DNA from: Thiohalophilus sp.
Lineage (GTDB): Bacteria; Pseudomonadota; Gammaproteobacteria; UBA6429; Thiohalophilaceae
NCBI RefSeq assembly: GCF_034522235.1
Contig: NZ_JAXHLN010000003.1
Span: 558,001-622,000 of the forward strand
DNA: 64,000 nucleotides
Direction: 5' to 3'
The translations under genes and the position numbers were made by a program. Of this stretch, positions 1 to 64,000 are shown piece by piece. Under the pieces are notes generated by a model. That model was not told the origin of the DNA. It did no database searches and saw nothing but the letters and a program-made list of their open reading frames with translations. The first letter of the stretch is position 1. Each line of letters begins with the position of its first letter.

Positions 1-728
1 AACAGCGGATCGATAAACCACGGATCGATCTCGGCCATGCGGGCGAATTCCCGGGCAACCGAACGATAGTGGGCAAAGTGCTCCGATTTGAGGCGGTCGG
101 CCCAGCCCAGATTCAGCGGCGGGATCACCTTTTGATCCAGGTCCTCGAGGATGTCCGGGCGGCCGCCGGAGAGGTCGTTATTGAGCAGGACCACACAGGG
201 GTCAAAGTCGTCGCCGAGGATCAGGCGCTTGTCCCGGCGTTCGGTTTTTTCCAGCAGCACGGTACGGCCCGAGTCCAGTTCGATCGTCTGCGGCAGAGGC
301 AGCTCCTCGTTCAAACTGGCGATTCGGACTTCAAAGCCGCCTTTACGAATGATCTCGGTCAGGGTCGCCACGCTCTCCAGGTAATAGGGATTACGGGTGT
401 GGCTTTCGGGGATAATCAGGACCTTGGCGGCATCGGGGCAGACCCGTTCGATGGCCCCCTGCGCGGCCTGAATGCACAGGGGCATGAAGGCTTCGTTGAG
501 ATTATTGAAACCGGCCGGGAACAGGTTGGTGTCCACCGGGGCCAGCTTGAAACCGGCATTGCGCAGATCGACCGACGCGTAAAACGGTGCCGGGGTCTTG
601 ACCCATTCGCTGCGGAACCAGGCCTCGATGTGGGCCTGATGAGCCAGGAAATGGGACTCGATATCGTGCAGCGGACCCGACAGGGCGGTGGTCAGATGGG
701 GGACTGCATGCAGGTGCTCAACGCTCAT
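1..728 (-). CDS. gshA: Glutamate-cysteine ligase, GshA of the Acidithiobacillus/betaproteobacterial type (partial)
   Basis: First enzyme of glutathione synthesis, joining glutamate and cysteine with ATP in the cytoplasm. The 242 visible codons begin MSVEHLHAVPHLTTALSGPL and include SVDLRNAGFKLAPVDTNLFP and FPAGFNNLNEAF, which I recognise as the distinct GshA family first described in Acidithiobacillus, unrelated to the E. coli-type enzyme. The C-terminus lies beyond the left edge of the window. The ATG at 726-728 follows a weak GCGAGAAAA. The gene is transcribed away from the pil-chp cluster and has no visible operon partner. Family assignment is from remembered motifs and was not searched. 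Confidence 0.85.
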   Translation of the reverse strand, partial: MSVEHLHAVPHLTTALSGPLHDIESHFLAHQAHIEAWFRSEWVKTPAPFYASVDLRNAGFKLAPVDTNLFPAGFNNLNEAFMPLCIQAAQGAIERVCPDAAKVLIIPESHTRNPYYLESVATLTEIIRKGGFEVRIASLNEELPLPQTIELDSGRTVLLEKTERRDKRLILGDDFDPCVVLLNNDLSGGRPDILEDLDQKVIPPLNLGWADRLKSEHFAHYRSVAREFARMAEIDPWFIDPL

Positions 729-790
729 GGATTTTCTCGCTGGCTTTTCAGGTATCAAATATAGTGAAATACTACCCCAAGATGGCTCGA

Positions 791-838
791 GTGTCCTGTC
801 ACACGTCTGATGGCGTCATCAGACGTGTGACAGGACAC
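791..838. repeat. Perfect 22-bp inverted repeat with 4-nt loop
   Basis: The arms 791-812 and 817-838 are exact reverse complements (GTGTCCTGTCACACGTCTGA...) around the loop GCGT. It lies in the 404-bp gap between gshA and pilG, about 60 bp upstream of the gshA start. No T-tract follows on either side, so it is not a typical intrinsic terminator. It could form a cruciform or a very stable hairpin in either transcript. Apart from this and the promoter-like segment near 1047, I see nothing recognisable in 729-1132. Confidence 0.8.
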
Positions 839-1046
839 CAGCGCAGGCCATATCCGCCATCGAGTGTTCGATGAGAAAAATAAAGTATCGTTACGACCTG
901 CCGTTATAGCAGGAGTACGCCGACAAGGCCGGCATTCTCCTGACCCGGCGCCCGGGCCGCCGTCACACGGAAACGAAATAATCGAGAAAATCTACGGACT
1001 TATGGATTGTTTCTCAAATCTGTGTTAAATATCGGCGACACTGGGC

Positions 1047-1077
1047 TATACTGGGTTTAATGAGAATGAGAATAATT
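1047..1077 (+). promoter_or_regulatory. Candidate pilG promoter (-10) with Fur-box-like sequence
   Basis: TATACT at 1047-1052 is a good sigma-70 -10 hexamer; the region 17 bp upstream (GTTAAA, 1024-1029) is a weak -35. Immediately downstream, 1059-1077 reads AATGAGAATGAGAATAATT, three hexamers resembling the NAT(A/T)AT units of a ferric uptake regulator (Fur) box. It would overlap the transcription start. It is the only promoter-like site before the eight-gene pil-chp operon. The Fur interpretation is inference. Confidence 0.4.
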
Positions 1078-1132
1078 TCCAGTCGGTCTTGATTTTCAAC
1101 GCAGGTGCACACGGGTGTTGGCAGAGCAAGCA

Positions 1133-1516
1133 ATGACAGACAGTTACGAAGGTCTCAAGGTCCTGGTGATCGATGACAGTAAAACCATCCGCCGGACCGC
1201 GGAGACCCTGTTGAAAAAAGTGGGTTGTGAGGTGATTACCGCCGAGGACGGGTTCGAGGCCCTTTCCAAGATTGCGGATACCCATCCGGACATCATTTTC
1301 GTCGATATCATGATGCCGCGGCTCGATGGTTACCAGACGACTGCCTTGATCAAGAATAACAAGGTCTTCCGGGAAACCCCGGTAGTCATGCTCTCCAGCA
1401 AGGACGGGCTGTTTGATCGGGCGCGAGGGCGGATCGTGGGCTCGGAGCAATATCTGACCAAACCCTTCACCAAGGAAGAGTTGCTCGGGGCGATCAAGAG
1501 TCTGGTGCTGGAATAA
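1133..1516 (+). CDS. pilG: PilG, twitching motility response regulator
   Basis: Single-domain CheY-like receiver that relays phosphate from the ChpA kinase to type IV pilus extension. The 127-residue product has the acidic pair D14/D15, phosphoacceptor D58 in FVDIMMPRLDGY, S88 and K110. The stretches VIDDSKTIRRTAETLLKKVG and RIVGSEQYLTKPFTKEELLG are near-identical to Pseudomonas PilG as I remember it. The ATG at 1133 is chosen because the homologue starts there; an upstream in-frame GTG at 1115 would add six residues. First gene of the pilGHIJK-chpABC cluster, 69 bp before pilH. Confidence 0.93.
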   Translation: MTDSYEGLKVLVIDDSKTIRRTAETLLKKVGCEVITAEDGFEALSKIADTHPDIIFVDIMMPRLDGYQTTALIKNNKVFRETPVVMLSSKDGLFDRARGRIVGSEQYLTKPFTKEELLGAIKSLVLE

Positions 1517-1585
1517 ATCTGACAACAACCCGTCACGTGACGACACGATTCTGTTCAGTTCAGTGTTAGGAGGAGGTTTAACTAA

Positions 1586-1951
1586 ATGGCGCGCATATTG
1601 ATTGTCGACGATTCCCCGACCGAGACCCACGTGCTCAAGGGAATGCTGGAGAAAAACGGCCACCAGGTCGATGCCGCGGATAATGCCGAAGGTGGTATTG
1701 CTCGTACCAGGGAAACCCGTCCGGATCTGGTGTTGATGGATGTGGTGATGCCGGGGATGAACGGCTTTCAGGCGACCCGGGCTCTGGCCAAAGATCCCGA
1801 TACCCAGAATATCCCGATTATTATCGTGACTACCAAGGATCAGGAGACGGATCGGGTCTGGGGGATGCGTCAGGGCGCCAAGGATTATATTACCAAACCG
1901 GTCGATGAGACGGATCTCAATAACAAAATCAACGCGGTACTGGGCGGCTGA
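1586..1951 (+). CDS. pilH: PilH, twitching motility response regulator
   Basis: Second stand-alone receiver of the Pil-Chp pathway; in Pseudomonas it opposes PilG and affects pilus retraction. It is 121 aa, with D8/D9, phosphoacceptor D52 in LVLMDVVMPGMNGF and a C-terminal KDYITKPVDETDL carrying the conserved lysine. A strong ribosome binding site (AGGAGG near 1568-1575) precedes the ATG. The pilI start follows after five bases, so both are surely co-transcribed. Confidence 0.93.
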   Translation: MARILIVDDSPTETHVLKGMLEKNGHQVDAADNAEGGIARTRETRPDLVLMDVVMPGMNGFQATRALAKDPDTQNIPIIIVTTKDQETDRVWGMRQGAKDYITKPVDETDLNNKINAVLGG

Positions 1952-1956
1952 GGGAT

Positions 1957-2508
1957 ATGTCGGCAGTCCGGAGCCAGGAGCCGTTTGCGCTGCTGCGGGA
2001 TATCGAGACCCGCAGCCAGCAAAAAGCGCGGGGGCTGCCACAGAAGACGGAAGTCCGTCGCACCTGGTCGGGTATCGGCTTCCGCCTCGGTGATCAGCGG
2101 CTGGTCTCGCCGACCGATGAGGTGCTTGAGATCCTCAAGTTTCCTTCGCTGACCCGGGTCCCCAGCGCGCTCTCGTGGGTGAAGGGCATTGCCAATATTC
2201 GCGGTAGCCTGGTGCCGGTGATGGATCTCAAGGCCTTTCTGGGTGAGGAGCCGATCAAACTGCAGCGCGAGTCGCGGGTGTTGGTGATTCAGCAGGGCGG
2301 TTTTACCAGTGGCCTGCTGGTGGATGAAGTATTGGGCATGCGGCATTTTTTTGAGGAAGAGCGCAGCGACCAGTCGCCGGAGGTGTCCCCCAATCTGGCG
2401 GTTTATCTTACTGGTGCGTTCAAGCAGGGGAACGATATCTGGGGCATTTTCGATATGCGCAATCTCGCGAAGAGTCCCCGGTTTATGGAGGTCGCCTCAC
2501 GTGGTTAG
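1957..2508 (+). CDS. pilI: PilI, CheW-like adaptor
   Basis: CheW-domain adaptor linking the receptor PilJ to the histidine kinase ChpA. The 183-aa protein has a charged N-terminal extension, then a CheW fold from about residue 45 to the end: GFRLGDQRLVSPTDEVLEIL, VKGIANIRGSLVPVMDLKAF and GLLVDEVLGMRHF are typical beta-strand segments. GAGGGAT sits directly upstream of the ATG. A gap of 99 bp separates it from pilJ; I see no separate gene or terminator there. Confidence 0.9.
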   Translation: MSAVRSQEPFALLRDIETRSQQKARGLPQKTEVRRTWSGIGFRLGDQRLVSPTDEVLEILKFPSLTRVPSALSWVKGIANIRGSLVPVMDLKAFLGEEPIKLQRESRVLVIQQGGFTSGLLVDEVLGMRHFFEEERSDQSPEVSPNLAVYLTGAFKQGNDIWGIFDMRNLAKSPRFMEVASRG

Positions 2509-2607
2509 GGGCGTCGTGTCACAGTCTGTACCGGCAAGGCAGGACGGCGGGACAGCACAGTTTATAACAATGCCGGCAGGAATGAATGCGATGGCAGGAG
2601 TAAAGCT

Positions 2608-4635
2608 ATGAAAGTCAAAGGTATCAGTCTGAAAGGGGGCGTATCCACAGGCCGTCTGCTCGCGCTGTTGGGTCTTGCATTACTGGCCTCGGTACTGGCA
2701 ATGGGTGGCAGCTTCTACCTCAACGCCCAGAAAGAAGCGCAGGACGTGGAATACGTGAACCGTACCGGTAGTCAGCAGGTACTGTCGCAGGAGATTGCCA
2801 AGTTCGCCACCCAGGCGGCACGCGGTGATCTCGATGCTTTCCCGAAACTGTCGCAGGTACGTAACCAGTTTGATGATGGGATCCGCTGGCAGTCGGGGCG
2901 AACACCGCCGGAAGCTTCTGCTGAACTGAACAAGCTGAACAAGTCCTGGAAAGAGTACCGTAATAACGTTGATATCATTCTCAAGAACCGCGAGGTGGTG
3001 ACCACCATGCGGGAGCATATCCAGAACATCAATGAACAGATTCCGAACCTGCTGGCGCTGTCCGACGAGGTGGTCGCCACCATGACCGAACAGCAGGCCC
3101 CGGCGGATCAGGTCTATATCGCCACCCGGCAGTTGATGTTGACCCAGCGTATTCACAGTAACGTTAACCGCGTACTGGCCGGTGGTGAGGAAGCGGTGAC
3201 CGCCGCGGACCGTTTCGGTCGTGACGCCGCATTGTTCGGTCGGGTTATCGAGGACATGTTACGCGGTAACCGTAATATGGGCATTCGCCGTATCACCGAC
3301 CCCGCCTCGCGCGAGAAACTGGAACAGGTGCGGCAACAGTTCCGCGCCCTGCGTAGTCAGGTCGGCGGGATTCTGGAACGTTCTCCGGAAATGTTTGACG
3401 TTTCCAACGCGGCGCAAGCGGTGTTGTCCCAGTCAGATATTGTATTGGAAAATATCCAGGAGCTGAGTGAGGCGTACGCCGGCTCTATCAAACTGCGTTA
3501 TGAAGCCTTGCTGGTTTATGTCTTTGCCGGGTTGACCATTGTACTGCTGGTGTTGATGGGTATGCTCTACTGGCGCGATTCACGCAACCGACTCAAGGAA
3601 ATCGAGCAGCAGCGTGCGGCAATCGCCCAGACCAATGCCCAGAATCAGGAGGCAATCCTGCGCCTGCTGGATGAAATGGGTGACCTGGCTGACGGTGACC
3701 TGACAGTCTCCGCGACAGTGACCGAGGACATCACCGGCGCAATCGCCGACTCCATTAACTACGCAATCGATGCTCTGCGCAGTCTGGTATCGGCGATCAA
3801 CGATACTACCGAGCAGGTCTCCTCGGCCGCCCAGCAGAGTCAGGCCACGGCCATGCATCTGGCCGAGGCTTCTGACCACCAGGCGCAGCAGATCACCGGC
3901 GCCAGTACCGCGATTAACGAAATGGCGGTCTCTATCGAGGGCGTGTCCAATAACGCGGCCGAGCTGGCTGATGAAGCCCAGCGCGCGGTACAGATCGCGG
4001 GCAAGGGCTCCGATGCGGTGCAACGTACCATCACCGGGATGGACACCATCCGCGAGCAGATTCAGGAGACCTCCAAACGTATCAAACGTCTGGGTGAATC
4101 CTCGCAGGAAATCGGGGACATCGTGGAACTGATTAACGATATCGCCGAGCAGACCAACATCCTGGCCCTGAATGCCGCCATCCAGGCGGCCATGGCCGGT
4201 GAAGCGGGTCGTGGTTTCGCGGTGGTCGCGGACGAGGTACAGCGTCTGGCGGAACGTTCCGGTGACGCGACCCGGCAGATCGACGCGCTGGTTAAAGCGA
4301 TCCAGTCGGATACCAACGAGGCGGTGACCTCCATGGAACAGAGTACTTCCGGGGTAGTTCACGGGGCCAAGCTGGCCCAGGATGCGGGAACCGCACTGGA
4401 GGAGATCGAATCGGTATCCAACCATCTGGCGGAACTGATTGCGCACATCTCCAATGCCGCGAAACAGCAGGCCACGGCCGCGACCAATATTTCCGACACC
4501 ATGAACGTGATTCAGGAGATCACCACCCAGACGTCGGCCGGGACCAACGAGACGGCGGCCTCCATCGGTAATCTGGCCGAGCTGGCGAATGAACTGCGCC
4601 ATTCCGTTGCCGGTTTCCGTCTGCCGCAACAATAA
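2608..4635 (+). CDS. pilJ: PilJ, methyl-accepting receptor of the Pil-Chp system
   Basis: Membrane chemoreceptor that signals to ChpA through PilI. In 675 aa it shows a first membrane helix at about 13-36 ([20 protein letters not shown]), a periplasmic PilJ-type helical sensor, a second helix at about 300-322 ([20 protein letters not shown]), a HAMP-like linker and a long cytoplasmic coiled coil. The signalling tip contains [20 protein letters not shown] and [19 protein letters not shown], the hallmark of methyl-accepting proteins. AGGAG at about 2596-2600 supports the start. Length matches Pseudomonas PilJ (about 680 aa). Confidence 0.93.
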
Positions 4636-4660
4636 CCGCACAGTGCTGGAGGGACGTCGA

Positions 4661-5551
4661 TTGACGGCCGTGCAAAACAAACCCGTGCCGGTGTCCTCAC
4701 CCAATGAGGTGATGGATGAGGCGCAATTCAGTCGCTGGGCAACCCTGCTGGAGCGGCGCACCGGCATCTATTTGCCACAGAGGCGGCGTTCCTTTTTGAT
4801 CTCCAGTCTGAATATTCGCATGCGGGAACTGGGCATTGACGATTATGAGAGCTATTTCAACTATCTCACCACCGGGACCCGCGGTGCCGTGGAATGGGAG
4901 ATCCTGGTCGATCGGCTGACGGTTCACGAAACCCGTTTCTATCGCGACGAACAGGCTTTGAGTGTGGTGCGGCGTCACGCCCGGCAATGGCTGGATCGGA
5001 ATCCGCAAAGCAATGCGCGTTTTGATATCTGGAGTGTCGGCTGTGCCACCGGCGAGGAAGCCTATTCCCTGGCGATCCTGCTCGACGATCTGTTTATCAA
5101 TAGCGGCAGTCAGGCCTATCTCGGTATTACCGCCACCGATGTCAGTTCGGCGGCACTGACCGCCGGGCGCAAGGGTGTGTATCATCGCAACCGGATCAAA
5201 AACCTGCCCGAATCGTTTCAGACACACTATTTCGAGGCGCTGGACGAGCAGCACGTGCAGGTGATTCCCGAATTACAACAACGGGTCTGTTTCATGCGCC
5301 AGAATCTGCTGGAGCTGGGGCGCTCTCGTACAGGCGAGATGGATATTATTTTTTGCCAGAATGTTTTGATCTATTTTCCGCATGATCGGCGCATGGAAAT
5401 CCTCGATTATCTGGCGGAACACCTCAAACCGGGCGGTTTGCTGGTGCTGGCCGCCGGTGAAATTATTGATTGGCGAAATCCCCTGGTGCAGGCCGAAAGT
5501 CGGCAGGGCGCGCTGGCGTATCGACGGTCAACGTCGGAGTTTGAGGCATGA
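4661..5551 (+). CDS. pilK: PilK, CheR-type protein-glutamate methyltransferase
   Basis: SAM-dependent methyltransferase presumed to methylate PilJ glutamates and tune adaptation. I place the start at TTG 4661 because GGAGGGACG (4648-4656) stands five bases before it; the open frame extends into pilJ, but those residues look non-coding. This gives 296 aa. An N-terminal helical CheR domain (FSRWATLLERRTGIYLPQ) is followed by the Rossmann fold with WSVGCATGEEAYSLAILL (SAM loop) and MDIIFCQNVLIYFP. It overlaps chpA by four bases (ATGA). Confidence 0.88.
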   Translation: MTAVQNKPVPVSSPNEVMDEAQFSRWATLLERRTGIYLPQRRRSFLISSLNIRMRELGIDDYESYFNYLTTGTRGAVEWEILVDRLTVHETRFYRDEQALSVVRRHARQWLDRNPQSNARFDIWSVGCATGEEAYSLAILLDDLFINSGSQAYLGITATDVSSAALTAGRKGVYHRNRIKNLPESFQTHYFEALDEQHVQVIPELQQRVCFMRQNLLELGRSRTGEMDIIFCQNVLIYFPHDRRMEILDYLAEHLKPGGLLVLAAGEIIDWRNPLVQAESRQGALAYRRSTSEFEA

Positions 5552-8500
5552 GCGTGGATAACAAGCTCGATCTCAACACGCTGAGCTGGGTCAAAGCGGA
5601 GCTCGATGACACGCTAGGTCAGGCGCGTTCCGCGCTGGAAGTGTATGTCGAGGATGAAGCGGACGAAACCCAGCTGCAATTTGTTAAAAACTATCTGCAT
5701 CAGGTGTATGGCACACTGCAAATGGTCGAGCTGTATGGCGCCGCGCTGGCGGCCGAGGAGATGGAACATCTCATCGACAGTTTGCTTGAGGGAAAAATCA
5801 GTAATCGCAACGACGCTTATGAAGTGTTGATGCGGGGTATTCTGCAGCTGCCCGATTATCTGGAACACCTGTTGGCCGGTCACCAGGACATGCCGATGGT
5901 GCTGCTGCCGCTGCTCAATGACATGCGTGCGACCCGCGGCGAATCCCTGCTTTCCGAAAATGCCCTGTTCAATCCCGATCTGGCGGTCAAGGCGCCGGTC
6001 AATGAAACCATCACCGGCGAGAATCTCAGCGAACTGACCCGCAAACTGCGGCACAACTATCATCTGGGATTGCTGGGCTGGTTCCGCGATCAGGATAGCG
6101 ACGCTTCGCTGGCCCGGATTGCCGAGGTCATCAGCACCTTGCGTGAATCGGCCAGCGAAGAAGAAATGAACCGTCTGTTATGGGTGGCCGGCGGTCTGAT
6201 CGAGAGTCTGCGTCAGGGCGGACTGGACAGCAATGTTTCCATCAAGCTGTTGCTCGGTCAGCTGGATCGCCAGTTCAAAAAGATTATTGATAACGGCGTG
6301 ACCGCGCTCAGCCATGAGCCGCCCGCCGAACTGCTGAAAAACCTGCTCTATTACGTGGCCAGCTCGCAGTCGGACGGAGAACTGACCCGCGAGATTAAAG
6401 AAGCGTTCAAATTGAAGGATGTCCTCCCCGGCGCCAGTGCGCTGGAACGTGCGCGTGCCGACTTGAGCGGTCCGAACGCCCAGTTGATGAAGACCGTCTC
6501 GACGGTGCTGCTGGAAGACCTGACCCGGGTCAAAGACAATCTGGATCTGTTTGTTCGGGCGGAAGAGCGGCACAGCGAGGAACTGCGTCCTCTTTGCACC
6601 ACCCTCAAGCAGATGGCGGATACGCTCGGTATGCTGGGGCTCGGTGTGCAGCGCAATGTGATCAATGAGCAGATTGAAACTCTCGAGGCGATGGTCTCGG
6701 GTGAACGGGAAGTGGATGACAATACTCTGATGGACATGGCCGGCGCCATGCTCTCGATTGAGAACTCCCTGGGTGAGATCGCCACCGCCCGGGCCGCCAA
6801 CGAGGAGTACGACGAGAGCGCCGACAAGAGTGAAAGCGCCGAGCGCCTGCAGGGCGTCGAGCGGCAGAAATTGCTGCAGACCGTCATCGAGCAGGCCAAG
6901 GTTGAGCTGGCGCGAATCAAGGAGGTTCTCAGCGATTTCAGCAGGAACCCGGGCAACCGCGACATGCTGGATGTGGTGCCGCGTTCGTTCGAGCAGATCC
7001 GTGGCAGTATCCTGATACTGAATCTGGAACGGGCGGCCGGATTGCTGAACCGGCTGACCGACCACATCCGCAAGCTGCAGACAGGGAGCGCAACGCCGGA
7101 CGAAGACAGTCTGGATCATCTGGCCGACGCCATCAGCAGTATCGAATATTATCTGGAATCGCTGGCGGGTAAATGGGGCAACCCCGATGCCATCCTGAAT
7201 GTTGCCGAACAGAGCCTGAATCATCTGGATCAGGGCGGTGCAGAAGGTGCGTCCGCCGCTGCGGCAAGTTCCCCGGTCGCGGATACCACCCAGCCGGATC
7301 TGGCGATTCCCCAGAATCTCGAAGCGGGCCCGACTGACGAAGACACGCTGGTGGATTTGCCCTCGCCGGAGGACAATGAAAGCACTGTGTCATCAGACGA
7401 CAGTTCGCTGACTATGCAGCTGGAAGAGCCTGAGCGGGAAGAACAGCTGCGCGCCAACAGCACGGATGACACTCTCAAGGATATTCCCCAGGAGGCACAT
7501 TCTGATTCCACCCTGTCACTTGACACCACGGACAGTGACGATAACGAACAGAGCATCACCCTGGAGACGGTCGATGATCTCAGTGTCAATTTCGACAATC
7601 TCGATGAGATCGGGCTTGAGGGGATAGAGGATGCCGATGAACAGAATTTTGATCTGAGCTTCGCAGAAGACGAGGCCGCCGAGTCTGATTCGAGCGAGAC
7701 ACCAACTGCGCAAAGCCCGGCCGAAGCCGACGGATCAGTGGCCGGGAAGCCGGAAGCGCCCGCGAAGGAGCCGGAGAGTGCGCCGGTATCGGGCGGAATC
7801 GATGAAGTCGATGATGAGATCCTCGAAATCTTCATGGAAGAGGCGCAAGAGGAGCACGCCAATATTCAGCGCCTGCTGCCGCAGTGGGTGAAGAACAATC
7901 AGGATGAACAGGCACTTCAGGATCTGCGCCGCTCTTTCCATACCCTCAAAGGCAGTGGACGGCTGGTGGGTGCCAGTGATGTCGGCGAGTTCGCCTGGGC
8001 ATTTGAGAATATGCTCAACCGGGTTATCGACAAGACCATCGATCCCGGCCCGGAAATGTACCGGGTTCTGGAGCAGGCCGAACAATCCCTGCCCGGGATA
8101 TTCGAACAGTTCCGCCAGGGAACCCGACCGACGCAATCCATCCTGACCCTGATGGCGCATGCCGATGCCCTCAGTCAGGGCAAGTCGGTGGCGCTCGACG
8201 AGTCCGCTGCACCGACGCCTGACGACACGCCGGCAGTTGATGCTTCGCAAGAGGCCCCGGAACACGCCGTGAGTGTCGAAGAGGATGATGACGAGCAGGC
8301 GGCAGGGATTGATCCGGTCCTGCTGGATATTTACCGCAAGGAGGTGGAAACCCACCTGGCGACCCTGCAGACGTATATTACCAACTGGTATGACAATACG
8401 GATCGTAGCGCCAGTAACGATTTGCTACGCGCCCTGCATACCCTCACCGGCAGCTCGCGCACCACCGGTATAACGAGTGTCTCCGAGCTTTGCGGCGTTT

Positions 8501-11268
8501 TTGAAAAATATATCAAGGAACTTCAGCAATACAATCAATCTGTGGATCAAACCGCGGTCGAACTGCTGGAGATGCTGCACGGCTTTGTCACGCGGGCGGT
8601 CGAGATTATTGAGCAATCCGGTGCAGAACTGCCCGAAAACAGCGGATTGATGGGCTCGATCCAGTCCTTGCTGGATAACTTTGAGCCCCCGGAGTCCGCC
8701 GATTCCCAGCAGCAGATGCCGCAAGCTGACGAGATCGAACTATCGGGGCCCGCTGACTCCGGGCAACAAACGCCGGAACCGCAGGAGGTCGTCGAATCGC
8801 CGCCGGCGGATTATGACTCGGAACTGCTGGATATCTTCATTGAGGAAGGCGAGGAAATCCTCGAGCAAAGCGATAACACCCTGTTGCAATGGCGCAATGA
8901 GCCGGATAACCAGGATCTTATCGAGGCACTGCAACGGCAACTGCATACGCTCAAGGGCGGGGCACGCATGGCCGGGGTGTCTGAAATCGGTGATCTCGGC
9001 CACAGTCTCGAGTCGATGTTGACAGCCGTGGTGGATGGGCACATGCCGGTTTCGCCGCCGATGTTCACGCTGGTGCAGCGCGCCCAGGATCGGTTAGTCG
9101 GTATGCTGGAACAGGTCAAACAGAGCTTACGTCCGTATCCGGCCGAGGATCTGGTTCAGGAAGTGGATACCCTGCTGGGGCGTTCCAGTCAGAGTCGATT
9201 GGCGAATGATGAGCAGAACGAAGCCGAAGTCACGGAGACGGTTGATGACACATCCGGAGAAGTTGTCGAGGTCGAGGAAGATGTGATTAACCTGGAAGAG
9301 GGGCCGGAGGTTGAGCTGATGGATGCGGCGGCACAAATGACTTCGGAACCTGCCCCGGTAGCGGAGACCCCTGCCGCCGCGACGACACAGGAATTGGCCG
9401 AGGACGACGGTGACGGCGCGCGCGATCGGCGCAAGGCCTCGCGAGTACAGTATGAACAGGTGCGGGTACGTGCCGATCTGCTTGATAATCTGGTCAACTT
9501 CGCCGGTGAGGTAAGCATCTACCGCTCACGGATGGAGCAGCAGACCAACGCTTTTCGTTTCAACCTGCAGGAGCTGGATGACACCGTCTCGCGTTTGCGT
9601 GAGCAGTTACGCCAGTTCGAGATCGAAGCGGAGACCCAGATTCAGTTTAAAAAAGAAGAGCGCCTGGAAAAGGGTTACGAAGACTTTGACCCCCTCGAAT
9701 TCGACCGCTTTACCCAGATGCAGCATCTGTCTCGCGGGATGATGGAAAGTCTCAACGACCTGGACAGTATCAAAGGGATTCTCGGCAATGTCACCCGTGA
9801 GTCCGAAACCCTGTTGCTGCAACAGTCCCGGGTTAACACAGAACTGCAAGAAGGCCTGATGCGTACCCGCATGGTACCGTTCTCGGGTCAGGCGCCGCGT
9901 CTGCGGCGTATTGTGCGTCAGACCGCCGATGAAATAGGCAAGCAGGTGGAATTGCACCTGGAGGGGATGGACGCAGAACTGGATCGCCAGGTACTGGATC
10001 GGGTTATCCCGCCCATCGAACATATGCTGCGTAATGCCGTGGCGCACGGTATTGAAAGTCCTGAACAACGTCAGGCGGCCGGCAAGCCCGCTGCCGGTAC
10101 AATCAATATGGCCCTTTCGCGCGAGGGCTCGGATATCATTATTCGGGTCAACGACGATGGCAAAGGCATGGATCTGAAGGCCATCCATAAAAAAGCCATC
10201 GAACGCGGACTGCTCAAACCGGAAGACAAGGTTACCAAAGACATCCTGCTCAACGTAATTATGCAGTCCGGCTTCAGCACCGCCGAACAGGTTACCCAGA
10301 TTGCCGGTCGGGGCGTTGGCATGGATGTGGTGCACAGCGAAATCAAACAGCTTGGCGGCCTGCTGGAAATCGACACGGAAGAGGGGCGTGGGGCGAGCTT
10401 TACCATCAGTCTGCCACTGACTCTGGCGATATCGCGCGCCCTGATGGTGTATGTGGGTGATGAGTTGTATGCCGTGCCGCTGCTCAATGTTCAGGGTGTG
10501 GAGCGTATCAGCAACAGTGAACTGCGCACTCTGATGCAAAGCGATGAGCCGGTTTATCACTGGATCAACGAAGATTACAAACTGTTACATCTGGGCAACC
10601 TGTTGGGCGGTAATGCGCCGGCGGTGCCGGATGATGATGAGCGACTGCCGTTGTTGCTGGTACGTAGTGGTGATTATCGTGCCGCGATTCGGGTGGAAGG
10701 CCTGACGGGGAGCCGTGAAATTGTGGTCAAGCCGGTCGGCCCGCAGTTGAGTACCCTGCGCGGGATATCCGGTGCAACCATCATGGGTGACGGCAGTGTG
10801 GTATTGATTCTGGATCTCGCGGTACTGGTTCGCCTGGCTTCGGTCCAGAATGAAGAAGATGTGATCGACCTCACGCCGCAAGAAGCGCCGAAAGTGCAGA
10901 CTAAGCAGGTAGTTATGGTCGTGGACGATTCGATCACTGTGCGTCGAGTAACGACACGCCTGCTGGAACGCAACGGCTTCGAGGTGGTTCAGGCAAAAGA
11001 CGGTGTCGATGCCCTGTCTCAACTGCAGGATCGGATCCCTGATGTCATGTTGCTGGACGTTGAAATGCCGAGAATGGACGGTTACGAGCTGGCGGCTAAC
11101 ATGCGTGGTGATGGCCGCACCCAGGATATACCTATTATTATGATTACATCGCGTACGGGTGAGAAACACCGCCAACGCGCCATGGATGTCGGTGTCAATG
11201 TTTACATGGGTAAACCCTATAACGATGCAACATTACTGGAAAATATCGGTACCTTGATCGATCATTAA
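5548..11268 (+). CDS. chpA: ChpA, hybrid CheA-type histidine kinase with several Hpt domains
   Basis: Central kinase of the twitching chemosensory system, 1906 aa. The N-terminal ~600 residues are helical and FimL-like without clear catalytic histidines. Three canonical phosphotransfer (Hpt) motifs follow: H798 in SFHTLKGSGRLVG, H964 in LHTLTGSSRTTG and H1133 in LHTLKGGARMAG, each set in acidic, repeat-rich linkers. The CheA core has a dimerisation helix pair, HATPase N-box HMLRNAVAHG (N1496), DDGKGMD and GRGVGMDVV, then a CheW domain from about 1630 and a receiver with phosphoacceptor D1837 (LLDVEMPRMDG). Pseudomonas ChpA is about 2470 aa with more Hpt-type domains, so this is a shorter version. 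Confidence 0.95.
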   Translation: MSVDNKLDLNTLSWVKAELDDTLGQARSALEVYVEDEADETQLQFVKNYLHQVYGTLQMVELYGAALAAEEMEHLIDSLLEGKISNRNDAYEVLMRGILQLPDYLEHLLAGHQDMPMVLLPLLNDMRATRGESLLSENALFNPDLAVKAPVNETITGENLSELTRKLRHNYHLGLLGWFRDQDSDASLARIAEVISTLRESASEEEMNRLLWVAGGLIESLRQGGLDSNVSIKLLLGQLDRQFKKIIDNGVTALSHEPPAELLKNLLYYVASSQSDGELTREIKEAFKLKDVLPGASALERARADLSGPNAQLMKTVSTVLLEDLTRVKDNLDLFVRAEERHSEELRPLCTTLKQMADTLGMLGLGVQRNVINEQIETLEAMVSGEREVDDNTLMDMAGAMLSIENSLGEIATARAANEEYDESADKSESAERLQGVERQKLLQTVIEQAKVELARIKEVLSDFSRNPGNRDMLDVVPRSFEQIRGSILILNLERAAGLLNRLTDHIRKLQTGSATPDEDSLDHLADAISSIEYYLESLAGKWGNPDAILNVAEQSLNHLDQGGAEGASAAAASSPVADTTQPDLAIPQNLEAGPTDEDTLVDLPSPEDNESTVSSDDSSLTMQLEEPEREEQLRANSTDDTLKDIPQEAHSDSTLSLDTTDSDDNEQSITLETVDDLSVNFDNLDEIGLEGIEDADEQNFDLSFAEDEAAESDSSETPTAQSPAEADGSVAGKPEAPAKEPESAPVSGGIDEVDDEILEIFMEEAQEEHANIQRLLPQWVKNNQDEQALQDLRRSFHTLKGSGRLVGASDVGEFAWAFENMLNRVIDKTIDPGPEMYRVLEQAEQSLPGIFEQFRQGTRPTQSILTLMAHADALSQGKSVALDESAAPTPDDTPAVDASQEAPEHAVSVEEDDDEQAAGIDPVLLDIYRKEVETHLATLQTYITNWYDNTDRSASNDLLRALHTLTGSSRTTGITSVSELCGVFEKYIKELQQYNQSVDQTAVELLEMLHGFVTRAVEIIEQSGAELPENSGLMGSIQSLLDNFEPPESADSQQQMPQADEIELSGPADSGQQTPEPQEVVESPPADYDSELLDIFIEEGEEILEQSDNTLLQWRNEPDNQDLIEALQRQLHTLKGGARMAGVSEIGDLGHSLESMLTAVVDGHMPVSPPMFTLVQRAQDRLVGMLEQVKQSLRPYPAEDLVQEVDTLLGRSSQSRLANDEQNEAEVTETVDDTSGEVVEVEEDVINLEEGPEVELMDAAAQMTSEPAPVAETPAAATTQELAEDDGDGARDRRKASRVQYEQVRVRADLLDNLVNFAGEVSIYRSRMEQQTNAFRFNLQELDDTVSRLREQLRQFEIEAETQIQFKKEERLEKGYEDFDPLEFDRFTQMQHLSRGMMESLNDLDSIKGILGNVTRESETLLLQQSRVNTELQEGLMRTRMVPFSGQAPRLRRIVRQTADEIGKQVELHLEGMDAELDRQVLDRVIPPIEHMLRNAVAHGIESPEQRQAAGKPAAGTINMALSREGSDIIIRVNDDGKGMDLKAIHKKAIERGLLKPEDKVTKDILLNVIMQSGFSTAEQVTQIAGRGVGMDVVHSEIKQLGGLLEIDTEEGRGASFTISLPLTLAISRALMVYVGDELYAVPLLNVQGVERISNSELRTLMQSDEPVYHWINEDYKLLHLGNLLGGNAPAVPDDDERLPLLLVRSGDYRAAIRVEGLTGSREIVVKPVGPQLSTLRGISGATIMGDGSVVLILDLAVLVRLASVQNEEDVIDLTPQEAPKVQTKQVVMVVDDSITVRRVTTRLLERNGFEVVQAKDGVDALSQLQDRIPDVMLLDVEMPRMDGYELAANMRGDGRTQDIPIIMITSRTGEKHRQRAMDVGVNVYMGKPYNDATLLENIGTLIDH

Positions 11269-11389
11269 GTTATTATCCCGCCCCCGTCCCCTGGCAACAA
11301 TGGATAACCAGGTATGCTTTTGACGCGATACTAACAGGCGTTAACAAGATGGTCGCGGTAAACCTGCTTCTACGGATGGCGAAATATTC

Positions 11390-12409
11390 ATGTCAGTAAA
11401 TCTGCAGCAGAATGAGTTGCGCGGAATTCGCGTCGCCGTGGCCACTGCTTCTTCGCGCCATCGTAATCAGCTGCAGCAGGTTTTTGAGCGGACAGGCCTG
11501 CGGGTCATGCTGAACGAGCCTTTCAGCGACAATTTCATCGCCAAAATTCCTCACAACAAGATCGACGTTTTGCTGATTGATCTCGATGAGGCGGATGAAA
11601 AGCACCATTCCTTGCTGGAAAAGCTGCTTGAATCGACCGACATCCCGATCATTTTTAATGATGTCAGCGTCCTGGCGTTTAACGAGCCGGGGAGGCAGGG
11701 CAAATGGTTCGGTACGCTGATGGGCAAGATTGCCGAAATTACGGGTCGGCTGGAATGGGAAGCGCCGGATATTGATCTGGGCAGTTATACTGTCAACGAC
11801 ACGTTATTGGCGCGGGATAGTGCGCTGGCCAGTCAGGTCTGGGTGTTGGCGGCATCACTGGGTGGTCCCGATGCCGTCAAGCACTTCCTGGCCGAGTTGC
11901 CATCGGACTTGCCGGCCAGCCTGATTCTGGCCCAGCATCTGGGTTCCAGTTTTGAACCTCTGCTGGCGCAACAACTGGATCGAATTACCCCTTTACGGGT
12001 GATGCCGGCCCGGGTCGGGCACACGCTGCGTCATGGCGATGTCATTGTAGTGCCGGTCAGCCAGCGTTTGAAGATCAATCCCATCGGCGTGATCGAGTTG
12101 CTTGCGCAGTCGATCCCGTCCTTTTACACGCCTTCCATCGATACAGTGATCACGGATATCGGGTTACGTTTCGGTGCGAACAGCGGGGCGATTATTTTTA
12201 GCGGTATGTGCGATGACGGCGTGCTGGGTGTACGTGCCATGCATGCCATGGGCGGCCCGATCTGGACCCAGGAGGCGGACAGCTGTGTCATCAGCAACAT
12301 GCCCGACCAGGTTCGCAATACCGGACTCAGCAGCTATACTGGCACTCCGGCGCAATTAGCCGCTAAACTGGTAGAATATCTGACACAACGGCAGGCAGAC
12401 TATGGCTGA
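11390..12409 (+). CDS. chpB: ChpB, CheB-type methylesterase
   Basis: Predicted to remove methyl groups from PilJ glutamates, opposing PilK. In 339 aa an N-terminal receiver-like domain (about 10-125; RVAVATASSRHRNQLQQVFE, LIDLDEADEK) lacks a clean phosphorylation pocket. The catalytic domain has S156 in AASLGGPDAV, H183 in LAQHLGSSFEP and D276 in SGMCDDGVLG, matching the CheB Ser-His-Asp triad. It lies 121 bp after chpA and overlaps chpC by eight bases. Confidence 0.9.
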   Translation: MSVNLQQNELRGIRVAVATASSRHRNQLQQVFERTGLRVMLNEPFSDNFIAKIPHNKIDVLLIDLDEADEKHHSLLEKLLESTDIPIIFNDVSVLAFNEPGRQGKWFGTLMGKIAEITGRLEWEAPDIDLGSYTVNDTLLARDSALASQVWVLAASLGGPDAVKHFLAELPSDLPASLILAQHLGSSFEPLLAQQLDRITPLRVMPARVGHTLRHGDVIVVPVSQRLKINPIGVIELLAQSIPSFYTPSIDTVITDIGLRFGANSGAIIFSGMCDDGVLGVRAMHAMGGPIWTQEADSCVISNMPDQVRNTGLSSYTGTPAQLAAKLVEYLTQRQADYG

Positions 12410-12917
12410 AATTACCCCTATCAATACGCGCCGCGACGGGATGGCGGTGACCGGCAAACAGGCCAGTGACGCCGTTCACTGTCTGCAGATACCGATGTAC
12501 GAAGAATCGATACTGCTACCCAATGCCGCGGTGGCAGAGATGGTCGGCTATCTCGAACCGGAGCCGCTGCCGGATGCCCCGGAGTGGTATCTGGGCAAGA
12601 TTGCCTGGCGCGAACACAAAGTCCCCCTGATCGCGTTTGAGGTGGCCAGCGGCGGGCAGAACCCCGGCACCCTGCACGGGGCACGCATCGCCGTACTCAA
12701 TACCCTGCAAGGTAATCCCCGGCTTCCGTACGTTGCCATCGTGACCCAGGGGATCCCCAGTTTGAAACTGGCGCGGGAAGAGCAGATCACGCCGGATTCA
12801 CGCAATATTGGCAATCGGCAGTCTATTGCCGGCTTTGTTCAGCTCGACGGCGTCTCGCTGGTCATCCCCGACATCGACGACCTCGAATCCCGCATCGAGC
12901 GCCTGCAGGTTGTTTAA
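12402..12917 (+). CDS. chpC: ChpC, second CheW-like adaptor
   Basis: CheW-domain protein of 171 aa that in Pseudomonas links extra receptors to ChpA. Visible CheW segments are CLQIPMYEESILLPNAAVAE, WYLGKIAWREHKVPLIAFE and RLPYVAIVTQGIPSLKLARE. It starts inside chpB, which supports translational coupling. It is the last gene of the cluster: a 28-bp perfect inverted repeat begins at the base after its stop codon and rsmE then converges from the other strand. Confidence 0.85.
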   Translation: MAEITPINTRRDGMAVTGKQASDAVHCLQIPMYEESILLPNAAVAEMVGYLEPEPLPDAPEWYLGKIAWREHKVPLIAFEVASGGQNPGTLHGARIAVLNTLQGNPRLPYVAIVTQGIPSLKLAREEQITPDSRNIGNRQSIAGFVQLDGVSLVIPDIDDLESRIERLQVV

Positions 12918-13001
12918 TATAATGTTGAATGTTGAATGTTGAATTTTAAATTTTGAATTGCGGATGGGTAGCCAATTCAACATTCAACATTCAACATTAT
13001 A
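12918..13001. repeat. Perfect 28-bp inverted repeat built from TTGAATG heptamers
   Basis: The arms 12918-12945 and 12974-13001 are exact reverse complements and consist of tandem TTGAATG / CATTCAA units; the 28-nt loop is also AT-rich. The repeat starts directly after the chpC stop between convergent chpC and rsmE, so it may end transcription from both sides, although there is no GC stem. The same heptamer appears as a direct array at 15252-15293 and, in decayed form, inside 33192-33376. Downstream 13001-13045 is a degenerate GCGCCTTTGCG stretch. Confidence 0.85.
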
Positions 13002-13050
13002 CCTTCGCGTTCGCCGCGCCTTTGCGTACTTTGCGTTACTTCCACTGTTT

Positions 13051-13791
13051 TCAAGAAGAGGAATAATTCAGGTCGCCCCACAGGGTCTGCGCGGCGGTGA
13101 GGCCGGCGACGACGGCGGTTTCGGTGCGCAGGATGCGCGGGCCGAGGCGGATTCCGATGGCATCGTGCTGATAGGCCAGTTCCCGCTCTGTCCTGGTGAA
13201 GCCCCCTTCCGGGCCGATCATCAGGATCAGGTCTTGCGGTTGCGGGCATTGCGACAGGGTCCGGTCACTGCGTGGATCGAGGATCATGCGCTGTCCGGCC
13301 ACTGGGGCGACAAGAAAGTCGGTATAGGCGATAACCGTATCGAGTTGTGGCAGGCGGGCCCGACCGCTTTGTTCGCAAGCGCCCCGGATGACACCTTGCC
13401 AGTGCTGGCGGCGTTTTTGCTCGCGCTTTTCATCCAGCTGGACCACGCAGCGTTCGGTGACAAGCGGTGTCAGGCGATTGATGCCCAGCTCCACGGCTTT
13501 TTGCAGCGCGTAATCCATGCGTTCACCTTTGGCAATCCCCAGAGCCAGATGGGTATGCAGGGGCGATTCATTGTTTACCACGGTCGCGTTTTCGATCGTC
13601 GCTGTGGCCTGCTTTTTGGAAATGGCGGTTAGCCTGGCCTGGTAATCATGACCATCACCGTTGAACAGAGTTACTCTGTCGTCCGGCTTCAGGCGTAACA
13701 CCTGGATGCCGTGACGTGTGGCGGTTTCATCCAACTGGACACTGGTACCGACAGCAAGCGGGTAATCCTGGTAGAGACGGGGAATGCGCAT
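13051..13791 (-). CDS. rsmE: RsmE, 16S rRNA m3U1498 methyltransferase
   Basis: SPOUT-class enzyme that methylates N3 of U1498 in the decoding region of 16S rRNA using SAM. The 246-aa protein begins with a PUA-like RNA-binding domain (MRIPRLYQDYPL, HGIQVLRLKPDDRVTLFNGD) and continues with the knotted SPOUT domain, including ALQKAVELGINRLTPLVTER, LMIGPEGGFTRTE and LGPRILRTETA, the SAM-binding knot. Its start is 11 bases after the bioA stop on the same strand, suggesting one transcript. Confidence 0.93.
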   Translation of the reverse strand: MRIPRLYQDYPLAVGTSVQLDETATRHGIQVLRLKPDDRVTLFNGDGHDYQARLTAISKKQATATIENATVVNNESPLHTHLALGIAKGERMDYALQKAVELGINRLTPLVTERCVVQLDEKREQKRRQHWQGVIRGACEQSGRARLPQLDTVIAYTDFLVAPVAGQRMILDPRSDRTLSQCPQPQDLILMIGPEGGFTRTERELAYQHDAIGIRLGPRILRTETAVVAGLTAAQTLWGDLNYSSS

Positions 13792-13802
13792 ACGGTCGGA
13801 TG

Positions 13803-15152
13803 TCAGTCGCGGGTGGCCAGATCGATGCCTTCGGTCATCACTCGGGCCAGGTGCTCGATTTGTTCCGGGGTAATGACATAGGGCGGCATCAGGTAGGAGA
13901 CGTTACCCAGTGGGCGCAGCAGGGCCTCGTTTTTCAGGGCGTGTTGATAGATGGTCAGGCCGCGGCGTTCCTGCCAGGGATAGGGTTCGTTCGCCGCCTT
14001 GTCCTTGACCATCTCCACAGCCAGGATCATGCCGGTCTGACGTACCTCTCCCACATGGGGATGATCCTTCAGGTGCTCGGTCGCCTGCTGCATGGTTCGG
14101 GCGAGCTGTTTGTTCTGTTCGATCACCTCATCCTGCTCGAAGATATCCAGGGTCGCCAGTGCCGCGGCACAACCCAGCGGATTGCCGTTGTAGCTGTGCG
14201 AGTGCAGGAAGGCGATGAGTTTGTCGTACTCGTCATAAAAGGCCTGATAGATTCGTTCATGGGTCAGGGTCACCGAGACCGGAAGATAGCCGCCGGTCAG
14301 CCCCTTGGACAGACACATGAAATCGGGAGTGATGTCAGCCTGTTCACAGGCAAACAGGGTGCCGGTGCGGCCAAAGCCCACGGCAATTTCATCGGCGATC
14401 AGGTGCACGCCGTATTCATCACAGGCCTCGCGCAGCAGTTTGAGATAGACCGGATCATGCATGCGCATGGTGCCCGCGCATTGCACCAGGGGCTCGATGA
14501 AGACTGCGCAGACTTCATCGCCGTGTTCTTCAAGCAGGGCGCGCATGTGTTCAAACTGGCGCGCGCTGTAATCCCGGCAGCTTTCCCCCGGTTCGCGGTA
14601 AAAACAGTCCGGTGAGGGCGCGGTGATGACTTCCATCAACAGCGGTTTGTAGGTCTCCTTGTACAGGGGGACATCGCCCGCGGCCAGCGCGCCCAGGGTT
14701 TCGCCGTGATAGCTGTTACCCAGAGTAATAAACTTGGTCTTCTCGGGTTTGCCGATATTGCGCCAGTAGTGATAGCTCATCTTCAGCGCCACTTCGATGG
14801 CCGAGGAGCCGTTGTCGGCATAGAAACAGTGCGCCAGACCGGGCGGGGTAATTTGGATCAGCCGCTCCGATAGTTCAATTACCGGCTCGTGCGAGAAGCC
14901 GGCCAGGATGACATGTTCCAGAGTGTCCAGTTGCTGCTTGATGCGATCGTTGATCCGCGGGTTGCAATGGCCGAACAGGTTGACCCACCAGGAGCTGATC
15001 GCATCGATATAACGGTTACCATCGAAGTCCTCCAGCCAGACGCCCTCGCCGCGTTTGATGGGCGTCACCGGCAGCCATTCGTGATCTTTCATCTGCGTGC
15101 AGGGATGCCACAACACCGACAGATCCCGTTGCATTAATTCCCTATTATTCAT
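13803..15152 (-). CDS. bioA: BioA, adenosylmethionine-8-amino-7-oxononanoate aminotransferase
   Basis: PLP enzyme of biotin synthesis that aminates KAPA to DAPA with SAM as amino donor. In 449 aa it has IWHP-like LWHPCTQMKDHEW, SSWWVNLFGHCNPRIN, FYADNGSSAIEVALKMSYHY, DEIAVGFGRTGTLFACE and the PLP lysine in CLSKGLTGGYLPVS. Length is slightly above the usual ~430. An internal ATG at codon 7 (MQRDLSVLW) is an equally plausible start because neither has a strong ribosome binding site. The other bio genes are not in the window. It consumes SAM, as do nearby genes, but no shared regulation is visible. Confidence 0.93.
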   Translation of the reverse strand: MNNRELMQRDLSVLWHPCTQMKDHEWLPVTPIKRGEGVWLEDFDGNRYIDAISSWWVNLFGHCNPRINDRIKQQLDTLEHVILAGFSHEPVIELSERLIQITPPGLAHCFYADNGSSAIEVALKMSYHYWRNIGKPEKTKFITLGNSYHGETLGALAAGDVPLYKETYKPLLMEVITAPSPDCFYREPGESCRDYSARQFEHMRALLEEHGDEVCAVFIEPLVQCAGTMRMHDPVYLKLLREACDEYGVHLIADEIAVGFGRTGTLFACEQADITPDFMCLSKGLTGGYLPVSVTLTHERIYQAFYDEYDKLIAFLHSHSYNGNPLGCAAALATLDIFEQDEVIEQNKQLARTMQQATEHLKDHPHVGEVRQTGMILAVEMVKDKAANEPYPWQERRGLTIYQHALKNEALLRPLGNVSYLMPPYVITPEQIEHLARVMTEGIDLATRD

Positions 15153-15202
15153 AGTACGTGCTCAATCCTGGTTATTCGCAAATCGTAACTTTAAAATATT
15201 TA

Positions 15203-15317
15203 AACGCAGAGACGCAAAAAATAGTTTTGAATTTTTAATGTTTAACTTAAAATTCAACATTCAACATTCAACATTCAACATTCAACATTCAACATCGCAT
15301 CCAGCCGTCTCTGCGTT
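15203..15317. repeat. MITE-like element with 12-bp terminal inverted repeats and heptamer array
   Basis: AACGCAGAGACG (15203-15214) and its exact reverse complement (15306-15317) bound a 115-bp AT-rich segment. Inside are AATAGTTTTGAATTTTTAAT and six perfect ATTCAAC units at 15252-15293. A longer relative with the same ends and the same left interior lies at 33192-33376. No ORF is inside. It occupies most of the gap between the M14 peptidase gene and bioA. Confidence 0.75.
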
Positions 15318-15324
15318 GAAGTTC

Positions 15325-16383
15325 TTATACAATGGGCGGCTCGGCATCGGGGGGGCTGCCGGGATCGGTGTCGGGCTGGTGCTGTTCGGTGAACTCCTCG
15401 ACCCGGGCAGTGACGGTCTCCAGTTTGCGATAGCGGGCGATATGGAACAGGGCGTCGCCCTCGTTGGCCAGCGGCAGGTTGGTGCGGCCGATCACGATGC
15501 CGTCACAGGGGGCGTGGATTTCCATTTCATGCTCACCAAAGGGATCGGCCAGGATCCCGAGCAACTGGTCCTTTTCCACACTGCCGCCCAGCGGCACCAT
15601 GGTGCGCAAAATGCCCCCGGCCGGGGCCCGTACCCAGCTGCTGGCCCGGGCGTACAGGGGCTTGTGCTCGCGCTGACGCCGGCTGCGGGAGGGCGGCAGC
15701 ATCTGCAAATGGCGCATGACATTGGTGATGCCCTTGAGCCCGGCGCGGATACTTACCTCGTCAAAGCGCAGCGCCTCCCCGGCTTCATAGAGCAGCATGG
15801 GGATGCCCTTTTCCGCCGCGGCCTCGCGCAGGGAGTTGTCGCGCAGATCGGCATTGAGGATGACCGGCACGCCAAAGACGTGGGCCAGATCGGCGGTCTG
15901 CGGATCATCGATGTTGGCGCGGATCTGCGGCAGGTTGGTACGGTGGATGGCGCCGGTGTGCAGATCAATGCCATGGGTGCTTTGCTCGACGATCTCGTGC
16001 ATGAACTGGTAGGCCACCCGCGCGGCCAGGGAGCCGCGCTCCGAGCCGGGAAAACTGCGATTCAGATCGCGCCGGTCGGGCAGGTAGCGCGATTGCTGGA
16101 TAAAGCCGTAGACATTGACGATGGGGATGGCAAACAGGGTACCGCGCAGGCGCTTCAGCGCCGGGAGCCGCAACAGCCGGCGGATGATCTCCACGCCGTT
16201 GAGTTCGTCACCGTGCAGGGCGGCGCTGACAAACAGGACCGGGCCGGGTTTCTTGCCGCGAATGACCTGGACCGGCATGGCCACCTGGGAGTGGGTATAG
16301 AGCCGGGCAACCGGCAGATCGAGCGTGACCCGGCTGTTACGCGGGATTCGGTTACCATTGACGGAGATGAACTCGGCGTCCAT
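15325..16383 (-). CDS. M14-family zinc carboxypeptidase (succinylglutamate desuccinylase/aspartoacylase type)
   Basis: Zinc-dependent deacylase of 352 aa. Zinc ligands are visible as H57 and E60 in SAALHGDELNGVE and H142 in GIDLHTGAIH. The C-terminal ~90 residues form a lipoyl/biotinyl-like beta domain (ARASSWVRAPAGGILRTMVP, HAPCDGIVIG). It is the last gene of a minus-strand trio after rimB and rimK, four bases from the rimK stop. Such proteins are repeatedly found with RimK, so a role in trimming or recycling glutamylated substrate is plausible, but the true substrate cannot be read from the sequence. Confidence 0.85.
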   Translation of the reverse strand: MDAEFISVNGNRIPRNSRVTLDLPVARLYTHSQVAMPVQVIRGKKPGPVLFVSAALHGDELNGVEIIRRLLRLPALKRLRGTLFAIPIVNVYGFIQQSRYLPDRRDLNRSFPGSERGSLAARVAYQFMHEIVEQSTHGIDLHTGAIHRTNLPQIRANIDDPQTADLAHVFGVPVILNADLRDNSLREAAAEKGIPMLLYEAGEALRFDEVSIRAGLKGITNVMRHLQMLPPSRSRRQREHKPLYARASSWVRAPAGGILRTMVPLGGSVEKDQLLGILADPFGEHEMEIHAPCDGIVIGRTNLPLANEGDALFHIARYRKLETVTARVEEFTEQHQPDTDPGSPPDAEPPIV

Positions 16384-16387
16384 CGAC

Positions 16388-17293
16388 TCAACCCTTGCCC
16401 CGCGTCTTGGTTTTGTGGGGTTTGGCGGACTTGTCTATGAAGTCGATGATCTGGCCGGCCACATCCTTGCTGGTGGCCAGCTCGATCCCCTCCAGCCCCG
16501 GCGAGGAGTTGACCTCCATGATGACCGGTCCGTGGTTGGAGCGCAGGATGTCCACCCCGGCGACATTCAGGCCCATAGTCTTGGCGGCGCGCACTGCCGT
16601 GGAACGCTCTTCCGGCGTCAGCTTGATGACCTTGGCCGAACCGCCGCGGTGCAGGTTGGAACGAAACTCGCCTTCCTTGGCGGTGCGCATCATCGCGGCC
16701 ACGACCTTGTCGCCGATGACCAGGGCGCGGATGTCCGAGCCGCCGGCCTCCTTGATGAACTCCTGGACCAGAAAGTTGGCGTTCAATTCACGAAAGGCAT
16801 CGATGACGCTTTCCGCCGCCTTTTTGGTCTCGGCCAGTACCACGCCCTTGCCCTGGGTGCCTTCCAGCAGTTTGACCACCAGTGGCGCGCCGCCAACCAG
16901 TTGAATAAGATCGCCGGTGTCGTCGACATCATGGGCAAACCCGGTCACCGGGAGTCCGATCCCCTTGCGCGCCAGCAGTTGCAGGGAGCGCAGTTTGTCC
17001 CGCGAGCGGCCGATGGCGACCGACTCATTCACGGGATAGACGCCCATCATTTCAAGCTGGCGCAGTACGGCGGTGCCGTAAAAAGTGATCGAGGCGCCGA
17101 TGCGCGGGATCACCGCATCAAAACCTTCCAGCTGTTCGCCCCGGTAATAGATGCCGGGCCGCATGCTGGTGATATCCATATAGCATTTGAGCGGATTGAC
17201 CACACTGACTTCATGACCGCGCGCCTTGGCGGCTTCAGCCAGACGACGGCTGGAATAGAGTTTTGCGTTCCGCGACAAGATCGCAATTTTCAT
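16388..17293 (-). CDS. rimK: RimK, ribosomal protein S6 glutamate ligase
   Basis: ATP-grasp ligase that adds glutamate residues to the C-terminus of ribosomal protein S6 (and can make polyglutamate). The 301-aa length equals E. coli RimK. Visible features are [40 protein letters not shown], the ATP-grasp loop [20 protein letters not shown] and metal-binding [15 protein letters not shown]. It lies 48 bases after rimB and four bases before the M14 gene, in one minus-strand operon. Confidence 0.93.
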
Positions 17294-17341
17294 ACGGACT
17301 CCGGGGATTCGAGGTAGTACGGTTGGATAGTGTAACCTGTC

Positions 17342-17788
17342 TTAGCGAGCGGGCCTATGTCCGGTCAGGTAAGAGGCTTGCGGGTCGACCACAAACCGCC
17401 CGGCCAGGGCAGTGCGCCCGAGCAACATGCGAAAGCGCATGCTGTCCCGATTGGTCAGGGTCATCTCGATCTCCCAGCACAGGTCGCCCAGGCAGGCTTC
17501 GGTGCTGATCACGAAGCGTTCTTCCTTGTGCCCGCCGGAGTCGGTAACCGTGCGCTGATCCAGTATCGGGCAATGGCACTCGACGATCTGTTTCGAGTTA
17601 TGTTGTACAGGATGGATCTTGAAACGGATCATGTTGACACCCTGTTCCTGATACGCTTCCAGATCAAAGGTATGCAGGGCCGAGCTGCGGGCCCCGGTAT
17701 CGATCTTGGCCTTGATATGCTCAATGCCCAGTTTGGGTAAGCGAACCCACTCGCGCCAGCCGATTATTTGCTGCTTGTCTGTGGACAT
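17342..17788 (-). CDS. rimB: RimB-type ATP-dependent zinc protease (retropepsin-like)
   Basis: 148-aa protein with a pepsin-like D30-T31-G32-A33 motif in IKAKIDTGARSSALHTFDLE and a second strand set near MLLGRTALAGRFVVDP, typical of the single-domain retropepsin-like family next to rimK. In Pseudomonas the RimB homologue is reported to modulate RimK-dependent S6 glutamylation. First gene of rimB-rimK-M14, with a good promoter 34-62 bases upstream. The family name is confident; the activity is from the literature on relatives. Confidence 0.82.
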   Translation of the reverse strand: MSTDKQQIIGWREWVRLPKLGIEHIKAKIDTGARSSALHTFDLEAYQEQGVNMIRFKIHPVQHNSKQIVECHCPILDQRTVTDSGGHKEERFVISTEACLGDLCWEIEMTLTNRDSMRFRMLLGRTALAGRFVVDPQASYLTGHRPAR

Positions 17789-17821
17789 AGGCGATCAGGG
17801 CCCTGAAAAGAAGAAAGCCAC

Positions 17822-17850
17822 ACTATGCCGATCCGCTGTAGGGGGGTCAA
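17822..17850 (-). promoter_or_regulatory. Sigma-70-like promoter for the rimB operon
   Basis: On the minus strand TTGACC (17845-17850) and CATAGT (17822-17827) are separated by 17 bp, close to the consensus. It sits in the 116-bp gap after metF and leaves a leader of about 28 nt before the rimB ATG. An 8-bp pair AGCCACAC/GTGTGGCT flanks it and could form a weak hairpin. Confidence 0.55.
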
Positions 17851-17904
17851 GCAGGTGTGGCTAAAGGCTGACAGGACTGCTCCTCGGCAGCCAGTCAGGG
17901 TCGC

Positions 17905-18759
17905 TCAGGACTGGATGCCAAGATTTTTCCAGATCGCCAGGGTCGGAGCGGACTGGTTCATACAATAGAAGTGCAGTCCGGGCGCACCGGCCTCGAGCAG
18001 GGTGTGGCAGAGATCGGTAATGACTTCTTCGCTAAACTGTTTGATCGATTCCTTGTCGTCGCCGAAATCGTCGAGACGCTTGCGGATCCAGCGCGGGATA
18101 TCGGCGCCACACATATCCGAGAAACGCGATAATTGCTTGTAGTTGGTGATTGGCATGATACCGGGGATGATCGGAAGATCGATATTCATCTGCTCGCACT
18201 CATCGATAAACCGGAAATACGCATCCGGGTTAAAGAAGTACTGGGTGATCGCGGTGTTGGCACCGGCTTCCACCTTGCGTTTAAAGTTTTTCAGATCGTC
18301 CGAGGCAGACGGTGCCTGGGGATGGATCTCCGGATAGGCCGCTACTTCAAGCTCGAAGTAATCGCCGGTCTCGACGCGAATGAACTCGACCAGTTCATTG
18401 GCATAACGGAGTTCGCCAGGGCCACGCATGCCCGAGGGCATATCACCGCGCAGGGCCACGATACGCTTGATGCCGTTTTCCTTGTAGCGGTCGAGCAGAT
18501 CGCGCAGCGTGTCCTTGGTCGCACCAATACAGGACAGATGCGGTGCAGCGTCATCACCGGATTTCTGGATTTCAACGACGGTGTCAAACGTCCCCTGCTG
18601 GGTACTGCCGCCGGCACCGAAAGTCACCGAGTAATACCGCGGCTGCATGCCTTTGTTCAGGTTTTTGCGGACCTTGCGCAGTTTCTCCGCCCCTTCTTCC
18701 GATTTGGGCGGGAAAAACTCCACGCTATAAACGGGGGTATGTTTCTTTTGTGATTCCAT
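17905..18759 (-). CDS. metF: MetF, 5,10-methylenetetrahydrofolate reductase
   Basis: FAD enzyme reducing methylene-THF to methyl-THF, the methyl source for remaking methionine. It is 284 aa, a (beta/alpha)8 barrel with YSVEFFPPKSEEGAEKLRK, YYSVTFGAGGSTQQGTFD, ALRGDMPSGMRGPGE, AAYPEIHPQAPSASDDL and TQYFFNPDAYFRFIDECE, all standard for MetF. It lies 88 bases after ahcY, beyond a strong terminator, so it probably depends on read-through or its own promoter. With metK and ahcY it rebuilds the activated methyl cycle. Confidence 0.95.
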   Translation of the reverse strand: MESQKKHTPVYSVEFFPPKSEEGAEKLRKVRKNLNKGMQPRYYSVTFGAGGSTQQGTFDTVVEIQKSGDDAAPHLSCIGATKDTLRDLLDRYKENGIKRIVALRGDMPSGMRGPGELRYANELVEFIRVETGDYFELEVAAYPEIHPQAPSASDDLKNFKRKVEAGANTAITQYFFNPDAYFRFIDECEQMNIDLPIIPGIMPITNYKQLSRFSDMCGADIPRWIRKRLDDFGDDKESIKQFSEEVITDLCHTLLEAGAPGLHFYCMNQSAPTLAIWKNLGIQS

Positions 18760-18777
18760 AAGCTCCAGTTAACGAGA

Positions 18778-18825
18778 TAAAAAAGGACGGAGACGAAGTT
18801 GATGTTCTAACTCCGTCATCCGTCC
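18778..18825 (-). terminator. Intrinsic terminator between ahcY and metF
   Basis: On the minus strand GGACGGA pairs with TCCGTCC; an inner stem GACGGAGTT/AACTTCGTC with one mismatch continues it, and TTTTTT follows (A-run at 18779-18784 on the plus strand). The loop is about 8 nt. The bases before it (18826-18842) match the GACGAGT/GACGAGG heptamer repeat found elsewhere, so the terminator may have grown out of that repeat. Confidence 0.8.
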
Positions 18826-18847
18826 CCGGTCACTCGTCCCTCAGTGT

Positions 18848-20266
18848 TTAGTAACGATAATGTTCAGACTTGTACGGACCTTCAACCGGGACACCGATGT
18901 AGTCGGCCTGTTCCTGACTCAACTTGGTCAGCTTGGCGCCAATCTTGCCAATGTGCAGGGCGGCAACTTCTTCGTCCAGTTTCTTCGGCAGTACATACAC
19001 GCCGAGCGGATAGTTTTCCGGCTTGGTGAACATTTCGATCTGGGCAACGACCTGGTTGGTGAAGGAGTTGGACATCACGAAACTCGGATGGCCGGTACCG
19101 CAACCCAGGTTCACCAGACGGCCTTCGGCCAGCAGGGTAATGCGCTTGCCGTCGGGGAAGATGATCTGATCGACCTGCGGCTTGATGTTGATCCACTCGT
19201 ACTTACGCAGGCTTTCGACCTGGATTTCGTTGTCGAAGTGACCGATGTTGCAGACGATAGCCTGGTCTTTCATGGCCGCCATGTGGTCGTGGGTGATGAT
19301 GTCCTTGTTACCGGTAGTGGTGACAAAGATATCCGCCTGACCTACCGCTTCGTCCAGCGTGACAACACGGTAACCTTCCATCGCGGCCTGCAGGGCGCAA
19401 ATCGGATCGATTTCGGTAATCCAGACGTTGGCACCGAGACCGCGCAGGGACTGGGCGGAACCCTTGCCGACGTCACCGTAACCACAGACCACGGCAACTT
19501 TACCGGCGATCATGACGTCGGTGGCACGCTTGATGGAATCCACCAGCGACTCACGGCAGCCGTACAGGTTATCGAACTTGGATTTGGTGACAGAATCATT
19601 GACGTTCATGGCCGGGAACAGCAGTTCGCCCTTGTTGAACATCTGGTACAGGCGATGCACACCGGTCGTGGTTTCCTCGGTAACACCCTTGACGGACTCG
19701 GCCATCCTGGTCCACATACCCTTGTTCTTTTCGAAGTTGCGTTGCAGTACACCCAGTACGGCACGGAATTCTTCGTTTTCTTCCTTGGCGGGATCCGGCA
19801 CAGCACCGGCCTTTTCAAATTCCACACCCTTGTGAACCAGCAGCGTGGCATCGCCACCGTCGTCCAGGATCATGTTCGGCAGTTCGCCGTTGGGCCAGGT
19901 CAGTACCTGCTCGGTGCACCACCAGTATTCTTCCAGGGTTTCACCCTTCCAGGCGTAAACCGGAATGCCCTGTGCGGCGATAGCGGCAGCGGCATGGTCC
20001 TGGGTAGAGAAGATATTACAGGACGCCCAGCGTACTTCGGCACCCAGTTCAACCAGGGTTTCGATCAGCACGGCGGTCTGGATGGTCATGTGCAGGGAGC
20101 CGGTGATGCGGGCACCCTTGAGCGGCTTGTCTTTGCCGTATTTTTCGCGCAGGGCCATCAGGCCGGGCATTTCGGTTTCGGCGATATCCATTTCCTTGCG
20201 ACCGTAATCGGCAAGGCTGATGTCCGCGACTTTGTAATCTGTAAAGTCTTTAGGAACAGCGTTCAT
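18848..20266 (-). CDS. ahcY: AhcY, S-adenosylhomocysteine hydrolase
   Basis: NAD-dependent enzyme that splits SAH, the inhibitory product of methylation, into adenosine and homocysteine. The 472-aa length includes the ~40-residue bacterial insertion ([20 protein letters not shown]). Other marks are the NAD-binding [40 protein letters not shown] and the C-terminal SEHYRY. It is preceded by an SAH riboswitch, so its expression should rise when SAH accumulates. It lies downstream of metK and diverges functionally from the betaine methyltransferases, which release three SAH per betaine. Confidence 0.97.
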
Positions 20267-20319
20267 GTTGTAGCTCCGTATATATTTACGGTGAGCGCCG
20301 TTGTTTATTTAGACTGGGT

Positions 20320-20418
20320 GGTCTGAGCCTGACCCCGCTACTCAATCCTGTCTCATCCAGCACGTCTGACGTGTGACAAAACGGATTGAGTAGCGTGGCT
20401 GCAGCGCTCCTCAGCTCC
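20320..20418 (-). promoter_or_regulatory. SAH riboswitch upstream of ahcY
   Basis: Read on the minus strand, CTGAGGAGCGCTGCA is followed by a long hairpin and then GGTCAGGCTCAGA. These match the conserved core of the S-adenosylhomocysteine riboswitch: P1 is CTGAG/CTCAG, and GAGGAGCGCTGCA and CAGGCTC are the invariant segments. The variable stem is exceptionally long here, with GCTACTCAATCC and GGATTGAGTAGC perfectly paired and an inner CACGT/ACGTG hairpin. Known members turn on ahcY when SAH binds. It ends about 53 nt before the ahcY ATG. Confidence 0.9.
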
Positions 20419-20440
20419 CCAGTGAATTCTTGATGGTTAC

Positions 20441-20470
20441 ATTATAGTAGGGGGAGGTCGAACCTCCCCC
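20441..20470 (-). promoter_or_regulatory. GC hairpin after metK followed by a -10-like TATAAT
   Basis: GGGGGAGGT and its complement (20450-20470) form a perfect stem with a tiny loop just after metK. On the minus strand it is followed at once by TACTATAATG, containing a consensus TATAAT (20441-20446) about 25 nt before the riboswitch. There is no T-tract, so termination of metK is uncertain. I see no good -35 at the right distance. ahcY transcription may therefore start here, keeping the riboswitch in a short leader. Confidence 0.5.
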
Positions 20471-20485
20471 GAAAACCGCATTTTA

Positions 20486-21646
20486 TCAAATACCGGCTGC
20501 TTTTTTCAGCTCTTCGGCCTTGTCGGTCTTCTCCCAGGGCAAATCCAGGTCTTCGCGACCGAAGTGACCATGGGCTGCCGTGGGGGCGTACATCGGGCGT
20601 AGCAGGTCCAGCATCTTCACCAGGCCACCGGCACGCAGATCGAAGTGTTCGCGTACCAGTTCCTCGATGCGCTCCTCGGAGACCTTGCCGGTACCGAAGG
20701 TGTCAACCGAGATAGAGGTCGGTTCGGCCACGCCGATGGCATAGGAAACCTGGATTTCACAGCGCTTGGCCAGGCCGGCGGCAACAATGTTCTTGGCCAC
20801 GTAACGACTGGCGTAGGCGGCGGAACGGTCTACCTTGGACGGATCCTTGCCGGAGAAAGCGCCGCCACCGTGACGACCCATACCACCGTAGGTATCCACG
20901 ATGATCTTGCGGCCGGTCAGACCACAGTCACCTACCGGACCACCGATAACAAAACGGCCGGTCGGGTTGATATGGAACTTGGTGTCCTTGGTGATCCAGC
21001 CTTCAGGCAGTACCGGCTTGATGATTTCGTCCATCACGGCATCCTGCAGGGTCTTCAGATCGATTTCCGGATTGTGCTGGGTGGACAGTACGACGGCGTC
21101 GACACCCACCGGCTCGCCCTTGTCATAACGGAAGCTGACCTGGCTCTTGGCATCCGGGCGCAACCACGGCAGGGTGCCGTTTTTACGGACTTCGGCCTGA
21201 CGACGCACCAGACGATGCGCATAGGTGATCGGCGCGGGCATCAAAACGTCGGTTTCATCGGCGGCATAACCGAACATCAGGCCCTGGTCGCCGGCGCCCT
21301 GTTCCTTGTCGTCGCCTTCATCCACGCCCATGGCGATATCCGGAGACTGCTTGTCCAGCGCGACCATGACGGCGCAGGTTTCCCAGTCAAAGCCCATGTC
21401 AGAGCTGTTGTAACCGATTTCCTTGAGGCGTTCGCGCACGATAGTCGGCATATCGATTTGCGCGGTGCTGGTGATTTCCCCTGCCAGGATAACCATGCCG
21501 GTATTGATCATGGTTTCACAGGCGACACGGGATTTGGGATCCTGCTCCAGCAGCGCGTCGAGAATGGAATCGGAAATCTGGTCAGCGACCTTGTCCGGAT
21601 GACCCTCGGATACGGATTCAGATGTAAAGATATATTTCTCAGCCAT
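20486..21646 (-). CDS. metK: MetK, S-adenosylmethionine synthetase
   Basis: Makes SAM from methionine and ATP. The 386-aa protein has the family signatures [20 protein letters not shown] near the N-terminus, [12 protein letters not shown] (near residue 118), [20 protein letters not shown] and [26 protein letters not shown] precedes the ATG. It diverges from the glycine betaine methyltransferase genes across a ~700-bp region and leads the methyl-cycle genes ahcY and metF. I looked for known SAM riboswitch cores upstream and did not find one. Confidence 0.97.
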
Positions 21647-21879
21647 TAAAGTCCTCTCTTTCTTTCTATAAGTTTTGTTCGCCGATACATATCGTGGCGC
21701 AATGTCGCCGTATGCGGCATGGTATCGCTAAAGTTACAGCTTAAATTCGCAGACGCTTTCGTGAATAATCGAAAGCTAGGGCGGGTTAGTCTGGAGTATT
21801 ATTCAACCCTGATTAGTAATCATTAATATAATGCCAGAAAACGGCCTCGGATTAAAGGGGAGTATCCCTATATAGCAAT

Positions 21880-21901
21880 AGTATTAATGTTGTTTAATAC
21901 T
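21880..21901. promoter_or_regulatory. AT-rich palindrome in the metK / betaine intergenic region
   Basis: AGTATTAA (21880-21887) and TTAATACT (21894-21901) form a perfect inverted repeat with a 6-bp spacer. It lies in a very AT-rich block (21820-21960) midway between divergent metK and the betaine operon, where a transcription factor could control either or both. No specific regulator can be named. Confidence 0.4.
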
Positions 21902-22065
21902 CATATAAATAGTTGTTTATAATATCTATGTATAAAAAACGTTTGATCAACCGCCGAAAATAGGCGAATTTCCCGGAAAATCAGGTAGTTTTTGCTGTTT
22001 ATGAAAGTCATTCGGCAATAAATCAGGGAAAACACTGGCGTTTTTTGCTCAACACGGTAAGATAG

Positions 22066-22259
22066 AGGGATACGCAAACACGGGTCCTCATCCCGTCAGT
22101 GAAGACTTTTAACAAGTTTCTGTCGGTGAACATTCAAACGTTGTTTTGCGAACACCGCAAACACGCTCAATCTGACGAGCCTGGCTCGTATCCCTGCCCA
22201 GGGCGCAAGTCCTGAAACAACTGGATGTAATAAATTGCCGTTGCCTGAACGGTGGCAAC
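22066..22259 (+). ncRNA. Candidate structured leader RNA of the betaine methyltransferase operon
   Basis: AGGGATACG (22066-22074) can pair with CGTATCCCT (22187-22195), enclosing hairpins ACGGG/CCCGT (22080-22096) and TTTGCG/CGCAAA (22145-22161). A hairpin ACGAG/CTCGT (22175-22189) shares three bases with the closing stem, so the two are mutually exclusive. A further hairpin GTTGCC/GGCAAC is at 22240-22259. This long leader precedes the glycine methyltransferase start at 22349. I do not recognise a known riboswitch class; this is a hypothesis from pairing only. Confidence 0.3.
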
Positions 22260-22348
22260 CGGGTTGTTCACAGGATACGTGCTATAGCTGTACGGCTCAT
22301 GAGGGGCCCGTTTTCTCTTCATCTGTTGAACAAGATAAGGAAAACGAC

Positions 22349-23164
22349 GTGACCCAAGAAAAGAAAACGCAAGATTTTGGTAAGAATCCTTTAGATGTCC
22401 GTGATACGGATCACTACAAAGACGAATATGTCTCCGGCTTCGTAGACAAGTGGGACGAGCTGATCGACTGGGACGGCCGCGCCAACAGCGAGGGCGACTT
22501 TTTTATTCGCCTGCTGCAGGAACACGGTGCCAAGAAGGTGCTGGACGTGGCAGCCGGGACCGGCTTTCATTCCGTGCGCCTGCTGGAGAGCGGCTTTGAA
22601 GTCACCAGCGGTGACGGCAGCCCCGAAATGCTGGCCAAGGCGTTTGAAAACGGCCGCAAACGCGGACACATCCTGCGTACCGTGCATGCCGACTGGCGCT
22701 ATCTGAACAAGTCAGTACATGACCTGTACGACGCTGTCATTTGCCTGGGTAACTCCTTCACCCACCTGCATAGCGACAACGATCGGCGCAAGACCCTGGC
22801 CGAGTTTTACGCCACCTTGCGCCATGACGGTATTCTGATTCTGGACCAGCGTAACTATGACGCGCTGCTGGATCATCAGGTACAGCCGACGCATAACTAC
22901 TACTATTGTGGTGATAATGTGAAGGCGAGTCCGGAGCATATCGACGAGTCTCTGGCCCGTTTCCGCTACGAGTTCCCGGACAATTCCACTTTCCATCTGA
23001 ATATGTTCCCGCTGCGCAAGGAGTATGTGCGCAAGTTGATGCGTGACGTTGGCTTCCAGAAAGTGACCACCTACGGTGACTTCAAGGAAACCTACCGTGA
23101 AGCCGAGCCGGACTTCTTCATTCACGTAGCCGAAAAACGCTATATCGAAGGGGAGAACGAATGA
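22349..23164 (+). CDS. gsmt: Glycine/sarcosine N-methyltransferase
   Basis: Methylates glycine to sarcosine and then dimethylglycine with SAM, the first half of de novo betaine synthesis in halophiles. Starting at GTG 22349 (AAGGAAAACGAC in front) gives 271 aa, matching Ectothiorhodospira/Halorhodospira GSMT (about 268); the open frame runs 38 codons further upstream, but those residues do not look conserved. Motifs: KNPLDVRDTDHYKDEYVSGF, SAM loop VLDVAAGTGFHSVRLLESGF (from residue 64), FENGRKRGHILRTVHADWRY and ILDQRNYDALLDH. It overlaps the next gene by ATGA. It gives the organism a major osmoprotectant. Confidence 0.95.
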   Translation: MTQEKKTQDFGKNPLDVRDTDHYKDEYVSGFVDKWDELIDWDGRANSEGDFFIRLLQEHGAKKVLDVAAGTGFHSVRLLESGFEVTSGDGSPEMLAKAFENGRKRGHILRTVHADWRYLNKSVHDLYDAVICLGNSFTHLHSDNDRRKTLAEFYATLRHDGILILDQRNYDALLDHQVQPTHNYYYCGDNVKASPEHIDESLARFRYEFPDNSTFHLNMFPLRKEYVRKLMRDVGFQKVTTYGDFKETYREAEPDFFIHVAEKRYIEGENE

Positions 23165-24000
23165 GCAAGAGCTATTCCGATGTCGTAGAAACGGCCCGCG
23201 ATTATTACAACAGCGAGGATGCCGATAATTTCTATTTCCACGTCTGGGGTGGCGAGGACATTCACATCGGCCTGTATCAGTCCGAGGATGAGCCGATTCG
23301 TGATGCCAGCCGGCGCACCGTCGAGTACATGGCTTCCAAGATCCAACTCACGCTCGACGCCGACAAAAAGGTGCTCGACATGGGGGCCGGCTACGGCGGC
23401 GTGGCCCGCTACCTGGCCAGGACCTATGGTTGCCAGGTGGTCGCCCTGAATCTGAGCGAGCGGGAAAACGAGCGCGATCGCAAGATGAACCAGGAACAGG
23501 GTCTGGACCACCTGATCGAGGTGTGGGACGGCAGCTTTGAATCGGTTGCTGCCGACGATGCCAGCTTCGACGTGGTCTGGTCACAGGATTCCATCCTGCA
23601 CAGCAGCGAGCGGGCCAAAGTGGTCGCCGAAGCCGCGCGGGTGCTCAAGCCCGGTGGCGAGCTGATCATGACCGATCCGATGCAGGTCGACGACTGTCCG
23701 GAGGGCGTGTTGCAGCCGGTCTACGACCGGATTCACCTGCCCTCACTGGGGTCCATCGAGTTTTATCGCGAAGCGGCCAAACAGAACGGTCTGGAAGAGA
23801 TCGAAGTGGAGGAGATGACCGAAAACCTGGTCAAGCACTACGGCCGGGTTCGTCGCGAGCTGGAGCAGAATCGTGACAGCATCACCGACAAGGTCTCCGA
23901 TGCCTATATCGATCGCATGATCACCGGCCTGGGCCACTGGGTCGACGCCGGCAGCAAGGGCTATCTGCGCTGGGGCATCCTGCACTTTCGCAAGGCGTAA
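23161..24000 (+). CDS. sdmt: Sarcosine/dimethylglycine N-methyltransferase
   Basis: Completes betaine synthesis by methylating sarcosine and dimethylglycine to glycine betaine with SAM. The 279-aa protein is a class I methyltransferase with HVWGGEDIHIGLYQSEDEPI, SAM loop VLDMGAGYGGVARYLA (from residue 71), SQDSILHSSERAKVVAEAAR and LKPGGELIMTDPMQVDDCPE, all typical of SDMT from halophilic gammaproteobacteria. It overlaps GSMT by four bases, so the pair should be made in fixed ratio. Confidence 0.95.
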   Translation: MSKSYSDVVETARDYYNSEDADNFYFHVWGGEDIHIGLYQSEDEPIRDASRRTVEYMASKIQLTLDADKKVLDMGAGYGGVARYLARTYGCQVVALNLSERENERDRKMNQEQGLDHLIEVWDGSFESVAADDASFDVVWSQDSILHSSERAKVVAEAARVLKPGGELIMTDPMQVDDCPEGVLQPVYDRIHLPSLGSIEFYREAAKQNGLEEIEVEEMTENLVKHYGRVRRELEQNRDSITDKVSDAYIDRMITGLGHWVDAGSKGYLRWGILHFRKA

Positions 24001-24014
24001 TAACCTGCGTTGAT

Positions 24015-24067
24015 GTAGGAGCGCTTCCAGCGCGATGATGAACGAATCGCGGCGAAGCCGCTCCTAC
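24015..24067. repeat. REP-like hairpin GTAGGAGCG...CGCTCCTAC
   Basis: A 53-bp imperfect palindrome bounded by GTAGGAGCG and CGCTCCTAC, with an internal GCTTCCAGCGCG / CGCGGCGAAGC stem. It lies between the 3' ends of the betaine operon and the convergent substrate-binding protein gene. A second copy with the same ends is at 53691-53756. This is the common gammaproteobacterial REP type. Confidence 0.7.
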
Positions 24068-24104
24068 ACTCGCCCTGTACCGGGAATCCAATTCATCCAG
24101 GGGC

Positions 24105-24917
24105 CTAGTAACCCCAGACGCCTTCGAGCAGGGCGGCGTAGGGCCGGTAGAGATCGTTATCGGCCGGCTCGAAACCGCTGATATTCACTTTTTCCAGCAT
24201 GGCCTGACCGGCCTCGCTCTCATGGGCGGTTAGCAGGGCCTGCCGGATTTGCTGGCGTACTTCGGATGGTAGATCGGGCGAGGCGGAAACCGCATGGTGC
24301 GGGACCGGTTCGGTGGTGGTCACCGTGTTGACGGTCGTATCCCCACTGACCAGCGGGGTGGGGATCAGCGCCGCGCTGGCCCGGCCGGATTTGAGGCGTT
24401 CCAGCGCCTGGTTGAAATTCTGGGTGCTGACCATGGTCGGCTGGCGCATCTGATGCGGGAACATCCGCGCCAGCTCGACGCCGCTCAGACTGGGGGAGGC
24501 CGGAGTCACCACTTTTTTGCCGATCAGTTCGGCGGGCTCGAACAGCAGCAGATCCTCATTTGTGACCAGACTGAAACTGAGGGTATCGCGGATTTTGGCC
24601 AGCACCTGGTAGTTGGCCTTGGCGACCCGATAGCCGGTAAAATGGGGGGCGTCCAGTACCAGATCCGCGGTATTCTCCCGGCGCATGGCCTCCCAGTAAG
24701 CGACATAATTATGGTGGGCCTCGATTTGGAACACGTGGCCGGTGCGGGTGCCCAGGTACTCGGCCAGCGGCCGGTAATATTCCTCGGTCTGTTCCTTGGG
24801 CATCGTGGGCGTAATGGCCAGGGTATAGCTGTCGGCCTGGCTGATCGGCGCGAGCAGGTACAGGACCAACACAATAGTGACAGCGATGCGCCGCGGGATA
24901 ACGATGACGGGGTGCAT
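24105..24917 (-). CDS. PhnD/SsuA-like periplasmic substrate-binding protein
   Basis: 270-aa solute-binding protein with an N-terminal signal peptide (hydrophobic core AVTIVLVLYLLAPIS, cleavage likely after SQA near residue 28). The mature part resembles PhnD-type proteins: YTLAITPTMPKEQTEEYYRP, PLAEYLGTRTGHVFQIE, DLVLDAPHFTGYRVAKANYQ and KSGRASAALIPTPLV. No ABC permease or ATPase is adjacent, so it may act as an orphan sensor or binding protein. The ligand is unknown. Confidence 0.8.
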   Translation of the reverse strand: MHPVIVIPRRIAVTIVLVLYLLAPISQADSYTLAITPTMPKEQTEEYYRPLAEYLGTRTGHVFQIEAHHNYVAYWEAMRRENTADLVLDAPHFTGYRVAKANYQVLAKIRDTLSFSLVTNEDLLLFEPAELIGKKVVTPASPSLSGVELARMFPHQMRQPTMVSTQNFNQALERLKSGRASAALIPTPLVSGDTTVNTVTTTEPVPHHAVSASPDLPSEVRQQIRQALLTAHESEAGQAMLEKVNISGFEPADNDLYRPYAALLEGVWGY

Positions 24918-25060
24918 AAAACCTCCTGCATGACGCCGGGTGACAATCAGTGGACGCAGCTCGTATACGGATTAATCCGTAGAGCCACAAGTAGTTACCC
25001 TGTCCTATCACGGGTTAACGGCCTGTTCGTGACAAAAGTTTAGAAAAAATAGGGAGGAAA

Positions 25061-25626
25061 ATGATGGTCAGTCTTGAAACACCGGTCTGTGATTTTGATG
25101 CGCCGGCGGTGGATTTTGCCCTGCCGGGGATCGATGGCGAGACCTGGACGCTGGAACAGTGTCGGGGGAAAACGGCCTGCTGGTGATGTTTATCTGCAAC
25201 CATTGCCCGTACGTGAAGGCGATTCGCGAGCGACTGGTGCGCGATACCCGCGAGTTGCGCGACAAGCACGGCATCAACACCGTGGCGATCATGGCCAACG
25301 ACCCGACCGAATACGAAGAGGATTCCTTCGAGAACATGCAGAAGGTGGCCGCCGAGTACGACTTCCCCTTTCCTTATTTACTGGACGAGAGCCAGGCGGT
25401 CGCCAGGGCCTATGGCGCGGTCTGCACCCCGGATTTTTTCGGTTACAATGCCGATCTCAAGCTGCAGTACCGGGGCCGGTTCGATGCCAGTCGCAAGGAG
25501 ACCGCCCCGGCGGACGCGCGCCGGGATCTGTTCGAGGCGATGGTGCAGGTGGCCGAAACCGGCCGGGGGCCGGCCGAGCAGATCCCCGGCATGGGCTGTT
25601 CCATCAAGTGGAAAGAGGGCGACTGA
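25061..25626 (+). CDS. Thioredoxin-like (AhpC/TSA) family protein, frameshifted
   Basis: Reading from ATG 25061 (AGGGAGGAAA just upstream) gives MMVSLETPVCDFDAPAVDFA then LPGIDGETWTLEQCRG and a stop soon after; the -1 frame from 25168 gives ENGLLVMFICNHCPYVKAIR to the end at 25626. Adding one G to GGGGG at 25164-25168 restores one 188-aa thioredoxin-fold protein of the family with an N-H-C-P-Y active-site segment, used in redox or peroxide metabolism. Two other genes in the window have the same type of defect, so sequence error is likelier than true loss. The exact substrate is unknown. Confidence 0.75.
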
Positions 25627-25993
25627 GCCAGGAACCCCGCCCTTTTACCAATAAAATTCACTGTTTGCCCCATAAGCCAGGCAGGCGCCGGGAGCACTGG
25701 CGCACCCGGCGCTTGCCCGCCACAGGTAAAAAATGGGAAAATCCCGGCCTCGTTAAACCGGGGAGGAAGCCGAACCGGCATTTTCATCAGGCAACACAGC
25801 GCCTGACAACAACAATGCTCGACTTCCATCATTACGGCAATCCCGACGGAAGCTAGTAACCGAATTCAGACGCGCCGAGCGACGGCGCGGGTGGAGTGCT
25901 CATTTCTGATGAAACATGAACATCGGAAAACGCTTCGCCCCTGGCAGTATCGATAACAGCATTTTTGCAATTTAATGAACCGAGGGGAACTTT
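25627..25993. other. 367-bp intergenic region before tkt with a GC hairpin
   Basis: No convincing gene. GCGCCGGG (25685-25692) and CCCGGCGC (25705-25712) form a strong hairpin without a T-tract, which may end the thioredoxin-like transcript. A second smaller CCCGG/CCGGG pair follows near 25746. The segment before 25994 presumably holds the promoter of the Calvin-cycle operon, but I could not pick out a clear -35/-10 or a confident CbbR site. GAGGGGAA precedes the tkt ATG. Confidence 0.5.
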
Positions 25994-27982
25994 ATGGCAT
26001 CTCGCAAAGATCTCGCCAATGCAATCCGCGCTCTGAGTATGGACGCGGTGCAAAAGGCAAATTCCGGCCACCCGGGCGCGCCCATGGGCATGGCCGATAT
26101 CGCGGAAGTCCTGTGGAACGACTTTCTGAAGCACAACCCGGGCAATCCGAACTGGTTCGATCGCGACCGCTTCGTGCTGTCCAACGGTCACGGTTCCATG
26201 TTGATCTATTCCCTGCTGCACCTGACCGGCTATGACCTGCCGATGGAAGAGCTGAAAAACTTCCGTCAGCTGCACTCCAAGACCCCGGGCCATCCCGAAT
26301 ACGGCTATACCGCCGGCGTGGAAACCACCACCGGGCCGCTGGGTCAGGGCATCTCCAATGCCGTGGGCATGGCGCTGGCCGAACGGACCCTGGCCGGGCA
26401 GTTCAACCGCGACGGTCACCACATTGTCGATCATTACACTTACGCGTTCCTGGGTGACGGCTGCATGATGGAAGGTATCTCCCACGAATCCTGCGCACTG
26501 GCCGGTACCCTGGGTCTGGGCAAGCTGATCGCCTTCTGGGATGACAACGGTATCTCCATCGACGGTCACGTTGATAACTGGTTTACCGACGACACGCCCA
26601 AGCGTTTCGAAGCCTATGGCTGGCACGTGATCCGCGATGTCGACGGTCATAATGCCGACGCTGTTAACAAGGCCGTACACGAGGCCAGGTCGGTCAACGA
26701 CAAGCCGACCCTGGTCTGCACCAAGACCACCATCGGTTTCGGCGCCCCCAACCTGTGCGGCAGCCACGATTGCCACGGTGCGCCGCTGGGCGACGACGAA
26801 GTCAAGGCGACCCGCGAGAACATCGGCTGGCCGCACGAACCGTTTGTGATTCCCGATGAAATCTACGGCGGCTGGGATGCGAAAGAGAAGGGTCAGCAGG
26901 CCGAAGCGGAATGGAACAAGAAGTTCGATGCTTACAAGAAGGATTACCCGGAACTGGCCGCCGAATTCGAGCGCCGCATGAAGGGTGAGCTGCCCGGTAA
27001 CTGGGAAGAGGTCGCCAACAGCTTCATCAAGGAATGCATCGAAAAAGCCGACTCGCCGGCGACCCGCAAGGCCTCCCAGGGTGCGATCACCGCTTTTGCC
27101 AAGGCCCTGCCGGAATTTCTCGGCGGCTCGGCCGACCTGACGCCGTCCAACCTGACCAACTGGCCGGACGCGAAAATCCTCACCAACACCGTGGCTGACG
27201 GCAATTATCTGTCTTACGGGGTTCGTGAGTTCGGGATGTCCGCCATCATTAACGGGATCACTCTGCACGGCGGGTTCAAGCCGTTCGGTGGTACCTTCCT
27301 GATGTTCTCCGAATATGCGCGTAATGCCCTGCGCATGGCCGCGCTGATGAAGATCCCGAGCATCTTTGTCTATACCCATGACTCCATCGGCCTGGGCGAA
27401 GACGGCCCGACCCATCAGGCTGTCGAACAGACCGCAACCCTGCGGCTGATTCCCAACATGTCCCTGTGGCGTCCCTGTGACAGCGTGGAAACCGCCATTG
27501 CCTGGAAGGCCGCGGTCGAACGCAACGATGGCCCGACCTCGCTGATCTTCAGCCGTCAGGGTCTGCCGCATCAGGAACGTTCCGACGAACAGGTGGCCAA
27601 CATCGCCCGCGGCGGTTACGTGCTCAAGGACTGCGACGGTACCCCGGACGCCATCATCATCGCCACCGGCTCCGAAGTCGCGCTGGCCATGGGAGCGGCG
27701 GAGAAGCTGTCCGGCAAGAAGATCCGCGTGGTCTCCATGCCGTCGGTCAACGTGTTCGAAGCCCAGGACGAAGCGTATCGCGAGTCCGTGATTCCGTCCG
27801 CCGTGACGGCCCGTGTGGCGGTCGAAGCCGGGGTGACCGACGTCTGGTACAAGTACGTGGGTCTCAATGGCAAGGTCGTGGGTCTGAACCGCTTCGGCGA
27901 ATCGGCACCGGCCGGCAAGCTGTTTGAATACTTCGGTTTCACTGTCGACAACGTGGCCAAGGCCGTTGAAGACGTCCTGTAA
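25994..27982 (+). CDS. tkt: Transketolase (Calvin cycle/pentose phosphate)
   Basis: Thiamine diphosphate enzyme that moves two-carbon units between sugar phosphates. The 662-aa length is standard. [20 protein letters not shown] opens the N-terminal domain, the TPP motif [12 protein letters not shown] starts at G154, and the central pyrimidine domain has [20 protein letters not shown] and [19 protein letters not shown]. First gene of tkt-gap-pgk-pyk-fba. In an autotroph it serves regeneration of ribulose bisphosphate. Confidence 0.96.
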
Positions 27983-27991
27983 CAATTTTGA

Positions 27992-29026
<1,035 letters not shown>

Positions 29027-29046
29027 TCAGCTGGGGTTAGTTGATT

Positions 29047-29127
29047 AACGCAGAGCACGCGGAGGCGCAGAGTCGCAGAGACTAATTTGTTTCTCTGCGC
29101 CTCCGCGTCTCTGCGCTCTCCGCGTTT
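29047..29127. repeat. CGCAGAG-family palindrome between gap and pgk
   Basis: CGCGGAGGCGCAGAG (29058-29072) is exactly complementary to 29093-29107, and flanking CAGAG/CTCTG (29051-29055, 29109-29113) extends the stem. The unit CGCAGAG is the same as in the ends of the elements at 15203-15317 and 33192-33376. There is no T-tract, so it may act as an RNA-processing or partial-termination hairpin within the operon. Confidence 0.75.
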
Positions 29128-29214
29128 TAATTACGAATGTTTACGCAAAGAGCTATTCGCCAAGCGCCGACCGTTTAGCTAATAGTTTTTGAAAATTTAC
29201 ACGGAGTAACAAAC

Positions 29215-30398
29215 ATGTCATTTATCAAGTTGACGGATCTGGATCTGTCCGGCAAGCGAGTACTGATTCGCGCCGATCTGAATGTGCCGGTAAAAAACGG
29301 CAAGGTCACTTCCGATGCGCGGATTACCGCTTCCATGCCGACCATCGAACACTGCCTGAAAGCGGGTGCGTCGGCGGTGATGGTCATGTCCCATCGCGGC
29401 CGCCCCGAAGAAGGGGTGCCGGACGAGGAAAACTCCCTGGCGCCGATTGCCGATGACATGTCCGCCAAGCTGGGCAAGGAAGTTCGCCTGGTCAAGGATT
29501 ACCTGGAAAACGATCCGCAGCCGGCCGGGGGGAAGTCGTGCTGCTGGAGAATGTGCGCTTCAACACCGGCGAGAAAAAAGATGATGAAACACTGGCGAAA
29601 AAATATGCCGCCCTGTGCGATGTGTTCGTGATGGATGCCTTCGGCACCGCGCATCGCGCCCAGGCCTCCACCCACGGCGTCGGCAAGTTTGCCCCGACCG
29701 CCTGCGCCGGTCTGCTGCTGGCCGAGGAGCTGGAAGCGCTGGCCAAGGCGCTGGCCGATCCGGCCCGGCCGATGATCGCCATCGTCGGCGGCTCCAAGGT
29801 CTCCACCAAGCTGACCGTGCTCGAAGCGCTGTCCACCAGGGTGGACCAGCTGATCGTCGGCGGCGGTATCGCCAACACTTTCCTCAAGGCGGCCGGGCAT
29901 CCGGTGGGCAAGTCCCTGTGCGAGGATGACCTGGTCGACACGGCCAAAGAACTGATGCAAAAGGCCGAGGCGGCCGGCGCCAGTATCCCGATTGCCACCG
30001 ACGTGGTGGTCGGCAAGAACTTCGATGAAAACGAACCGGCCGTGCTGAAAAAAGTCGATGAAGTGGCCGACGACGACATGATCTTCGATATCGGTCCTGA
30101 TTCTGCGAAACAACTGGCAGACAAGATCGCCCAGGCCGGTACCATTGTCTGGAACGGTCCGGTTGGCGTGTTCGAGTTCGATCAGTTCGGCGAAGGCACC
30201 AAAACCATCTCTATGGCCATCGCCAACGCCAAAGGCTTCAGCCTGGCCGGGGGCGGCGATACCATCGCGGCAATCCAGAAGTACGATATCTATGACAAGG
30301 TCTCCTACATCTCCACCGCCGGTGGCGCGTTCCTGGAATACCTGGAAGGCAAGACCCTGCCGGCGGTGGCCATGCTGGAAGAGCGAGCCAAAAAATAA
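29215..30398 (+). CDS. pgk: Phosphoglycerate kinase, frameshifted by one base
   Basis: Phosphorylates 3-phosphoglycerate with ATP in the Calvin cycle. The N-terminal part from ATG 29215 ([20 protein letters not shown] to [10 protein letters not shown]) is normal, then the frame breaks. The rest, [52 protein letters not shown] and [20 protein letters not shown], is in the -1 frame. One extra G in the G6 run at 29527-29532 would give [12 protein letters not shown] and a single 394-aa protein of the usual length. Because the enzyme is essential and no second copy is visible, an error in the sequence is the best explanation. Confidence 0.9.
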
Positions 30399-30409
30399 CA
30401 GTGACGCGT

Positions 30410-30430
30410 TACGAGGAACGAGTAACGAGT
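30410..30430. repeat. ACGAGT/AACGAGT heptamer repeat between pgk and pyk
   Basis: Three 7-bp units (TACGAGG AACGAGT AACGAGT) follow the pgk stop. The same family occurs at 44785-44814, 51820-51847 and 60306-60335, and partly at 18826-18842. The remaining gap up to pyk (to 30521) contains only a GCTGGCCG/CGGCCAGC hairpin at about 30440-30461. Confidence 0.6.
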
Positions 30431-30521
30431 CGTATGAGAGCTGGCCGGACTGCGGCCAGCTGCTATCAATTATCCAATCGGCGGATTTGCCAGCCGGTAA
30501 CAGGAACCCGTCACTAGACTT

Positions 30522-31982
30522 ATGAGAAGAACCAAAATTGTTGCCACGCTTGGCCCTGCTACCGATGATCCGAAGGTCATGGACAAGATCATCGAGGCCG
30601 GGGTGGATGTTGCCCGGATCAATTTCTCCCACGGCAGCCCGGAAGAGCACATCGATCGGGCCGACAAGATCCGCAACCGGGCCCGCGCCCACGGTCGCCA
30701 GGTCGGGGTCATGTGCGATCTGCAGGGGCCGAAGATCCGCATCGAACGTTTCAAGGACGGCAAGATTACGCTCAAGGACGGCGAAATCTTCATCCTTGAT
30801 GGCAAACTGGATCCCGAAGCCGGCACCCATGAGCGGGTCGGCATGGCCTACAAGGAGTTGCCCGAGGACGTAAACCGGGGCGACACCTTGCTGCTGGACG
30901 ACGGGCGGATCGTGTTGTGGGTCGATTCCATCGAGGGGCCCGAGGTGCATTGCCGGGTCGTGGTCGGCGGCGAGCTGTCGGATCGCAAGGGCCTCAACAA
31001 GCAGGGCGGCGGCCTGTCGGCCCCGGCCCTGACCCACAAGGATCGCGAGGACATCAAGGCCGCTGCAGCCATGAAGGCTGATTACATCGCGGTCTCCTTT
31101 CCGCGTAACGCCGCGGATGTCAACGAGGCCCGCCATCTGATCGAGGCGGCGGGCAGTACCGCCCATGTGGTCGCCAAGATCGAGCGGGCCGATGCCCTGA
31201 ACAAGATCGAGGAGATCATCGAGGCGGCGGATGTGATCATGATCGCCCGCGGCGATCTGGGCGTGGAAATCGGCGATGCCGCCCTGCCGCCGGTGCAAAA
31301 AGAGCTGATCAGCAAGGCCCGCGCCATGAACCGGGTGGTGATTACCGCGACCCAGATGATGGAGTCGATGATCACCAGCCATATCCCGACCCGCGCCGAG
31401 GTGTTCGACGTGGCCAATGCCGTGCTGGACGGCACCGACGCGGTGATGCTCTCGGCCGAGACCGCCAGCGGCCGCTATCCGGACAGCGCCATCGCGGCCA
31501 TGGACCGGATCTGCCGCGAGGCCGAAAAACAGCGCACCGCCAAGCGCTCCGACCACCGCATCGATACCCGCTTCAAACGCATCGACGAGGCGATTGCGAT
31601 GGCCGCGATGTATACCGCCAACCACCTGGGGGTGAAGGCGATCGCCGCCCTGACCGAGTCAGGCTCAACGACGCGCTGGATGTCCCGTATCAGCTCGGGG
31701 ATCCCCATCTACGCCTTGACGAGCTATGTGGAGACGCGTAGAAAGGTGACTCTCTACCGCGGGGTTTATCCGGTCAGTTTTGATGTACCGCCCGATCTGG
31801 ATCGCTCCGCCGTTAACCGGGAAGCCATTGATGAGTTGCTGCGCCGTGGCGCGGTGCGCGACGGCGACCTGGTCTTGATTACCCGGGGCGACCTGATGGG
31901 CGTTCGGGGCGGCACCAATGCCATGACCATCGTCCGGGTGGGCGATGTGGACGGCATCGATCAGGATGCCACGCTCGAATAA
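30522..31982 (+). CDS. pyk: Pyruvate kinase
   Basis: Converts phosphoenolpyruvate and ADP to pyruvate and ATP. The 486-aa protein contains RRTKIVATLGPATDDPKVMD, ARINFSHGSPEEHI, VMCDLQGPKIRIERF, IMIARGDLGVEIGDAALPPV and ITATQMMESMITSHIPTRAE. It resembles the PykA (type II) form often encoded beside pgk and fba in autotrophic gammaproteobacteria. No strong ribosome binding site is seen before ATG 30522, but the protein starts at the family's usual residue. It lies inside the Calvin-cycle gene run. Confidence 0.95.
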   Translation: MRRTKIVATLGPATDDPKVMDKIIEAGVDVARINFSHGSPEEHIDRADKIRNRARAHGRQVGVMCDLQGPKIRIERFKDGKITLKDGEIFILDGKLDPEAGTHERVGMAYKELPEDVNRGDTLLLDDGRIVLWVDSIEGPEVHCRVVVGGELSDRKGLNKQGGGLSAPALTHKDREDIKAAAAMKADYIAVSFPRNAADVNEARHLIEAAGSTAHVVAKIERADALNKIEEIIEAADVIMIARGDLGVEIGDAALPPVQKELISKARAMNRVVITATQMMESMITSHIPTRAEVFDVANAVLDGTDAVMLSAETASGRYPDSAIAAMDRICREAEKQRTAKRSDHRIDTRFKRIDEAIAMAAMYTANHLGVKAIAALTESGSTTRWMSRISSGIPIYALTSYVETRRKVTLYRGVYPVSFDVPPDLDRSAVNREAIDELLRRGAVRDGDLVLITRGDLMGVRGGTNAMTIVRVGDVDGIDQDATLE

Positions 31983-32050
31983 TCGCACTTATAAGATAAG
32001 ATTTAACATAGTAAAATAGTCGGAAACACACATTTAAGGAGGTCCCGAAA

Positions 32051-33127
32051 ATGGCCCTGATTTCACTGCGTCAATTGCTGGATCATGCCGCCGAAGTTGG
32101 TTACGGCATGCCGGCGTTCAACGTCAACAACATGGAGCAGGTGCATGCCATCATGCAGGCTGCCGATGAAACCAACAGCCCGGTCATCATGCAGGGTTCC
32201 GCCGGCGCGCGCTCCTATGCCGGTGAACCGTTCCTGCGTCACCTGATCACCGCCGCGCTGGAAATGTACCCGCATATCCCGGTCGTCATGCACCAGGACC
32301 ACGGCTCTGCCCCGGGCGTCTGCCTGCGTTCCATCCAGTCCGGTTTCAGCTCGGTCATGATGGACGGTTCCCTGATGGAAGACATGAAGACCCCCGCTTC
32401 CTATGAATACAATGTCGACGTGACCCGCAAGGTCGTGGAAATGGCCCACGCCGGCGGGGTTTCCGTCGAAGGCGAACTGGGCTGCCTGGGCTCGCTGGAA
32501 ACCGGTGAAATGGGCGAAGAAGACGGCCACGGCGCCGAAGGCAAGCTGGACATGGACATGCTGCTGACCGACCCGGAACAGGCGGCGGACTTCGTGGCCC
32601 AGACCGGCGTGGACGCCCTGGCTATCGCCATCGGCACCTCCCATGGCGCCTACAAGTTCACCAAGGAGCCGACCGGTGAAATCCTGCGTATCGATCGCAT
32701 CAAGGAAATCCACGAGCGGATTCCGGACACCCATCTGGTTATGCACGGTTCCTCTTCCGTTCCGCAGGAGTGGCTGGAAATCATCAACAACTACGGCGGC
32801 GACATGGGCGAAACCTATGGCGTACCGGTGCACGAAATCCAGGAAGGCATCAAGCACGGCGTACGCAAGGTCAACATCGACACCGACCTGCGCATGGCCT
32901 CCACCGGTGCGGTTCGCAAGCACCTGGCCGACAACCCCAGCAACTTCGATCCGCGCAAATTCCTCAAGGCTTCCACCGCCGCCATGAAGGAAATCTGCAA
33001 GGCCCGCTTCGAAGCCTTCGGTTGTGCCGGCAATGCCAGCAAGATCGACGTGACCAGCCTGGAAAAAATGGTCGAACGCTACGCCTCCGGCGAGCTGGAC
33101 CCGAAGATCAAGTCCAAGGCGGCTTAA
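32051..33127 (+). CDS. fba: Fructose-1,6-bisphosphate aldolase, class II
   Basis: Zinc aldolase that joins dihydroxyacetone phosphate with glyceraldehyde-3-phosphate (or erythrose-4-phosphate) in the Calvin cycle. The 358-aa protein carries [20 protein letters not shown], zinc-binding [58 protein letters not shown] and [28 protein letters not shown] stands nine bases before the ATG. Last gene of the run, followed by a strong terminator. Confidence 0.96.
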
Positions 33128-33150
33128 GTCAACGGACTATCGCTGTATCA

Positions 33151-33177
33151 AAGGCGGGCCTCGGCCCGCCTTTTTTG
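33151..33177 (+). terminator. Strong intrinsic terminator after fba
   Basis: GGCGGGCC (33153-33160) and GGCCCGCC (33163-33170) form an 8-bp GC stem with a two-base central gap, flanked by AA and a TTTTTT tract. It ends the tkt-gap-pgk-pyk-fba transcript and separates it from the hydrogenase operon. Confidence 0.9.
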
Positions 33178-33191
33178 TTTAAAAGCTTTTC

Positions 33192-33376
33192 ACCGCAGAG
33201 GCGCCAAAAATAGTTTTGAATTTTTAATGCTGAATTTTGAATTGACAGTTAGTTAGTGGCAGTCTGCAAAGGATTGTTCCGGTCGTGGTTTACTGAACCA
33301 GCCAGTACTCCTGCCAATACAAAAATTCAAAACTTAAAATTCAACATTCAAAATTATATCGAGGCGTCTCTGCGGT
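33192..33376. repeat. Second MITE-like element with CGCAGAG ends
   Basis: ACCGCAGAGGCG (33192-33203) and CGTCTCTGCGGT (33365-33376) pair with one mismatch. The left interior AAAAATAGTTTTGAATTTTT is the same as in the element at 15203-15317, and AATTCAACATTCAAAATT sits near the right end. The 185-bp segment has no ORF. It fills the gap between the fba terminator and the first gene of the hydrogenase region. Confidence 0.7.
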
Positions 33377-33402
33377 AAAACAAAAATAAATCAGGTATAG
33401 CT

Positions 33403-33666
33403 ATGTCGAATGATGTACTGGAACAGGTGACGTCGATCATCGAGACCGATCCCCGTTCGGGGCAGTCGTTGTTACTGTTCGCGCTGGTTTCCACCCTGAA
33501 CGTGGAGAAGACCGGGCATATGTACATGCTGGGCAAGCTCAAGGAGTTTACGCCGGAGAACCGGCAGCTGGCCTACGGCCTGATGGAGATGATGGCGGAT
33601 AACCGGATCCACGACGAAGCCTGGCAGGCCGCTATGGCCCGCATGGAACAGGCGGTAAAAGGGTAA
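33403..33666 (+). CDS. Small protein of unknown function preceding the hydrogenase operon
   Basis: 87-aa acidic, helical, soluble protein (MSNDVLEQVTSIIETDPRSG ... RLEQ-like C-terminus AAMARMEQAVKG). No cysteine pairs, signal peptide or membrane segment are present. Codon usage looks like its neighbours. It lies 78 bases before the hydrogenase beta subunit on the same strand with no terminator between, so it could be the first gene of that operon. I do not recognise the family and give no function. Confidence 0.65.
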   Translation: MSNDVLEQVTSIIETDPRSGQSLLLFALVSTLNVEKTGHMYMLGKLKEFTPENRQLAYGLMEMMADNRIHDEAWQAAMARMEQAVKG

Positions 33667-33744
33667 TTCCCGGGCGGGAATTGTTTGACGCCGTCGCGGC
33701 GCAGTGGCTACTCTTGAAGTCTCTGGGGATGCCGGGATGCGGGG

Positions 33745-34857
33745 ATGGGAGCGAACGATAACCACGCCTTTTTACTACGTGAACGTCTGCCGATGCTGCT
33801 GCAGGCCCTGGAGGCCGAAGGCTACGAGTGCATTGGCCCCCGGTGGCGTGATGATGCCATCATTTACGATCGTCTCGACGACGTCGACCAGTTACCCCGC
33901 GGGATCAAGGTCAACCAGTACCCGGCGGAATATTGCGGCGAGGTCCACGATAGCCCGCGCGATTTTGCCTGGGCCAATGGCCCGCAGGCCCTGAAGCCCT
34001 TCCTGTTTGCTCCGCGCGAGACCCTGTGGCGGGTCAACCGCGATGAAACCGGTCGACTGAACTTCGAAGAAACCCCGCCTGATCCGCCCAGACGGGCGAT
34101 CATCGGCGTACGCGCCTGTGATCTGGCCGCCCTGGCCTTGCAGGATCAGCATTTTCTGCGGAGCTCATACCCCGATCCCGCCTATGCCGCGCGGCGTGAA
34201 AACCTGCTGCTGGTGGCGGTCAATTGTTCGCATCCGGCCTCGACCTGTTTTTGCGCGTCCACCGGTGACGGCCCGGTGGCAAAACAGGGTTATGACCTGC
34301 TGCTCGACGAACTGGATGACGGATTCATGATCCAGGCCGGCACCGCGGAGGGCGAGGCGGTCATGGCGCGGCTCAACCTGATTCCGGTGACCGACGGGCA
34401 TCGGGAGGCCATCGAGATACAGCAGGAAAAGGCGCATGAACAGTTGAGACAGGTGCCGGGCCGACAGTTGCGTGACGCCCTGTTTTCCAATCTCGAACAC
34501 GAACGCTGGAACGAGGTTGCCGGACGTTGTCTTTCCTGCGGTAACTGTACCTCGGTCTGCCCGACCTGTTTTTGCCACAGCGAGGAAGAGCTGGCCCCGC
34601 TGGACGGCGGCAGTTCGGAACACGTGCGCCAGTGGGACTCCTGTTTTACCGCCGGCCACAGTTATATTCATGGCCTGACGATTCGCCAGCAGACCCGCGA
34701 GCGCTATCGTCAGTGGCTGACCCACAAGTTCGGCAGCTGGCACGATCAGTACGGACGCAGCGGGTGCGTCGGTTGCGGCCGCTGTATCACCTGGTGTCCG
34801 GTCGGTATCGATGTCACCGAGGAGTTGCAGGTCATATGCGGGAGCGATGACGCATGA
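33745..34857 (+). CDS. hydB: Group 3b NiFe hydrogenase (sulfhydrogenase) beta subunit, two 4Fe-4S ferredoxin domain
   Basis: Electron-transfer subunit that passes electrons between the small subunit and the flavin subunit. In 370 aa the N-terminal half has RAIIGVRACDLAALALQDQH and VAVNCSHPASTCFCASTGDG, typical of HydB/AsrA-like proteins. Two 4Fe-4S motifs follow: C262/C265/C268/C272 (CLSCGNCTSVCP) and C341/C344/C347/C351 (CVGCGRCITWCP). It overlaps the next gene by ATGA. The gene order beta-gamma-delta-alpha is that of cytoplasmic bidirectional 3b enzymes. Confidence 0.9.
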   Translation: MGANDNHAFLLRERLPMLLQALEAEGYECIGPRWRDDAIIYDRLDDVDQLPRGIKVNQYPAEYCGEVHDSPRDFAWANGPQALKPFLFAPRETLWRVNRDETGRLNFEETPPDPPRRAIIGVRACDLAALALQDQHFLRSSYPDPAYAARRENLLLVAVNCSHPASTCFCASTGDGPVAKQGYDLLLDELDDGFMIQAGTAEGEAVMARLNLIPVTDGHREAIEIQQEKAHEQLRQVPGRQLRDALFSNLEHERWNEVAGRCLSCGNCTSVCPTCFCHSEEELAPLDGGSSEHVRQWDSCFTAGHSYIHGLTIRQQTRERYRQWLTHKFGSWHDQYGRSGCVGCGRCITWCPVGIDVTEELQVICGSDDA

Positions 34858-35687
34858 GTTCAGCCTATTTACCGCATGAAGCCGAGATATTCGAGCGCCT
34901 GGAAGAGGGGCGCGATATTTTTACCCTGCGCCTGCGCTTTACCGATCCGCAGATGCATGCGGCCTACCGGTTTGATCCGGGCCAGTTCAATATGCTGTAT
35001 GTGTATGGCGTAGGGGAAATCCCGATTTCGATCGTCTCGGATCCGGAGGATGAACACGCCTACGATCACACCATTCGTCGTCTGGGTCGGGTGACCCATA
35101 CTCTGGCTGAACTGAAACAGGGTGATCGGATCGGTGTGCGCGGTGCATTCGGGCGCGGCTGGCCCATGCAACAGGCAGAAGACAAGGATATGGTGATTAT
35201 CACGGGCGGGTTGGGTTGCGCCCCGGTGGTCTCGGTGATCAATTATGTGCTGAACCGCCGCGAGCGCTTTCGACGACTGATCATCATGCAGGGCGTCAAG
35301 CATGCCAATGACCTGATCTGGCGCGAGAAGTATGAAACCTGGAACCGCATGCCGGATACCCAGGTGGTGCTGGCGGCCAGTCAGGGCGGGCAGGGCTGGC
35401 CCTGGGCGACCGGGCATATCACCGAGCTGGTCAGCGAGATCGATTTCGATCCGCAAAACTGCAGTGTCATGATGTGCGGCCCGGAAGGGATGATGATCGC
35501 CGCGCTCAAGGAACTGTTACCGCGCCAGGTGCCCGAGCCGTCTATCTGGCTGAGCATGGAGCGCAACATGCAGTGCGCAGTCGGTCATTGCGGCCATTGC
35601 CAGCACGGACCGAACTTTGTCTGCAAAGACGGGCCGGTCTTCAATTATCCGGAAATCAAACCGCTGCTGGGGATAAGAGGATTCTAG
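34854..35687 (+). CDS. hydG: Group 3b hydrogenase gamma subunit, FAD/NAD(P)-binding
   Basis: Diaphorase-like subunit exchanging electrons with NAD(P). The 277-aa protein has a flavin-binding barrel (FDPGQFNMLYVYGVGEIPIS), an NAD(P)-binding domain (ITGGLGCAPVVSVINYVL, MMCGPEGMMIAALKEL) and a C-terminal 2Fe-2S motif with C241, C246, C249 and C257 (CAVGHCGHCQHGPNFVC). It overlaps hydB by four bases and ends one base before the delta-subunit ATG. Confidence 0.9.
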   Translation: MSSAYLPHEAEIFERLEEGRDIFTLRLRFTDPQMHAAYRFDPGQFNMLYVYGVGEIPISIVSDPEDEHAYDHTIRRLGRVTHTLAELKQGDRIGVRGAFGRGWPMQQAEDKDMVIITGGLGCAPVVSVINYVLNRRERFRRLIIMQGVKHANDLIWREKYETWNRMPDTQVVLAASQGGQGWPWATGHITELVSEIDFDPQNCSVMMCGPEGMMIAALKELLPRQVPEPSIWLSMERNMQCAVGHCGHCQHGPNFVCKDGPVFNYPEIKPLLGIRGF

Positions 35688-35688
35688 G

Positions 35689-36468
35689 ATGAGCGATAAA
35701 CCGAAAGTGGCGGTGCACAAATTCGCCTCCTGCGACGGTTGTCAGCTGGCCTTTTTGAATGCCGGCGAAGCGCTGTTAACGTTATCGCAGCAGGTCGAGC
35801 TGGTGCATTTTGCCGAGGCGGGGCCGATGAACCCCGAAGCGGAGGTCGATATCGCCTTTGTCGAAGGCAGCATCTGTGCCGCCCATGATGAGGAACGTAT
35901 CCAGGCTATCCGTCGTAATTCGAAGTATCTGATTACCATTGGTGCCTGCGCTACCGCCGGGGGATTGCAGGCCCTGCGCAACCTGGCCGACGGCGAGCAA
36001 TGGCTGGCCGATGTGTATGCTTCGCCGGAGTATATCGACAGCCTGGCGACCTCCACGCCCGTTTCGCATCACGTCAAGGTGGATCATGAATTATGGGGCT
36101 GCCCGGTCAACGGCCGTCAGGTGATGGGCGCGATTCGATCGTTGCTGCATGGCGCCGTGCCGGTCGTGGAACAGGACAAGGTTTGTCTGGAGTGCAAACG
36201 CCAGCTGAATGTCTGTGTCATGGTGACCAAGGGAGAGCCGTGTATGGGACCGGTCACCCGGACCGGTTGCGGCGCTATCTGTCCGTCGCTGGGGCGTGAC
36301 TGTTACGCCTGTTATGGTCCGGCCGAAAACAGCAATACCGAAGCGCTGGGTGAGGCGTTTCGTCAACTGGGCCTGTTGCCTGTGACCGTCGGTCGCCGTT
36401 TTCATTTTATCAATAGCGGTGCCGAGCCCTTCACTGCCGCCGGGCAACACTGGAAACAGGACGAGTAA
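35689..36468 (+). CDS. hydD: Group 3b NiFe hydrogenase small (delta) subunit
   Basis: Iron-sulfur small subunit next to the NiFe site. In 259 aa it has no Tat signal, which fits a cytoplasmic enzyme. The proximal-cluster cysteines begin with C15 and C18 (FASCDGCQLAFLN) and continue with GACATAGGLQ and GCPVNG. A C-terminal cysteine set (CLECKRQLNVC, TGCGAICPSLGRDCYACYGP) would bind further 4Fe-4S clusters. Its last base overlaps the large-subunit start. Confidence 0.92.
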   Translation: MSDKPKVAVHKFASCDGCQLAFLNAGEALLTLSQQVELVHFAEAGPMNPEAEVDIAFVEGSICAAHDEERIQAIRRNSKYLITIGACATAGGLQALRNLADGEQWLADVYASPEYIDSLATSTPVSHHVKVDHELWGCPVNGRQVMGAIRSLLHGAVPVVEQDKVCLECKRQLNVCVMVTKGEPCMGPVTRTGCGAICPSLGRDCYACYGPAENSNTEALGEAFRQLGLLPVTVGRRFHFINSGAEPFTAAGQHWKQDE

Positions 36469-37766
36469 TGGACGAGCAACGCGACATTCGCATCAATGTG
36501 CCGGTGCTGGCGCGGGTCGAGGGCGAGGGCGCCCTGGAACTGGAAGCCCGCGAAGGCCGCATCGAGCAAATGCGCCTGCGTATCTTCGAACCCCCGCGGT
36601 TGTTCGAAAAATTTCTCGAAGGGCATAACTACAGCGAAGTGCCGGACATGGTCGCGCGCATCTGCGGTATCTGCCCGGTGGCCTACCAGATGAGCGCCGT
36701 GCAGGCGATCGAGAATATCTTTGCCACACCGGTCAGTGACTGGGTGATGGCCATGCGCCGGGCCATGTATTGCGGCGAATGGATCCAGAGTCACGCCCTG
36801 CATATTCACTTGCTCGCGGCGCCCGATTTTCTCGGGTTTAACAATGCGATCGAAATGGCCGGGGCGCATCCCGATGCCGTACGCCGCGGCCTGCAGCTGC
36901 AGGCCCTGGGCAACCGGCTGATCAGCCTGTTCGGGGGCCGTTCGGTACACCCGGTCGGCGTCTGTGTGGGTGGTTTTCATCATGAACCGGCGCCAGAGAA
37001 GGTCGAGAGTCTGCGCCAGGATTTGCAGGCGGCGCTGCCCGAGGCCGAGGCCCTGGTTCACTGGACCGCCGGGCTGGCCCTGCCCGACGATCAGCAGGAC
37101 TTTATCAGCGTGGCACTGCGCCACGAGCAGGACTATCCCATGTATGGTGGGCGGCTGGTTTCCGATGCCGGGCTGGATATCGCCATCGACGAGTATGAAC
37201 AGCACTTTCGCGAATTCCAGGTGCCGCACTCGACTTCCTTTCATGCCCTGCTGGACGATCAACCCTACCTGGTCGGCCCGCTGGCCCGGCTCAACCTGAA
37301 CCGGGACAAACTGCCTGAACCGGTTCAGGCGTTGATCGAACAAACCGGGATCGCGTTCCCCAGCCGCAACATGTTCCATTCGATCATCGCCCGCGCCATC
37401 GAGTTGTATTACGCCCTCCATGAAGCCGTGCGCCTTCTGGACAACTATCAACGCCCCGGACAAAGCGCCGAGTTCATCGAACCCAACGCCGGGACCGGTT
37501 ACGGTTGCACCGAGGCCCCGCGCGGTATCCTCTGGCACCGTTATGATCTGGATGGCGAAGGGATGGTGTTAAAAGCGAACATCGTTCCGCCCACCAGCCA
37601 GAACCAGGCGCGCATCGAACAGGACCTGCGCCAGTCCCTCGAAGCTTACGGTTTGCACAACGATGACGATGCGTTGCGCCTGCGCGCCGAAAGCGTGATC
37701 CGCAACTACGATCCCTGTATCTCCTGCTCCACCCACTTTCTCAAGATCCGGGTCGACCGGCAGTGA
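36468..37766 (+). CDS. hydA: Group 3b NiFe hydrogenase large (alpha) subunit
   Basis: Catalytic subunit carrying the NiFe site for H2 oxidation or evolution (and S0 reduction in some relatives). In 432 aa the L1 motif RICGICPVAY gives C66 and C69; the L2 motif DPCISCSTHF gives C417 and C420 with H423, after which FLKIRVDRQ would be cut off by the maturation protease. Other family segments are RIFEPPRLFEKFLEGHNYSE and GRSVHPVGVCVGGFHHEP. The operon suggests NAD(P)-linked H2 use in an autotroph. hypA-F accessory genes are not in this window. Confidence 0.94.
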   Translation: MDEQRDIRINVPVLARVEGEGALELEAREGRIEQMRLRIFEPPRLFEKFLEGHNYSEVPDMVARICGICPVAYQMSAVQAIENIFATPVSDWVMAMRRAMYCGEWIQSHALHIHLLAAPDFLGFNNAIEMAGAHPDAVRRGLQLQALGNRLISLFGGRSVHPVGVCVGGFHHEPAPEKVESLRQDLQAALPEAEALVHWTAGLALPDDQQDFISVALRHEQDYPMYGGRLVSDAGLDIAIDEYEQHFREFQVPHSTSFHALLDDQPYLVGPLARLNLNRDKLPEPVQALIEQTGIAFPSRNMFHSIIARAIELYYALHEAVRLLDNYQRPGQSAEFIEPNAGTGYGCTEAPRGILWHRYDLDGEGMVLKANIVPPTSQNQARIEQDLRQSLEAYGLHNDDDALRLRAESVIRNYDPCISCSTHFLKIRVDRQ

Positions 37767-38221
37767 AAACCATCCTGGTGGCGGGGATCGGCTCGCCCTT
37801 CGGCGCCGATCAGCTGGGGTGGCAGGTGATTGATGCATTACAGGAGCATTCACAAGCGGACGCCATGTTGTCGCAGTGCCAGTTCAGCAAACTGGATCGT
37901 CCCGGTGCCGGTCTGATCGAAACTCTTCAGGGTTACGAACGGGTTGTTCTCATTGACGCGGTGCAGGCCGGCAAGCCGCGCGGGACGGTGATCCGGCTGG
38001 ATGCTGGACAGGTCGGTGAACAGGCGGCAGGGCTTTCCAGCCATAACTTTGGTGTGGCCGAGGCGGTTGCGCTGGCCCGCGCCATGGGGCAGCTTCCTGA
38101 GGAGCTCGTCCTGGTGGGTCTGGATGCCGGGGACAAGCCGGAGGTGGCATTCGAGGCTAGCGAAGCGGACAAGCTTATTGAGTGGGTGGTGGATGAGTTG
38201 AGTGAAGTGGTATCAGGGTAA
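37763..38221 (+). CDS. NiFe hydrogenase maturation protease
   Basis: HyaD/HycI-type endopeptidase that trims the large subunit C-terminus after nickel insertion. The 152-aa protein starts at GTG 37763, overlapping the hydA stop, and opens with ILVAGIGSPFGADQLGWQVI. This corresponds to the G-N-x-L-x-x-D-D-G nickel-recognition motif in a variant form. RVVLIDAVQAGKPRGTVIRL and SSHNFGVAEAVALARAMG match the rest of the family. Tight coupling to hydA supports the role. Confidence 0.88.
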   Translation: MKTILVAGIGSPFGADQLGWQVIDALQEHSQADAMLSQCQFSKLDRPGAGLIETLQGYERVVLIDAVQAGKPRGTVIRLDAGQVGEQAAGLSSHNFGVAEAVALARAMGQLPEELVLVGLDAGDKPEVAFEASEADKLIEWVVDELSEVVSG

Positions 38222-38230
38222 ACCCTGATA
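38211..38230 (+). terminator. Palindrome at the end of the hydrogenase operon
   Basis: TATCAGGGT (38211-38219) and ACCCTGATA (38222-38230) form a perfect inverted repeat spanning the stop codon of the protease gene. No T-tract follows, so termination is possible but weak. Nothing else recognisable is seen up to 38381. Confidence 0.4.
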
Positions 38231-38381
38231 GACCGACAAAACAACAACAGGGTAACCTCGAAAAAATCCATCCTCCCTGCTAGGATTATGGGTAATTTCT
38301 GTAATATCAGGACCCGGGTCTGGGATAGGCAGATTCTGTCTAAATCACCATTATGTGCGTGAAGACAAGAGGTAAAAAAAT

Positions 38382-38570
38382 ATGAATACTGCAAAAGACG
38401 AAGTAAAGGCTCTAATTGATAAGCTGCCGGATGATTGTTCATTGGAAGATGTTCAGTATCATCTTTACGTGGCGGAAAAAATCCACAGAGGGATCGAACG
38501 CGCCGATAAGGAAGGTACAATTGGCCAGGCTGAAGCTGAGAGGCAGTTCAGTAAATGGACCTCGAAGTAA
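38382..38570 (+). CDS. Antitoxin-like protein (RelB/ParD type II)
   Basis: 62-aa protein MNTAKDEVKALIDKLPDDCS... EAERQFSKWTSK. Size, a central YHLYVAEKIHRGIERADKEG segment and its position, overlapping a ParE/RelE-type toxin gene by 16 bases, identify it as the antitoxin partner. GACAAGAGGT precedes the ATG. The surrounding DNA is more AT-rich than the hydrogenase genes, suggesting acquisition. Confidence 0.75.
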   Translation: MNTAKDEVKALIDKLPDDCSLEDVQYHLYVAEKIHRGIERADKEGTIGQAEAERQFSKWTSK

Positions 38571-38890
38571 GGTGGTCGCCAGAGGCCATTGAGGATCTTA
38601 AGGCCATCGCTGAATATATTGCGCGGGATTCTGAGTATTATGCGCGGGCTGTTGTCACAGAAACGTTGTCGATTTCCCGGTGCACGGGTGAATTTCCCCT
38701 GATAGGACGCATTGTTCCCGAGATAGATGACGAGAGCATACGAGAGCGATTTATTTACAGTTATCGCCTGATATATCAAATTTAACGGAATAGAGTTTTG
38801 ATAGTTGCAGTGATCCATGGAAAGAGACTGCTTGAAAATATCTCAGATCGGTTTGATGAAAGTATAGAAGCAAGTAATCTGACCCCTTGA
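38555..38890 (+). pseudogene. ParE/RelE-type toxin, truncated by an in-frame stop
   Basis: From ATG 38555 the product reads MDLEVRWSPEAIEDLKAIAE to ERFIYSYRLIYQI and stops at TAA 38783-38785 after 76 aa. The same frame continues without interruption: RNRVLIVAVIHGKRLLENIS, then a stop at 38888-38890, the conserved C-terminal strand and histidine of RelE/ParE toxins. Without the TAA the protein would be 111 aa. One base change (CAA, AAA or GAA to TAA) explains it, so the toxin is probably inactivated. Confidence 0.8.
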
Positions 38891-38915
38891 ACCTCTTCAG
38901 CTACTGGAGATCAAC

Positions 38916-39131
38916 ATGGAAATGCATTCAGGAACCACAATGAAAATTATTGGTATTGTCCTGGTAGTTTTAGGAATTGGCCTTGCAATATGGGGGTATC
39001 AATTATCTGGTTCTGTCGGATCAGAAATAACACAAGCAGTAACAGGTTCAGATACAGACAAGGTAATGACTTTCTACATTGCTGGCGCCATAAGTTTTGT
39101 TGTTGGCATCTACCTATTCGCTAAAAAATAA
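38916..39131 (+). CDS. DUF3185-like small membrane protein
   Basis: 71-aa protein with two membrane helices, MKIIGIVLVVLGIGLAIWGY and FYIAGAISFVVGIYLFAKK, joined by SGSVGSEITQAVTGSDTDKV, the pattern of the DUF3185 family. GGAGATCAAC precedes ATG 38916; a second ATG at 38940 (MKIIG) is also possible. Function is unknown. It is 13 bases before a GlsB/YeaQ-type gene and probably co-transcribed. Confidence 0.8.
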   Translation: MEMHSGTTMKIIGIVLVVLGIGLAIWGYQLSGSVGSEITQAVTGSDTDKVMTFYIAGAISFVVGIYLFAKK

Positions 39132-39144
39132 TACTGGAGGAAAC

Positions 39145-39396
39145 ATGGATATTATTAGCTTATTAATATTTCTAGCTGTTGGCGCGCTGGTTGGGTGGCT
39201 TGCTGGCACCATCGTTAAGGGAAGAGGATTTGGTGTCATAGGAAATATGATCGTAGGAATTGTTGGTGCCATAGTGGGCGGCTTTGTATTCGGCTTGCTT
39301 GGCATAACAACAGGCGGGTTTTTAGGCTCTATCATTATGGCCACTATTGGCGCTGTTATTTTGTTATTTTTAATTGGTGTTATTAAGAAGGCCTAG
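39145..39396 (+). CDS. GlsB/YeaQ/YmgE-family membrane protein
   Basis: 83-aa inner-membrane protein rich in glycine: LLIFLAVGALVGWLAGTIVK, GFGVIGNMIVGIVGAIVGG and IIMATIGAVILLFLIGVI are three helices of the transglycosylase-associated (GlsB/YeaQ) family linked to stress responses. CTGGAGGAAAC just before ATG 39145 sets the start; the open frame upstream overlaps the previous gene and is not used. Confidence 0.85.
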   Translation: MDIISLLIFLAVGALVGWLAGTIVKGRGFGVIGNMIVGIVGAIVGGFVFGLLGITTGGFLGSIIMATIGAVILLFLIGVIKKA

Positions 39397-39559
39397 CTCC
39401 CATAACAAGCCCATCCAGCCGACGCCAAAATGAGGTACGGGGATCGGGAATCCTGCAACCACCGAGGTCAGGTATTGCCTTTTGACTTTCAGAGATCAAC
39501 AATCAACACTCACTCCGGATTGGGTTATTGTTTCACACAATACGCATCAATAACGAAAA

Positions 39560-39880
39560 ATGATCTCCGAATCAGACTGGAAGAAATTTAAGAAAATAAA
39601 AGAAGCGGCATTGGAGCGCTTCTGCGGAACTATATTACAAGATGTTTCAGAGGGTTTGGCGAGTAGAGATATGCCAACAAATCATGAGAAATATCTATAT
39701 TTATATAAATTAATTGAGAACTACGATAAGCGGATTGCTTTGCTTTTTGATGGCCATAGTCGGTCAAAAGCTACGCTACAGCTTATGATGCTACGAAAGG
39801 AAGGACTGGTTGATGAGTCGGACATCCAGGGGCTATCTAATGAACTCAAAGAAAACATAAATCCTGAGAATCATGGGTAA
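39560..39880 (+). CDS. Hypothetical helical protein
   Basis: 106-aa charged, helical protein (MISESDWKKFKKIKEAALER ... SRSKATLQLMMLRKEGLVDE). It has no signal peptide or membrane helix. Related small proteins occur next to mobile genes in proteobacteria, but I cannot name a function. Base composition is AT-rich like 38.4-39.9 kb. The preceding gap 39397-39559 contains no recognisable element. Confidence 0.6.
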   Translation: MISESDWKKFKKIKEAALERFCGTILQDVSEGLASRDMPTNHEKYLYLYKLIENYDKRIALLFDGHSRSKATLQLMMLRKEGLVDESDIQGLSNELKENINPENHG

Positions 39881-39974
39881 CACCGGAGAAGACGGACGGA
39901 AGGGTTAATGCCATTCGGGGCAAAGCCCTTATCGAATTGAATCTGCGAAAGGATTTTCAGGCGAAATTATAAAA

Positions 39975-40037
39975 TCTTTTCTCCGCGCCTTTGCACCCAA
40001 ACAACGGGCATAAACGCCTCCGCGCTCTCCGCGTTTT
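39975..40037. repeat. Degenerate CGCCTTTGCG / CTCCGCG repeat
   Basis: TTTTCTCCGCGCCTTTGC followed by CGCCTCCGCGCTCTCCGCGT and TTTTTT resembles the right half of the palindrome at 29047-29127 and the decayed stretch after 13001. It occupies the gap between the hypothetical gene and convergent carbonic anhydrase. The final T-run may help terminate plus-strand transcripts. Confidence 0.5.
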
Positions 40038-40062
40038 TTCCAGTGACCTGGAGAGATGAGCG

Positions 40063-40698
40063 TTATTCACACTCCGCCGGCACGTCGTCGAAGAAGTCGA
40101 CCTTGCCGGTCTCCAGGCAATATTCGGCGCCGACGACCAGCAGGCCGTTGTTGGCGATTAGTTCCTCGAGAATGGCCGAGCCGTGGCGCAGGTGATCGCA
40201 GGAGGCGCGCACGTTGGCGCGCACGGCCTTGTCGATCAGCTCTTCCCGGGGCATGTCCGGGTTAATGTCGAGCAGGTTGCGCACCGCCGGACTGACCCGG
40301 CTGACGATGGAGTGTAGATTCGGGGACTGGTTTTCGGTGGGGCGCTGCAGTTCGTCCAGGGTGGCGGTAATGGCGCCGCAGTTGGAGTGGCCCAGGACCA
40401 CCACCAGCTTGGTGCCGAAGCGATCGGCGGCGAATTCCACGCTGCCCACCTGGGAGGGGGCGACAATGTTGCCGGCCACCCGGATCACGAACAGATCGCC
40501 GAGGCCCTGATCGAAGACCAGCTCGGCCGGGGCGCGCGAATCGGAGCAACCCAGGATGATGGCAATGGGTTCCTGCGGGCTTTTTGCCAGATTGGCCCGC
40601 TGGGTATAACTCAACAGGGAGTCGATACTGCGAACATTGGCAGTGAAGCGTTCATTGCCTTCGCGCAGTTGTTTCAGGGCATCGCAAGCAGAGTGCAT
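40063..40698 (-). CDS. can: Beta-class carbonic anhydrase
   Basis: Zinc enzyme interconverting CO2 and bicarbonate. In 211 aa the metal and active-site residues are C51, D53 and R55 (LGCSDSRAP) with H104 and C107 (GHSNCGA). RVAGNIVAPSQVGSVEFA is also typical. No signal peptide, so cytoplasmic. It stands between a YeeE-type gene and small accessory genes and would serve inorganic-carbon supply for the Calvin cycle. Confidence 0.94.
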   Translation of the reverse strand: MHSACDALKQLREGNERFTANVRSIDSLLSYTQRANLAKSPQEPIAIILGCSDSRAPAELVFDQGLGDLFVIRVAGNIVAPSQVGSVEFAADRFGTKLVVVLGHSNCGAITATLDELQRPTENQSPNLHSIVSRVSPAVRNLLDINPDMPREELIDKAVRANVRASCDHLRHGSAILEELIANNGLLVVGAEYCLETGKVDFFDDVPAECE

Positions 40699-40806
40699 TG
40701 GCTATCCTGACCTATCGATTATTATCTATGGAAAGTGGCCCAATGATAGCCGATTCGGGCGGGGGAAAACATCATCCCGCGCCCGGTTTTTGCCCGTCGG
40801 CAGCGG

Positions 40807-41829
40807 TTATTCCCAGCGTTTTTTGGCCGCGATCATGACGCCGAGGAACATGCCCACCACGGCCAGCAGCGATTCCAGCGACAGGGTGGAGAAGCCGGTC
40901 AGGCCCTGGCCGATGTTGCAGCCATAGGCGACGGTGGCGCCGATCCCCATCAGCGCCGCCCCCAGAATCGAGCTGCCCAGCTTGCCGCCGGGGATGGGGG
41001 TAAAGCGGAACTGGCCGCGGACCACGGAATAGACAAAGCCGATAGCCGCCAGGCCCACGACAAAGGAGACCGCATAGGAGAAGCGCGGGGTGTCGCCGGC
41101 GATCACCAGCATGCCGATTCGGGACATGGGGCCGGAGGCGGTGATGCCCGACGGCGCCCTGGGGTTGAAGTCGTCAAAGGCCAGCACCCCGGTGACATAC
41201 CAGCTGGCCACGGTGATCAGGCCGATGATGCCGCCGGCGACCAGCAGGGAGATCTGCCCACCCCGCTTCCAGCGCAGGGCAATATAGCCGGCCAGCAGCG
41301 CGCCGATCACCAGGACCACCAGCCAGCCGGGCAGCCCGAGAATGCTGGCGATCCCGGCGTCGCCGCCGGTCAGGTGGATGGCGGTCAGGCCGGTGAGCCA
41401 CAGCCGCACCGACTCGAGCAGGCCGAACTGGGTAATGGTGGCGAAAATGATGAACACCGACAGCACCAGCAGGGCCCGCAGATCGCCGCCGGCGGCGTTG
41501 ACGAAGACCCGCGCCGCATCCTGCCCGCCGAGGCTGGCCCCGATGCCGAACAGCAGGCCACCGAGCAGGACGCCCAGCCAGTCAAACTGGCCGTTGCGAT
41601 AGCCGGCACTGGCGATATCCACCGTGCCGGACGCTTCCAGCCACCCGGTGCCGAGGATCGCCACCAGCATGGCCGTGGCCACGGCCAGCAACTGGCGGTG
41701 ACTGGCCTGGCGATAGACATTGCGCACCGCCTGCATCATATCCAGATCAAAGTGTCTGGCAACCAGGCCGTAGAAGAGACCGGCCAGCAGGCCGCCGGCG
41801 ATCAGATAATTGGTGACATCCTCGAACAT
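40807..41829 (-). CDS. YeeE/YedE-family (TsuA-like) sulfur-compound transporter
   Basis: 340-aa inner-membrane protein with about nine helices. GCNIGQGLTGFSTLS near the C-terminus carries the conserved cysteine of the YeeE/YedE family, whose member TsuA imports thiosulfate. The matching N-terminal repeat reads GIGASLGGQD, with serine where many members have cysteine. No TusA/YeeD-like gene is next to it. Substrate, probably a reduced sulfur compound, is inference. Confidence 0.82.
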   Translation of the reverse strand: MFEDVTNYLIAGGLLAGLFYGLVARHFDLDMMQAVRNVYRQASHRQLLAVATAMLVAILGTGWLEASGTVDIASAGYRNGQFDWLGVLLGGLLFGIGASLGGQDAARVFVNAAGGDLRALLVLSVFIIFATITQFGLLESVRLWLTGLTAIHLTGGDAGIASILGLPGWLVVLVIGALLAGYIALRWKRGGQISLLVAGGIIGLITVASWYVTGVLAFDDFNPRAPSGITASGPMSRIGMLVIAGDTPRFSYAVSFVVGLAAIGFVYSVVRGQFRFTPIPGGKLGSSILGAALMGIGATVAYGCNIGQGLTGFSTLSLESLLAVVGMFLGVMIAAKKRWE

Positions 41830-41970
41830 GCTTCCCCCTGATGGTATTTTTTCTGGCCGTGAATGTTACCCAATTCGCCCTGATGACACCATCATGTGCA
41901 GGGAAATAGACCGAAAAATCACTATCAGCCTTGTATCATTCTCCTGTCTGATAACAAACAGTGGGACCTG

Positions 41971-41991
41971 CATGGGTACATTGCACCCATG
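41971..41991. promoter_or_regulatory. Palindrome CATGGGT-N7-ACCCATG upstream of glcD
   Basis: A perfect 7-bp inverted repeat with a 7-bp spacer, about 98 bp before the glcD start in the 259-bp gap from the divergent transporter gene. ACCCATTGATGG near 42071 partly repeats the half-site. It could be an operator for the glycolate genes; the regulator gene is not in the window. Confidence 0.4.
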
Positions 41992-42088
41992 GTTTCACCG
42001 CTGTCGTAACAGGGGTAGAATGCCTGTTCGTTATGATCCATAACCTGTATTTGCAGGGGCTATTCCCTGCACCCATTGATGGTTCAGT

Positions 42089-43576
42089 ATGAACGCCAGC
42101 ACCGCACAACACAGTTCCCCGCAGATTCGCGAAAAACTGCTTCGCCGCTTCAAGGCATTGTTGCCGGCCGAGCAGGTGTTATACAGCGATGAGGATCTGC
42201 GCCCCTATGAATGCGACGGACTGTCGGCCTATCGCAAGTTGCCGCTGGCGGTGGTATTACCCGATACCATCGAGCAGGTTCAGACCATTTTAAAAGCCTG
42301 CAGCGAATTTGAGGTGCCCGTGGTGGCGCGCGGTGCCGGTACCGGTCTGTCGGGCGGGGCCTTGCCGCACGAGCAGGGGGTTTTGCTGAGTCTGGCGCGG
42401 TTTAACCGGATTGTGCAGGTGGATCCCCAGCAGCGTATTGCCCGGGTGCAGCCGGGGGTACGCAATCTGGCGATCTCCGAGGCGGTGGCCCAACACGGTC
42501 TGTATTACGCCCCGGATCCCTCCTCGCAAATTGCCTGCAGCATCGGGGGCAACGTGGCCGAGAATGCCGGCGGGGTGCATTGTCTCAAGTATGGTCTGAC
42601 GGTACACAACATCCAGCAATTGAAAGTGGTGACCATTGACGGCGAGCTGCTGACCCTCGGCGGCAGCGGACTGGATGCGCCCGGGTATGATCTGCTGGCA
42701 TTGATGACCGGCTCCGAAGGCATGCTCGGGGTGATCGTGGAAGTGACCGTGAAGTTACTGCCCAAACCGGATCGCGCCCAGGTGATACTGGCCGCCTTCG
42801 ATGATGTCGTCAGGGCGGGAGAAGCGGTGGGCAATATTATCTCCGCCGGGATTATTCCCGCCGGACTGGAGATGATGGACAAACTGGCCATTCAGGCCGC
42901 GGAAGATTTTGTGCATGCCGGGTATCCGGTTGGTGCCGACGCGATTTTGTTGTGTGAACTCGATGGCACCAACGAAGAGGTTTCGGCCCATGTTTATCAG
43001 GTACGCGAGATATTGAATCACACCGGTGCCACCGAAGTGCGCACCGCCAGCAGCGATGCAGAGCGAATGAATTTCTGGAAGGGCCGCAAGGCGGCGTTCC
43101 CGGCGGTGGGCCGTATCTCGCCCGATTACTATTGCATGGATGGCACCATCCCGCGCAAACATCTGCCCGAAGTATTGGGCAAGATGGCCGAATTATCCAA
43201 AGAGTATGATCTGCGCGTAGCCAATGTCTTTCATGCCGGCGACGGCAACCTGCATCCGTTGATCCTGTACGATGCCAACAAACCGGGCGAGCTGGAACGC
43301 ACCGAGGAGTTCGGTGGCAAGATACTGGAATTATGCGTGGAAGTCGGTGGCACCATCACCGGTGAACACGGTGTCGGCATGGAGAAGATCAACCAGATGT
43401 GCGTCCAGTTCGATGCCCGGGAGCTGACCCAGTTCCACGCCATTAAAAACGCCTTCGATCCCAGAGGCCTGCTCAATCCCGGCAAGGCCGTTCCCACCCT
43501 GCATCGTTGTGCCGAGTTCGGTGCCATGCATGTGCACCACGGCGAGCTGCCGTTTCCCGAACTGGATCGGTTCTGA
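42089..43576 (+). CDS. glcD: Glycolate oxidase subunit GlcD (FAD-linked)
   Basis: FAD subunit oxidising glycolate to glyoxylate and passing electrons to the membrane through GlcF. The 495-aa protein has the FAD-binding PCMH fold with PVVARGAGTGLSGGALPHEQ, SSQIACSIGGNVAENAGGVH and YDLLALMTGSEGMLGVIVEV, and C-terminal NVFHAGDGNLHPLILYD and TITGEHGVGMEKI. glcE follows after two bases. In a rubisco-using organism this salvages glycolate made by oxygenation. Confidence 0.95.
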   Translation: MNASTAQHSSPQIREKLLRRFKALLPAEQVLYSDEDLRPYECDGLSAYRKLPLAVVLPDTIEQVQTILKACSEFEVPVVARGAGTGLSGGALPHEQGVLLSLARFNRIVQVDPQQRIARVQPGVRNLAISEAVAQHGLYYAPDPSSQIACSIGGNVAENAGGVHCLKYGLTVHNIQQLKVVTIDGELLTLGGSGLDAPGYDLLALMTGSEGMLGVIVEVTVKLLPKPDRAQVILAAFDDVVRAGEAVGNIISAGIIPAGLEMMDKLAIQAAEDFVHAGYPVGADAILLCELDGTNEEVSAHVYQVREILNHTGATEVRTASSDAERMNFWKGRKAAFPAVGRISPDYYCMDGTIPRKHLPEVLGKMAELSKEYDLRVANVFHAGDGNLHPLILYDANKPGELERTEEFGGKILELCVEVGGTITGEHGVGMEKINQMCVQFDARELTQFHAIKNAFDPRGLLNPGKAVPTLHRCAEFGAMHVHHGELPFPELDRF

Positions 43577-43578
43577 GC

Positions 43579-44637
43579 ATGGCCGACATCAGCGAACAGT
43601 TACAACAGCAGGTGCAAACCGCCCTGGAGAAGCATCAGCCGCTGGCGATTCGCGGCGGCAACAGCAAGGCGTTCTATGGACAGGATGTCTCGGGGACGCC
43701 GCTGGAGTTGGCCGATCACACGGGCATTGTGACCTACGAGCCGACCGAACTGGTCTTGACCGCGCGTGCCGGCACCCCGCTGGAAGCCATCGAACAGACT
43801 CTCGCCGAACAGGGCCAGATGCTCGCCTTCGAGCCGCCGCAGTTCGGGGAAGGGGCCACCCTGGGCGGCACCGTGGCCTGTAACCTGTCCGGGCCGCGGC
43901 GTGCCACGGCCGGGGCGGCACGCGACTTTGTCCTCGGCTGTAAACTGATCAACGGCAAGGGCGAGATCCTGCACTTCGGCGGCGAGGTGATGAAAAACGT
44001 GGCTGGTTACGATGTCTCGCGCCTGATGGCCGGGGCGCTGGGGACGCTGGGGGTGTTGCTCGAAGTCTCGCTCAAGGTACTGCCCCGTCCCGAAGGTGAA
44101 CAGACCCTGGTCCAGGAGTGTTCCGAGGAGACAGCGATCAAACGCATGAACCAGTGGGCGCAGCAATCATTGCCCATCTCGGCCACCTGTTACGACGGCG
44201 CGAGTCTCTATGTACGCCTGTCCGGCACTGAAGGGACCCTTGCCGCTGCGCGCAAGGTGCTCGGCGGGGAGGAAGTGCCGCCGACCCGGACCTGGTGGCA
44301 CAAACTCAAGGAACAGCAACACGCCTTTTTCTCCAGCAACAAACCGTTATGGCGTTTGTCACTGGCCTCCACCACGCCGCCCATCCCGTTAAAGGGCAAA
44401 TGGCTGTATGAGTGGGGCGGGGCGCAACGCTGGCTGGTATCCGACGAGCCGGCCGGGCGGATCCGCAAGGCGGCGGAAAAAGCCGGCGGCCATGCGACAC
44501 TCTATCGCGGCGAGCCCGGCAACCTGGACGTCTTTCACCCGTTACCCGAGAGCCTGATGAAACTGCAGCGCAATCTGAAACAGGCCTTCGATCCCCGGGG
44601 CATTTTCAATCCGGGGCGGATGTATAAAACAATCTAA
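43579..44637 (+). CDS. glcE: Glycolate oxidase subunit GlcE
   Basis: 352-aa FAD-binding subunit, a shorter PCMH-domain relative of GlcD. LAIRGGNSKAFYGQ, EPPQFGEGATLGGTVACNLS, GGEVMKNVAGYDVSRLMAGA and FNPGRMYKTI are typical. ATG 43579 is chosen because it follows the glcD stop; the frame extends further back but overlaps glcD. The stop codon runs straight into a heptamer repeat. Confidence 0.94.
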   Translation: MADISEQLQQQVQTALEKHQPLAIRGGNSKAFYGQDVSGTPLELADHTGIVTYEPTELVLTARAGTPLEAIEQTLAEQGQMLAFEPPQFGEGATLGGTVACNLSGPRRATAGAARDFVLGCKLINGKGEILHFGGEVMKNVAGYDVSRLMAGALGTLGVLLEVSLKVLPRPEGEQTLVQECSEETAIKRMNQWAQQSLPISATCYDGASLYVRLSGTEGTLAAARKVLGGEEVPPTRTWWHKLKEQQHAFFSSNKPLWRLSLASTTPPIPLKGKWLYEWGGAQRWLVSDEPAGRIRKAAEKAGGHATLYRGEPGNLDVFHPLPESLMKLQRNLKQAFDPRGIFNPGRMYKTI

Positions 44638-44672
44638 GTTGGCAGTTGGCAGAGGGCAGTTGGCAGAGGGCA
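44638..44672. repeat. Tandem heptamers GTTGGCA/GAGGGCA after glcE
   Basis: Five consecutive 7-bp units start at the base after the glcE stop codon: GTTGGCA twice, GAGGGCA, GTTGGCA, GAGGGCA. The reverse complement of GTTGGCA is TGCCAAC, the same family as the GCCAACT/GCTAACT array at 53858-53913. Short AGTAATC/GGAGTCG direct repeats follow to about 44708. Confidence 0.7.
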
Positions 44673-44712
44673 GTCAGTAATCAGTAATCGGGAGTCGGGA
44701 ATCGGAAATTGA

Positions 44713-44775
44713 ACCACGAAGGCGCGAAGCCACGAAGGGTTATTGGTTTACTTCGAGTCTTCGTGACTTCGTGGT
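44713..44775. repeat. ACGAAG-family hairpin (copy 1)
   Basis: Begins ACCACGAAGGCGCGAAG and ends with the near-complement CTTCGTGACTTCGTGGT, giving an imperfect 25-bp stem with a loop of about 13 nt. A close relative of the same size is at 47456-47520. It sits between glcE and glcF and would be transcribed with them. Confidence 0.7.
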
Positions 44776-44784
44776 GAAGGCTTT

Positions 44785-44814
44785 CCTCGTAACTCGTCCC
44801 TCGTACCTCGTCAC
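44785..44814. repeat. CTCGTAA/CTCGTCC heptamer repeat
   Basis: Four 7-bp units of the ACGAGG/ACGAGT family in reverse orientation (CTCGTAA, CTCGTCC, CTCGTAC, CTCGTCA) followed by TTTTTT. Together with the two repeats before it, the whole 215-bp glcE-glcF gap is made of repeat DNA. Confidence 0.65.
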
Positions 44815-44852
44815 TTTTTTTGGGGGATGCAACAAGGCAGACAAAGGTAACC

Positions 44853-46070
44853 ATGCAGACCAACCTGAGCCAACAGTATTTAGAGACCCCCCAGGGACAG
44901 GAAGCCAACGACATCCTGCGCGCCTGTGTGCATTGCGGTTTTTGTACCGCCACCTGCCCGACCTATCAACTGCTGGGGGATGAACTGGATGGGCCGCGTG
45001 GACGGATTTATCTTATCAAGCAGGTGCTGGAGGGGAATGCGGTCACGCACAAAACCCAGCAACATCTGGATCGGTGTCTGACCTGCCGGGCGTGTGAGAC
45101 CACCTGCCCGTCCGGCGTGCGTTACGGCCGGCTGGCGGAGATCGGCCGCGAACTTGTCGAGGAGAAGGTTGGGCGCGGCAAGTTCGAAACCCTGCAGCGC
45201 TGGCTATTGCGCAAGGTGGTCCCTTATCCAAAACGTTTTGCGCCGTTGGTCAGAGCCGGTAATCTTTTCAGGAACGTCATGCCGGCTGCGCTGCGCAATC
45301 AGATACCGACACTGCAAACCCCCATATCGAGACCCGAGCAAACGCATGCGCGCAAGATGCTGGTACTTGAGGGCTGCGTGCAGAGTGTTTCCACCCCCAA
45401 TACCAATGCCGCCGCCGCACGGGTGCTGAACAGGCTGGGTATTGAATTGATCAGCGCCGAGCGGGCGGGCTGTTGCGGCGCGGTCAGCCATCATCTGTCG
45501 GCGACAGAAGAGGGGCTGGATTTTATGCGCAGCAACATCGCCGCCTGGTGGTCCCATATTGAAGCCGGTGCCGAGGCGATCGTCATCACCGCCAGCGGCT
45601 GCGGCGCCATGGTCAAGGAGTACGGCGATCTGCTCAAACATGATCCCGCCTGGGCCGAACAGGCCGCGCGGGTCAGTGACCTGACCCGGGATATCAGCGA
45701 AGTGCTGCGTGACGAGGATCTGTCGCAGCTGGATAACAACTCGGGCTACAGCAAGGTGGCCTTTCACAGCCCCTGCACCCTGCAGCATGGCCAGCAGGTA
45801 CACGGTGTGGTGGAAACGATTCTGCAAAACGCCGGCTTCACCCTTACCGCGGTACCCGACGCCCATCTGTGTTGCGGCTCCGCCGGGACCTACTCGATCC
45901 TGCAGCCGGCGCTGTCGCAACAACTACTGGATAACAAACTCACCGCCCTGCAAGGTGATGAGCCGGATGTGATCGCTACCGCCAATATCGGTTGTCAGAT
46001 GCACCTGGCCAGCAAAGCCGGCAAGCCGGTGAAACACTGGATTGAACTGCTCGACACGGCGGATCAATAA
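44853..46070 (+). CDS. glcF: Glycolate oxidase iron-sulfur subunit GlcF
   Basis: 405-aa electron-transfer subunit with two 4Fe-4S motifs, C25/C28/C31/C35 (CVHCGFCTATCP) and C75/C78/C81/C85 (CLTCRACETTCP). Two CCG domains follow (LEGCVQSVSTPNTNAAAARV, GCCGAVSHHLS, HSPCTLQHGQQV, HLCCGSAGTYSILQP). AAAGGTAA precedes ATG 44853. The repeat-filled gap before it means coupling to glcE depends on transcription through several hairpins. Confidence 0.94.
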   Translation: MQTNLSQQYLETPQGQEANDILRACVHCGFCTATCPTYQLLGDELDGPRGRIYLIKQVLEGNAVTHKTQQHLDRCLTCRACETTCPSGVRYGRLAEIGRELVEEKVGRGKFETLQRWLLRKVVPYPKRFAPLVRAGNLFRNVMPAALRNQIPTLQTPISRPEQTHARKMLVLEGCVQSVSTPNTNAAAARVLNRLGIELISAERAGCCGAVSHHLSATEEGLDFMRSNIAAWWSHIEAGAEAIVITASGCGAMVKEYGDLLKHDPAWAEQAARVSDLTRDISEVLRDEDLSQLDNNSGYSKVAFHSPCTLQHGQQVHGVVETILQNAGFTLTAVPDAHLCCGSAGTYSILQPALSQQLLDNKLTALQGDEPDVIATANIGCQMHLASKAGKPVKHWIELLDTADQ

Positions 46071-46097
46071 TTCCCCGGGACAATCCGGCCAACGACT

Positions 46098-46697
46098 ATG
46101 TTCGATTCACTGATCCGTCAGATCTATCGTCACCCTTACCTCTTTTACCTGGTGTTGTTGACTCTGGGGCTGTTGACCTATTTCTTGCTGGATTACTGGA
46201 TAGTCGATCTCGAGGCGCGTGACGGTCGCGGCCGCACGCCGTTATACCTGGCGGCGGAACAGGGCGATCTGGAAACCGTCCGGCGCCTGCTCGACAAGGG
46301 CGCGATGGTCGATGCCCGGGACAATTGTCTCTGGACCCCCCTGATGCGGGCCGCGCAAAACGGCCATCTTGCCGTGGTGCAGGCCCTGTTACAGGCCGGG
46401 GCCGATATCAATGTGAAGGACAAGGATGGCTACCATGCGCTGACCGCCGTGGTCATTACCAACCAGGTGGCGATGCTCGAATACCTGATCGAGCAGGGGA
46501 TTGCGCTTGATGCGCAGGACGATGAGCGAGGCTGGACGGCCCTGATGTGGGCGGCCAGTGAAGGGCGGGGGAAAATGGTCGAAATACTGCTGGAAAACGG
46601 TGCAGACAGGGCAATACAGAGTATCGATGGTAAAACCGCCCTTGATCTGGCGCTGGAACACCACCATGTTAAAATCGCCACACGGCTGGCAGAATAA
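46098..46697 (+). CDS. Membrane-anchored ankyrin-repeat protein
   Basis: 199 aa with one N-terminal membrane helix (LFYLVLLTLGLLTYFLLDYW, about 14-35) and then four to five ankyrin repeats: GRTPLYLAAEQGDLETVRRL, LWTPLMRAAQNGHLAVVQAL, GYHALTAVVITNQVAMLEYL, GWTALMWAASEGRGKMVEIL and GKTALDLALEHHHVKIATRL. Such proteins mediate protein contacts, here probably facing the periplasm or cytoplasm from the inner membrane. No specific partner is implied by the neighbours. Confidence 0.85.
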   Translation: MFDSLIRQIYRHPYLFYLVLLTLGLLTYFLLDYWIVDLEARDGRGRTPLYLAAEQGDLETVRRLLDKGAMVDARDNCLWTPLMRAAQNGHLAVVQALLQAGADINVKDKDGYHALTAVVITNQVAMLEYLIEQGIALDAQDDERGWTALMWAASEGRGKMVEILLENGADRAIQSIDGKTALDLALEHHHVKIATRLAE

Positions 46698-46806
46698 CCG
46701 TTCTTGAACGGTGCTGGCGATCTTGTGCATCAGGTACCCCGGTAAATCATGCCGGGTACTGCTCAGATTGGAGTATCACACACTGACGTTATAAGAGAAG
46801 TAAATC

Positions 46807-47409
46807 ATGGCAGATCTATTTGAAGAAAAGGCCCGGGATTGGGATACCAACGAGATGATTACAGCACTGTCGTCCGGCATCGGCTCGGCGATTGTCGAGC
46901 GTATCCCGTTGAATTATGAAATGGCCGTCATGGACTTCGGTGCCGGCACCGGCTTGATCAGCGCGCATCTCGCGCCGCATGTCAACAATATCACGGCGGT
47001 GGATGTTTCCGAGTCGATGCTGGAAAAGCTCGCCGCCAAGCCGGAGTTACAGGGCAAGGTGGAAGTCTGTTGTCAGGATATTCTCGAAGAACCCCTGAAC
47101 AGGGAGTTTGATCTGATCGTCAGTGCCATGGCCCTGCACCATGTGGAAGACACCGAAAAACTGTTCCGGCGCTTTGCCGATATCCTCAGGCCCGGCGGAC
47201 GGGTCGCCCTGGCGGATCTGGACAAGGAGGACGGCACCTTCCACCCGGCCGACGTGGAAGGGGTCTTCCACCACGGTTTCGAGCGCGACGCCCTCGAGTC
47301 GTTAATGCGCGAGCAGGGTTTTACCGATATCCGATTTACAACCGCCCATGTGGTCAACAAGGAAGAAGGGGAATACCCCATTTTTCTGGTAACTGCCAGC
47401 TACGGATGA
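46807..47409 (+). CDS. Class I SAM-dependent methyltransferase
   Basis: 200-aa methyltransferase with SAM loop AVMDFGAGTGLISAHLAPHV, acidic strand ITAVDVSESMLEKL, DLIVSAMALHHVEDTEKLFR and LRPGGRVALADLDKEDGTFH, the UbiE/COQ5-like (Methyltransf_11/25) pattern. Substrate unknown. It is a single gene between an ankyrin protein and repeat DNA; AGAGAAGTAAATC precedes the ATG. Confidence 0.85.
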   Translation: MADLFEEKARDWDTNEMITALSSGIGSAIVERIPLNYEMAVMDFGAGTGLISAHLAPHVNNITAVDVSESMLEKLAAKPELQGKVEVCCQDILEEPLNREFDLIVSAMALHHVEDTEKLFRRFADILRPGGRVALADLDKEDGTFHPADVEGVFHHGFERDALESLMREQGFTDIRFTTAHVVNKEEGEYPIFLVTASYG

Positions 47410-47455
47410 TTTATAACAGAGTGCCGGTACTAAACAGGATTATTATAAAAGCTTT

Positions 47456-47520
47456 ACCACGAAGGCACGAAGACACGAAGAAAATAATTTATAGATTTCG
47501 AGTCTTCGAGACTTCGTGGT
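47456..47520. repeat. ACGAAG-family hairpin (copy 2)
   Basis: Begins ACCACGAAGGCACGAAGACA and ends CTTCGAGACTTCGTGGT, an imperfect 25-bp stem with a 15-nt AT-rich loop, matching the element at 44713-44775. It lies between convergent genes and may work as a two-way terminator. Confidence 0.7.
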
Positions 47521-47554
47521 GAAAAAACGGGCCAGGCCGATATGGCTCTGTTAG

Positions 47555-48454
47555 TTATAAACTGCCCGGGCTGGCCAGCTTGCAGTAATCGTTGCCGGTT
47601 TCGTACTGCAGGGTGACGTGATCGATGCCGAAGCGGTGGTGCAGCTCGTCGCTGGCCCGTTGCACGAGCGAATCGTCATCCGGGAATTGCGGGACGACCA
47701 GATGGGCAGTGAGCGCGGTTTCGGTGGTGCTCATGGGCCAGATGTGCAGATCATGCACTTCACTGACGCCGGGCAACTGAGCCAGGTAGTTCTCAACCTG
47801 GTGGGGATCAATGTTTTTCGGTACCGCATCGATGGCCAGGCCGGTGGAATCACGCAACAGATCCAGTGTGCTGTAGAGTATCACCAGCGCGATAAGCAGA
47901 CCGAGCAATGGATCGACCCACAGCCAGCCGGTGAACAGGATCACGGCACCGGCGATTACCACGCCCAGTGAGACGCCCGCATCGGCGGCCATATGCAGAA
48001 AGGCGGCCTTGATATTGAGATCATCTTTCTGGCCACGGATGAACAGCAGCGCGGTGACGGTATTGATCACCACACCGACGGCGGCGACGACGATCACGGT
48101 CATACCGTCGACCGGTTGTGGCTCGCTCAGGCGACCCAGCGCCTCCCAGGCAATCGCGCCTACTGCCACCAATAGCAGCATGCCACTCAACAGCGAGGCG
48201 AGAATGGTCAGGCGACGAAAGCCATAAGTCCGATAGGGCGTGGGCTCCTTGCCGGCCAGATAGATGGCGCCCCAGGCCAGCAGCAGGGTCAGCACATCGG
48301 AGAGGTTATGTCCGGCATCGGTGATCAACGCCAGGGAGTTGCCGAGGAAGCCGTAGACAAACTCGATCACAACAAAGATCAGATTCAGGCTGATCCCCAG
48401 GGTGAAAGCGCGGTTGTAGCTATGCGGGGCGGGGTGATGGTGCGTGTGGGCCAT
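47555..48454 (-). CDS. Cation diffusion facilitator (ZitB/CzcD-type zinc efflux)
   Basis: 299-aa proton-coupled divalent metal exporter. A His-rich start (MAHTHHHPAPH) is followed by six helices; metal-site motifs are LITDAGHNLSDVLTLLLAWG in helix 2 and AAFLHMAADAGVSLGVVIAG in helix 5. The C-terminal cytoplasmic domain has VEDHLHIWPMST-like EVHDLHIWPMSTTETALTAH. Zinc is the likely substrate by family. A single gene, with no metal regulator beside it. Confidence 0.92.
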   Translation of the reverse strand: MAHTHHHPAPHSYNRAFTLGISLNLIFVVIEFVYGFLGNSLALITDAGHNLSDVLTLLLAWGAIYLAGKEPTPYRTYGFRRLTILASLLSGMLLLVAVGAIAWEALGRLSEPQPVDGMTVIVVAAVGVVINTVTALLFIRGQKDDLNIKAAFLHMAADAGVSLGVVIAGAVILFTGWLWVDPLLGLLIALVILYSTLDLLRDSTGLAIDAVPKNIDPHQVENYLAQLPGVSEVHDLHIWPMSTTETALTAHLVVPQFPDDDSLVQRASDELHHRFGIDHVTLQYETGNDYCKLASPGSL

Positions 48455-48535
48455 GACGACAACTATCTATCATTAAAAGGGCGGCTGTCAATCATGCCGC
48501 GAGCAATGAAGTGTCGGTTATGCGGTTGAGACCGT

Positions 48536-49000
48536 TTAGACAAAATCCCGCGGTATGACCGTGTCCCAGTTGGCCGAATAGACGCGTTTATCGCCTTCGT
48601 AAGCGTCGAGTTCGGCGCGCAGATAGAAATCACTTTCGGTCGAGGTCAATATGGTGCGAGTGACGGTTTTGACAAACCAGTCGCCGCGCCGGTAACTGCG
48701 TTCCCACAGGGTTTCGCCACGAACCGAGTTGAAGTCGTCACCCTGATAGGTATACCACTCCAGTGCCTTGCGGCCCATCGCCAGATCGATGTCCCTGATA
48801 TAGACAATACCGCTGTCGTTGATCACCTTGAGGGTCGAAAGATCGAGATCCAGATCCCGAATCACGCGCCAGTTGTGGTGTTCCGGCTCGATCATCTCGG
48901 TGACCAACGGCGGTGCCGCTTCCGGTTCGTCAACTGGGCGAGGTTGAAATCGTCGAGCCCTACCACAAAGATGTTCAAGGACATCCTGCCACTCCGGCAT
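48536..49000 (-). pseudogene. Remnant of a CocE/NonD (peptidase S15) hydrolase, C-terminal domain, with foreign N-terminus
   Basis: From about codon 35 the frame reads WRVIRDLDLDLSTLKVINDS, RKALEWYTYQGDDFNSVRGE, WERSYRRGDWFVKTVTRTIL and YSANWDTVIPRDFV, the C-terminal beta domain of CocE/NonD hydrolases, which are normally over 600 aa with a catalytic alpha/beta domain missing here. The region before it is better read in another frame from ATG 48984 as MSLNIFVVGLDDFNLAQL, looking like the start of an unrelated protein. The two pieces seem fused by a deletion. No function is expected. Confidence 0.65.
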
Positions 49001-49063
49001 CGTTTTCAGAATTTCATTGTGGTATTCGGTTGCGCGTCAACGCAATGTGAATTTCATATATCC

Positions 49064-49480
49064 TTATTCCTGCTGGCTGTTTTCTCTCTCCACGCAACGT
49101 TGAAAAGCCGGCAGGTGGTTCTCCCGGGAGGCGCGTTGCAGGTTCCGAAGCACGCTCTGGACGTCCGGATAGTCGCTGCTGTCAGCGAGGAGACGATCAT
49201 ACATCGCGGCATTATCGATCTCGGCGGCCACGCCGGCCTGGCAGGCGGCCAGAAGGGCTTCGGGTATCTTGATACGCTCTGGCCAGTTGTCCTCGGGTAC
49301 GCACAGGCCATGATTGTCGAACAGTACCAGCAAGGCATCGATATGGCGTTGCTCCGCCTCGACGATGTTGCTGAAAGGGCGCACATCACCAAATTTTTCG
49401 AGGACCCGGCGGTAGGTGGCGCGGGCCCTGTATTCGTCCTCGATCGCTTCGGTCAATATTTCGTTCAGGGTCTGTGTCAT
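49064..49480 (-). CDS. DUF2202-like ferritin-fold protein
   Basis: 138-aa helical protein beginning MTQTLNEILTEAIEDEYRAR at ATG 49480. EAIEDEYRARATYR and IVEAEQRHIDALL have the Glu and E-x-x-H spacing of ferritin-like di-iron proteins; AEIDNAAMYDRLL supplies a later Glu. I choose this start because residues upstream look non-coding. Function in the family is not established; iron or oxidative-stress handling is plausible. The 224 bp to the next gene holds only a weak 31-codon ORF. Confidence 0.75.
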   Translation of the reverse strand: MTQTLNEILTEAIEDEYRARATYRRVLEKFGDVRPFSNIVEAEQRHIDALLVLFDNHGLCVPEDNWPERIKIPEALLAACQAGVAAEIDNAAMYDRLLADSSDYPDVQSVLRNLQRASRENHLPAFQRCVERENSQQE

Positions 49481-49704
49481 GCTGCATGACTCGGTGAGTG
49501 TTTTATTCAGTTTAGCGTTTTTTTCACCGGAACAATATGCTCTGGAGCACCGATTCAGTCCGAATCTGATAGTCGAGCTTGGCATCGTGCTCCGGAATGA
49601 TCTCGCGCACCTGTATACGTGAACAAGTCGGTAATGTGCAGAAGGTGATTTACGTGGACCATGGCGGCTATTATCATGTTTCCTCATTGTGAGGAGAAAA
49701 GCCC

Positions 49705-50664
49705 ATGCTTAGTAATGTGTATCATTTTTTGAAAATTCAGTTCGGTCTTCTGGTCCTGCTATTACTGCTGTTGCCAGTTACCGGAGTGCAGGCTGGTGAG
49801 AGGTTGCCGGAACCGGAAATCAAGAAAGTCAATGACCGGGTCTACGCGCTGCTGGGACCGATTGGCTTTCCTTCAAAAGAAAATCATGGCTATATGGTCA
49901 ACAGCGCGGTATTGATTGGCGATGAGGGCGTGGTTCTGATCGATACCGGATTCAGCAATGAAATTGGTCAGCATTTAAAAAACACCATTGCCGGTATCAC
50001 GGATAAGCCGGTGACCCACATCATCAACACCCATCATCATGGCGATCATATCCTGGGCAACACCGCTTTCCCGGATGCGGAAATTGTCAGTTCGAAAATG
50101 TGCCGGGAACTGGTTGAAAAACATGGTTACGACTGGATCGCAATACTGGAGAACACGACGGGAAAGGAACATCCCGATACCCGGCCGGTCCCCGCACAAA
50201 CGGTATATCCGCAAGAGTCGCATACAGACGTGACCCTGCAGGGTATCTCCATGGAGATGTGGGTTCCCGCCGGCTCGCATACGCCGGGTGACATGATGAT
50301 TTACCTGCCACAGGATAAATTGCTGATTAGCGGCGATGTTCTGGTCAAGAAAATGATTCCCAGTTTTGTCGATGCCCATCTCGGCAGCTGGATTGAAACC
50401 CTGGCGCAGATCGAAAAGCGGGAGATCGAGACGGTCATTCCCGGCCACGGGCCACTGATGACCAAAGCCGATGTGAAAGCCATGCATCGACGGATGGCGG
50501 ATCTCTATGCCGGGATCGAGGCAGGATACAATCAGGGGCTGATGGACAGCGAGATACGCAAGATACTGGATTTGTCACAGTGGAAGAAGATGAAGGAGTT
50601 CGAAGGGCAGATGGGAATCAACATCAACCGGGCTTACCTGGAGATCGAACGCGAGAGTTTCTAA
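49705..50664 (+). CDS. Secreted metallo-beta-lactamase-fold hydrolase (SoxH-like)
   Basis: 319-aa protein with a signal peptide (LLVLLLLLLPVTGVQAG, cleavage near residue 31) and the zinc motif HHHGDH at 110-115 (H110, H112, D114, H115), plus GSHTPGDMMIYLP, LLISGDVLVKKM and VIPGHGPLMTK. It resembles SoxH-like and quinoprotein-relay MBL proteins near sulfur or alcohol oxidation genes. Periplasmic location is likely. GAGGAGAAAAGCCC precedes the ATG. Substrate unknown. Confidence 0.87.
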   Translation: MLSNVYHFLKIQFGLLVLLLLLLPVTGVQAGERLPEPEIKKVNDRVYALLGPIGFPSKENHGYMVNSAVLIGDEGVVLIDTGFSNEIGQHLKNTIAGITDKPVTHIINTHHHGDHILGNTAFPDAEIVSSKMCRELVEKHGYDWIAILENTTGKEHPDTRPVPAQTVYPQESHTDVTLQGISMEMWVPAGSHTPGDMMIYLPQDKLLISGDVLVKKMIPSFVDAHLGSWIETLAQIEKREIETVIPGHGPLMTKADVKAMHRRMADLYAGIEAGYNQGLMDSEIRKILDLSQWKKMKEFEGQMGININRAYLEIERESF

Positions 50665-51083
50665 CCCTGGCTGTTTTGTGGTTCAAATCGGGGTGAGAGC
50701 AAGCGCTCAATCCACTGGCGAGCCTCACGCAGATTACGGAACGATTCGCTTTGAAAGCCGTCGCCGATCCAGGTCCGGGAAAATATCTGGTAGGAGACAT
50801 CCACCCCGTTGAGTTGCCGGGGTGAGCCGACCAGGGCAACCAGCTGGTCGGGGTTCAGGGCGGCCTCTTCCTTGTCCTCCAGGGTAATGATATGGAGCTC
50901 TTCGGGCGAGACTTCCATGCGCTTGGCCTCGGTAAAATCCCAGATCTGGTAGCGCAGTTTCTTTTGTGGATCCCGGGCGTAAATTTCCCGGTTGAGATCA
51001 ATGATTTCGCGGCCGCTGACCAGCCCACTCATCCTGAGTAATACGCCTTCCCCGTCATATTCGCTCTGGATTGTAGCGGGCAT
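50661..51083 (-). CDS. Conserved protein of unknown function, STAS-like fold possible
   Basis: 140 aa from ATG 51083, preceded by an ideal AGGAGGT. It starts MPATIQSEYDGEGVLLRMSG and contains YQIWDFTEAKRMEVSPEEL and RNLREARQWIERLL. Alternating strands and helices recall SpoIIAA-like/STAS proteins, but that is a guess. No signal or membrane segment. It overlaps the end of the convergent hydrolase gene by four bases. Confidence 0.75.
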   Translation of the reverse strand: MPATIQSEYDGEGVLLRMSGLVSGREIIDLNREIYARDPQKKLRYQIWDFTEAKRMEVSPEELHIITLEDKEEAALNPDQLVALVGSPRQLNGVDVSYQIFSRTWIGDGFQSESFRNLREARQWIERLLSPRFEPQNSQG

Positions 51084-51297
51084 ATAGCTACCTCCTGTAT
51101 GGGCAACGACGAGGGGATAGCCTCGGCATTTGCGGGTTTGTAATATATAAGTAGAATAGTCAACTTTTTCCAAATGGGCAAACAGGAATGGTTTATCGGG
51201 GCTATGCCTTGATTGGCATCAAGGTCATTGTTGAGCCAGGGTCCAAGATTAGTTGAATAATGTCAGTATCAATGTCCGAACGGACCGGAGCATCGCA

Positions 51298-51786
51298 ATG
51301 CGTCATAATCTTTATTTATTGCTCTTTATCGTCGTTGCCGCATCGATCCCGATGCGCGCTGCCCTGGCCGGGACAAATGCGCCAGTGCTGGCGGGGCAGC
51401 CCGAGTTACGTCAGTTATTGCAGCAGGAAATGCAGGCATTGAAAAAAGCCATGGCGGTGCTGAGCCAGGCCCTGCCGCAAGGCGAGTGGCGCAGCGTGGC
51501 CGAAACAGCCGGCCAGGTCCATGACAGCTTTATTTTTCAGCAGAAGCTGACTGCCAAAGATCGCAAGACCCTGCATCAGGCCTTGCCGGAAGGCTTTATC
51601 CGGCAAGACAGGGCCTTTCATCAACAGGCCAGAAAGCTGCAGCATGCCGCCGAGTCACGCGATGCCGAACTGAGTCTGTTCTATTATTCGAAAATGCTGG
51701 AAAGCTGTGTGACCTGCCACAGCAAATTTGCAACCCATCGATTTCCGTCCCTGGCCGAAGGTGGTTCGGATCATGGAGGTCATTGA
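51298..51786 (+). CDS. Periplasmic c-type cytochrome-like protein
   Basis: 162 aa from ATG 51298 (GGAG at 51285-51288). A signal peptide (LYLLLFIVVAASIPMRAALA) is followed by a helical domain and a single heme motif CVTCH at residues 137-141 near the C-terminus, as in four-helix class II (c-prime-like) cytochromes. RKLQHAAESRDAELSLFYYS is the preceding helix. Electron carrier or sensor role is inference. An upstream in-frame ATG lacks a ribosome binding site. Confidence 0.82.
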   Translation: MRHNLYLLLFIVVAASIPMRAALAGTNAPVLAGQPELRQLLQQEMQALKKAMAVLSQALPQGEWRSVAETAGQVHDSFIFQQKLTAKDRKTLHQALPEGFIRQDRAFHQQARKLQHAAESRDAELSLFYYSKMLESCVTCHSKFATHRFPSLAEGGSDHGGH

Positions 51787-51819
51787 GTAACGCACTGTTT
51801 GTGCGGTGGGTTGCAAAGG

Positions 51820-51847
51820 GACGAGGTACGAGTGACGAGGGACGAGG
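51820..51847. repeat. GACGAGG heptamer array
   Basis: Four 7-bp units (GACGAGG, TACGAGT, GACGAGG, GACGAGG) between the cytochrome gene and the convergent gtrA-like gene, same family as at 30410-30430, 44785-44814 and 60306-60335. Confidence 0.7.
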
Positions 51848-51863
51848 AAAATAAGATTTTCGA

Positions 51864-52271
51864 TCAGGGTGACTTGCGGAATGAATAGTATTTGTGTCCC
51901 AGGTAACTGGTGACGGCGGGGATGGCCAGGCCGATGAGATGGGCGACTTCGGGGGCATAGAAGGTGTAGCCGACGGCAGGGAACAGGTATTCGGCCAGAC
52001 CGACGCTGATGAGCCAGACCTGCACCACGGCCAGCAGGTTCACCAGGGTGAAATCGCGCAACTCGTGCCAGTGATGGCGACCGCTTTTCTCGAACACGTA
52101 GATCTTCGACAGGATAAACGCCGTCAGCATGCCCACCAGATAGGCGAGAATGACCGCCAGTCGATAACCGACCCATTCATTAATAATAATCCGCGAGACA
52201 AAGTTCACCAGCGCGGCGAAACCGCCGACGACCAGAAACTGCATGAACTCGGTTCGGATTGCCTTGGTCAT
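51864..52271 (-). CDS. GtrA-family membrane protein
   Basis: 135-aa protein with four membrane helices: FMQFLVVGGFAALVNFVSRI, LAVILAYLVGMLTAFILSKI, LVNLLAVVQVWLISVGLAEY and HLIGLAIPAVTSYLGHKYYS. GtrA proteins help move or present polyprenyl-linked sugars across the membrane; Rv3789 of the mycobacterial arabinan pathway is of this family. It is the last gene of the minus-strand HAD-UbiA/dprE1/dprE2 group, ten bases after the FAD oxidoreductase. Confidence 0.88.
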   Translation of the reverse strand: MTKAIRTEFMQFLVVGGFAALVNFVSRIIINEWVGYRLAVILAYLVGMLTAFILSKIYVFEKSGRHHWHELRDFTLVNLLAVVQVWLISVGLAEYLFPAVGYTFYAPEVAHLIGLAIPAVTSYLGHKYYSFRKSP

Positions 52272-52281
52272 GGCTGGTTTC

Positions 52282-53570
52282 TCATGATTGGGCCATTTTC
52301 GCCAGTTGTCTACCCAGCTTGACGCTCTCGGCCATGGAACGATCTTCCGGGTAGTAATAGGAGGTGTCGGCGATCAGAAGATTGTCGACGTTGCCGCGAA
52401 TGGGCGGGAGCAGACTGGCAAAGCCCGGCTGGCAAATGGGTTGCGCATAGGCATAGCGCGAGGCATTGACCGAGATAATGTCCTCATCGCCCAGTTCGGG
52501 GTTGAGTTTTTTCAGATAGCCGGTTGCCTCGTTGATGATCTTCTCATCGCTCCAGCTGAACTTGGGGTGGGAGCGGGGCATGTAATAGGGGACATAGACC
52601 ACGTTGTCGGACAGCGGCCGCAGATTGCTCATTTCGATAATGCCGGGGATATCGAAATCCGGATCGCTGATGTTGAGCCAGAAGTTGTCGGTGACCGGCT
52701 TTTTGAGTTTATAGATCAGACAGACCACGCCGATGTTCTGCACCTGCCGGTAACGTTCCAGCTGCTCCCCGGGAAGATCGGGGATTAGCCGCGGAATATA
52801 CTGTAACGGGATGGTACTGATGATCTGGTCATAGGCTTCGAGACCGCTGTTGAGTTCAATGCCGGTCACCCGGTCGTTTTCGATGCGGACATTGCGGACC
52901 GGTGTCGACAGATGAATATTGCCCCCTTGTTGTTTGATGCGGGCAGCCAGCTCGTTGAGCAGGGTTTGTGAACCCCCTCGATATAGCCGAGTGACTCCTG
53001 GAAGATGCTGCGCCGCGACTGGCCGACCCGGCGGATTCGGGCCCAGATCCAGGCGGCCGAGAGGTTATCGGTAAAGTCGTGAAACTTGAGCCGGAACAGC
53101 CGATCCCACAGCACCTCGTAGGCTTTTTTGCCGCTGCCCTTCTTCAGCCAGCTGACCGCATCGAGACCGTCCAGATCGCGCCAGTTCTCCTTGTCCCGTT
53201 TGGAGGCGAAGAACATATGCGCACCATAGCGCAAGCGCGATATGAGATTGAGATGAGGAAAAGTCAACAGTGATATGGGATCCCCCCAGCGATGCAGATG
53301 ACCGTGATAATAGTAGCCCATTTTCGTATCGACCCAGTGCAGCTTGTCGGTCATGCCCAGCTCATCGAGCAGATCAAACAGCGGCTCGTCGGGACGGCAG
53401 ACAAAATGGTAATAGCGCTCGATACTCAGTCCATCAAAATCAAAGTGCGCTGACATTCCCCCGAGGCGATCATCGAACTCGTACAGATCGACCTGGTGGT
53501 CCTGTTTGCTCAGTTCGTAGGCCGTGGCCAGACCCATGGGGCCGGCGCCGATGACCGCGATTTTGCTCAT
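52282..53570 (-). CDS. NAD(P)/FAD-dependent amine-oxidase-like protein, frameshifted
   Basis: The N-terminal part from ATG 53570 has MSKIAVIGAGPMGLATAYEL, VDLYEFDDRLGGMSAHFDFD and FQESLGYIEG, then breaks. The rest continues in the -1 frame as TLLNELAARIKQQGG, STIPLQYIPRLIPDLPG and LLIADTSYYYPEDRSMAESV. One more base in the C5 run at 52973-52977 (G on the coding strand) restores IEGGSQTLLNEL and a 429-aa flavoprotein of the protoporphyrinogen-oxidase/UDP-galactopyranose-mutase superfamily. It is placed with sugar-modifying genes, so it may act on a lipid-linked sugar. Same defect type as in pgk. Confidence 0.85.
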
Positions 53571-53690
53571 TACGTAATCCTGTTAATAAAGTTTGCAGTC
53601 AAATGAAATTCGTGAGTCGTAAATCAGAAATAGATTCGATTTTGGACTTATGATTTAAGATTGCCAACTGCCAACTCTCTACACAATCCC

Positions 53691-53756
53691 TGTAGGAGCG
53701 GGCTTCGACCGCGACGGCGCCAGATTCGGCAATCGCGCCCGCGGGGCGCTCCTACA
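53691..53756. repeat. REP-like hairpin TGTAGGAGCG...CGCTCCTACA
   Basis: 66-bp palindrome with GGGCTTCGACCGCGACGGCG inside; ends match the copy at 24015-24067. It is the first of three repeats that fill 53571-53911, upstream of the FAD oxidoreductase on the minus strand. A single GCCAACTGCCAACT pair at 53662-53675 precedes it. Confidence 0.7.
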
Positions 53757-53773
53757 GACTTAACTATTCAGCC

Positions 53774-53848
53774 GTAGGTCACATTGGCGAAGCCTATGTG
53801 ACGATTCCCGGTCGATTGTCAGGTAGCGCTGCGCGCAACCTGACCTAC
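53774..53848. repeat. Cloverleaf-like repeat closed by GTAGGTC/GACCTAC
   Basis: GTAGGTC (53774-53780) pairs with GACCTAC (53842-53848). Inside are two overlapping-edge hairpins, GTCACAT/ATGTGAC (53779-53785, 53796-53802) and GTCAGGT/ACCTGAC (53818-53824, 53838-53844). The shape is that of a large REP-type element, not a tRNA: there is no T-loop or CCA end. Confidence 0.6.
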
Positions 53849-53857
53849 ACTGTCTCT

Positions 53858-53913
53858 GCTAACTGCTAACTGCTAACTGCTAACTGCTAACTGCTAACTG
53901 CCAACTGCCAACT
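53858..53913. repeat. Eight tandem heptamers GCTAACT/GCCAACT
   Basis: Six exact GCTAACT units (53858-53899) and two GCCAACT units (53900-53913) in register. The last unit contributes two bases of the stop codon of the epimerase gene (CTA at 53912-53914), so the array ends inside the gene. Related to the heptamers after glcE at 44638-44672. Confidence 0.85.
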
Positions 53914-54853
53914 AGAAATCCAGTACATACTTACTGTAAGTCGGGTCGGTATAGGTCTCCCGTATCGCTTCATCGAACGGTGTGGCCTCAACCCCGAAAA
54001 TATTCCACCACGGTATCAGCTCGAACTCGTCATGCGCGACCAGGGCTGCCAGTTGCTGGGTGGTAAAGGGCGGATCCCGGTCGAACAGCGCATAAAACCA
54101 CAGCAGGAACCAGAACAGCCGGTACGGGATATGGACGATCCAGGTGCGCAGGCCTTGCACCCGTTTGATGGTACGGATGATATCCACATAATCGACTTTC
54201 TCGCACCCGGTGATGTTGAAAGCCTCATTATGCCGGCGCTGCTGCATGGCACTGATGATGATGTTACAAAAGTCCTTCACATACAACGGCTGACGCATGA
54301 AGCGACCGTGCGAGGGGATGGGAAAGATCGGGGATTTTTGCATAAAGCGCGACAGCCAGCCCAGGTGCTTGCGGTCGAACCAGCCGAACATCAATGTCGG
54401 GCGCAGGATGACGTGCGGAATACCGCATTCCTCGACCAGCTGCTCCTGGGCCTTCTTGCTGTTGGTGTAAAAGTCATTGGCGACCGATTCGACCACCGAG
54501 GAGCTGATGTGCGCGATGTAGGGTACGGCGTATTGCTTGCAGGCGTCGATGACATGCCGGGTTGAGTGAATGTTATTGCGAATGAACGGCTCCTCGGTGA
54601 GCGCGCCGATCTGCGCCTGCAGCATGATCACCACGTCGGCGCCGTCAAAGTGTTGTTGCCAGGGACCGCTTTCGGCCAGGTCGGCTTCGATCACGGTAAT
54701 ATCCGGGTGCAGCTCGGCCAGCATGCGCGTGTTATGCGGGTGCTTGTCGATGCCGACGAGATTGGTATAGCCGGCCTGCTTCAAAAACACGACCAGGTTC
54801 TGGCCCACCAGTCCGGCCGCGCCGGGGATGACGATTTTGCTCTGCTTGTCCAC
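53912..54853 (-). CDS. NAD-dependent epimerase/dehydratase
   Basis: 313-aa extended SDR starting at GTG 54853, which shares one base with the stop of the dprE2-like gene. The N-terminal IVIPGAAGLVGQNLVVFLKQ is the NAD-binding glycine motif; HISSSVVESVANDFYTNSKK contains the serine and Y-x3-K-like active site, and LRPTLMFGWFDRKHL follows. It should modify a nucleotide or lipid-linked sugar. In this cluster it may alter the pentose or another sugar of the same glycan. Confidence 0.85.
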   Translation of the reverse strand: MDKQSKIVIPGAAGLVGQNLVVFLKQAGYTNLVGIDKHPHNTRMLAELHPDITVIEADLAESGPWQQHFDGADVVIMLQAQIGALTEEPFIRNNIHSTRHVIDACKQYAVPYIAHISSSVVESVANDFYTNSKKAQEQLVEECGIPHVILRPTLMFGWFDRKHLGWLSRFMQKSPIFPIPSHGRFMRQPLYVKDFCNIIISAMQQRRHNEAFNITGCEKVDYVDIIRTIKRVQGLRTWIVHIPYRLFWFLLWFYALFDRDPPFTTQQLAALVAHDEFELIPWWNIFGVEATPFDEAIRETYTDPTYSKYVLDF

Positions 54854-55590
54854 TACAGTGACAGCCTCTTGAAGACAAATTCCGGGATCAGCTTGATGAT
54901 CAACATAATATAGCGCCAGAAAAACGGCAGATAGACCACGTCCTTGCGCCGGTCCACGGCCCGGACGATACCGGCGGCGATGACCTGTGGTTTGACCCAC
55001 AACAGCCCTTTTTCGAATTCCCGGGTCATGGGCGTATCGACAAAGCCCGGCTTGATGGTCAACACCTGCACGCCGGCTTTGTGCAACCGATTGCGCAGCC
55101 CCTGCAGGAAGATCGTCAGCGCGCCCTTGGCGGTGCCATAGATATAATTGCTTTGCCGGCCGCGATCCCCGGCGACCGAGGAAATCACGGCGATGGTGCC
55201 GGATTGTTGTGCCTCGAAACGGTTGGCAATCAGGGTCAGGAACGACAGAACACTCAGGCAGTTGGTTTTCAGCTCCTCAAGCGCGAGGTTGAAGTCCCGT
55301 TCCCCGGCCGCCTGCTCGCCAAGTGTGCCGTAGGCGATCAGTACCATGTCCAGGCCACCGAGTTGTTTCTCGGTATTGATTAACAGGTTTTCATGTTCTG
55401 ATGTGTCATTGAGATCGAGGGTTTGCCAGTCGACCTGTTCGCTACCGCGAATATTCAGATCGTCAGCCAGTCGCTGGAGCTTGTCTTTGTCGCGTGCCGC
55501 CAGCATCAGCTGCGCGCCCCGGTCGGCATACAGCCGGGCGGTCTGTTCGGCGATGGCCGAGGTGGCCCCGAGGATCAGGATCCTTTTCAT
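54853..55590 (-). CDS. dprE2: DprE2-like short-chain dehydrogenase (polyprenyl-P-2-keto-ribose reductase)
   Basis: 245-aa SDR. ILILGATSAIAEQTARLYAD is the NADH loop, ISSVAGDRGRQSNYIYGTAK holds the S-Y-K active site, and TIKPGFVDTPMTREFEKGLL and the hydrophobic C-terminus MLIIKLIPEFVFKRLSL match DprE2. In mycobacteria DprE2 reduces decaprenylphosphoryl-2-keto-ribose to the arabinose form. It overlaps the dprE1-like gene by ATGA, as expected for partner enzymes. Confidence 0.82.
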   Translation of the reverse strand: MKRILILGATSAIAEQTARLYADRGAQLMLAARDKDKLQRLADDLNIRGSEQVDWQTLDLNDTSEHENLLINTEKQLGGLDMVLIAYGTLGEQAAGERDFNLALEELKTNCLSVLSFLTLIANRFEAQQSGTIAVISSVAGDRGRQSNYIYGTAKGALTIFLQGLRNRLHKAGVQVLTIKPGFVDTPMTREFEKGLLWVKPQVIAAGIVRAVDRRKDVVYLPFFWRYIMLIIKLIPEFVFKRLSL

Positions 55591-56909
55591 AGGGATACTC
55601 CCTGTTGTGTGACCCGGCGCCAGAAGCGGGAGGAGAAGGCCGGATCGATGTGGTGTTGAAAGGTTTGCCAGCGGGGATAGTAATGCTGAAAGGCGTCGGC
55701 GGACATGCGCGCGTCCTTGGCAGGATAGACGGCCCCCTCGTTGGCGACGGTAATCCCGTCCAGCCGATCGAGCAAATCCAGCGTTTTACGTCCCCGGTTG
55801 GCAAAATCGAGCGCCAGCGTCACACCGGGCCGGGGAAAGGAAAGCATACCGGGCGAGGTAACATCGCCGAACTGTTTCAGGACGCTGAGAAAGGATCCCT
55901 GGCCGCTGTCGGCGATCACCTGCAGCAGTTGCGGCAGGGCATCGCGGGCCCTGTCCCGCGGAATGACGCATTGATACTGGAAAAAACCGCGTTTGCCATA
56001 CAGACGGTTCCAGTGGCCGATTTTATCCAGGGGATAGAAGAAAGGATCGAAATGGACCAGCGCCTCACTTTTCAACGGCTTGCCGTAATACCACCGGTTG
56101 AACAGTTTTACCGTGGCGCGATTGAGTAAAAAGCCCGGCAGGGTGAGCGGCAGTGTGAGACGGGTTTTGCGATAATCCCCGGGTTCGGGTTGTTCAAGAC
56201 GCCCGTCGGCGTGATTGCCGCGATAGAAAATACCCCGTCCGAGACTGTTGCCCCGGGCCAGGCAATCGATCCAGGCGACGGTATATTCCCAGTGCCGGTC
56301 CGATTCATCGCTCAGGGTGAAAAACTCTTCCAGGCTGGCAAACCGCAGCGCCTGTTGTTCGATGGCGGTGCTTTTGATCTTTTTAAGTGTGATCTCGGCC
56401 CAGACGATCAGCCCGGTCAACCCCAGCCCACCGATGGTGGCGGCAAACAGGTCGCTGTTTTTGTCGGGGCTGCACTCATGCAATTGCCCGTCCGAGCGGC
56501 GCAGGCCGAGCTGGTTGACGTGACAACCGAAGGTGCCGGCGTGGTGATGGTTCTTGCCATGCACGTCATTGGCGATGGCGCCGCCGATGGAGACAAACTT
56601 GGTGCCGGGGGTAACCGGCAAAAACCAGCCCCGGGGTACAATCAGATTGAGAATATCGGCCAGTGTTACCCCGGCTTCACAACGCAATACGCCGTTTTGC
56701 GTGTCGAACTCGATAAAGCGATCGAGGCCGTCGGTCGCCAGCAAAACGCCGTCGGGATTGAGGGCGACATCGCCGTAACTGCGGCCCTGGCCGTGAGCCA
56801 GCACGGACGAGGCCTCGGTCGTTGGCGGCCAGGGATCGGTTTCCCAGCGCAGGGGATAAAGCGGTTGCTCCACGTCGGGATAGCGTCCCCAGGAATATTC
56901 TTGCGACAT
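55587..56909 (-). CDS. dprE1: DprE1-like FAD oxidase (polyprenyl-P-ribose 2'-oxidase)
   Basis: 440 aa from ATG 56909. FAD-binding PCMH segments are VLAHGQGRSYGDVALNPDG, GWFLPVTPGTKFVSIGGAIA and DVHGKNHHHAGTFGCHVNQL; the H-x-H-H-x-x-G-T-F-G-x-x-V pattern is typical of DprE1/L-gulonolactone-oxidase-like enzymes. YGKRGFFQYQCVIP and FGDVTSPGMLSFPRPGVTLA match the substrate domain. It oxidises the ribose 2'-OH before DprE2 reduces it, giving epimerisation to arabinose. It lies four bases after the HAD-UbiA gene. Confidence 0.85.
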   Translation of the reverse strand: MSQEYSWGRYPDVEQPLYPLRWETDPWPPTTEASSVLAHGQGRSYGDVALNPDGVLLATDGLDRFIEFDTQNGVLRCEAGVTLADILNLIVPRGWFLPVTPGTKFVSIGGAIANDVHGKNHHHAGTFGCHVNQLGLRRSDGQLHECSPDKNSDLFAATIGGLGLTGLIVWAEITLKKIKSTAIEQQALRFASLEEFFTLSDESDRHWEYTVAWIDCLARGNSLGRGIFYRGNHADGRLEQPEPGDYRKTRLTLPLTLPGFLLNRATVKLFNRWYYGKPLKSEALVHFDPFFYPLDKIGHWNRLYGKRGFFQYQCVIPRDRARDALPQLLQVIADSGQGSFLSVLKQFGDVTSPGMLSFPRPGVTLALDFANRGRKTLDLLDRLDGITVANEGAVYPAKDARMSADAFQHYYPRWQTFQHHIDPAFSSRFWRRVTQQGVSL

Positions 56910-56913
56910 AAGA

Positions 56914-58347
56914 CTAGAGCGCCAGTAACAGACAGACGGCGACCAGCAGGGCCACGATATAGCTGGTGCGATCATGAATGGCAAACAGTACCGGATCTTC
57001 GTGCAACACACCGCGATGGGCGAGCAGCCAGATGCGGCTGATCCAGTAGAGTATCGCGATGGCCACCGGCCACAGCCATAACGGTTGATCATACAGATTG
57101 TCGGCCTGCAGATCGTGGATATACAGCACCATGATAAGTACCGCGATATAACCGCTGCTGACACCGAACAGACTGACGACGGGCAGATCTTCGGTATGGT
57201 AGCCACGCGCGGTCTGCTTGCCTTCCGGTTTCTGTTTGAGGTTGTACAGCTCGGAAAAGCGTTTGCTCAATGCCAGGCTGAAAAAGATAAACATGGAAAA
57301 GGCCAGCAACCAGTAGGAGAGCGGTACCTCGATGGCCTGGGCGCCGGCAATAATCCGCAGGGTATACAGGCTGGTCAGCGCCAGCACATCCAGCAAGGCC
57401 ACCGGCTTGAGAAACAGGGAGTAAGTAACGGTTAGCAGCAGGTAGCCCAGCAGCACCCACATGAAATCAGCGTTGACCGTGCTGGCAATGGCAAAGCCCG
57501 CCGCCAGCAACACCGGGATCATGGCGATCCCCCAGGACAGCGGCAGCAGGCCGGCGGCGAAGGGCCGGTGACGTTTTTCGTGATGCAGCCGGTCGGCCTC
57601 CAGATCGATCAGGTCATTGACCAGGTAGATGGCCGAGGCGGCACAGCCGAAGGCGACAAAGGCCAGCAGGGTATGCATCACCAGGTCCGTCGCTTCCCAG
57701 CTGTGGGAGAGCACCAGGGGCACGAAGATCAGCCCGTTCTTGCTCCACTGGTGCAGGCGCATGGCCCGCAACAGCGTCTTGACGGTATCGGCGGCGCCCG
57801 GCCGGGGAAAGGTGCGTTCCAGCTCGGTCGCCGCCGCCGCCCGACGGGTCAGCCCCGGACCGGCGTTGACCGCGATGGCGCCCGCCGCCCGGCGCCAGAC
57901 TTTCATGTCGACCGTCGCATTGGCGGCATAGACAAACCCCTTTTCGCCGAACTGTTCGACCAGTCGGGCGGCTTTCCCCGCGCCGGAGAGGTTATGTGTC
58001 GCATCGCTGGCCAGCACGCCGTCGAACAGGCCGATATAGCCGGCCACCGCCCCGGCACTCTGCTGGTGGGAGGCGGTCACCAGCCACAGGGGGCGGCCGC
58101 GCTGTTTTTCCGCCTGCAGAAATTCCAGCAGGGGCTGGTTATAGGGCAGGGTTGTCGGATCGAGGCGGACACGTTCGCTGAGCCGCTGCTTGAACGCCGC
58201 TTTACCGCCCAGCAGCCAGAAGGGCAGCACCACCACCAGCCAGGGCCGCTCGGCCAGCAGCCGCAGGCACGCTTCCCACAGGGTGTCGCTGTGCACCAGC
58301 GTGCCGTCCATATCGACCGCCAGGGGTAACTGGGTGGTGTCGCTCAA
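56914..58347 (-). CDS. HAD-UbiA fusion: polyprenyl-phosphate phosphoribosyltransferase-like with N-terminal HAD phosphatase
   Basis: 477 aa. Residues 1-190 are a HAD domain with nucleophile D12 and D14 (VDMDGTLVHSD), but motif IV is unusual (AANATVDMKVW). From about 195 a UbiA prenyltransferase-type domain follows with eight or more helices and the first Asp motif N244-D245 to D252 (NDLIDLEADRLHHEKRHRP). Related UbiA enzymes transfer phosphoribose from PRPP to decaprenyl phosphate (Rv3806c). The HAD part could remove the 5-phosphate in the next step. First gene of the cluster; the upstream 209 bp shows no clear promoter. Confidence 0.85.
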   Translation of the reverse strand: MSDTTQLPLAVDMDGTLVHSDTLWEACLRLLAERPWLVVVLPFWLLGGKAAFKQRLSERVRLDPTTLPYNQPLLEFLQAEKQRGRPLWLVTASHQQSAGAVAGYIGLFDGVLASDATHNLSGAGKAARLVEQFGEKGFVYAANATVDMKVWRRAAGAIAVNAGPGLTRRAAAATELERTFPRPGAADTVKTLLRAMRLHQWSKNGLIFVPLVLSHSWEATDLVMHTLLAFVAFGCAASAIYLVNDLIDLEADRLHHEKRHRPFAAGLLPLSWGIAMIPVLLAAGFAIASTVNADFMWVLLGYLLLTVTYSLFLKPVALLDVLALTSLYTLRIIAGAQAIEVPLSYWLLAFSMFIFFSLALSKRFSELYNLKQKPEGKQTARGYHTEDLPVVSLFGVSSGYIAVLIMVLYIHDLQADNLYDQPLWLWPVAIAILYWISRIWLLAHRGVLHEDPVLFAIHDRTSYIVALLVAVCLLLAL

Positions 58348-58556
58348 GGGCTCGTCCGGGTTGGAATTTGGGTATCGTTCTCGTTATGGACCTATTTTAA
58401 CTGATTGATTTTGGCTGGCAAATAAAACTCCACCCGAGTGTGAAGCGTACCCGGCAGAGAAGAACGCGGGGCGATTCAGGCTCAAGAAGTCGCCGGCCGT
58501 GTCGCTAAGCCAGTTATGACAGGGCAGTGTCGGGATGCTTCCGGGCGAGGTGATGC

Positions 58557-58925
58557 ATGGTGTTATTCCAATCGGAACGGGGAATTCTCGGCCAGTGGCG
58601 GCGTTGTTTGCTGGCGGGGGTGTGTCTTGGCCTGTCAGCCTGGCAGTCGGTCCAGGCGTATTCGTTCCCGGCCCCAGATGAGGCTGGCGCCGGGACGCTG
58701 CCCGCTTTGGGCCTGAATGCCGTGCAGGGCCGGCAAGCCTCCGAGGCCGGCGCGGCGGCGTTTGAGCAGGAAGAGTATGTCCTGGCACGGCGCCATTGGG
58801 CGCCGGCGGCCCGGCGGGGATATGCCCGTGTCCAGTTTTATATGGGGTTGTTGCAGGCCGATGATGCACTCGCGTCCCTGCGGCACCGACTCGATGCACA
58901 ACGTTGCCAGGTCACTGGACGGTGA
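58557..58925 (+). CDS. Short exported protein with a Sel1/TPR-like repeat
   Basis: 122 aa from ATG 58557 (GCGAGGTG upstream). LLAGVCLGLSAWQSVQAYSF looks like a signal sequence. GAAAFEQEEYVLARRHWAPA continuing ARRGYARVQFYMGLL is one Sel1/TPR-type helix pair, after which the sequence becomes unlike the family and stops. This may be a truncated or frameshifted Sel1 protein. Its end overlaps the convergent rhodanese gene by 14 bases. Confidence 0.5.
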   Translation: MVLFQSERGILGQWRRCLLAGVCLGLSAWQSVQAYSFPAPDEAGAGTLPALGLNAVQGRQASEAGAAAFEQEEYVLARRHWAPAARRGYARVQFYMGLLQADDALASLRHRLDAQRCQVTGR

Positions 58926-59316
58926 GCAGCCCCAGTATCTGCCACATCTGCATCCCGTCGCGATAATAATTGATTTTCTCCGGCGGATAACCGTGGTCCA
59001 GCAGGCCCCGGATGGCGCGCGGCGATTGTCCGCACCAGGGGCCGTTGCACCACAGGATTAACTCCTTGGCGTTGCTGAAATCCCAGGTTTCATTGACTTC
59101 ACCAGCGGCGAGCAGCTTTTCAACCAGGCCGGGTTTGCTCTGGCGTTCTGTGACCCCAAGCCGTTTAAACGTACTGATCAGTTCCGGATCGAGATCTGAT
59201 TTTTCGAAAACGGTAAAGGGGATGTTGATGGAGCCGGGGATGGTTCCCTTCTGGTGCCACGAGGGGAGCCGGGCATCGATCAGCAGGCCGCTGTCATCGC
59301 GTAACTGGTTTTCCAT
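58912..59316 (-). CDS. Rhodanese-like sulfurtransferase domain protein
   Basis: 134-aa single rhodanese domain: GLLIDARLPSWHQKGTIPGS at the N-terminus, then LILWCNGPWCGQSPRAIRGL with the active-site cysteine in the C-G-Q-S-P loop, and GYPPEKINYYRDGMQMWQIL at the C-terminus. It would carry persulfide sulfur, a role fitting a sulfur-oxidising lifestyle. No signal peptide. A 20-bp palindrome lies 34-53 bp upstream. Confidence 0.82.
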   Translation of the reverse strand: MENQLRDDSGLLIDARLPSWHQKGTIPGSINIPFTVFEKSDLDPELISTFKRLGVTERQSKPGLVEKLLAAGEVNETWDFSNAKELILWCNGPWCGQSPRAIRGLLDHGYPPEKINYYRDGMQMWQILGLLTVQ

Positions 59317-59349
59317 CTATGATGGTTAAAATATCGACACGGCGGGAAA

Positions 59350-59369
59350 AACCTTTAGAACTAAAGGTT
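59350..59369. promoter_or_regulatory. 20-bp palindrome upstream of the rhodanese gene
   Basis: AACCTTTAG (59350-59358) and CTAAAGGTT (59361-59369) are exact complements two bases apart. It stands between the stop of the preceding minus-strand gene and the rhodanese start, a position suited to an operator; a terminator is less likely because the stem is AT-rich and there is no T-tract. Confidence 0.5.
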
Positions 59370-59409
59370 ATAAGCGATGGCGTGTTCCCAGGTGATTGAT
59401 CTGGGTCAA

Positions 59410-59808
59410 TTATTTCTTGATCGGAGCAATACTGGCGTCGTCCGGGGGCGCATGATCGGCCAGCATCTCGCCCAGAATCAGCTCCATGGCCTCCAGGGTG
59501 CGGCTCATGACCAGCGGCCCGTGCATATGATAGAGGCGAATGCGGCAGGGAATCGGTTCGTGCAGGCTGCTGCGGTGGGCGGTCTGGAAGTCGGTCCAGG
59601 CGACCACCGGGACATCGTTGAGGACACGGTCGACGATAATCCAGGCGTCCTTTTGCAGGATCAGATCCAGGTGTTTGAGGCGGGGAATGGCAAAACGCAG
59701 ATCCTCGCCCAGGCGTTTGAGCGCGACCTGCACATCGTTGTAGTAAATGGCGGGCAGTTCACCGTCGCGGTATTCGAAAACCGGCACGTCATCCAGTCGA
59801 CGATACAT
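59410..59808 (-). CDS. Hypothetical protein
   Basis: 132-aa soluble protein beginning MYRRLDDVPVFEYRDGELPA, with CAGGAGACACC before the ATG. Segments LRFAIPRLKHLDLILQKDAW and LYHMHGPLVMSRTLEAMELI suggest mixed alpha/beta structure. I do not recognise the family. It follows a second unknown gene by 52 bases and precedes rhodanese, so the three may form one minus-strand unit. Confidence 0.65.
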   Translation of the reverse strand: MYRRLDDVPVFEYRDGELPAIYYNDVQVALKRLGEDLRFAIPRLKHLDLILQKDAWIIVDRVLNDVPVVAWTDFQTAHRSSLHEPIPCRIRLYHMHGPLVMSRTLEAMELILGEMLADHAPPDDASIAPIKK

Positions 59809-59860
59809 GGTGTCTCCTGTACTGGCCCTGTACTGTCAGGCTTACACCGGGGTCCGGAAC

Positions 59861-60187
59861 TCAGTGTTCGTCTTCCAGATCCCTGTGCGGATCCCAGCCT
59901 GCCTCGCGGGCGCGCTGGATGGCGTCGTCCTGAATACGCATGAATTTCTCGCGCAAGTCATCCGGCAGGTTGGACACCAGAAAACCGTATTTCTCCCATT
60001 CGCTGTTAGCCTTACGCCACAGATCATCGATACCCTGCGGTAGCCAGCCTTCGCAGGTTTCCGTCTCGGGAATCAGACCAAACACCCAGGCGTCACGAAT
60101 GATCTTGCCGGTATCGGTCATGCCGCCATGGATATCGTTATAAATGCCGACATATTTTTTGGGTTGTGCTGAATTGCGGTTACTCAT
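59861..60187 (-). CDS. Hypothetical protein
   Basis: 108-aa acidic soluble protein, MSNRNSAQPKKYVGIYNDIH ... DAIQRAREAGWDPHRDLEDE. GGMTDTGKIIRDAWVFGLIP looks like a conserved core. There are no cysteines paired as metal sites and no membrane segment. I recall similar small proteins in sulfur-oxidising gammaproteobacteria but cannot give a function. Confidence 0.65.
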   Translation of the reverse strand: MSNRNSAQPKKYVGIYNDIHGGMTDTGKIIRDAWVFGLIPETETCEGWLPQGIDDLWRKANSEWEKYGFLVSNLPDDLREKFMRIQDDAIQRAREAGWDPHRDLEDEH

Positions 60188-60305
60188 GAGTATTCCATTC
60201 CGTCTTGTGTTGCATGAAATTCAGATCACAGGGTGATCAGTATAGGATAAGGTCGGGAGCCGGGCGATAACGAAATCGGTGCATGACCCGCACACTGCGG
60301 ATCTT

Positions 60306-60335
60306 CCTCGTCCCTCGTTACTCGTCCCGCGTTAC
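60306..60335. repeat. TCGTCCC/TCGTTAC heptamer repeat before the end of purK
   Basis: Units CTCGTCC, CTCGTTA, CTCGTCC and CGCGTTA, the reverse of the ACGAGG family. The array overlaps the last few codons of purK (stop at 60318), so the repeat has entered coding sequence and provides the end RAEVTRDE. Confidence 0.65.
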
Positions 60336-61466
60336 TTCTGCGCGGGCGAGTTGTTGCTGGATCGCCTGCGCGGTCTGCAGCGCTTCATCCAGGGTGGGCG
60401 CCAGCACGTTGTAATGGCCCATCTTGCGCCCGACGCGCGCTTCACGCTTGCCGTACAGATGCAGCTTGGCGTTGGCCCGGGCAAACAGCGGGCGCCAGTC
60501 CGGCGGGGTCTGACCCTGCCACAGATCCCCGAGCAGGTTGATCATCACTACCGGGGAGAGCAGACGGGGATCGCCCAGCGGCAGGCCGCAGACCGCCCGT
60601 ACCTGCTGTTCGAACTGTGAAGTGAGTGTCGCATCCAGGGTATAGTGGCCGCTGTTGTGCGGGCGCGGGGCAATTTCATTGACCAGCAGCTCGCCATGGG
60701 AGACAAAGAACTCCACGGCCAGCACGCCAACATAATCCAGCGTCCCGGCGATGGCGGTGGCCGCCTGCAGCACCTGTTGTTCCAGGTCGGTGTCGATGCG
60801 CGCCGGCACCAGGCTGACATCCAGAATGCCGTGGCGGTGAACGTTCTCGGCCACCGGATAGCAACGGGTTTCGCCATCGATGCCGCGCGCCACCACCACC
60901 GAGATTTCCAGATCGAGATCGACCCGCTGTTCCAGCACGCAGGGGTTGTTGCCCAGCTCCTGCCAGGCGTCGGCCAGCTCCTCGCCCGAGGCGACCGGGT
61001 ATTGCCCCTTGCCGTCGTAGCCGAAGCGGGCAATTTTCAAAATGGCCGGGGTGGGGACGGCGCGGGCCGCCGCGTCGAGATCGGCGGGCTCCCGGATCAC
61101 CGCAAAGGGCGCGGTGGCAAAGCCGTTATCGTGCAAAAAGGTTTTTTCGCTGATCCGATCCTGGGTCAGGGTCACGGCGCGGGCGCCGGGGCGGACATCG
61201 CAATGCTCGGCCAGATATTCCAGACTTTCGGCAGGGACGTTTTCGAATTCGGTGGTGATGGCGTCACAGGTCTCGCTCAGATACTGCAGCGCGGTGGTAT
61301 CGAGATAATCGGCACAGACATGGTCGCTTGCCAGCATGCCGGCCGGGCTGTCGGGATCGGGGTCCAGCACGACCACCTCGTAGCCCATGTTGCGCGCGGC
61401 GATGGTGAACATGCGGCCCAGCTGGCCGCCACCGAGCATGCCGAGAGTCGCACCGGGTAACAGCAT
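60318..61466 (-). CDS. purK: PurK, N5-carboxyaminoimidazole ribonucleotide synthase
   Basis: ATP-grasp enzyme carboxylating AIR to N5-CAIR in purine synthesis. From ATG 61466 it is 382 aa, starting ATLGMLGGGQLGRMFTIAAR; other motifs are TTEFENVPAESLEYLAEHCD, TQDRISEKTFLHDNGFATAP, ILKIARFGYDGKGQYPV, NEIAPRPHNSGHYTLDA and GKREARVGRKMGHYNVL. It follows purE after two bases. Frame upstream of this ATG overlaps purE and is not used. The final residues come from a heptamer repeat. Confidence 0.94.
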   Translation of the reverse strand: MLLPGATLGMLGGGQLGRMFTIAARNMGYEVVVLDPDPDSPAGMLASDHVCADYLDTTALQYLSETCDAITTEFENVPAESLEYLAEHCDVRPGARAVTLTQDRISEKTFLHDNGFATAPFAVIREPADLDAAARAVPTPAILKIARFGYDGKGQYPVASGEELADAWQELGNNPCVLEQRVDLDLEISVVVARGIDGETRCYPVAENVHRHGILDVSLVPARIDTDLEQQVLQAATAIAGTLDYVGVLAVEFFVSHGELLVNEIAPRPHNSGHYTLDATLTSQFEQQVRAVCGLPLGDPRLLSPVVMINLLGDLWQGQTPPDWRPLFARANAKLHLYGKREARVGRKMGHYNVLAPTLDEALQTAQAIQQQLARAEVTRDE

Positions 61467-61468
61467 CG

Positions 61469-61969
61469 TTAGACCTTCGGCAGTTTCATGGCGCGCACCC
61501 TGGTGCGCTGCTTCTTGCGGAAAGTTTCCAGCTTGCGGGCGTATTTGTCCTCCTGACGGGCCAGCAGGGAGACCGCAAACAGCCCGGCATTGGCCGCGCC
61601 CGCCTCGCCGATGGCGAAGGTGGCCACCGGAATCCCTTTGGGCATCTGTACGATGGACAGCAGCGAGTCGAGCCCCTTCAGGGCTCGCGAGGTGACCGGC
61701 ACGCCCAGCACCGGCACGATGGTCTTGGCCGCCAGCATGCCCGGCAGGTGGGCCGCGCCCCCGGCGCCGGCGATGATGCACTGCAGCCCCCGTTCGGCGG
61801 CCTGTTCGGCATACTCATATAACAGGTCCGGCGTGCGGTGCGCCGAGACCACTTTGGTCTCGTGCGGAATACCGAATTCTTTCAGCACCTCAACGGCCTG
61901 GCTCATGACTTTCCAGTCACTGTTGCTGCCCATGACGACGCCGACGACGGGTTTTTTCATGCTTCTCAC
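61469..61969 (-). CDS. purE: PurE, N5-CAIR mutase
   Basis: Moves the carboxyl group of N5-CAIR to give CAIR in purine synthesis. The 166-aa class I PurE has [20 protein letters not shown] (active-site SNSDW), [40 protein letters not shown] and [20 protein letters not shown], all standard. Co-transcribed with purK. The 48 bases between it and the cbbO-like gene show no terminator. Confidence 0.96.
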
Positions 61970-62017
61970 CAGTGGTTCAAAATTGCGCTGTGTATTGTAA
62001 CCCGAGTCCGGCCGGAA

Positions 62018-64000
62018 TTACTTGGTCAGGCTGGCGAACAACATGGGCAATTTCTCCGGCAGCCGGTCCACATGGTCGACGATGGTGTAGTTGTTGGCGC
62101 CGAATATCCGCTTCACGTAGTTGTCCGCATCGGGATCCAGCGTCAGGCAGTAGGTGATCACACCCCTGGTATACAGCTCCTCGACAGCCTTCTTTGTGTC
62201 GTGACGCAGATGTTGCGGATCGCGCTCGTCGATGTCCGCCGGCTCGCCGTCAGTCACCAGTAATAACAGTTTTTTGTGCTGTTGCTGGCGCAGAAGGTGT
62301 TGTCCGGCGTGGCGCATGGCGGCTCCCATGCGGGTGGAAAGCCCGCCCTGCATGCCGGCCAGACGCGATTTAACCTCGTCGTTAAAGTGCTGGTTGAAAT
62401 CCTTGAAGCGCATGTACTGCACATCATGCCGACCGTCGGAGGCAAAGCCGTGAATGGCAAAGGGATCACCGATACCGTTGATAGCAGTGGCTACCAGTGC
62501 ACAGGCTTCCTTGGTCAGCTGCAGGACGGTCTTGTCCGAGCCTTCCACGGTTTCGTTGGTGGACTCGGAGAGATCCAGCAGTACCGCGACGGCCAGGTCG
62601 CGGGTCTGGATGACATTGCGCATGGTGATGCGTGGGTTGGGCTGCTCGCCCATGCGAATGGCGATCATGGCGTCGATGGCGGCATTGATGTCGATCTCGT
62701 CGCCGTCTTCCATGTTGCGCATGCGCTGCACGCCCTCGGGCTGCAACATATCGATGATCTGCTTGATCCGAAAGGCAATCGGTTTGTATTCGAGCAGAAT
62801 GTCCTCGATCTCTTCGGGATCGCCTTTTTTCGGGCGGTGCTCGTAGAGCGTGACCCAGTCGGGACGGTTCAGCTGCACCTGGTAATCCCATTCCTGATAG
62901 TGGAAAGGATCGGAGATCGCCTCCTTGCCTTCCAGCTCGTTGATGGTGCAGCCTTCCTGATCGAGCCAGAAGGGCGTTTCCAGGCGCCAGATCTCCTGGG
63001 CATCGTCACCGGCCAGCTCGCAGTCGAGTTCGTTGACCATTTCCATGACACTGACGGTTTTTCTGACCTGGCGCTGGCTGGCCGGAATGTATTCGATCCC
63101 TTCTTCCCAGTTCAGCTCCTCGAATTCCCAGACGAAACGGTTGTCGTCACGATAGGGAATGCGGATCTGCTCCAGAATACGCAGGCTGGGAACGTCCTTG
63201 CGTTCGGCAAAGAGATTGAACAGCTCGAGACCGATGTGCCAGGAGAAGCTGTTGTTGTCCTTGTTCTCTTCGATATTGGTATGGAATTTCTCCGCCAGGG
63301 CATTGAGTGCTTCGTCGTCGGATTTGACGGCGGGGTCCAGCAGCATGTGGGCAAAGCGTTCCAGCACCGGCACGGTCGGGTGTTCGGCCCGGCCCTCGTA
63401 CTCGATCGACATCAGCGCCTCCCACAGATTTCTGAGACCGGGGAAAGCCTGCATGGCGTGATATTCGACCCGCGCATCCTCGACCAGACCGATGAAAAAC
63501 ATCTGCGCCGGGCTCAGCCCTTCGGCGGAAATGCGCGAGCTGGTGTAGCAGACATGCGCCGCCAGGTGCGCGGCGATGGCGCGGTACAGTTCCAGGCCGC
63601 TGATCTCGCCGATGGGATCGACCGCGTCGGGCAGGTGCAGCACATGATGATCGATATAGGGCTTGAAGCCTTCGTGATCGGCGGCCGCCGGGCGCACGAA
63701 GAAGTCGCGGCCCCACAGGGCGCGCAGATAGAAGTTCAGCTTGCGCTGGGTATCCACGAACAGCGTGCCGCGGCGTTCCTTCTGCAGCATGGCCAGACTG
63801 TCCTGGGTGTCCAGGTTGAAGTAGTTGACCAGGTTGTTGAGATCCTTGCGATAGGCCTCGGCACCGTACAGGGCCCAGCGCTTGAGACCGGAGAGGGTCA
63901 GTTTGCTCAGCAGCTCATCGATATGTTGCAGCATCGGACGCAGGCCGCGTGAAGCCTTGGCGGACAACTGATGCAGCAGCCCCAGATAGCCGCGCAGCAG
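62018..64000 (-). CDS. cbbO: CbbO/NorD-type von Willebrand factor A protein (partial)
   Basis: C-terminal 660 residues of a large protein that runs past the right edge of the window. The VWA domain near the C-terminus has a complete MIDAS: LLDLSESTNET (DxSxS), an intermediate Thr and LVTDGEPADIDERD. Upstream, GLELYRAIAAHLAAHVCYTS and FIGLVEDARVEYHAMQAFPG match the CbbO/NorD family. CbbO works with the AAA+ protein CbbQ to reactivate inhibited rubisco. The Calvin-cycle context favours CbbO over NorD, but rubisco and cbbQ are not visible, so this naming is inference. Confidence 0.82.
   Translation of the reverse strand: MLRGYLGLLHQLSAKASRGLRPMLQHIDELLSKLTLSGLKRWALYGAEAYRKDLNNLVNYFNLDTQDSLAMLQKERRGTLFVDTQRKLNFYLRALWGRDFFVRPAAADHEGFKPYIDHHVLHLPDAVDPIGEISGLELYRAIAAHLAAHVCYTSSRISAEGLSPAQMFFIGLVEDARVEYHAMQAFPGLRNLWEALMSIEYEGRAEHPTVPVLERFAHMLLDPAVKSDDEALNALAEKFHTNIEENKDNNSFSWHIGLELFNLFAERKDVPSLRILEQIRIPYRDDNRFVWEFEELNWEEGIEYIPASQRQVRKTVSVMEMVNELDCELAGDDAQEIWRLETPFWLDQEGCTINELEGKEAISDPFHYQEWDYQVQLNRPDWVTLYEHRPKKGDPEEIEDILLEYKPIAFRIKQIIDMLQPEGVQRMRNMEDGDEIDINAAIDAMIAIRMGEQPNPRITMRNVIQTRDLAVAVLLDLSESTNETVEGSDKTVLQLTKEACALVATAINGIGDPFAIHGFASDGRHDVQYMRFKDFNQHFNDEVKSRLAGMQGGLSTRMGAAMRHAGQHLLRQQQHKKLLLLVTDGEPADIDERDPQHLRHDTKKAVEELYTRGVITYCLTLDPDADNYVKRIFGANNYTIVDHVDRLPEKLPMLFASLTK

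Follow-up and report, generated by a model that had tools for sequence, protein, structure and literature searches.

The locus and its genes

The window, by which we mean the whole 64-kb stretch of DNA that was analysed, carries on its minus strand, in this order, metK, a riboswitch, ahcY and metF, with two methyltransferase genes divergent beyond metK:

17905–18759, minus strand: metF, methylenetetrahydrofolate reductase (TIGR00676, 319 bits, cut-off 294)
18848–20266, minus strand: ahcY, adenosylhomocysteinase (TIGR00936, 645 bits, cut-off 498)
20486–21646, minus strand: metK, methionine adenosyltransferase, upstream of the riboswitch (TIGR01034, 617 bits)
22352–23164, plus strand: glycine/sarcosine N-methyltransferase (NF051855, 495 bits, cut-off 350)
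23161–24000, plus strand: probable sarcosine/dimethylglycine N-methyltransferase (best match NF041675, 453 bits, under the cut-off of 550)

The first-pass annotation had placed the riboswitch directly before ahcY, and we found ahcY and then metF immediately downstream of it. Excerpts from PMC4239095 describe these two as core genes of SAH-riboswitch regulons and report that SAH riboswitches do not control metK; the position of metK upstream of the element agrees with its lying outside such control. The methyltransferase genes suggest that the host would produce large amounts of SAH through betaine synthesis. The contig of the congener G001 that carries the riboswitch also has a glycine/sarcosine methyltransferase gene, about 2 kb away from it.

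Several other features were observed nearby. On the same strand and 3′ of metF (15325–17788) lies a gene for a RimB-like retropepsin (132 bits, under the cut-off of 200), followed by open reading frames that, read from their translations by eye, resemble RimK and a succinylglutamate-desuccinylase-like protein. Directly 3′ of metK, a perfect hairpin without a T run (GGGGGAGG-TTCGA-CCTCCCCC, 20470–20450) is followed by TATAAT at 20446–20441, and hairpin and TATAAT are nearly identical in G001. The two may mark the 3′ end of metK and the promoter of ahcY. No −35 box fitting this TATAAT was seen by eye, a promoter scan gave one weak match (20509–20480), and no tRNA genes were found in the window.

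The riboswitch core and its predicted switch

An SAH riboswitch had been proposed here from the core consensus, with a covariance-model search as the check. Run on the window with cmscan, that search supported the proposal, giving a full-length match to RF01057 (SAH riboswitch; model positions 1–78) on the minus strand at 20418–20286, with 44.7 bits against a gathering score of 37 and an E value of 5.1e-5. RF01057 was the sole family over its gathering score anywhere in the window, and this ahcY-leader locus was the one RF01057 match in the genome at E ≤ 0.001. The elements of the leader, all on the minus strand, are as follows:

20286–20418: SAH riboswitch aptamer, RF01057 model 1–78 (cmscan)
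20418–20423: outer helix around P1, 5′ strand ACTGGG (minimum-energy fold; identical letters in G001)
20401–20413: 5′ core TGAGGAGCGCTGC, containing the P1 5′ strand and the pseudoknot 5′ strand (exact core match)
20409–20402: pseudoknot 5′ strand GAGCGCTG (8-bp pseudoknot helix by duplex fold)
20332–20400: extended P2, 69 nt between the two core blocks
20383–20395: P2 outer 5′ arm CGCTACTCAATCC, 13 bp perfect with 20348–20336 (inverted repeat)
20361–20373: P2 inner hairpin CACGT-CAG-ACGTG (fold and sequence)
20336–20348: P2 outer 3′ arm GGATTGAGTAGCG (inverted repeat)
20325–20331: 3′ core CAGGCTC (exact core match)
20327–20323: P1 3′ strand CTCAG, overlapping the 3′ core (RF01057 match)
20313–20318: outer helix around P1, 3′ strand CCCAGT (minimum-energy fold)
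20293–20301: pseudoknot 3′ strand ACGGCGCTC (RF01057 match; duplex fold)
20273–20296: candidate expression platform, GCT (20296–20294) and CCGTA (20291–20287) pairing with TACGG-AGC (20280–20273) over the Shine–Dalgarno GGAG (20277–20274) (duplex fold, −9.3 kcal/mol)

In a motif search the three conserved core blocks (GAGGAGCGCUGC, CAGGCUC and ACGGCGCUC) were all exact, with 0 mismatches, and the two blocks named in the first-pass annotation, TGAGGAGCGCTGC and CAGGCTC, lie on the minus strand at 20413–20401 and 20331–20325. The interval it had assigned to the riboswitch, 20320–20418, takes in P1 and P2 but leaves the pseudoknot 3′ strand (20301–20293) outside, the Rfam span running from 20418 to 20286. 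Pairing of the 5′ core with this downstream strand gave an 8-bp pseudoknot helix with one G–U pair and a duplex energy of −14.2 kcal/mol, a value that reflects sequence complementarity only. The leader (20440–20250) folded at −74.6 kcal/mol, compared with −49.1 ± 4.1 kcal/mol in 200 dinucleotide shuffles, none of which was as low (z = −6.2), and its minimum-energy fold adds a helix outside P1, ACUGGG/CCCAGU, between 20423–20418 and 20318–20313.

The SAH riboswitch class was reportedly founded by Wang et al. in 2008. The element shares with RF01057 the core blocks, P1, P2, the pseudoknot and the position before ahcY–metF, and differs from it in the length of the P2 segment. The SAM/SAH riboswitch likewise binds SAH, according to the abstract of PMC7367207, but is reported only before metK in Rhodobacterales in PMC4239095; the window, by contrast, exceeds the gathering score of RF01057 alone. 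We conclude that the element is, by its sequence, a member of this known class with an enlarged peripheral stem and not a new class, and its aptamer would, as a family member, bind SAH.

Ligand binding to an SAH riboswitch turns expression on via the ribosome-binding site. We examined a corresponding platform by pairing the pseudoknot strand plus 7 nt with its own Shine–Dalgarno/start region, compared with the regions of other leaders. From the 207 leaders parsed in the survey described below, 15 lacked a downstream ahcY match and 18 of the remaining 192 fell outside distance limits, leaving 174. Pairing with the own partner averaged −7.62 kcal/mol across these, against −6.41 ± 0.11 kcal/mol in 200 permutations, none of which was as low; for 43 non-redundant leaders the values were −7.18 and −6.31 kcal/mol (0 of 5,000 permutations as low). 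The signal was uneven, in that 55% of the 174 leaders paired better than their own swap mean and 7 of the 43 own partners ranked in the best 10%. It also required strand and flank together: with the pseudoknot strand alone there was none (1,583 of 5,000 permutations reached as low a value), and with the flank alone it was weak (183 of 5,000). For the window itself the preference was modest, the pairing at −9.3 kcal/mol being equalled or bettered by 10% of 40 swaps (rank 0.12 among the 43), and that of G001 was matched by 25% of swaps. The CCGUA/UACGG pairing of the window is still possible with the pseudoknot formed.

In its minimum-energy fold, the window leader pairs ACGGCG with ahcY codons 2–5 instead. 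An off state in which the pseudoknot 3′ strand is held by the first ahcY codons (ACGGCG/CGCUGU), mimicking the pseudoknot 5′ strand, would fit this fold and that of the G001 leader, which has the same pairing, as well as the AACGC that 104 of 192 leaders have after their start codon. The real codons nevertheless paired more weakly than synonymous recodings across the 192 leaders (−7.66 versus −8.10 kcal/mol), and 55% of 500 recodings were as good in the window. We rejected first-codon pairing, which fails this synonymous-codon control, and regard it as unlikely to form the off state. Since own-partner pairing was better on average and first-codon pairing failed its control, we favour an ON direction with translational control through release of the Shine–Dalgarno sequence. 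In the mechanism we propose, SAH building up, for example from betaine synthesis, would bind the aptamer of P1, P2 and pseudoknot and stabilize the helix between GAGCGCUG and CGGCGCUC. In the absence of SAH, the ahcY Shine–Dalgarno region would be paired with the pseudoknot 3′ strand and its downstream flank, which would keep translation low; with SAH, this strand would be withdrawn, so that AhcY (and MetF) could be made and SAH removed.

Length, conservation and origin of the P2 stem

The variable stem had been described as far longer than usual, with a 12-bp perfect outer stem and an inner hairpin. Outer stem and inner hairpin (20373–20361) are both present, but the outer stem comprises 13 bp rather than 12. 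The length was compared in 212 RF01057 loci fetched from three overlapping surveys (kin, order and class), in which 44 of 58, 38 of 40 and, among the matches listed, 168 of 370 genomes had a match. In the class survey, 25 genomes with weak best matches were searched again, and the weaker second copy of two-copy genomes (for example, G132) may be missing. All but five loci were parsed (207 of 212); L055, L066, L068, L069 and L273 did not fit the motif expression, and L069 comes from a genome with a betaine gene. Over the parsed loci the median length of the P2 segment was 17 nt and the 95th percentile 46 nt, which makes the 69 nt of the window the fifth longest of 207 and bears out the description of its length. 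P2 reached at least 50 nt in 9 of 207 loci (the script gave 10; L217, at 51 nt, was set aside as a mis-parse), with a predicted paired fraction of 0.64 to 0.88 in the nine. Long-P2 SAH riboswitches were not found in the literature at title and abstract level among the matches listed.

Two loci stood apart. In L113 (704–850), P2 is short and the linker contains a long palindrome, CTAGTGTCTGAAT...ATTCAGACACTAG, which could be a small inserted element. L115 (2752–2979), from a Thiohalomonas denitrificans MAG, has all three core blocks around a P2 of about 180 nt. No match in L115 exceeded the RF01057 gathering score, its single SAH match having 20.9 bits and a shifted, partial span. RF01057 can thus lose members with a very long P2, and surveys with this model, the present one included, may undercount them.

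The riboswitches of G001 (L039) and G073 (L054/L100) also have a long P2, each with 12 of 15 in-register arm letters identical to those of the window; their P2 segments measure 50 nt, a near-perfect hairpin, in G001 and 73 nt in G073, and the inner parts of both are unlike that of the window. Between the window and G001, the 16 in-register P2 pairs counted from the base contained two double changes that keep the pair and one single-side change, with standard pairs in 16 of 16 positions in G001 and 15 of 16 in the window. This comparison of two sequences points to a P2 helix kept by selection. An in-register GCTA...AATC, whole or in part, is common to the 5′ arms of the window's genus, G073 and L090, and is weaker in G015 and G163. 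Shuffling gave arm-likeness P values of 6.5e-5 for the window and G073 and 0.0009 for the window and L090, which are optimistic, because the compared pairs had been selected post hoc. That the long P2 with this arm is one recurring module, spread between ahcY lineages and adding a function under heavy SAH load (protein docking, RNA stabilization or salt-robust folding), appears very unlikely.

We mapped long P2 onto a tree of 104 AhcY proteins built by a quick maximum-likelihood method, with nine rows labelled long P2; L113 was taken out of the long label, the P2 of L115 was manually assigned a length of 180, and the long-P2 genomes G200 and G397, from which only short stretches had been fetched, are absent from the tree. 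The label required eight changes for its 9 of 104 rows, at least six of them forced by well-supported branches. Shuffled labels required a mean of 8.8 changes and 98 of 500 shuffles were as low as 8, so the long-P2 label is not clustered on this tree. Because long P2s sit on separate AhcY branches, the expansion looks recurrent and peripheral, rather than marking a new class, and P2 seems to have lengthened several times. The AhcY of the window's genus (18848–20266) clusters with L074 and with Chromatiaceae (Halochromatium, Thiocystis and Thiorhodovibrio), apart from most of the family to which the genus belongs, f1. That family's 29 rows required 11 changes on the tree, at least six of them forced, and ahcY may have been transferred together with its riboswitch.

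Alternatively, an ordinary SAH riboswitch could have received a MITE- or REP-like palindromic mobile element in its P2 loop and retained it. This would account for the palindromic stem, for the scattered lineages with a long P2 and for the palindrome that L113 carries elsewhere in its own riboswitch, in the linker that precedes the pseudoknot 3′ strand. The window's stem had no second copy in G000 or in eight other long-P2 genomes, where searches returned only matches to riboswitches and hits at chance level, and the L115 and L090 stems each occurred once in their own genome. The pattern of the P2 3′ arm occurred with at most one mismatch in 42 of 370 class genomes, and nothing pointed to a repeat family. 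Of the four genomes with an exact hit, G000, G001 and G073 have it at the riboswitch and G342 at another site. We rejected a dispersed palindrome inserted in P2, the stem searches having given the riboswitches themselves and chance-level hits only, and consider an origin from a mobile element highly improbable. We infer that P2 tolerates added length and that its long form is a peripheral enlargement, dispensable for the sensing logic; it may perhaps aid folding or RNA stability.

The long P2 and betaine synthesis

We also compared P2 length with the presence of glycine/sarcosine methyltransferase genes. P2 segments of at least 50 nt were commoner in genomes with such a gene (5 of 21 riboswitches) than in others (5 of 186, one of them the mis-parse; Fisher P = 0.0012), and the association had Fisher P values of 0.007 at a threshold of 40 nt and 0.024 at 60 nt. 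A second function of the long P2 in heavy-SAH hosts, as a protein-docking site, an RNase III site or an aid to salt-robust folding, would agree with these counts and with the in-register GCTA...AATC arms in several long P2s. Against this, a rank test on the same rows gave P = 0.08, the comparison is uncorrected for kinship (two rows represent one genus), P2 was short in 16 of the 21 riboswitches and the arm pairs were chosen after the fact. We regard a second function as quite unlikely, and the link between long P2 and betaine synthesis as a lead only.

As a whole, the best explanation, to which we assign a probability of roughly 0.65, is an SAH riboswitch in the ahcY–metF leader that acts as a translational ON switch and has a long but peripheral P2. 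The recycling operon would then carry its SAH sensor beside the betaine-synthesis cluster, the setting in which removal of SAH should count for most.
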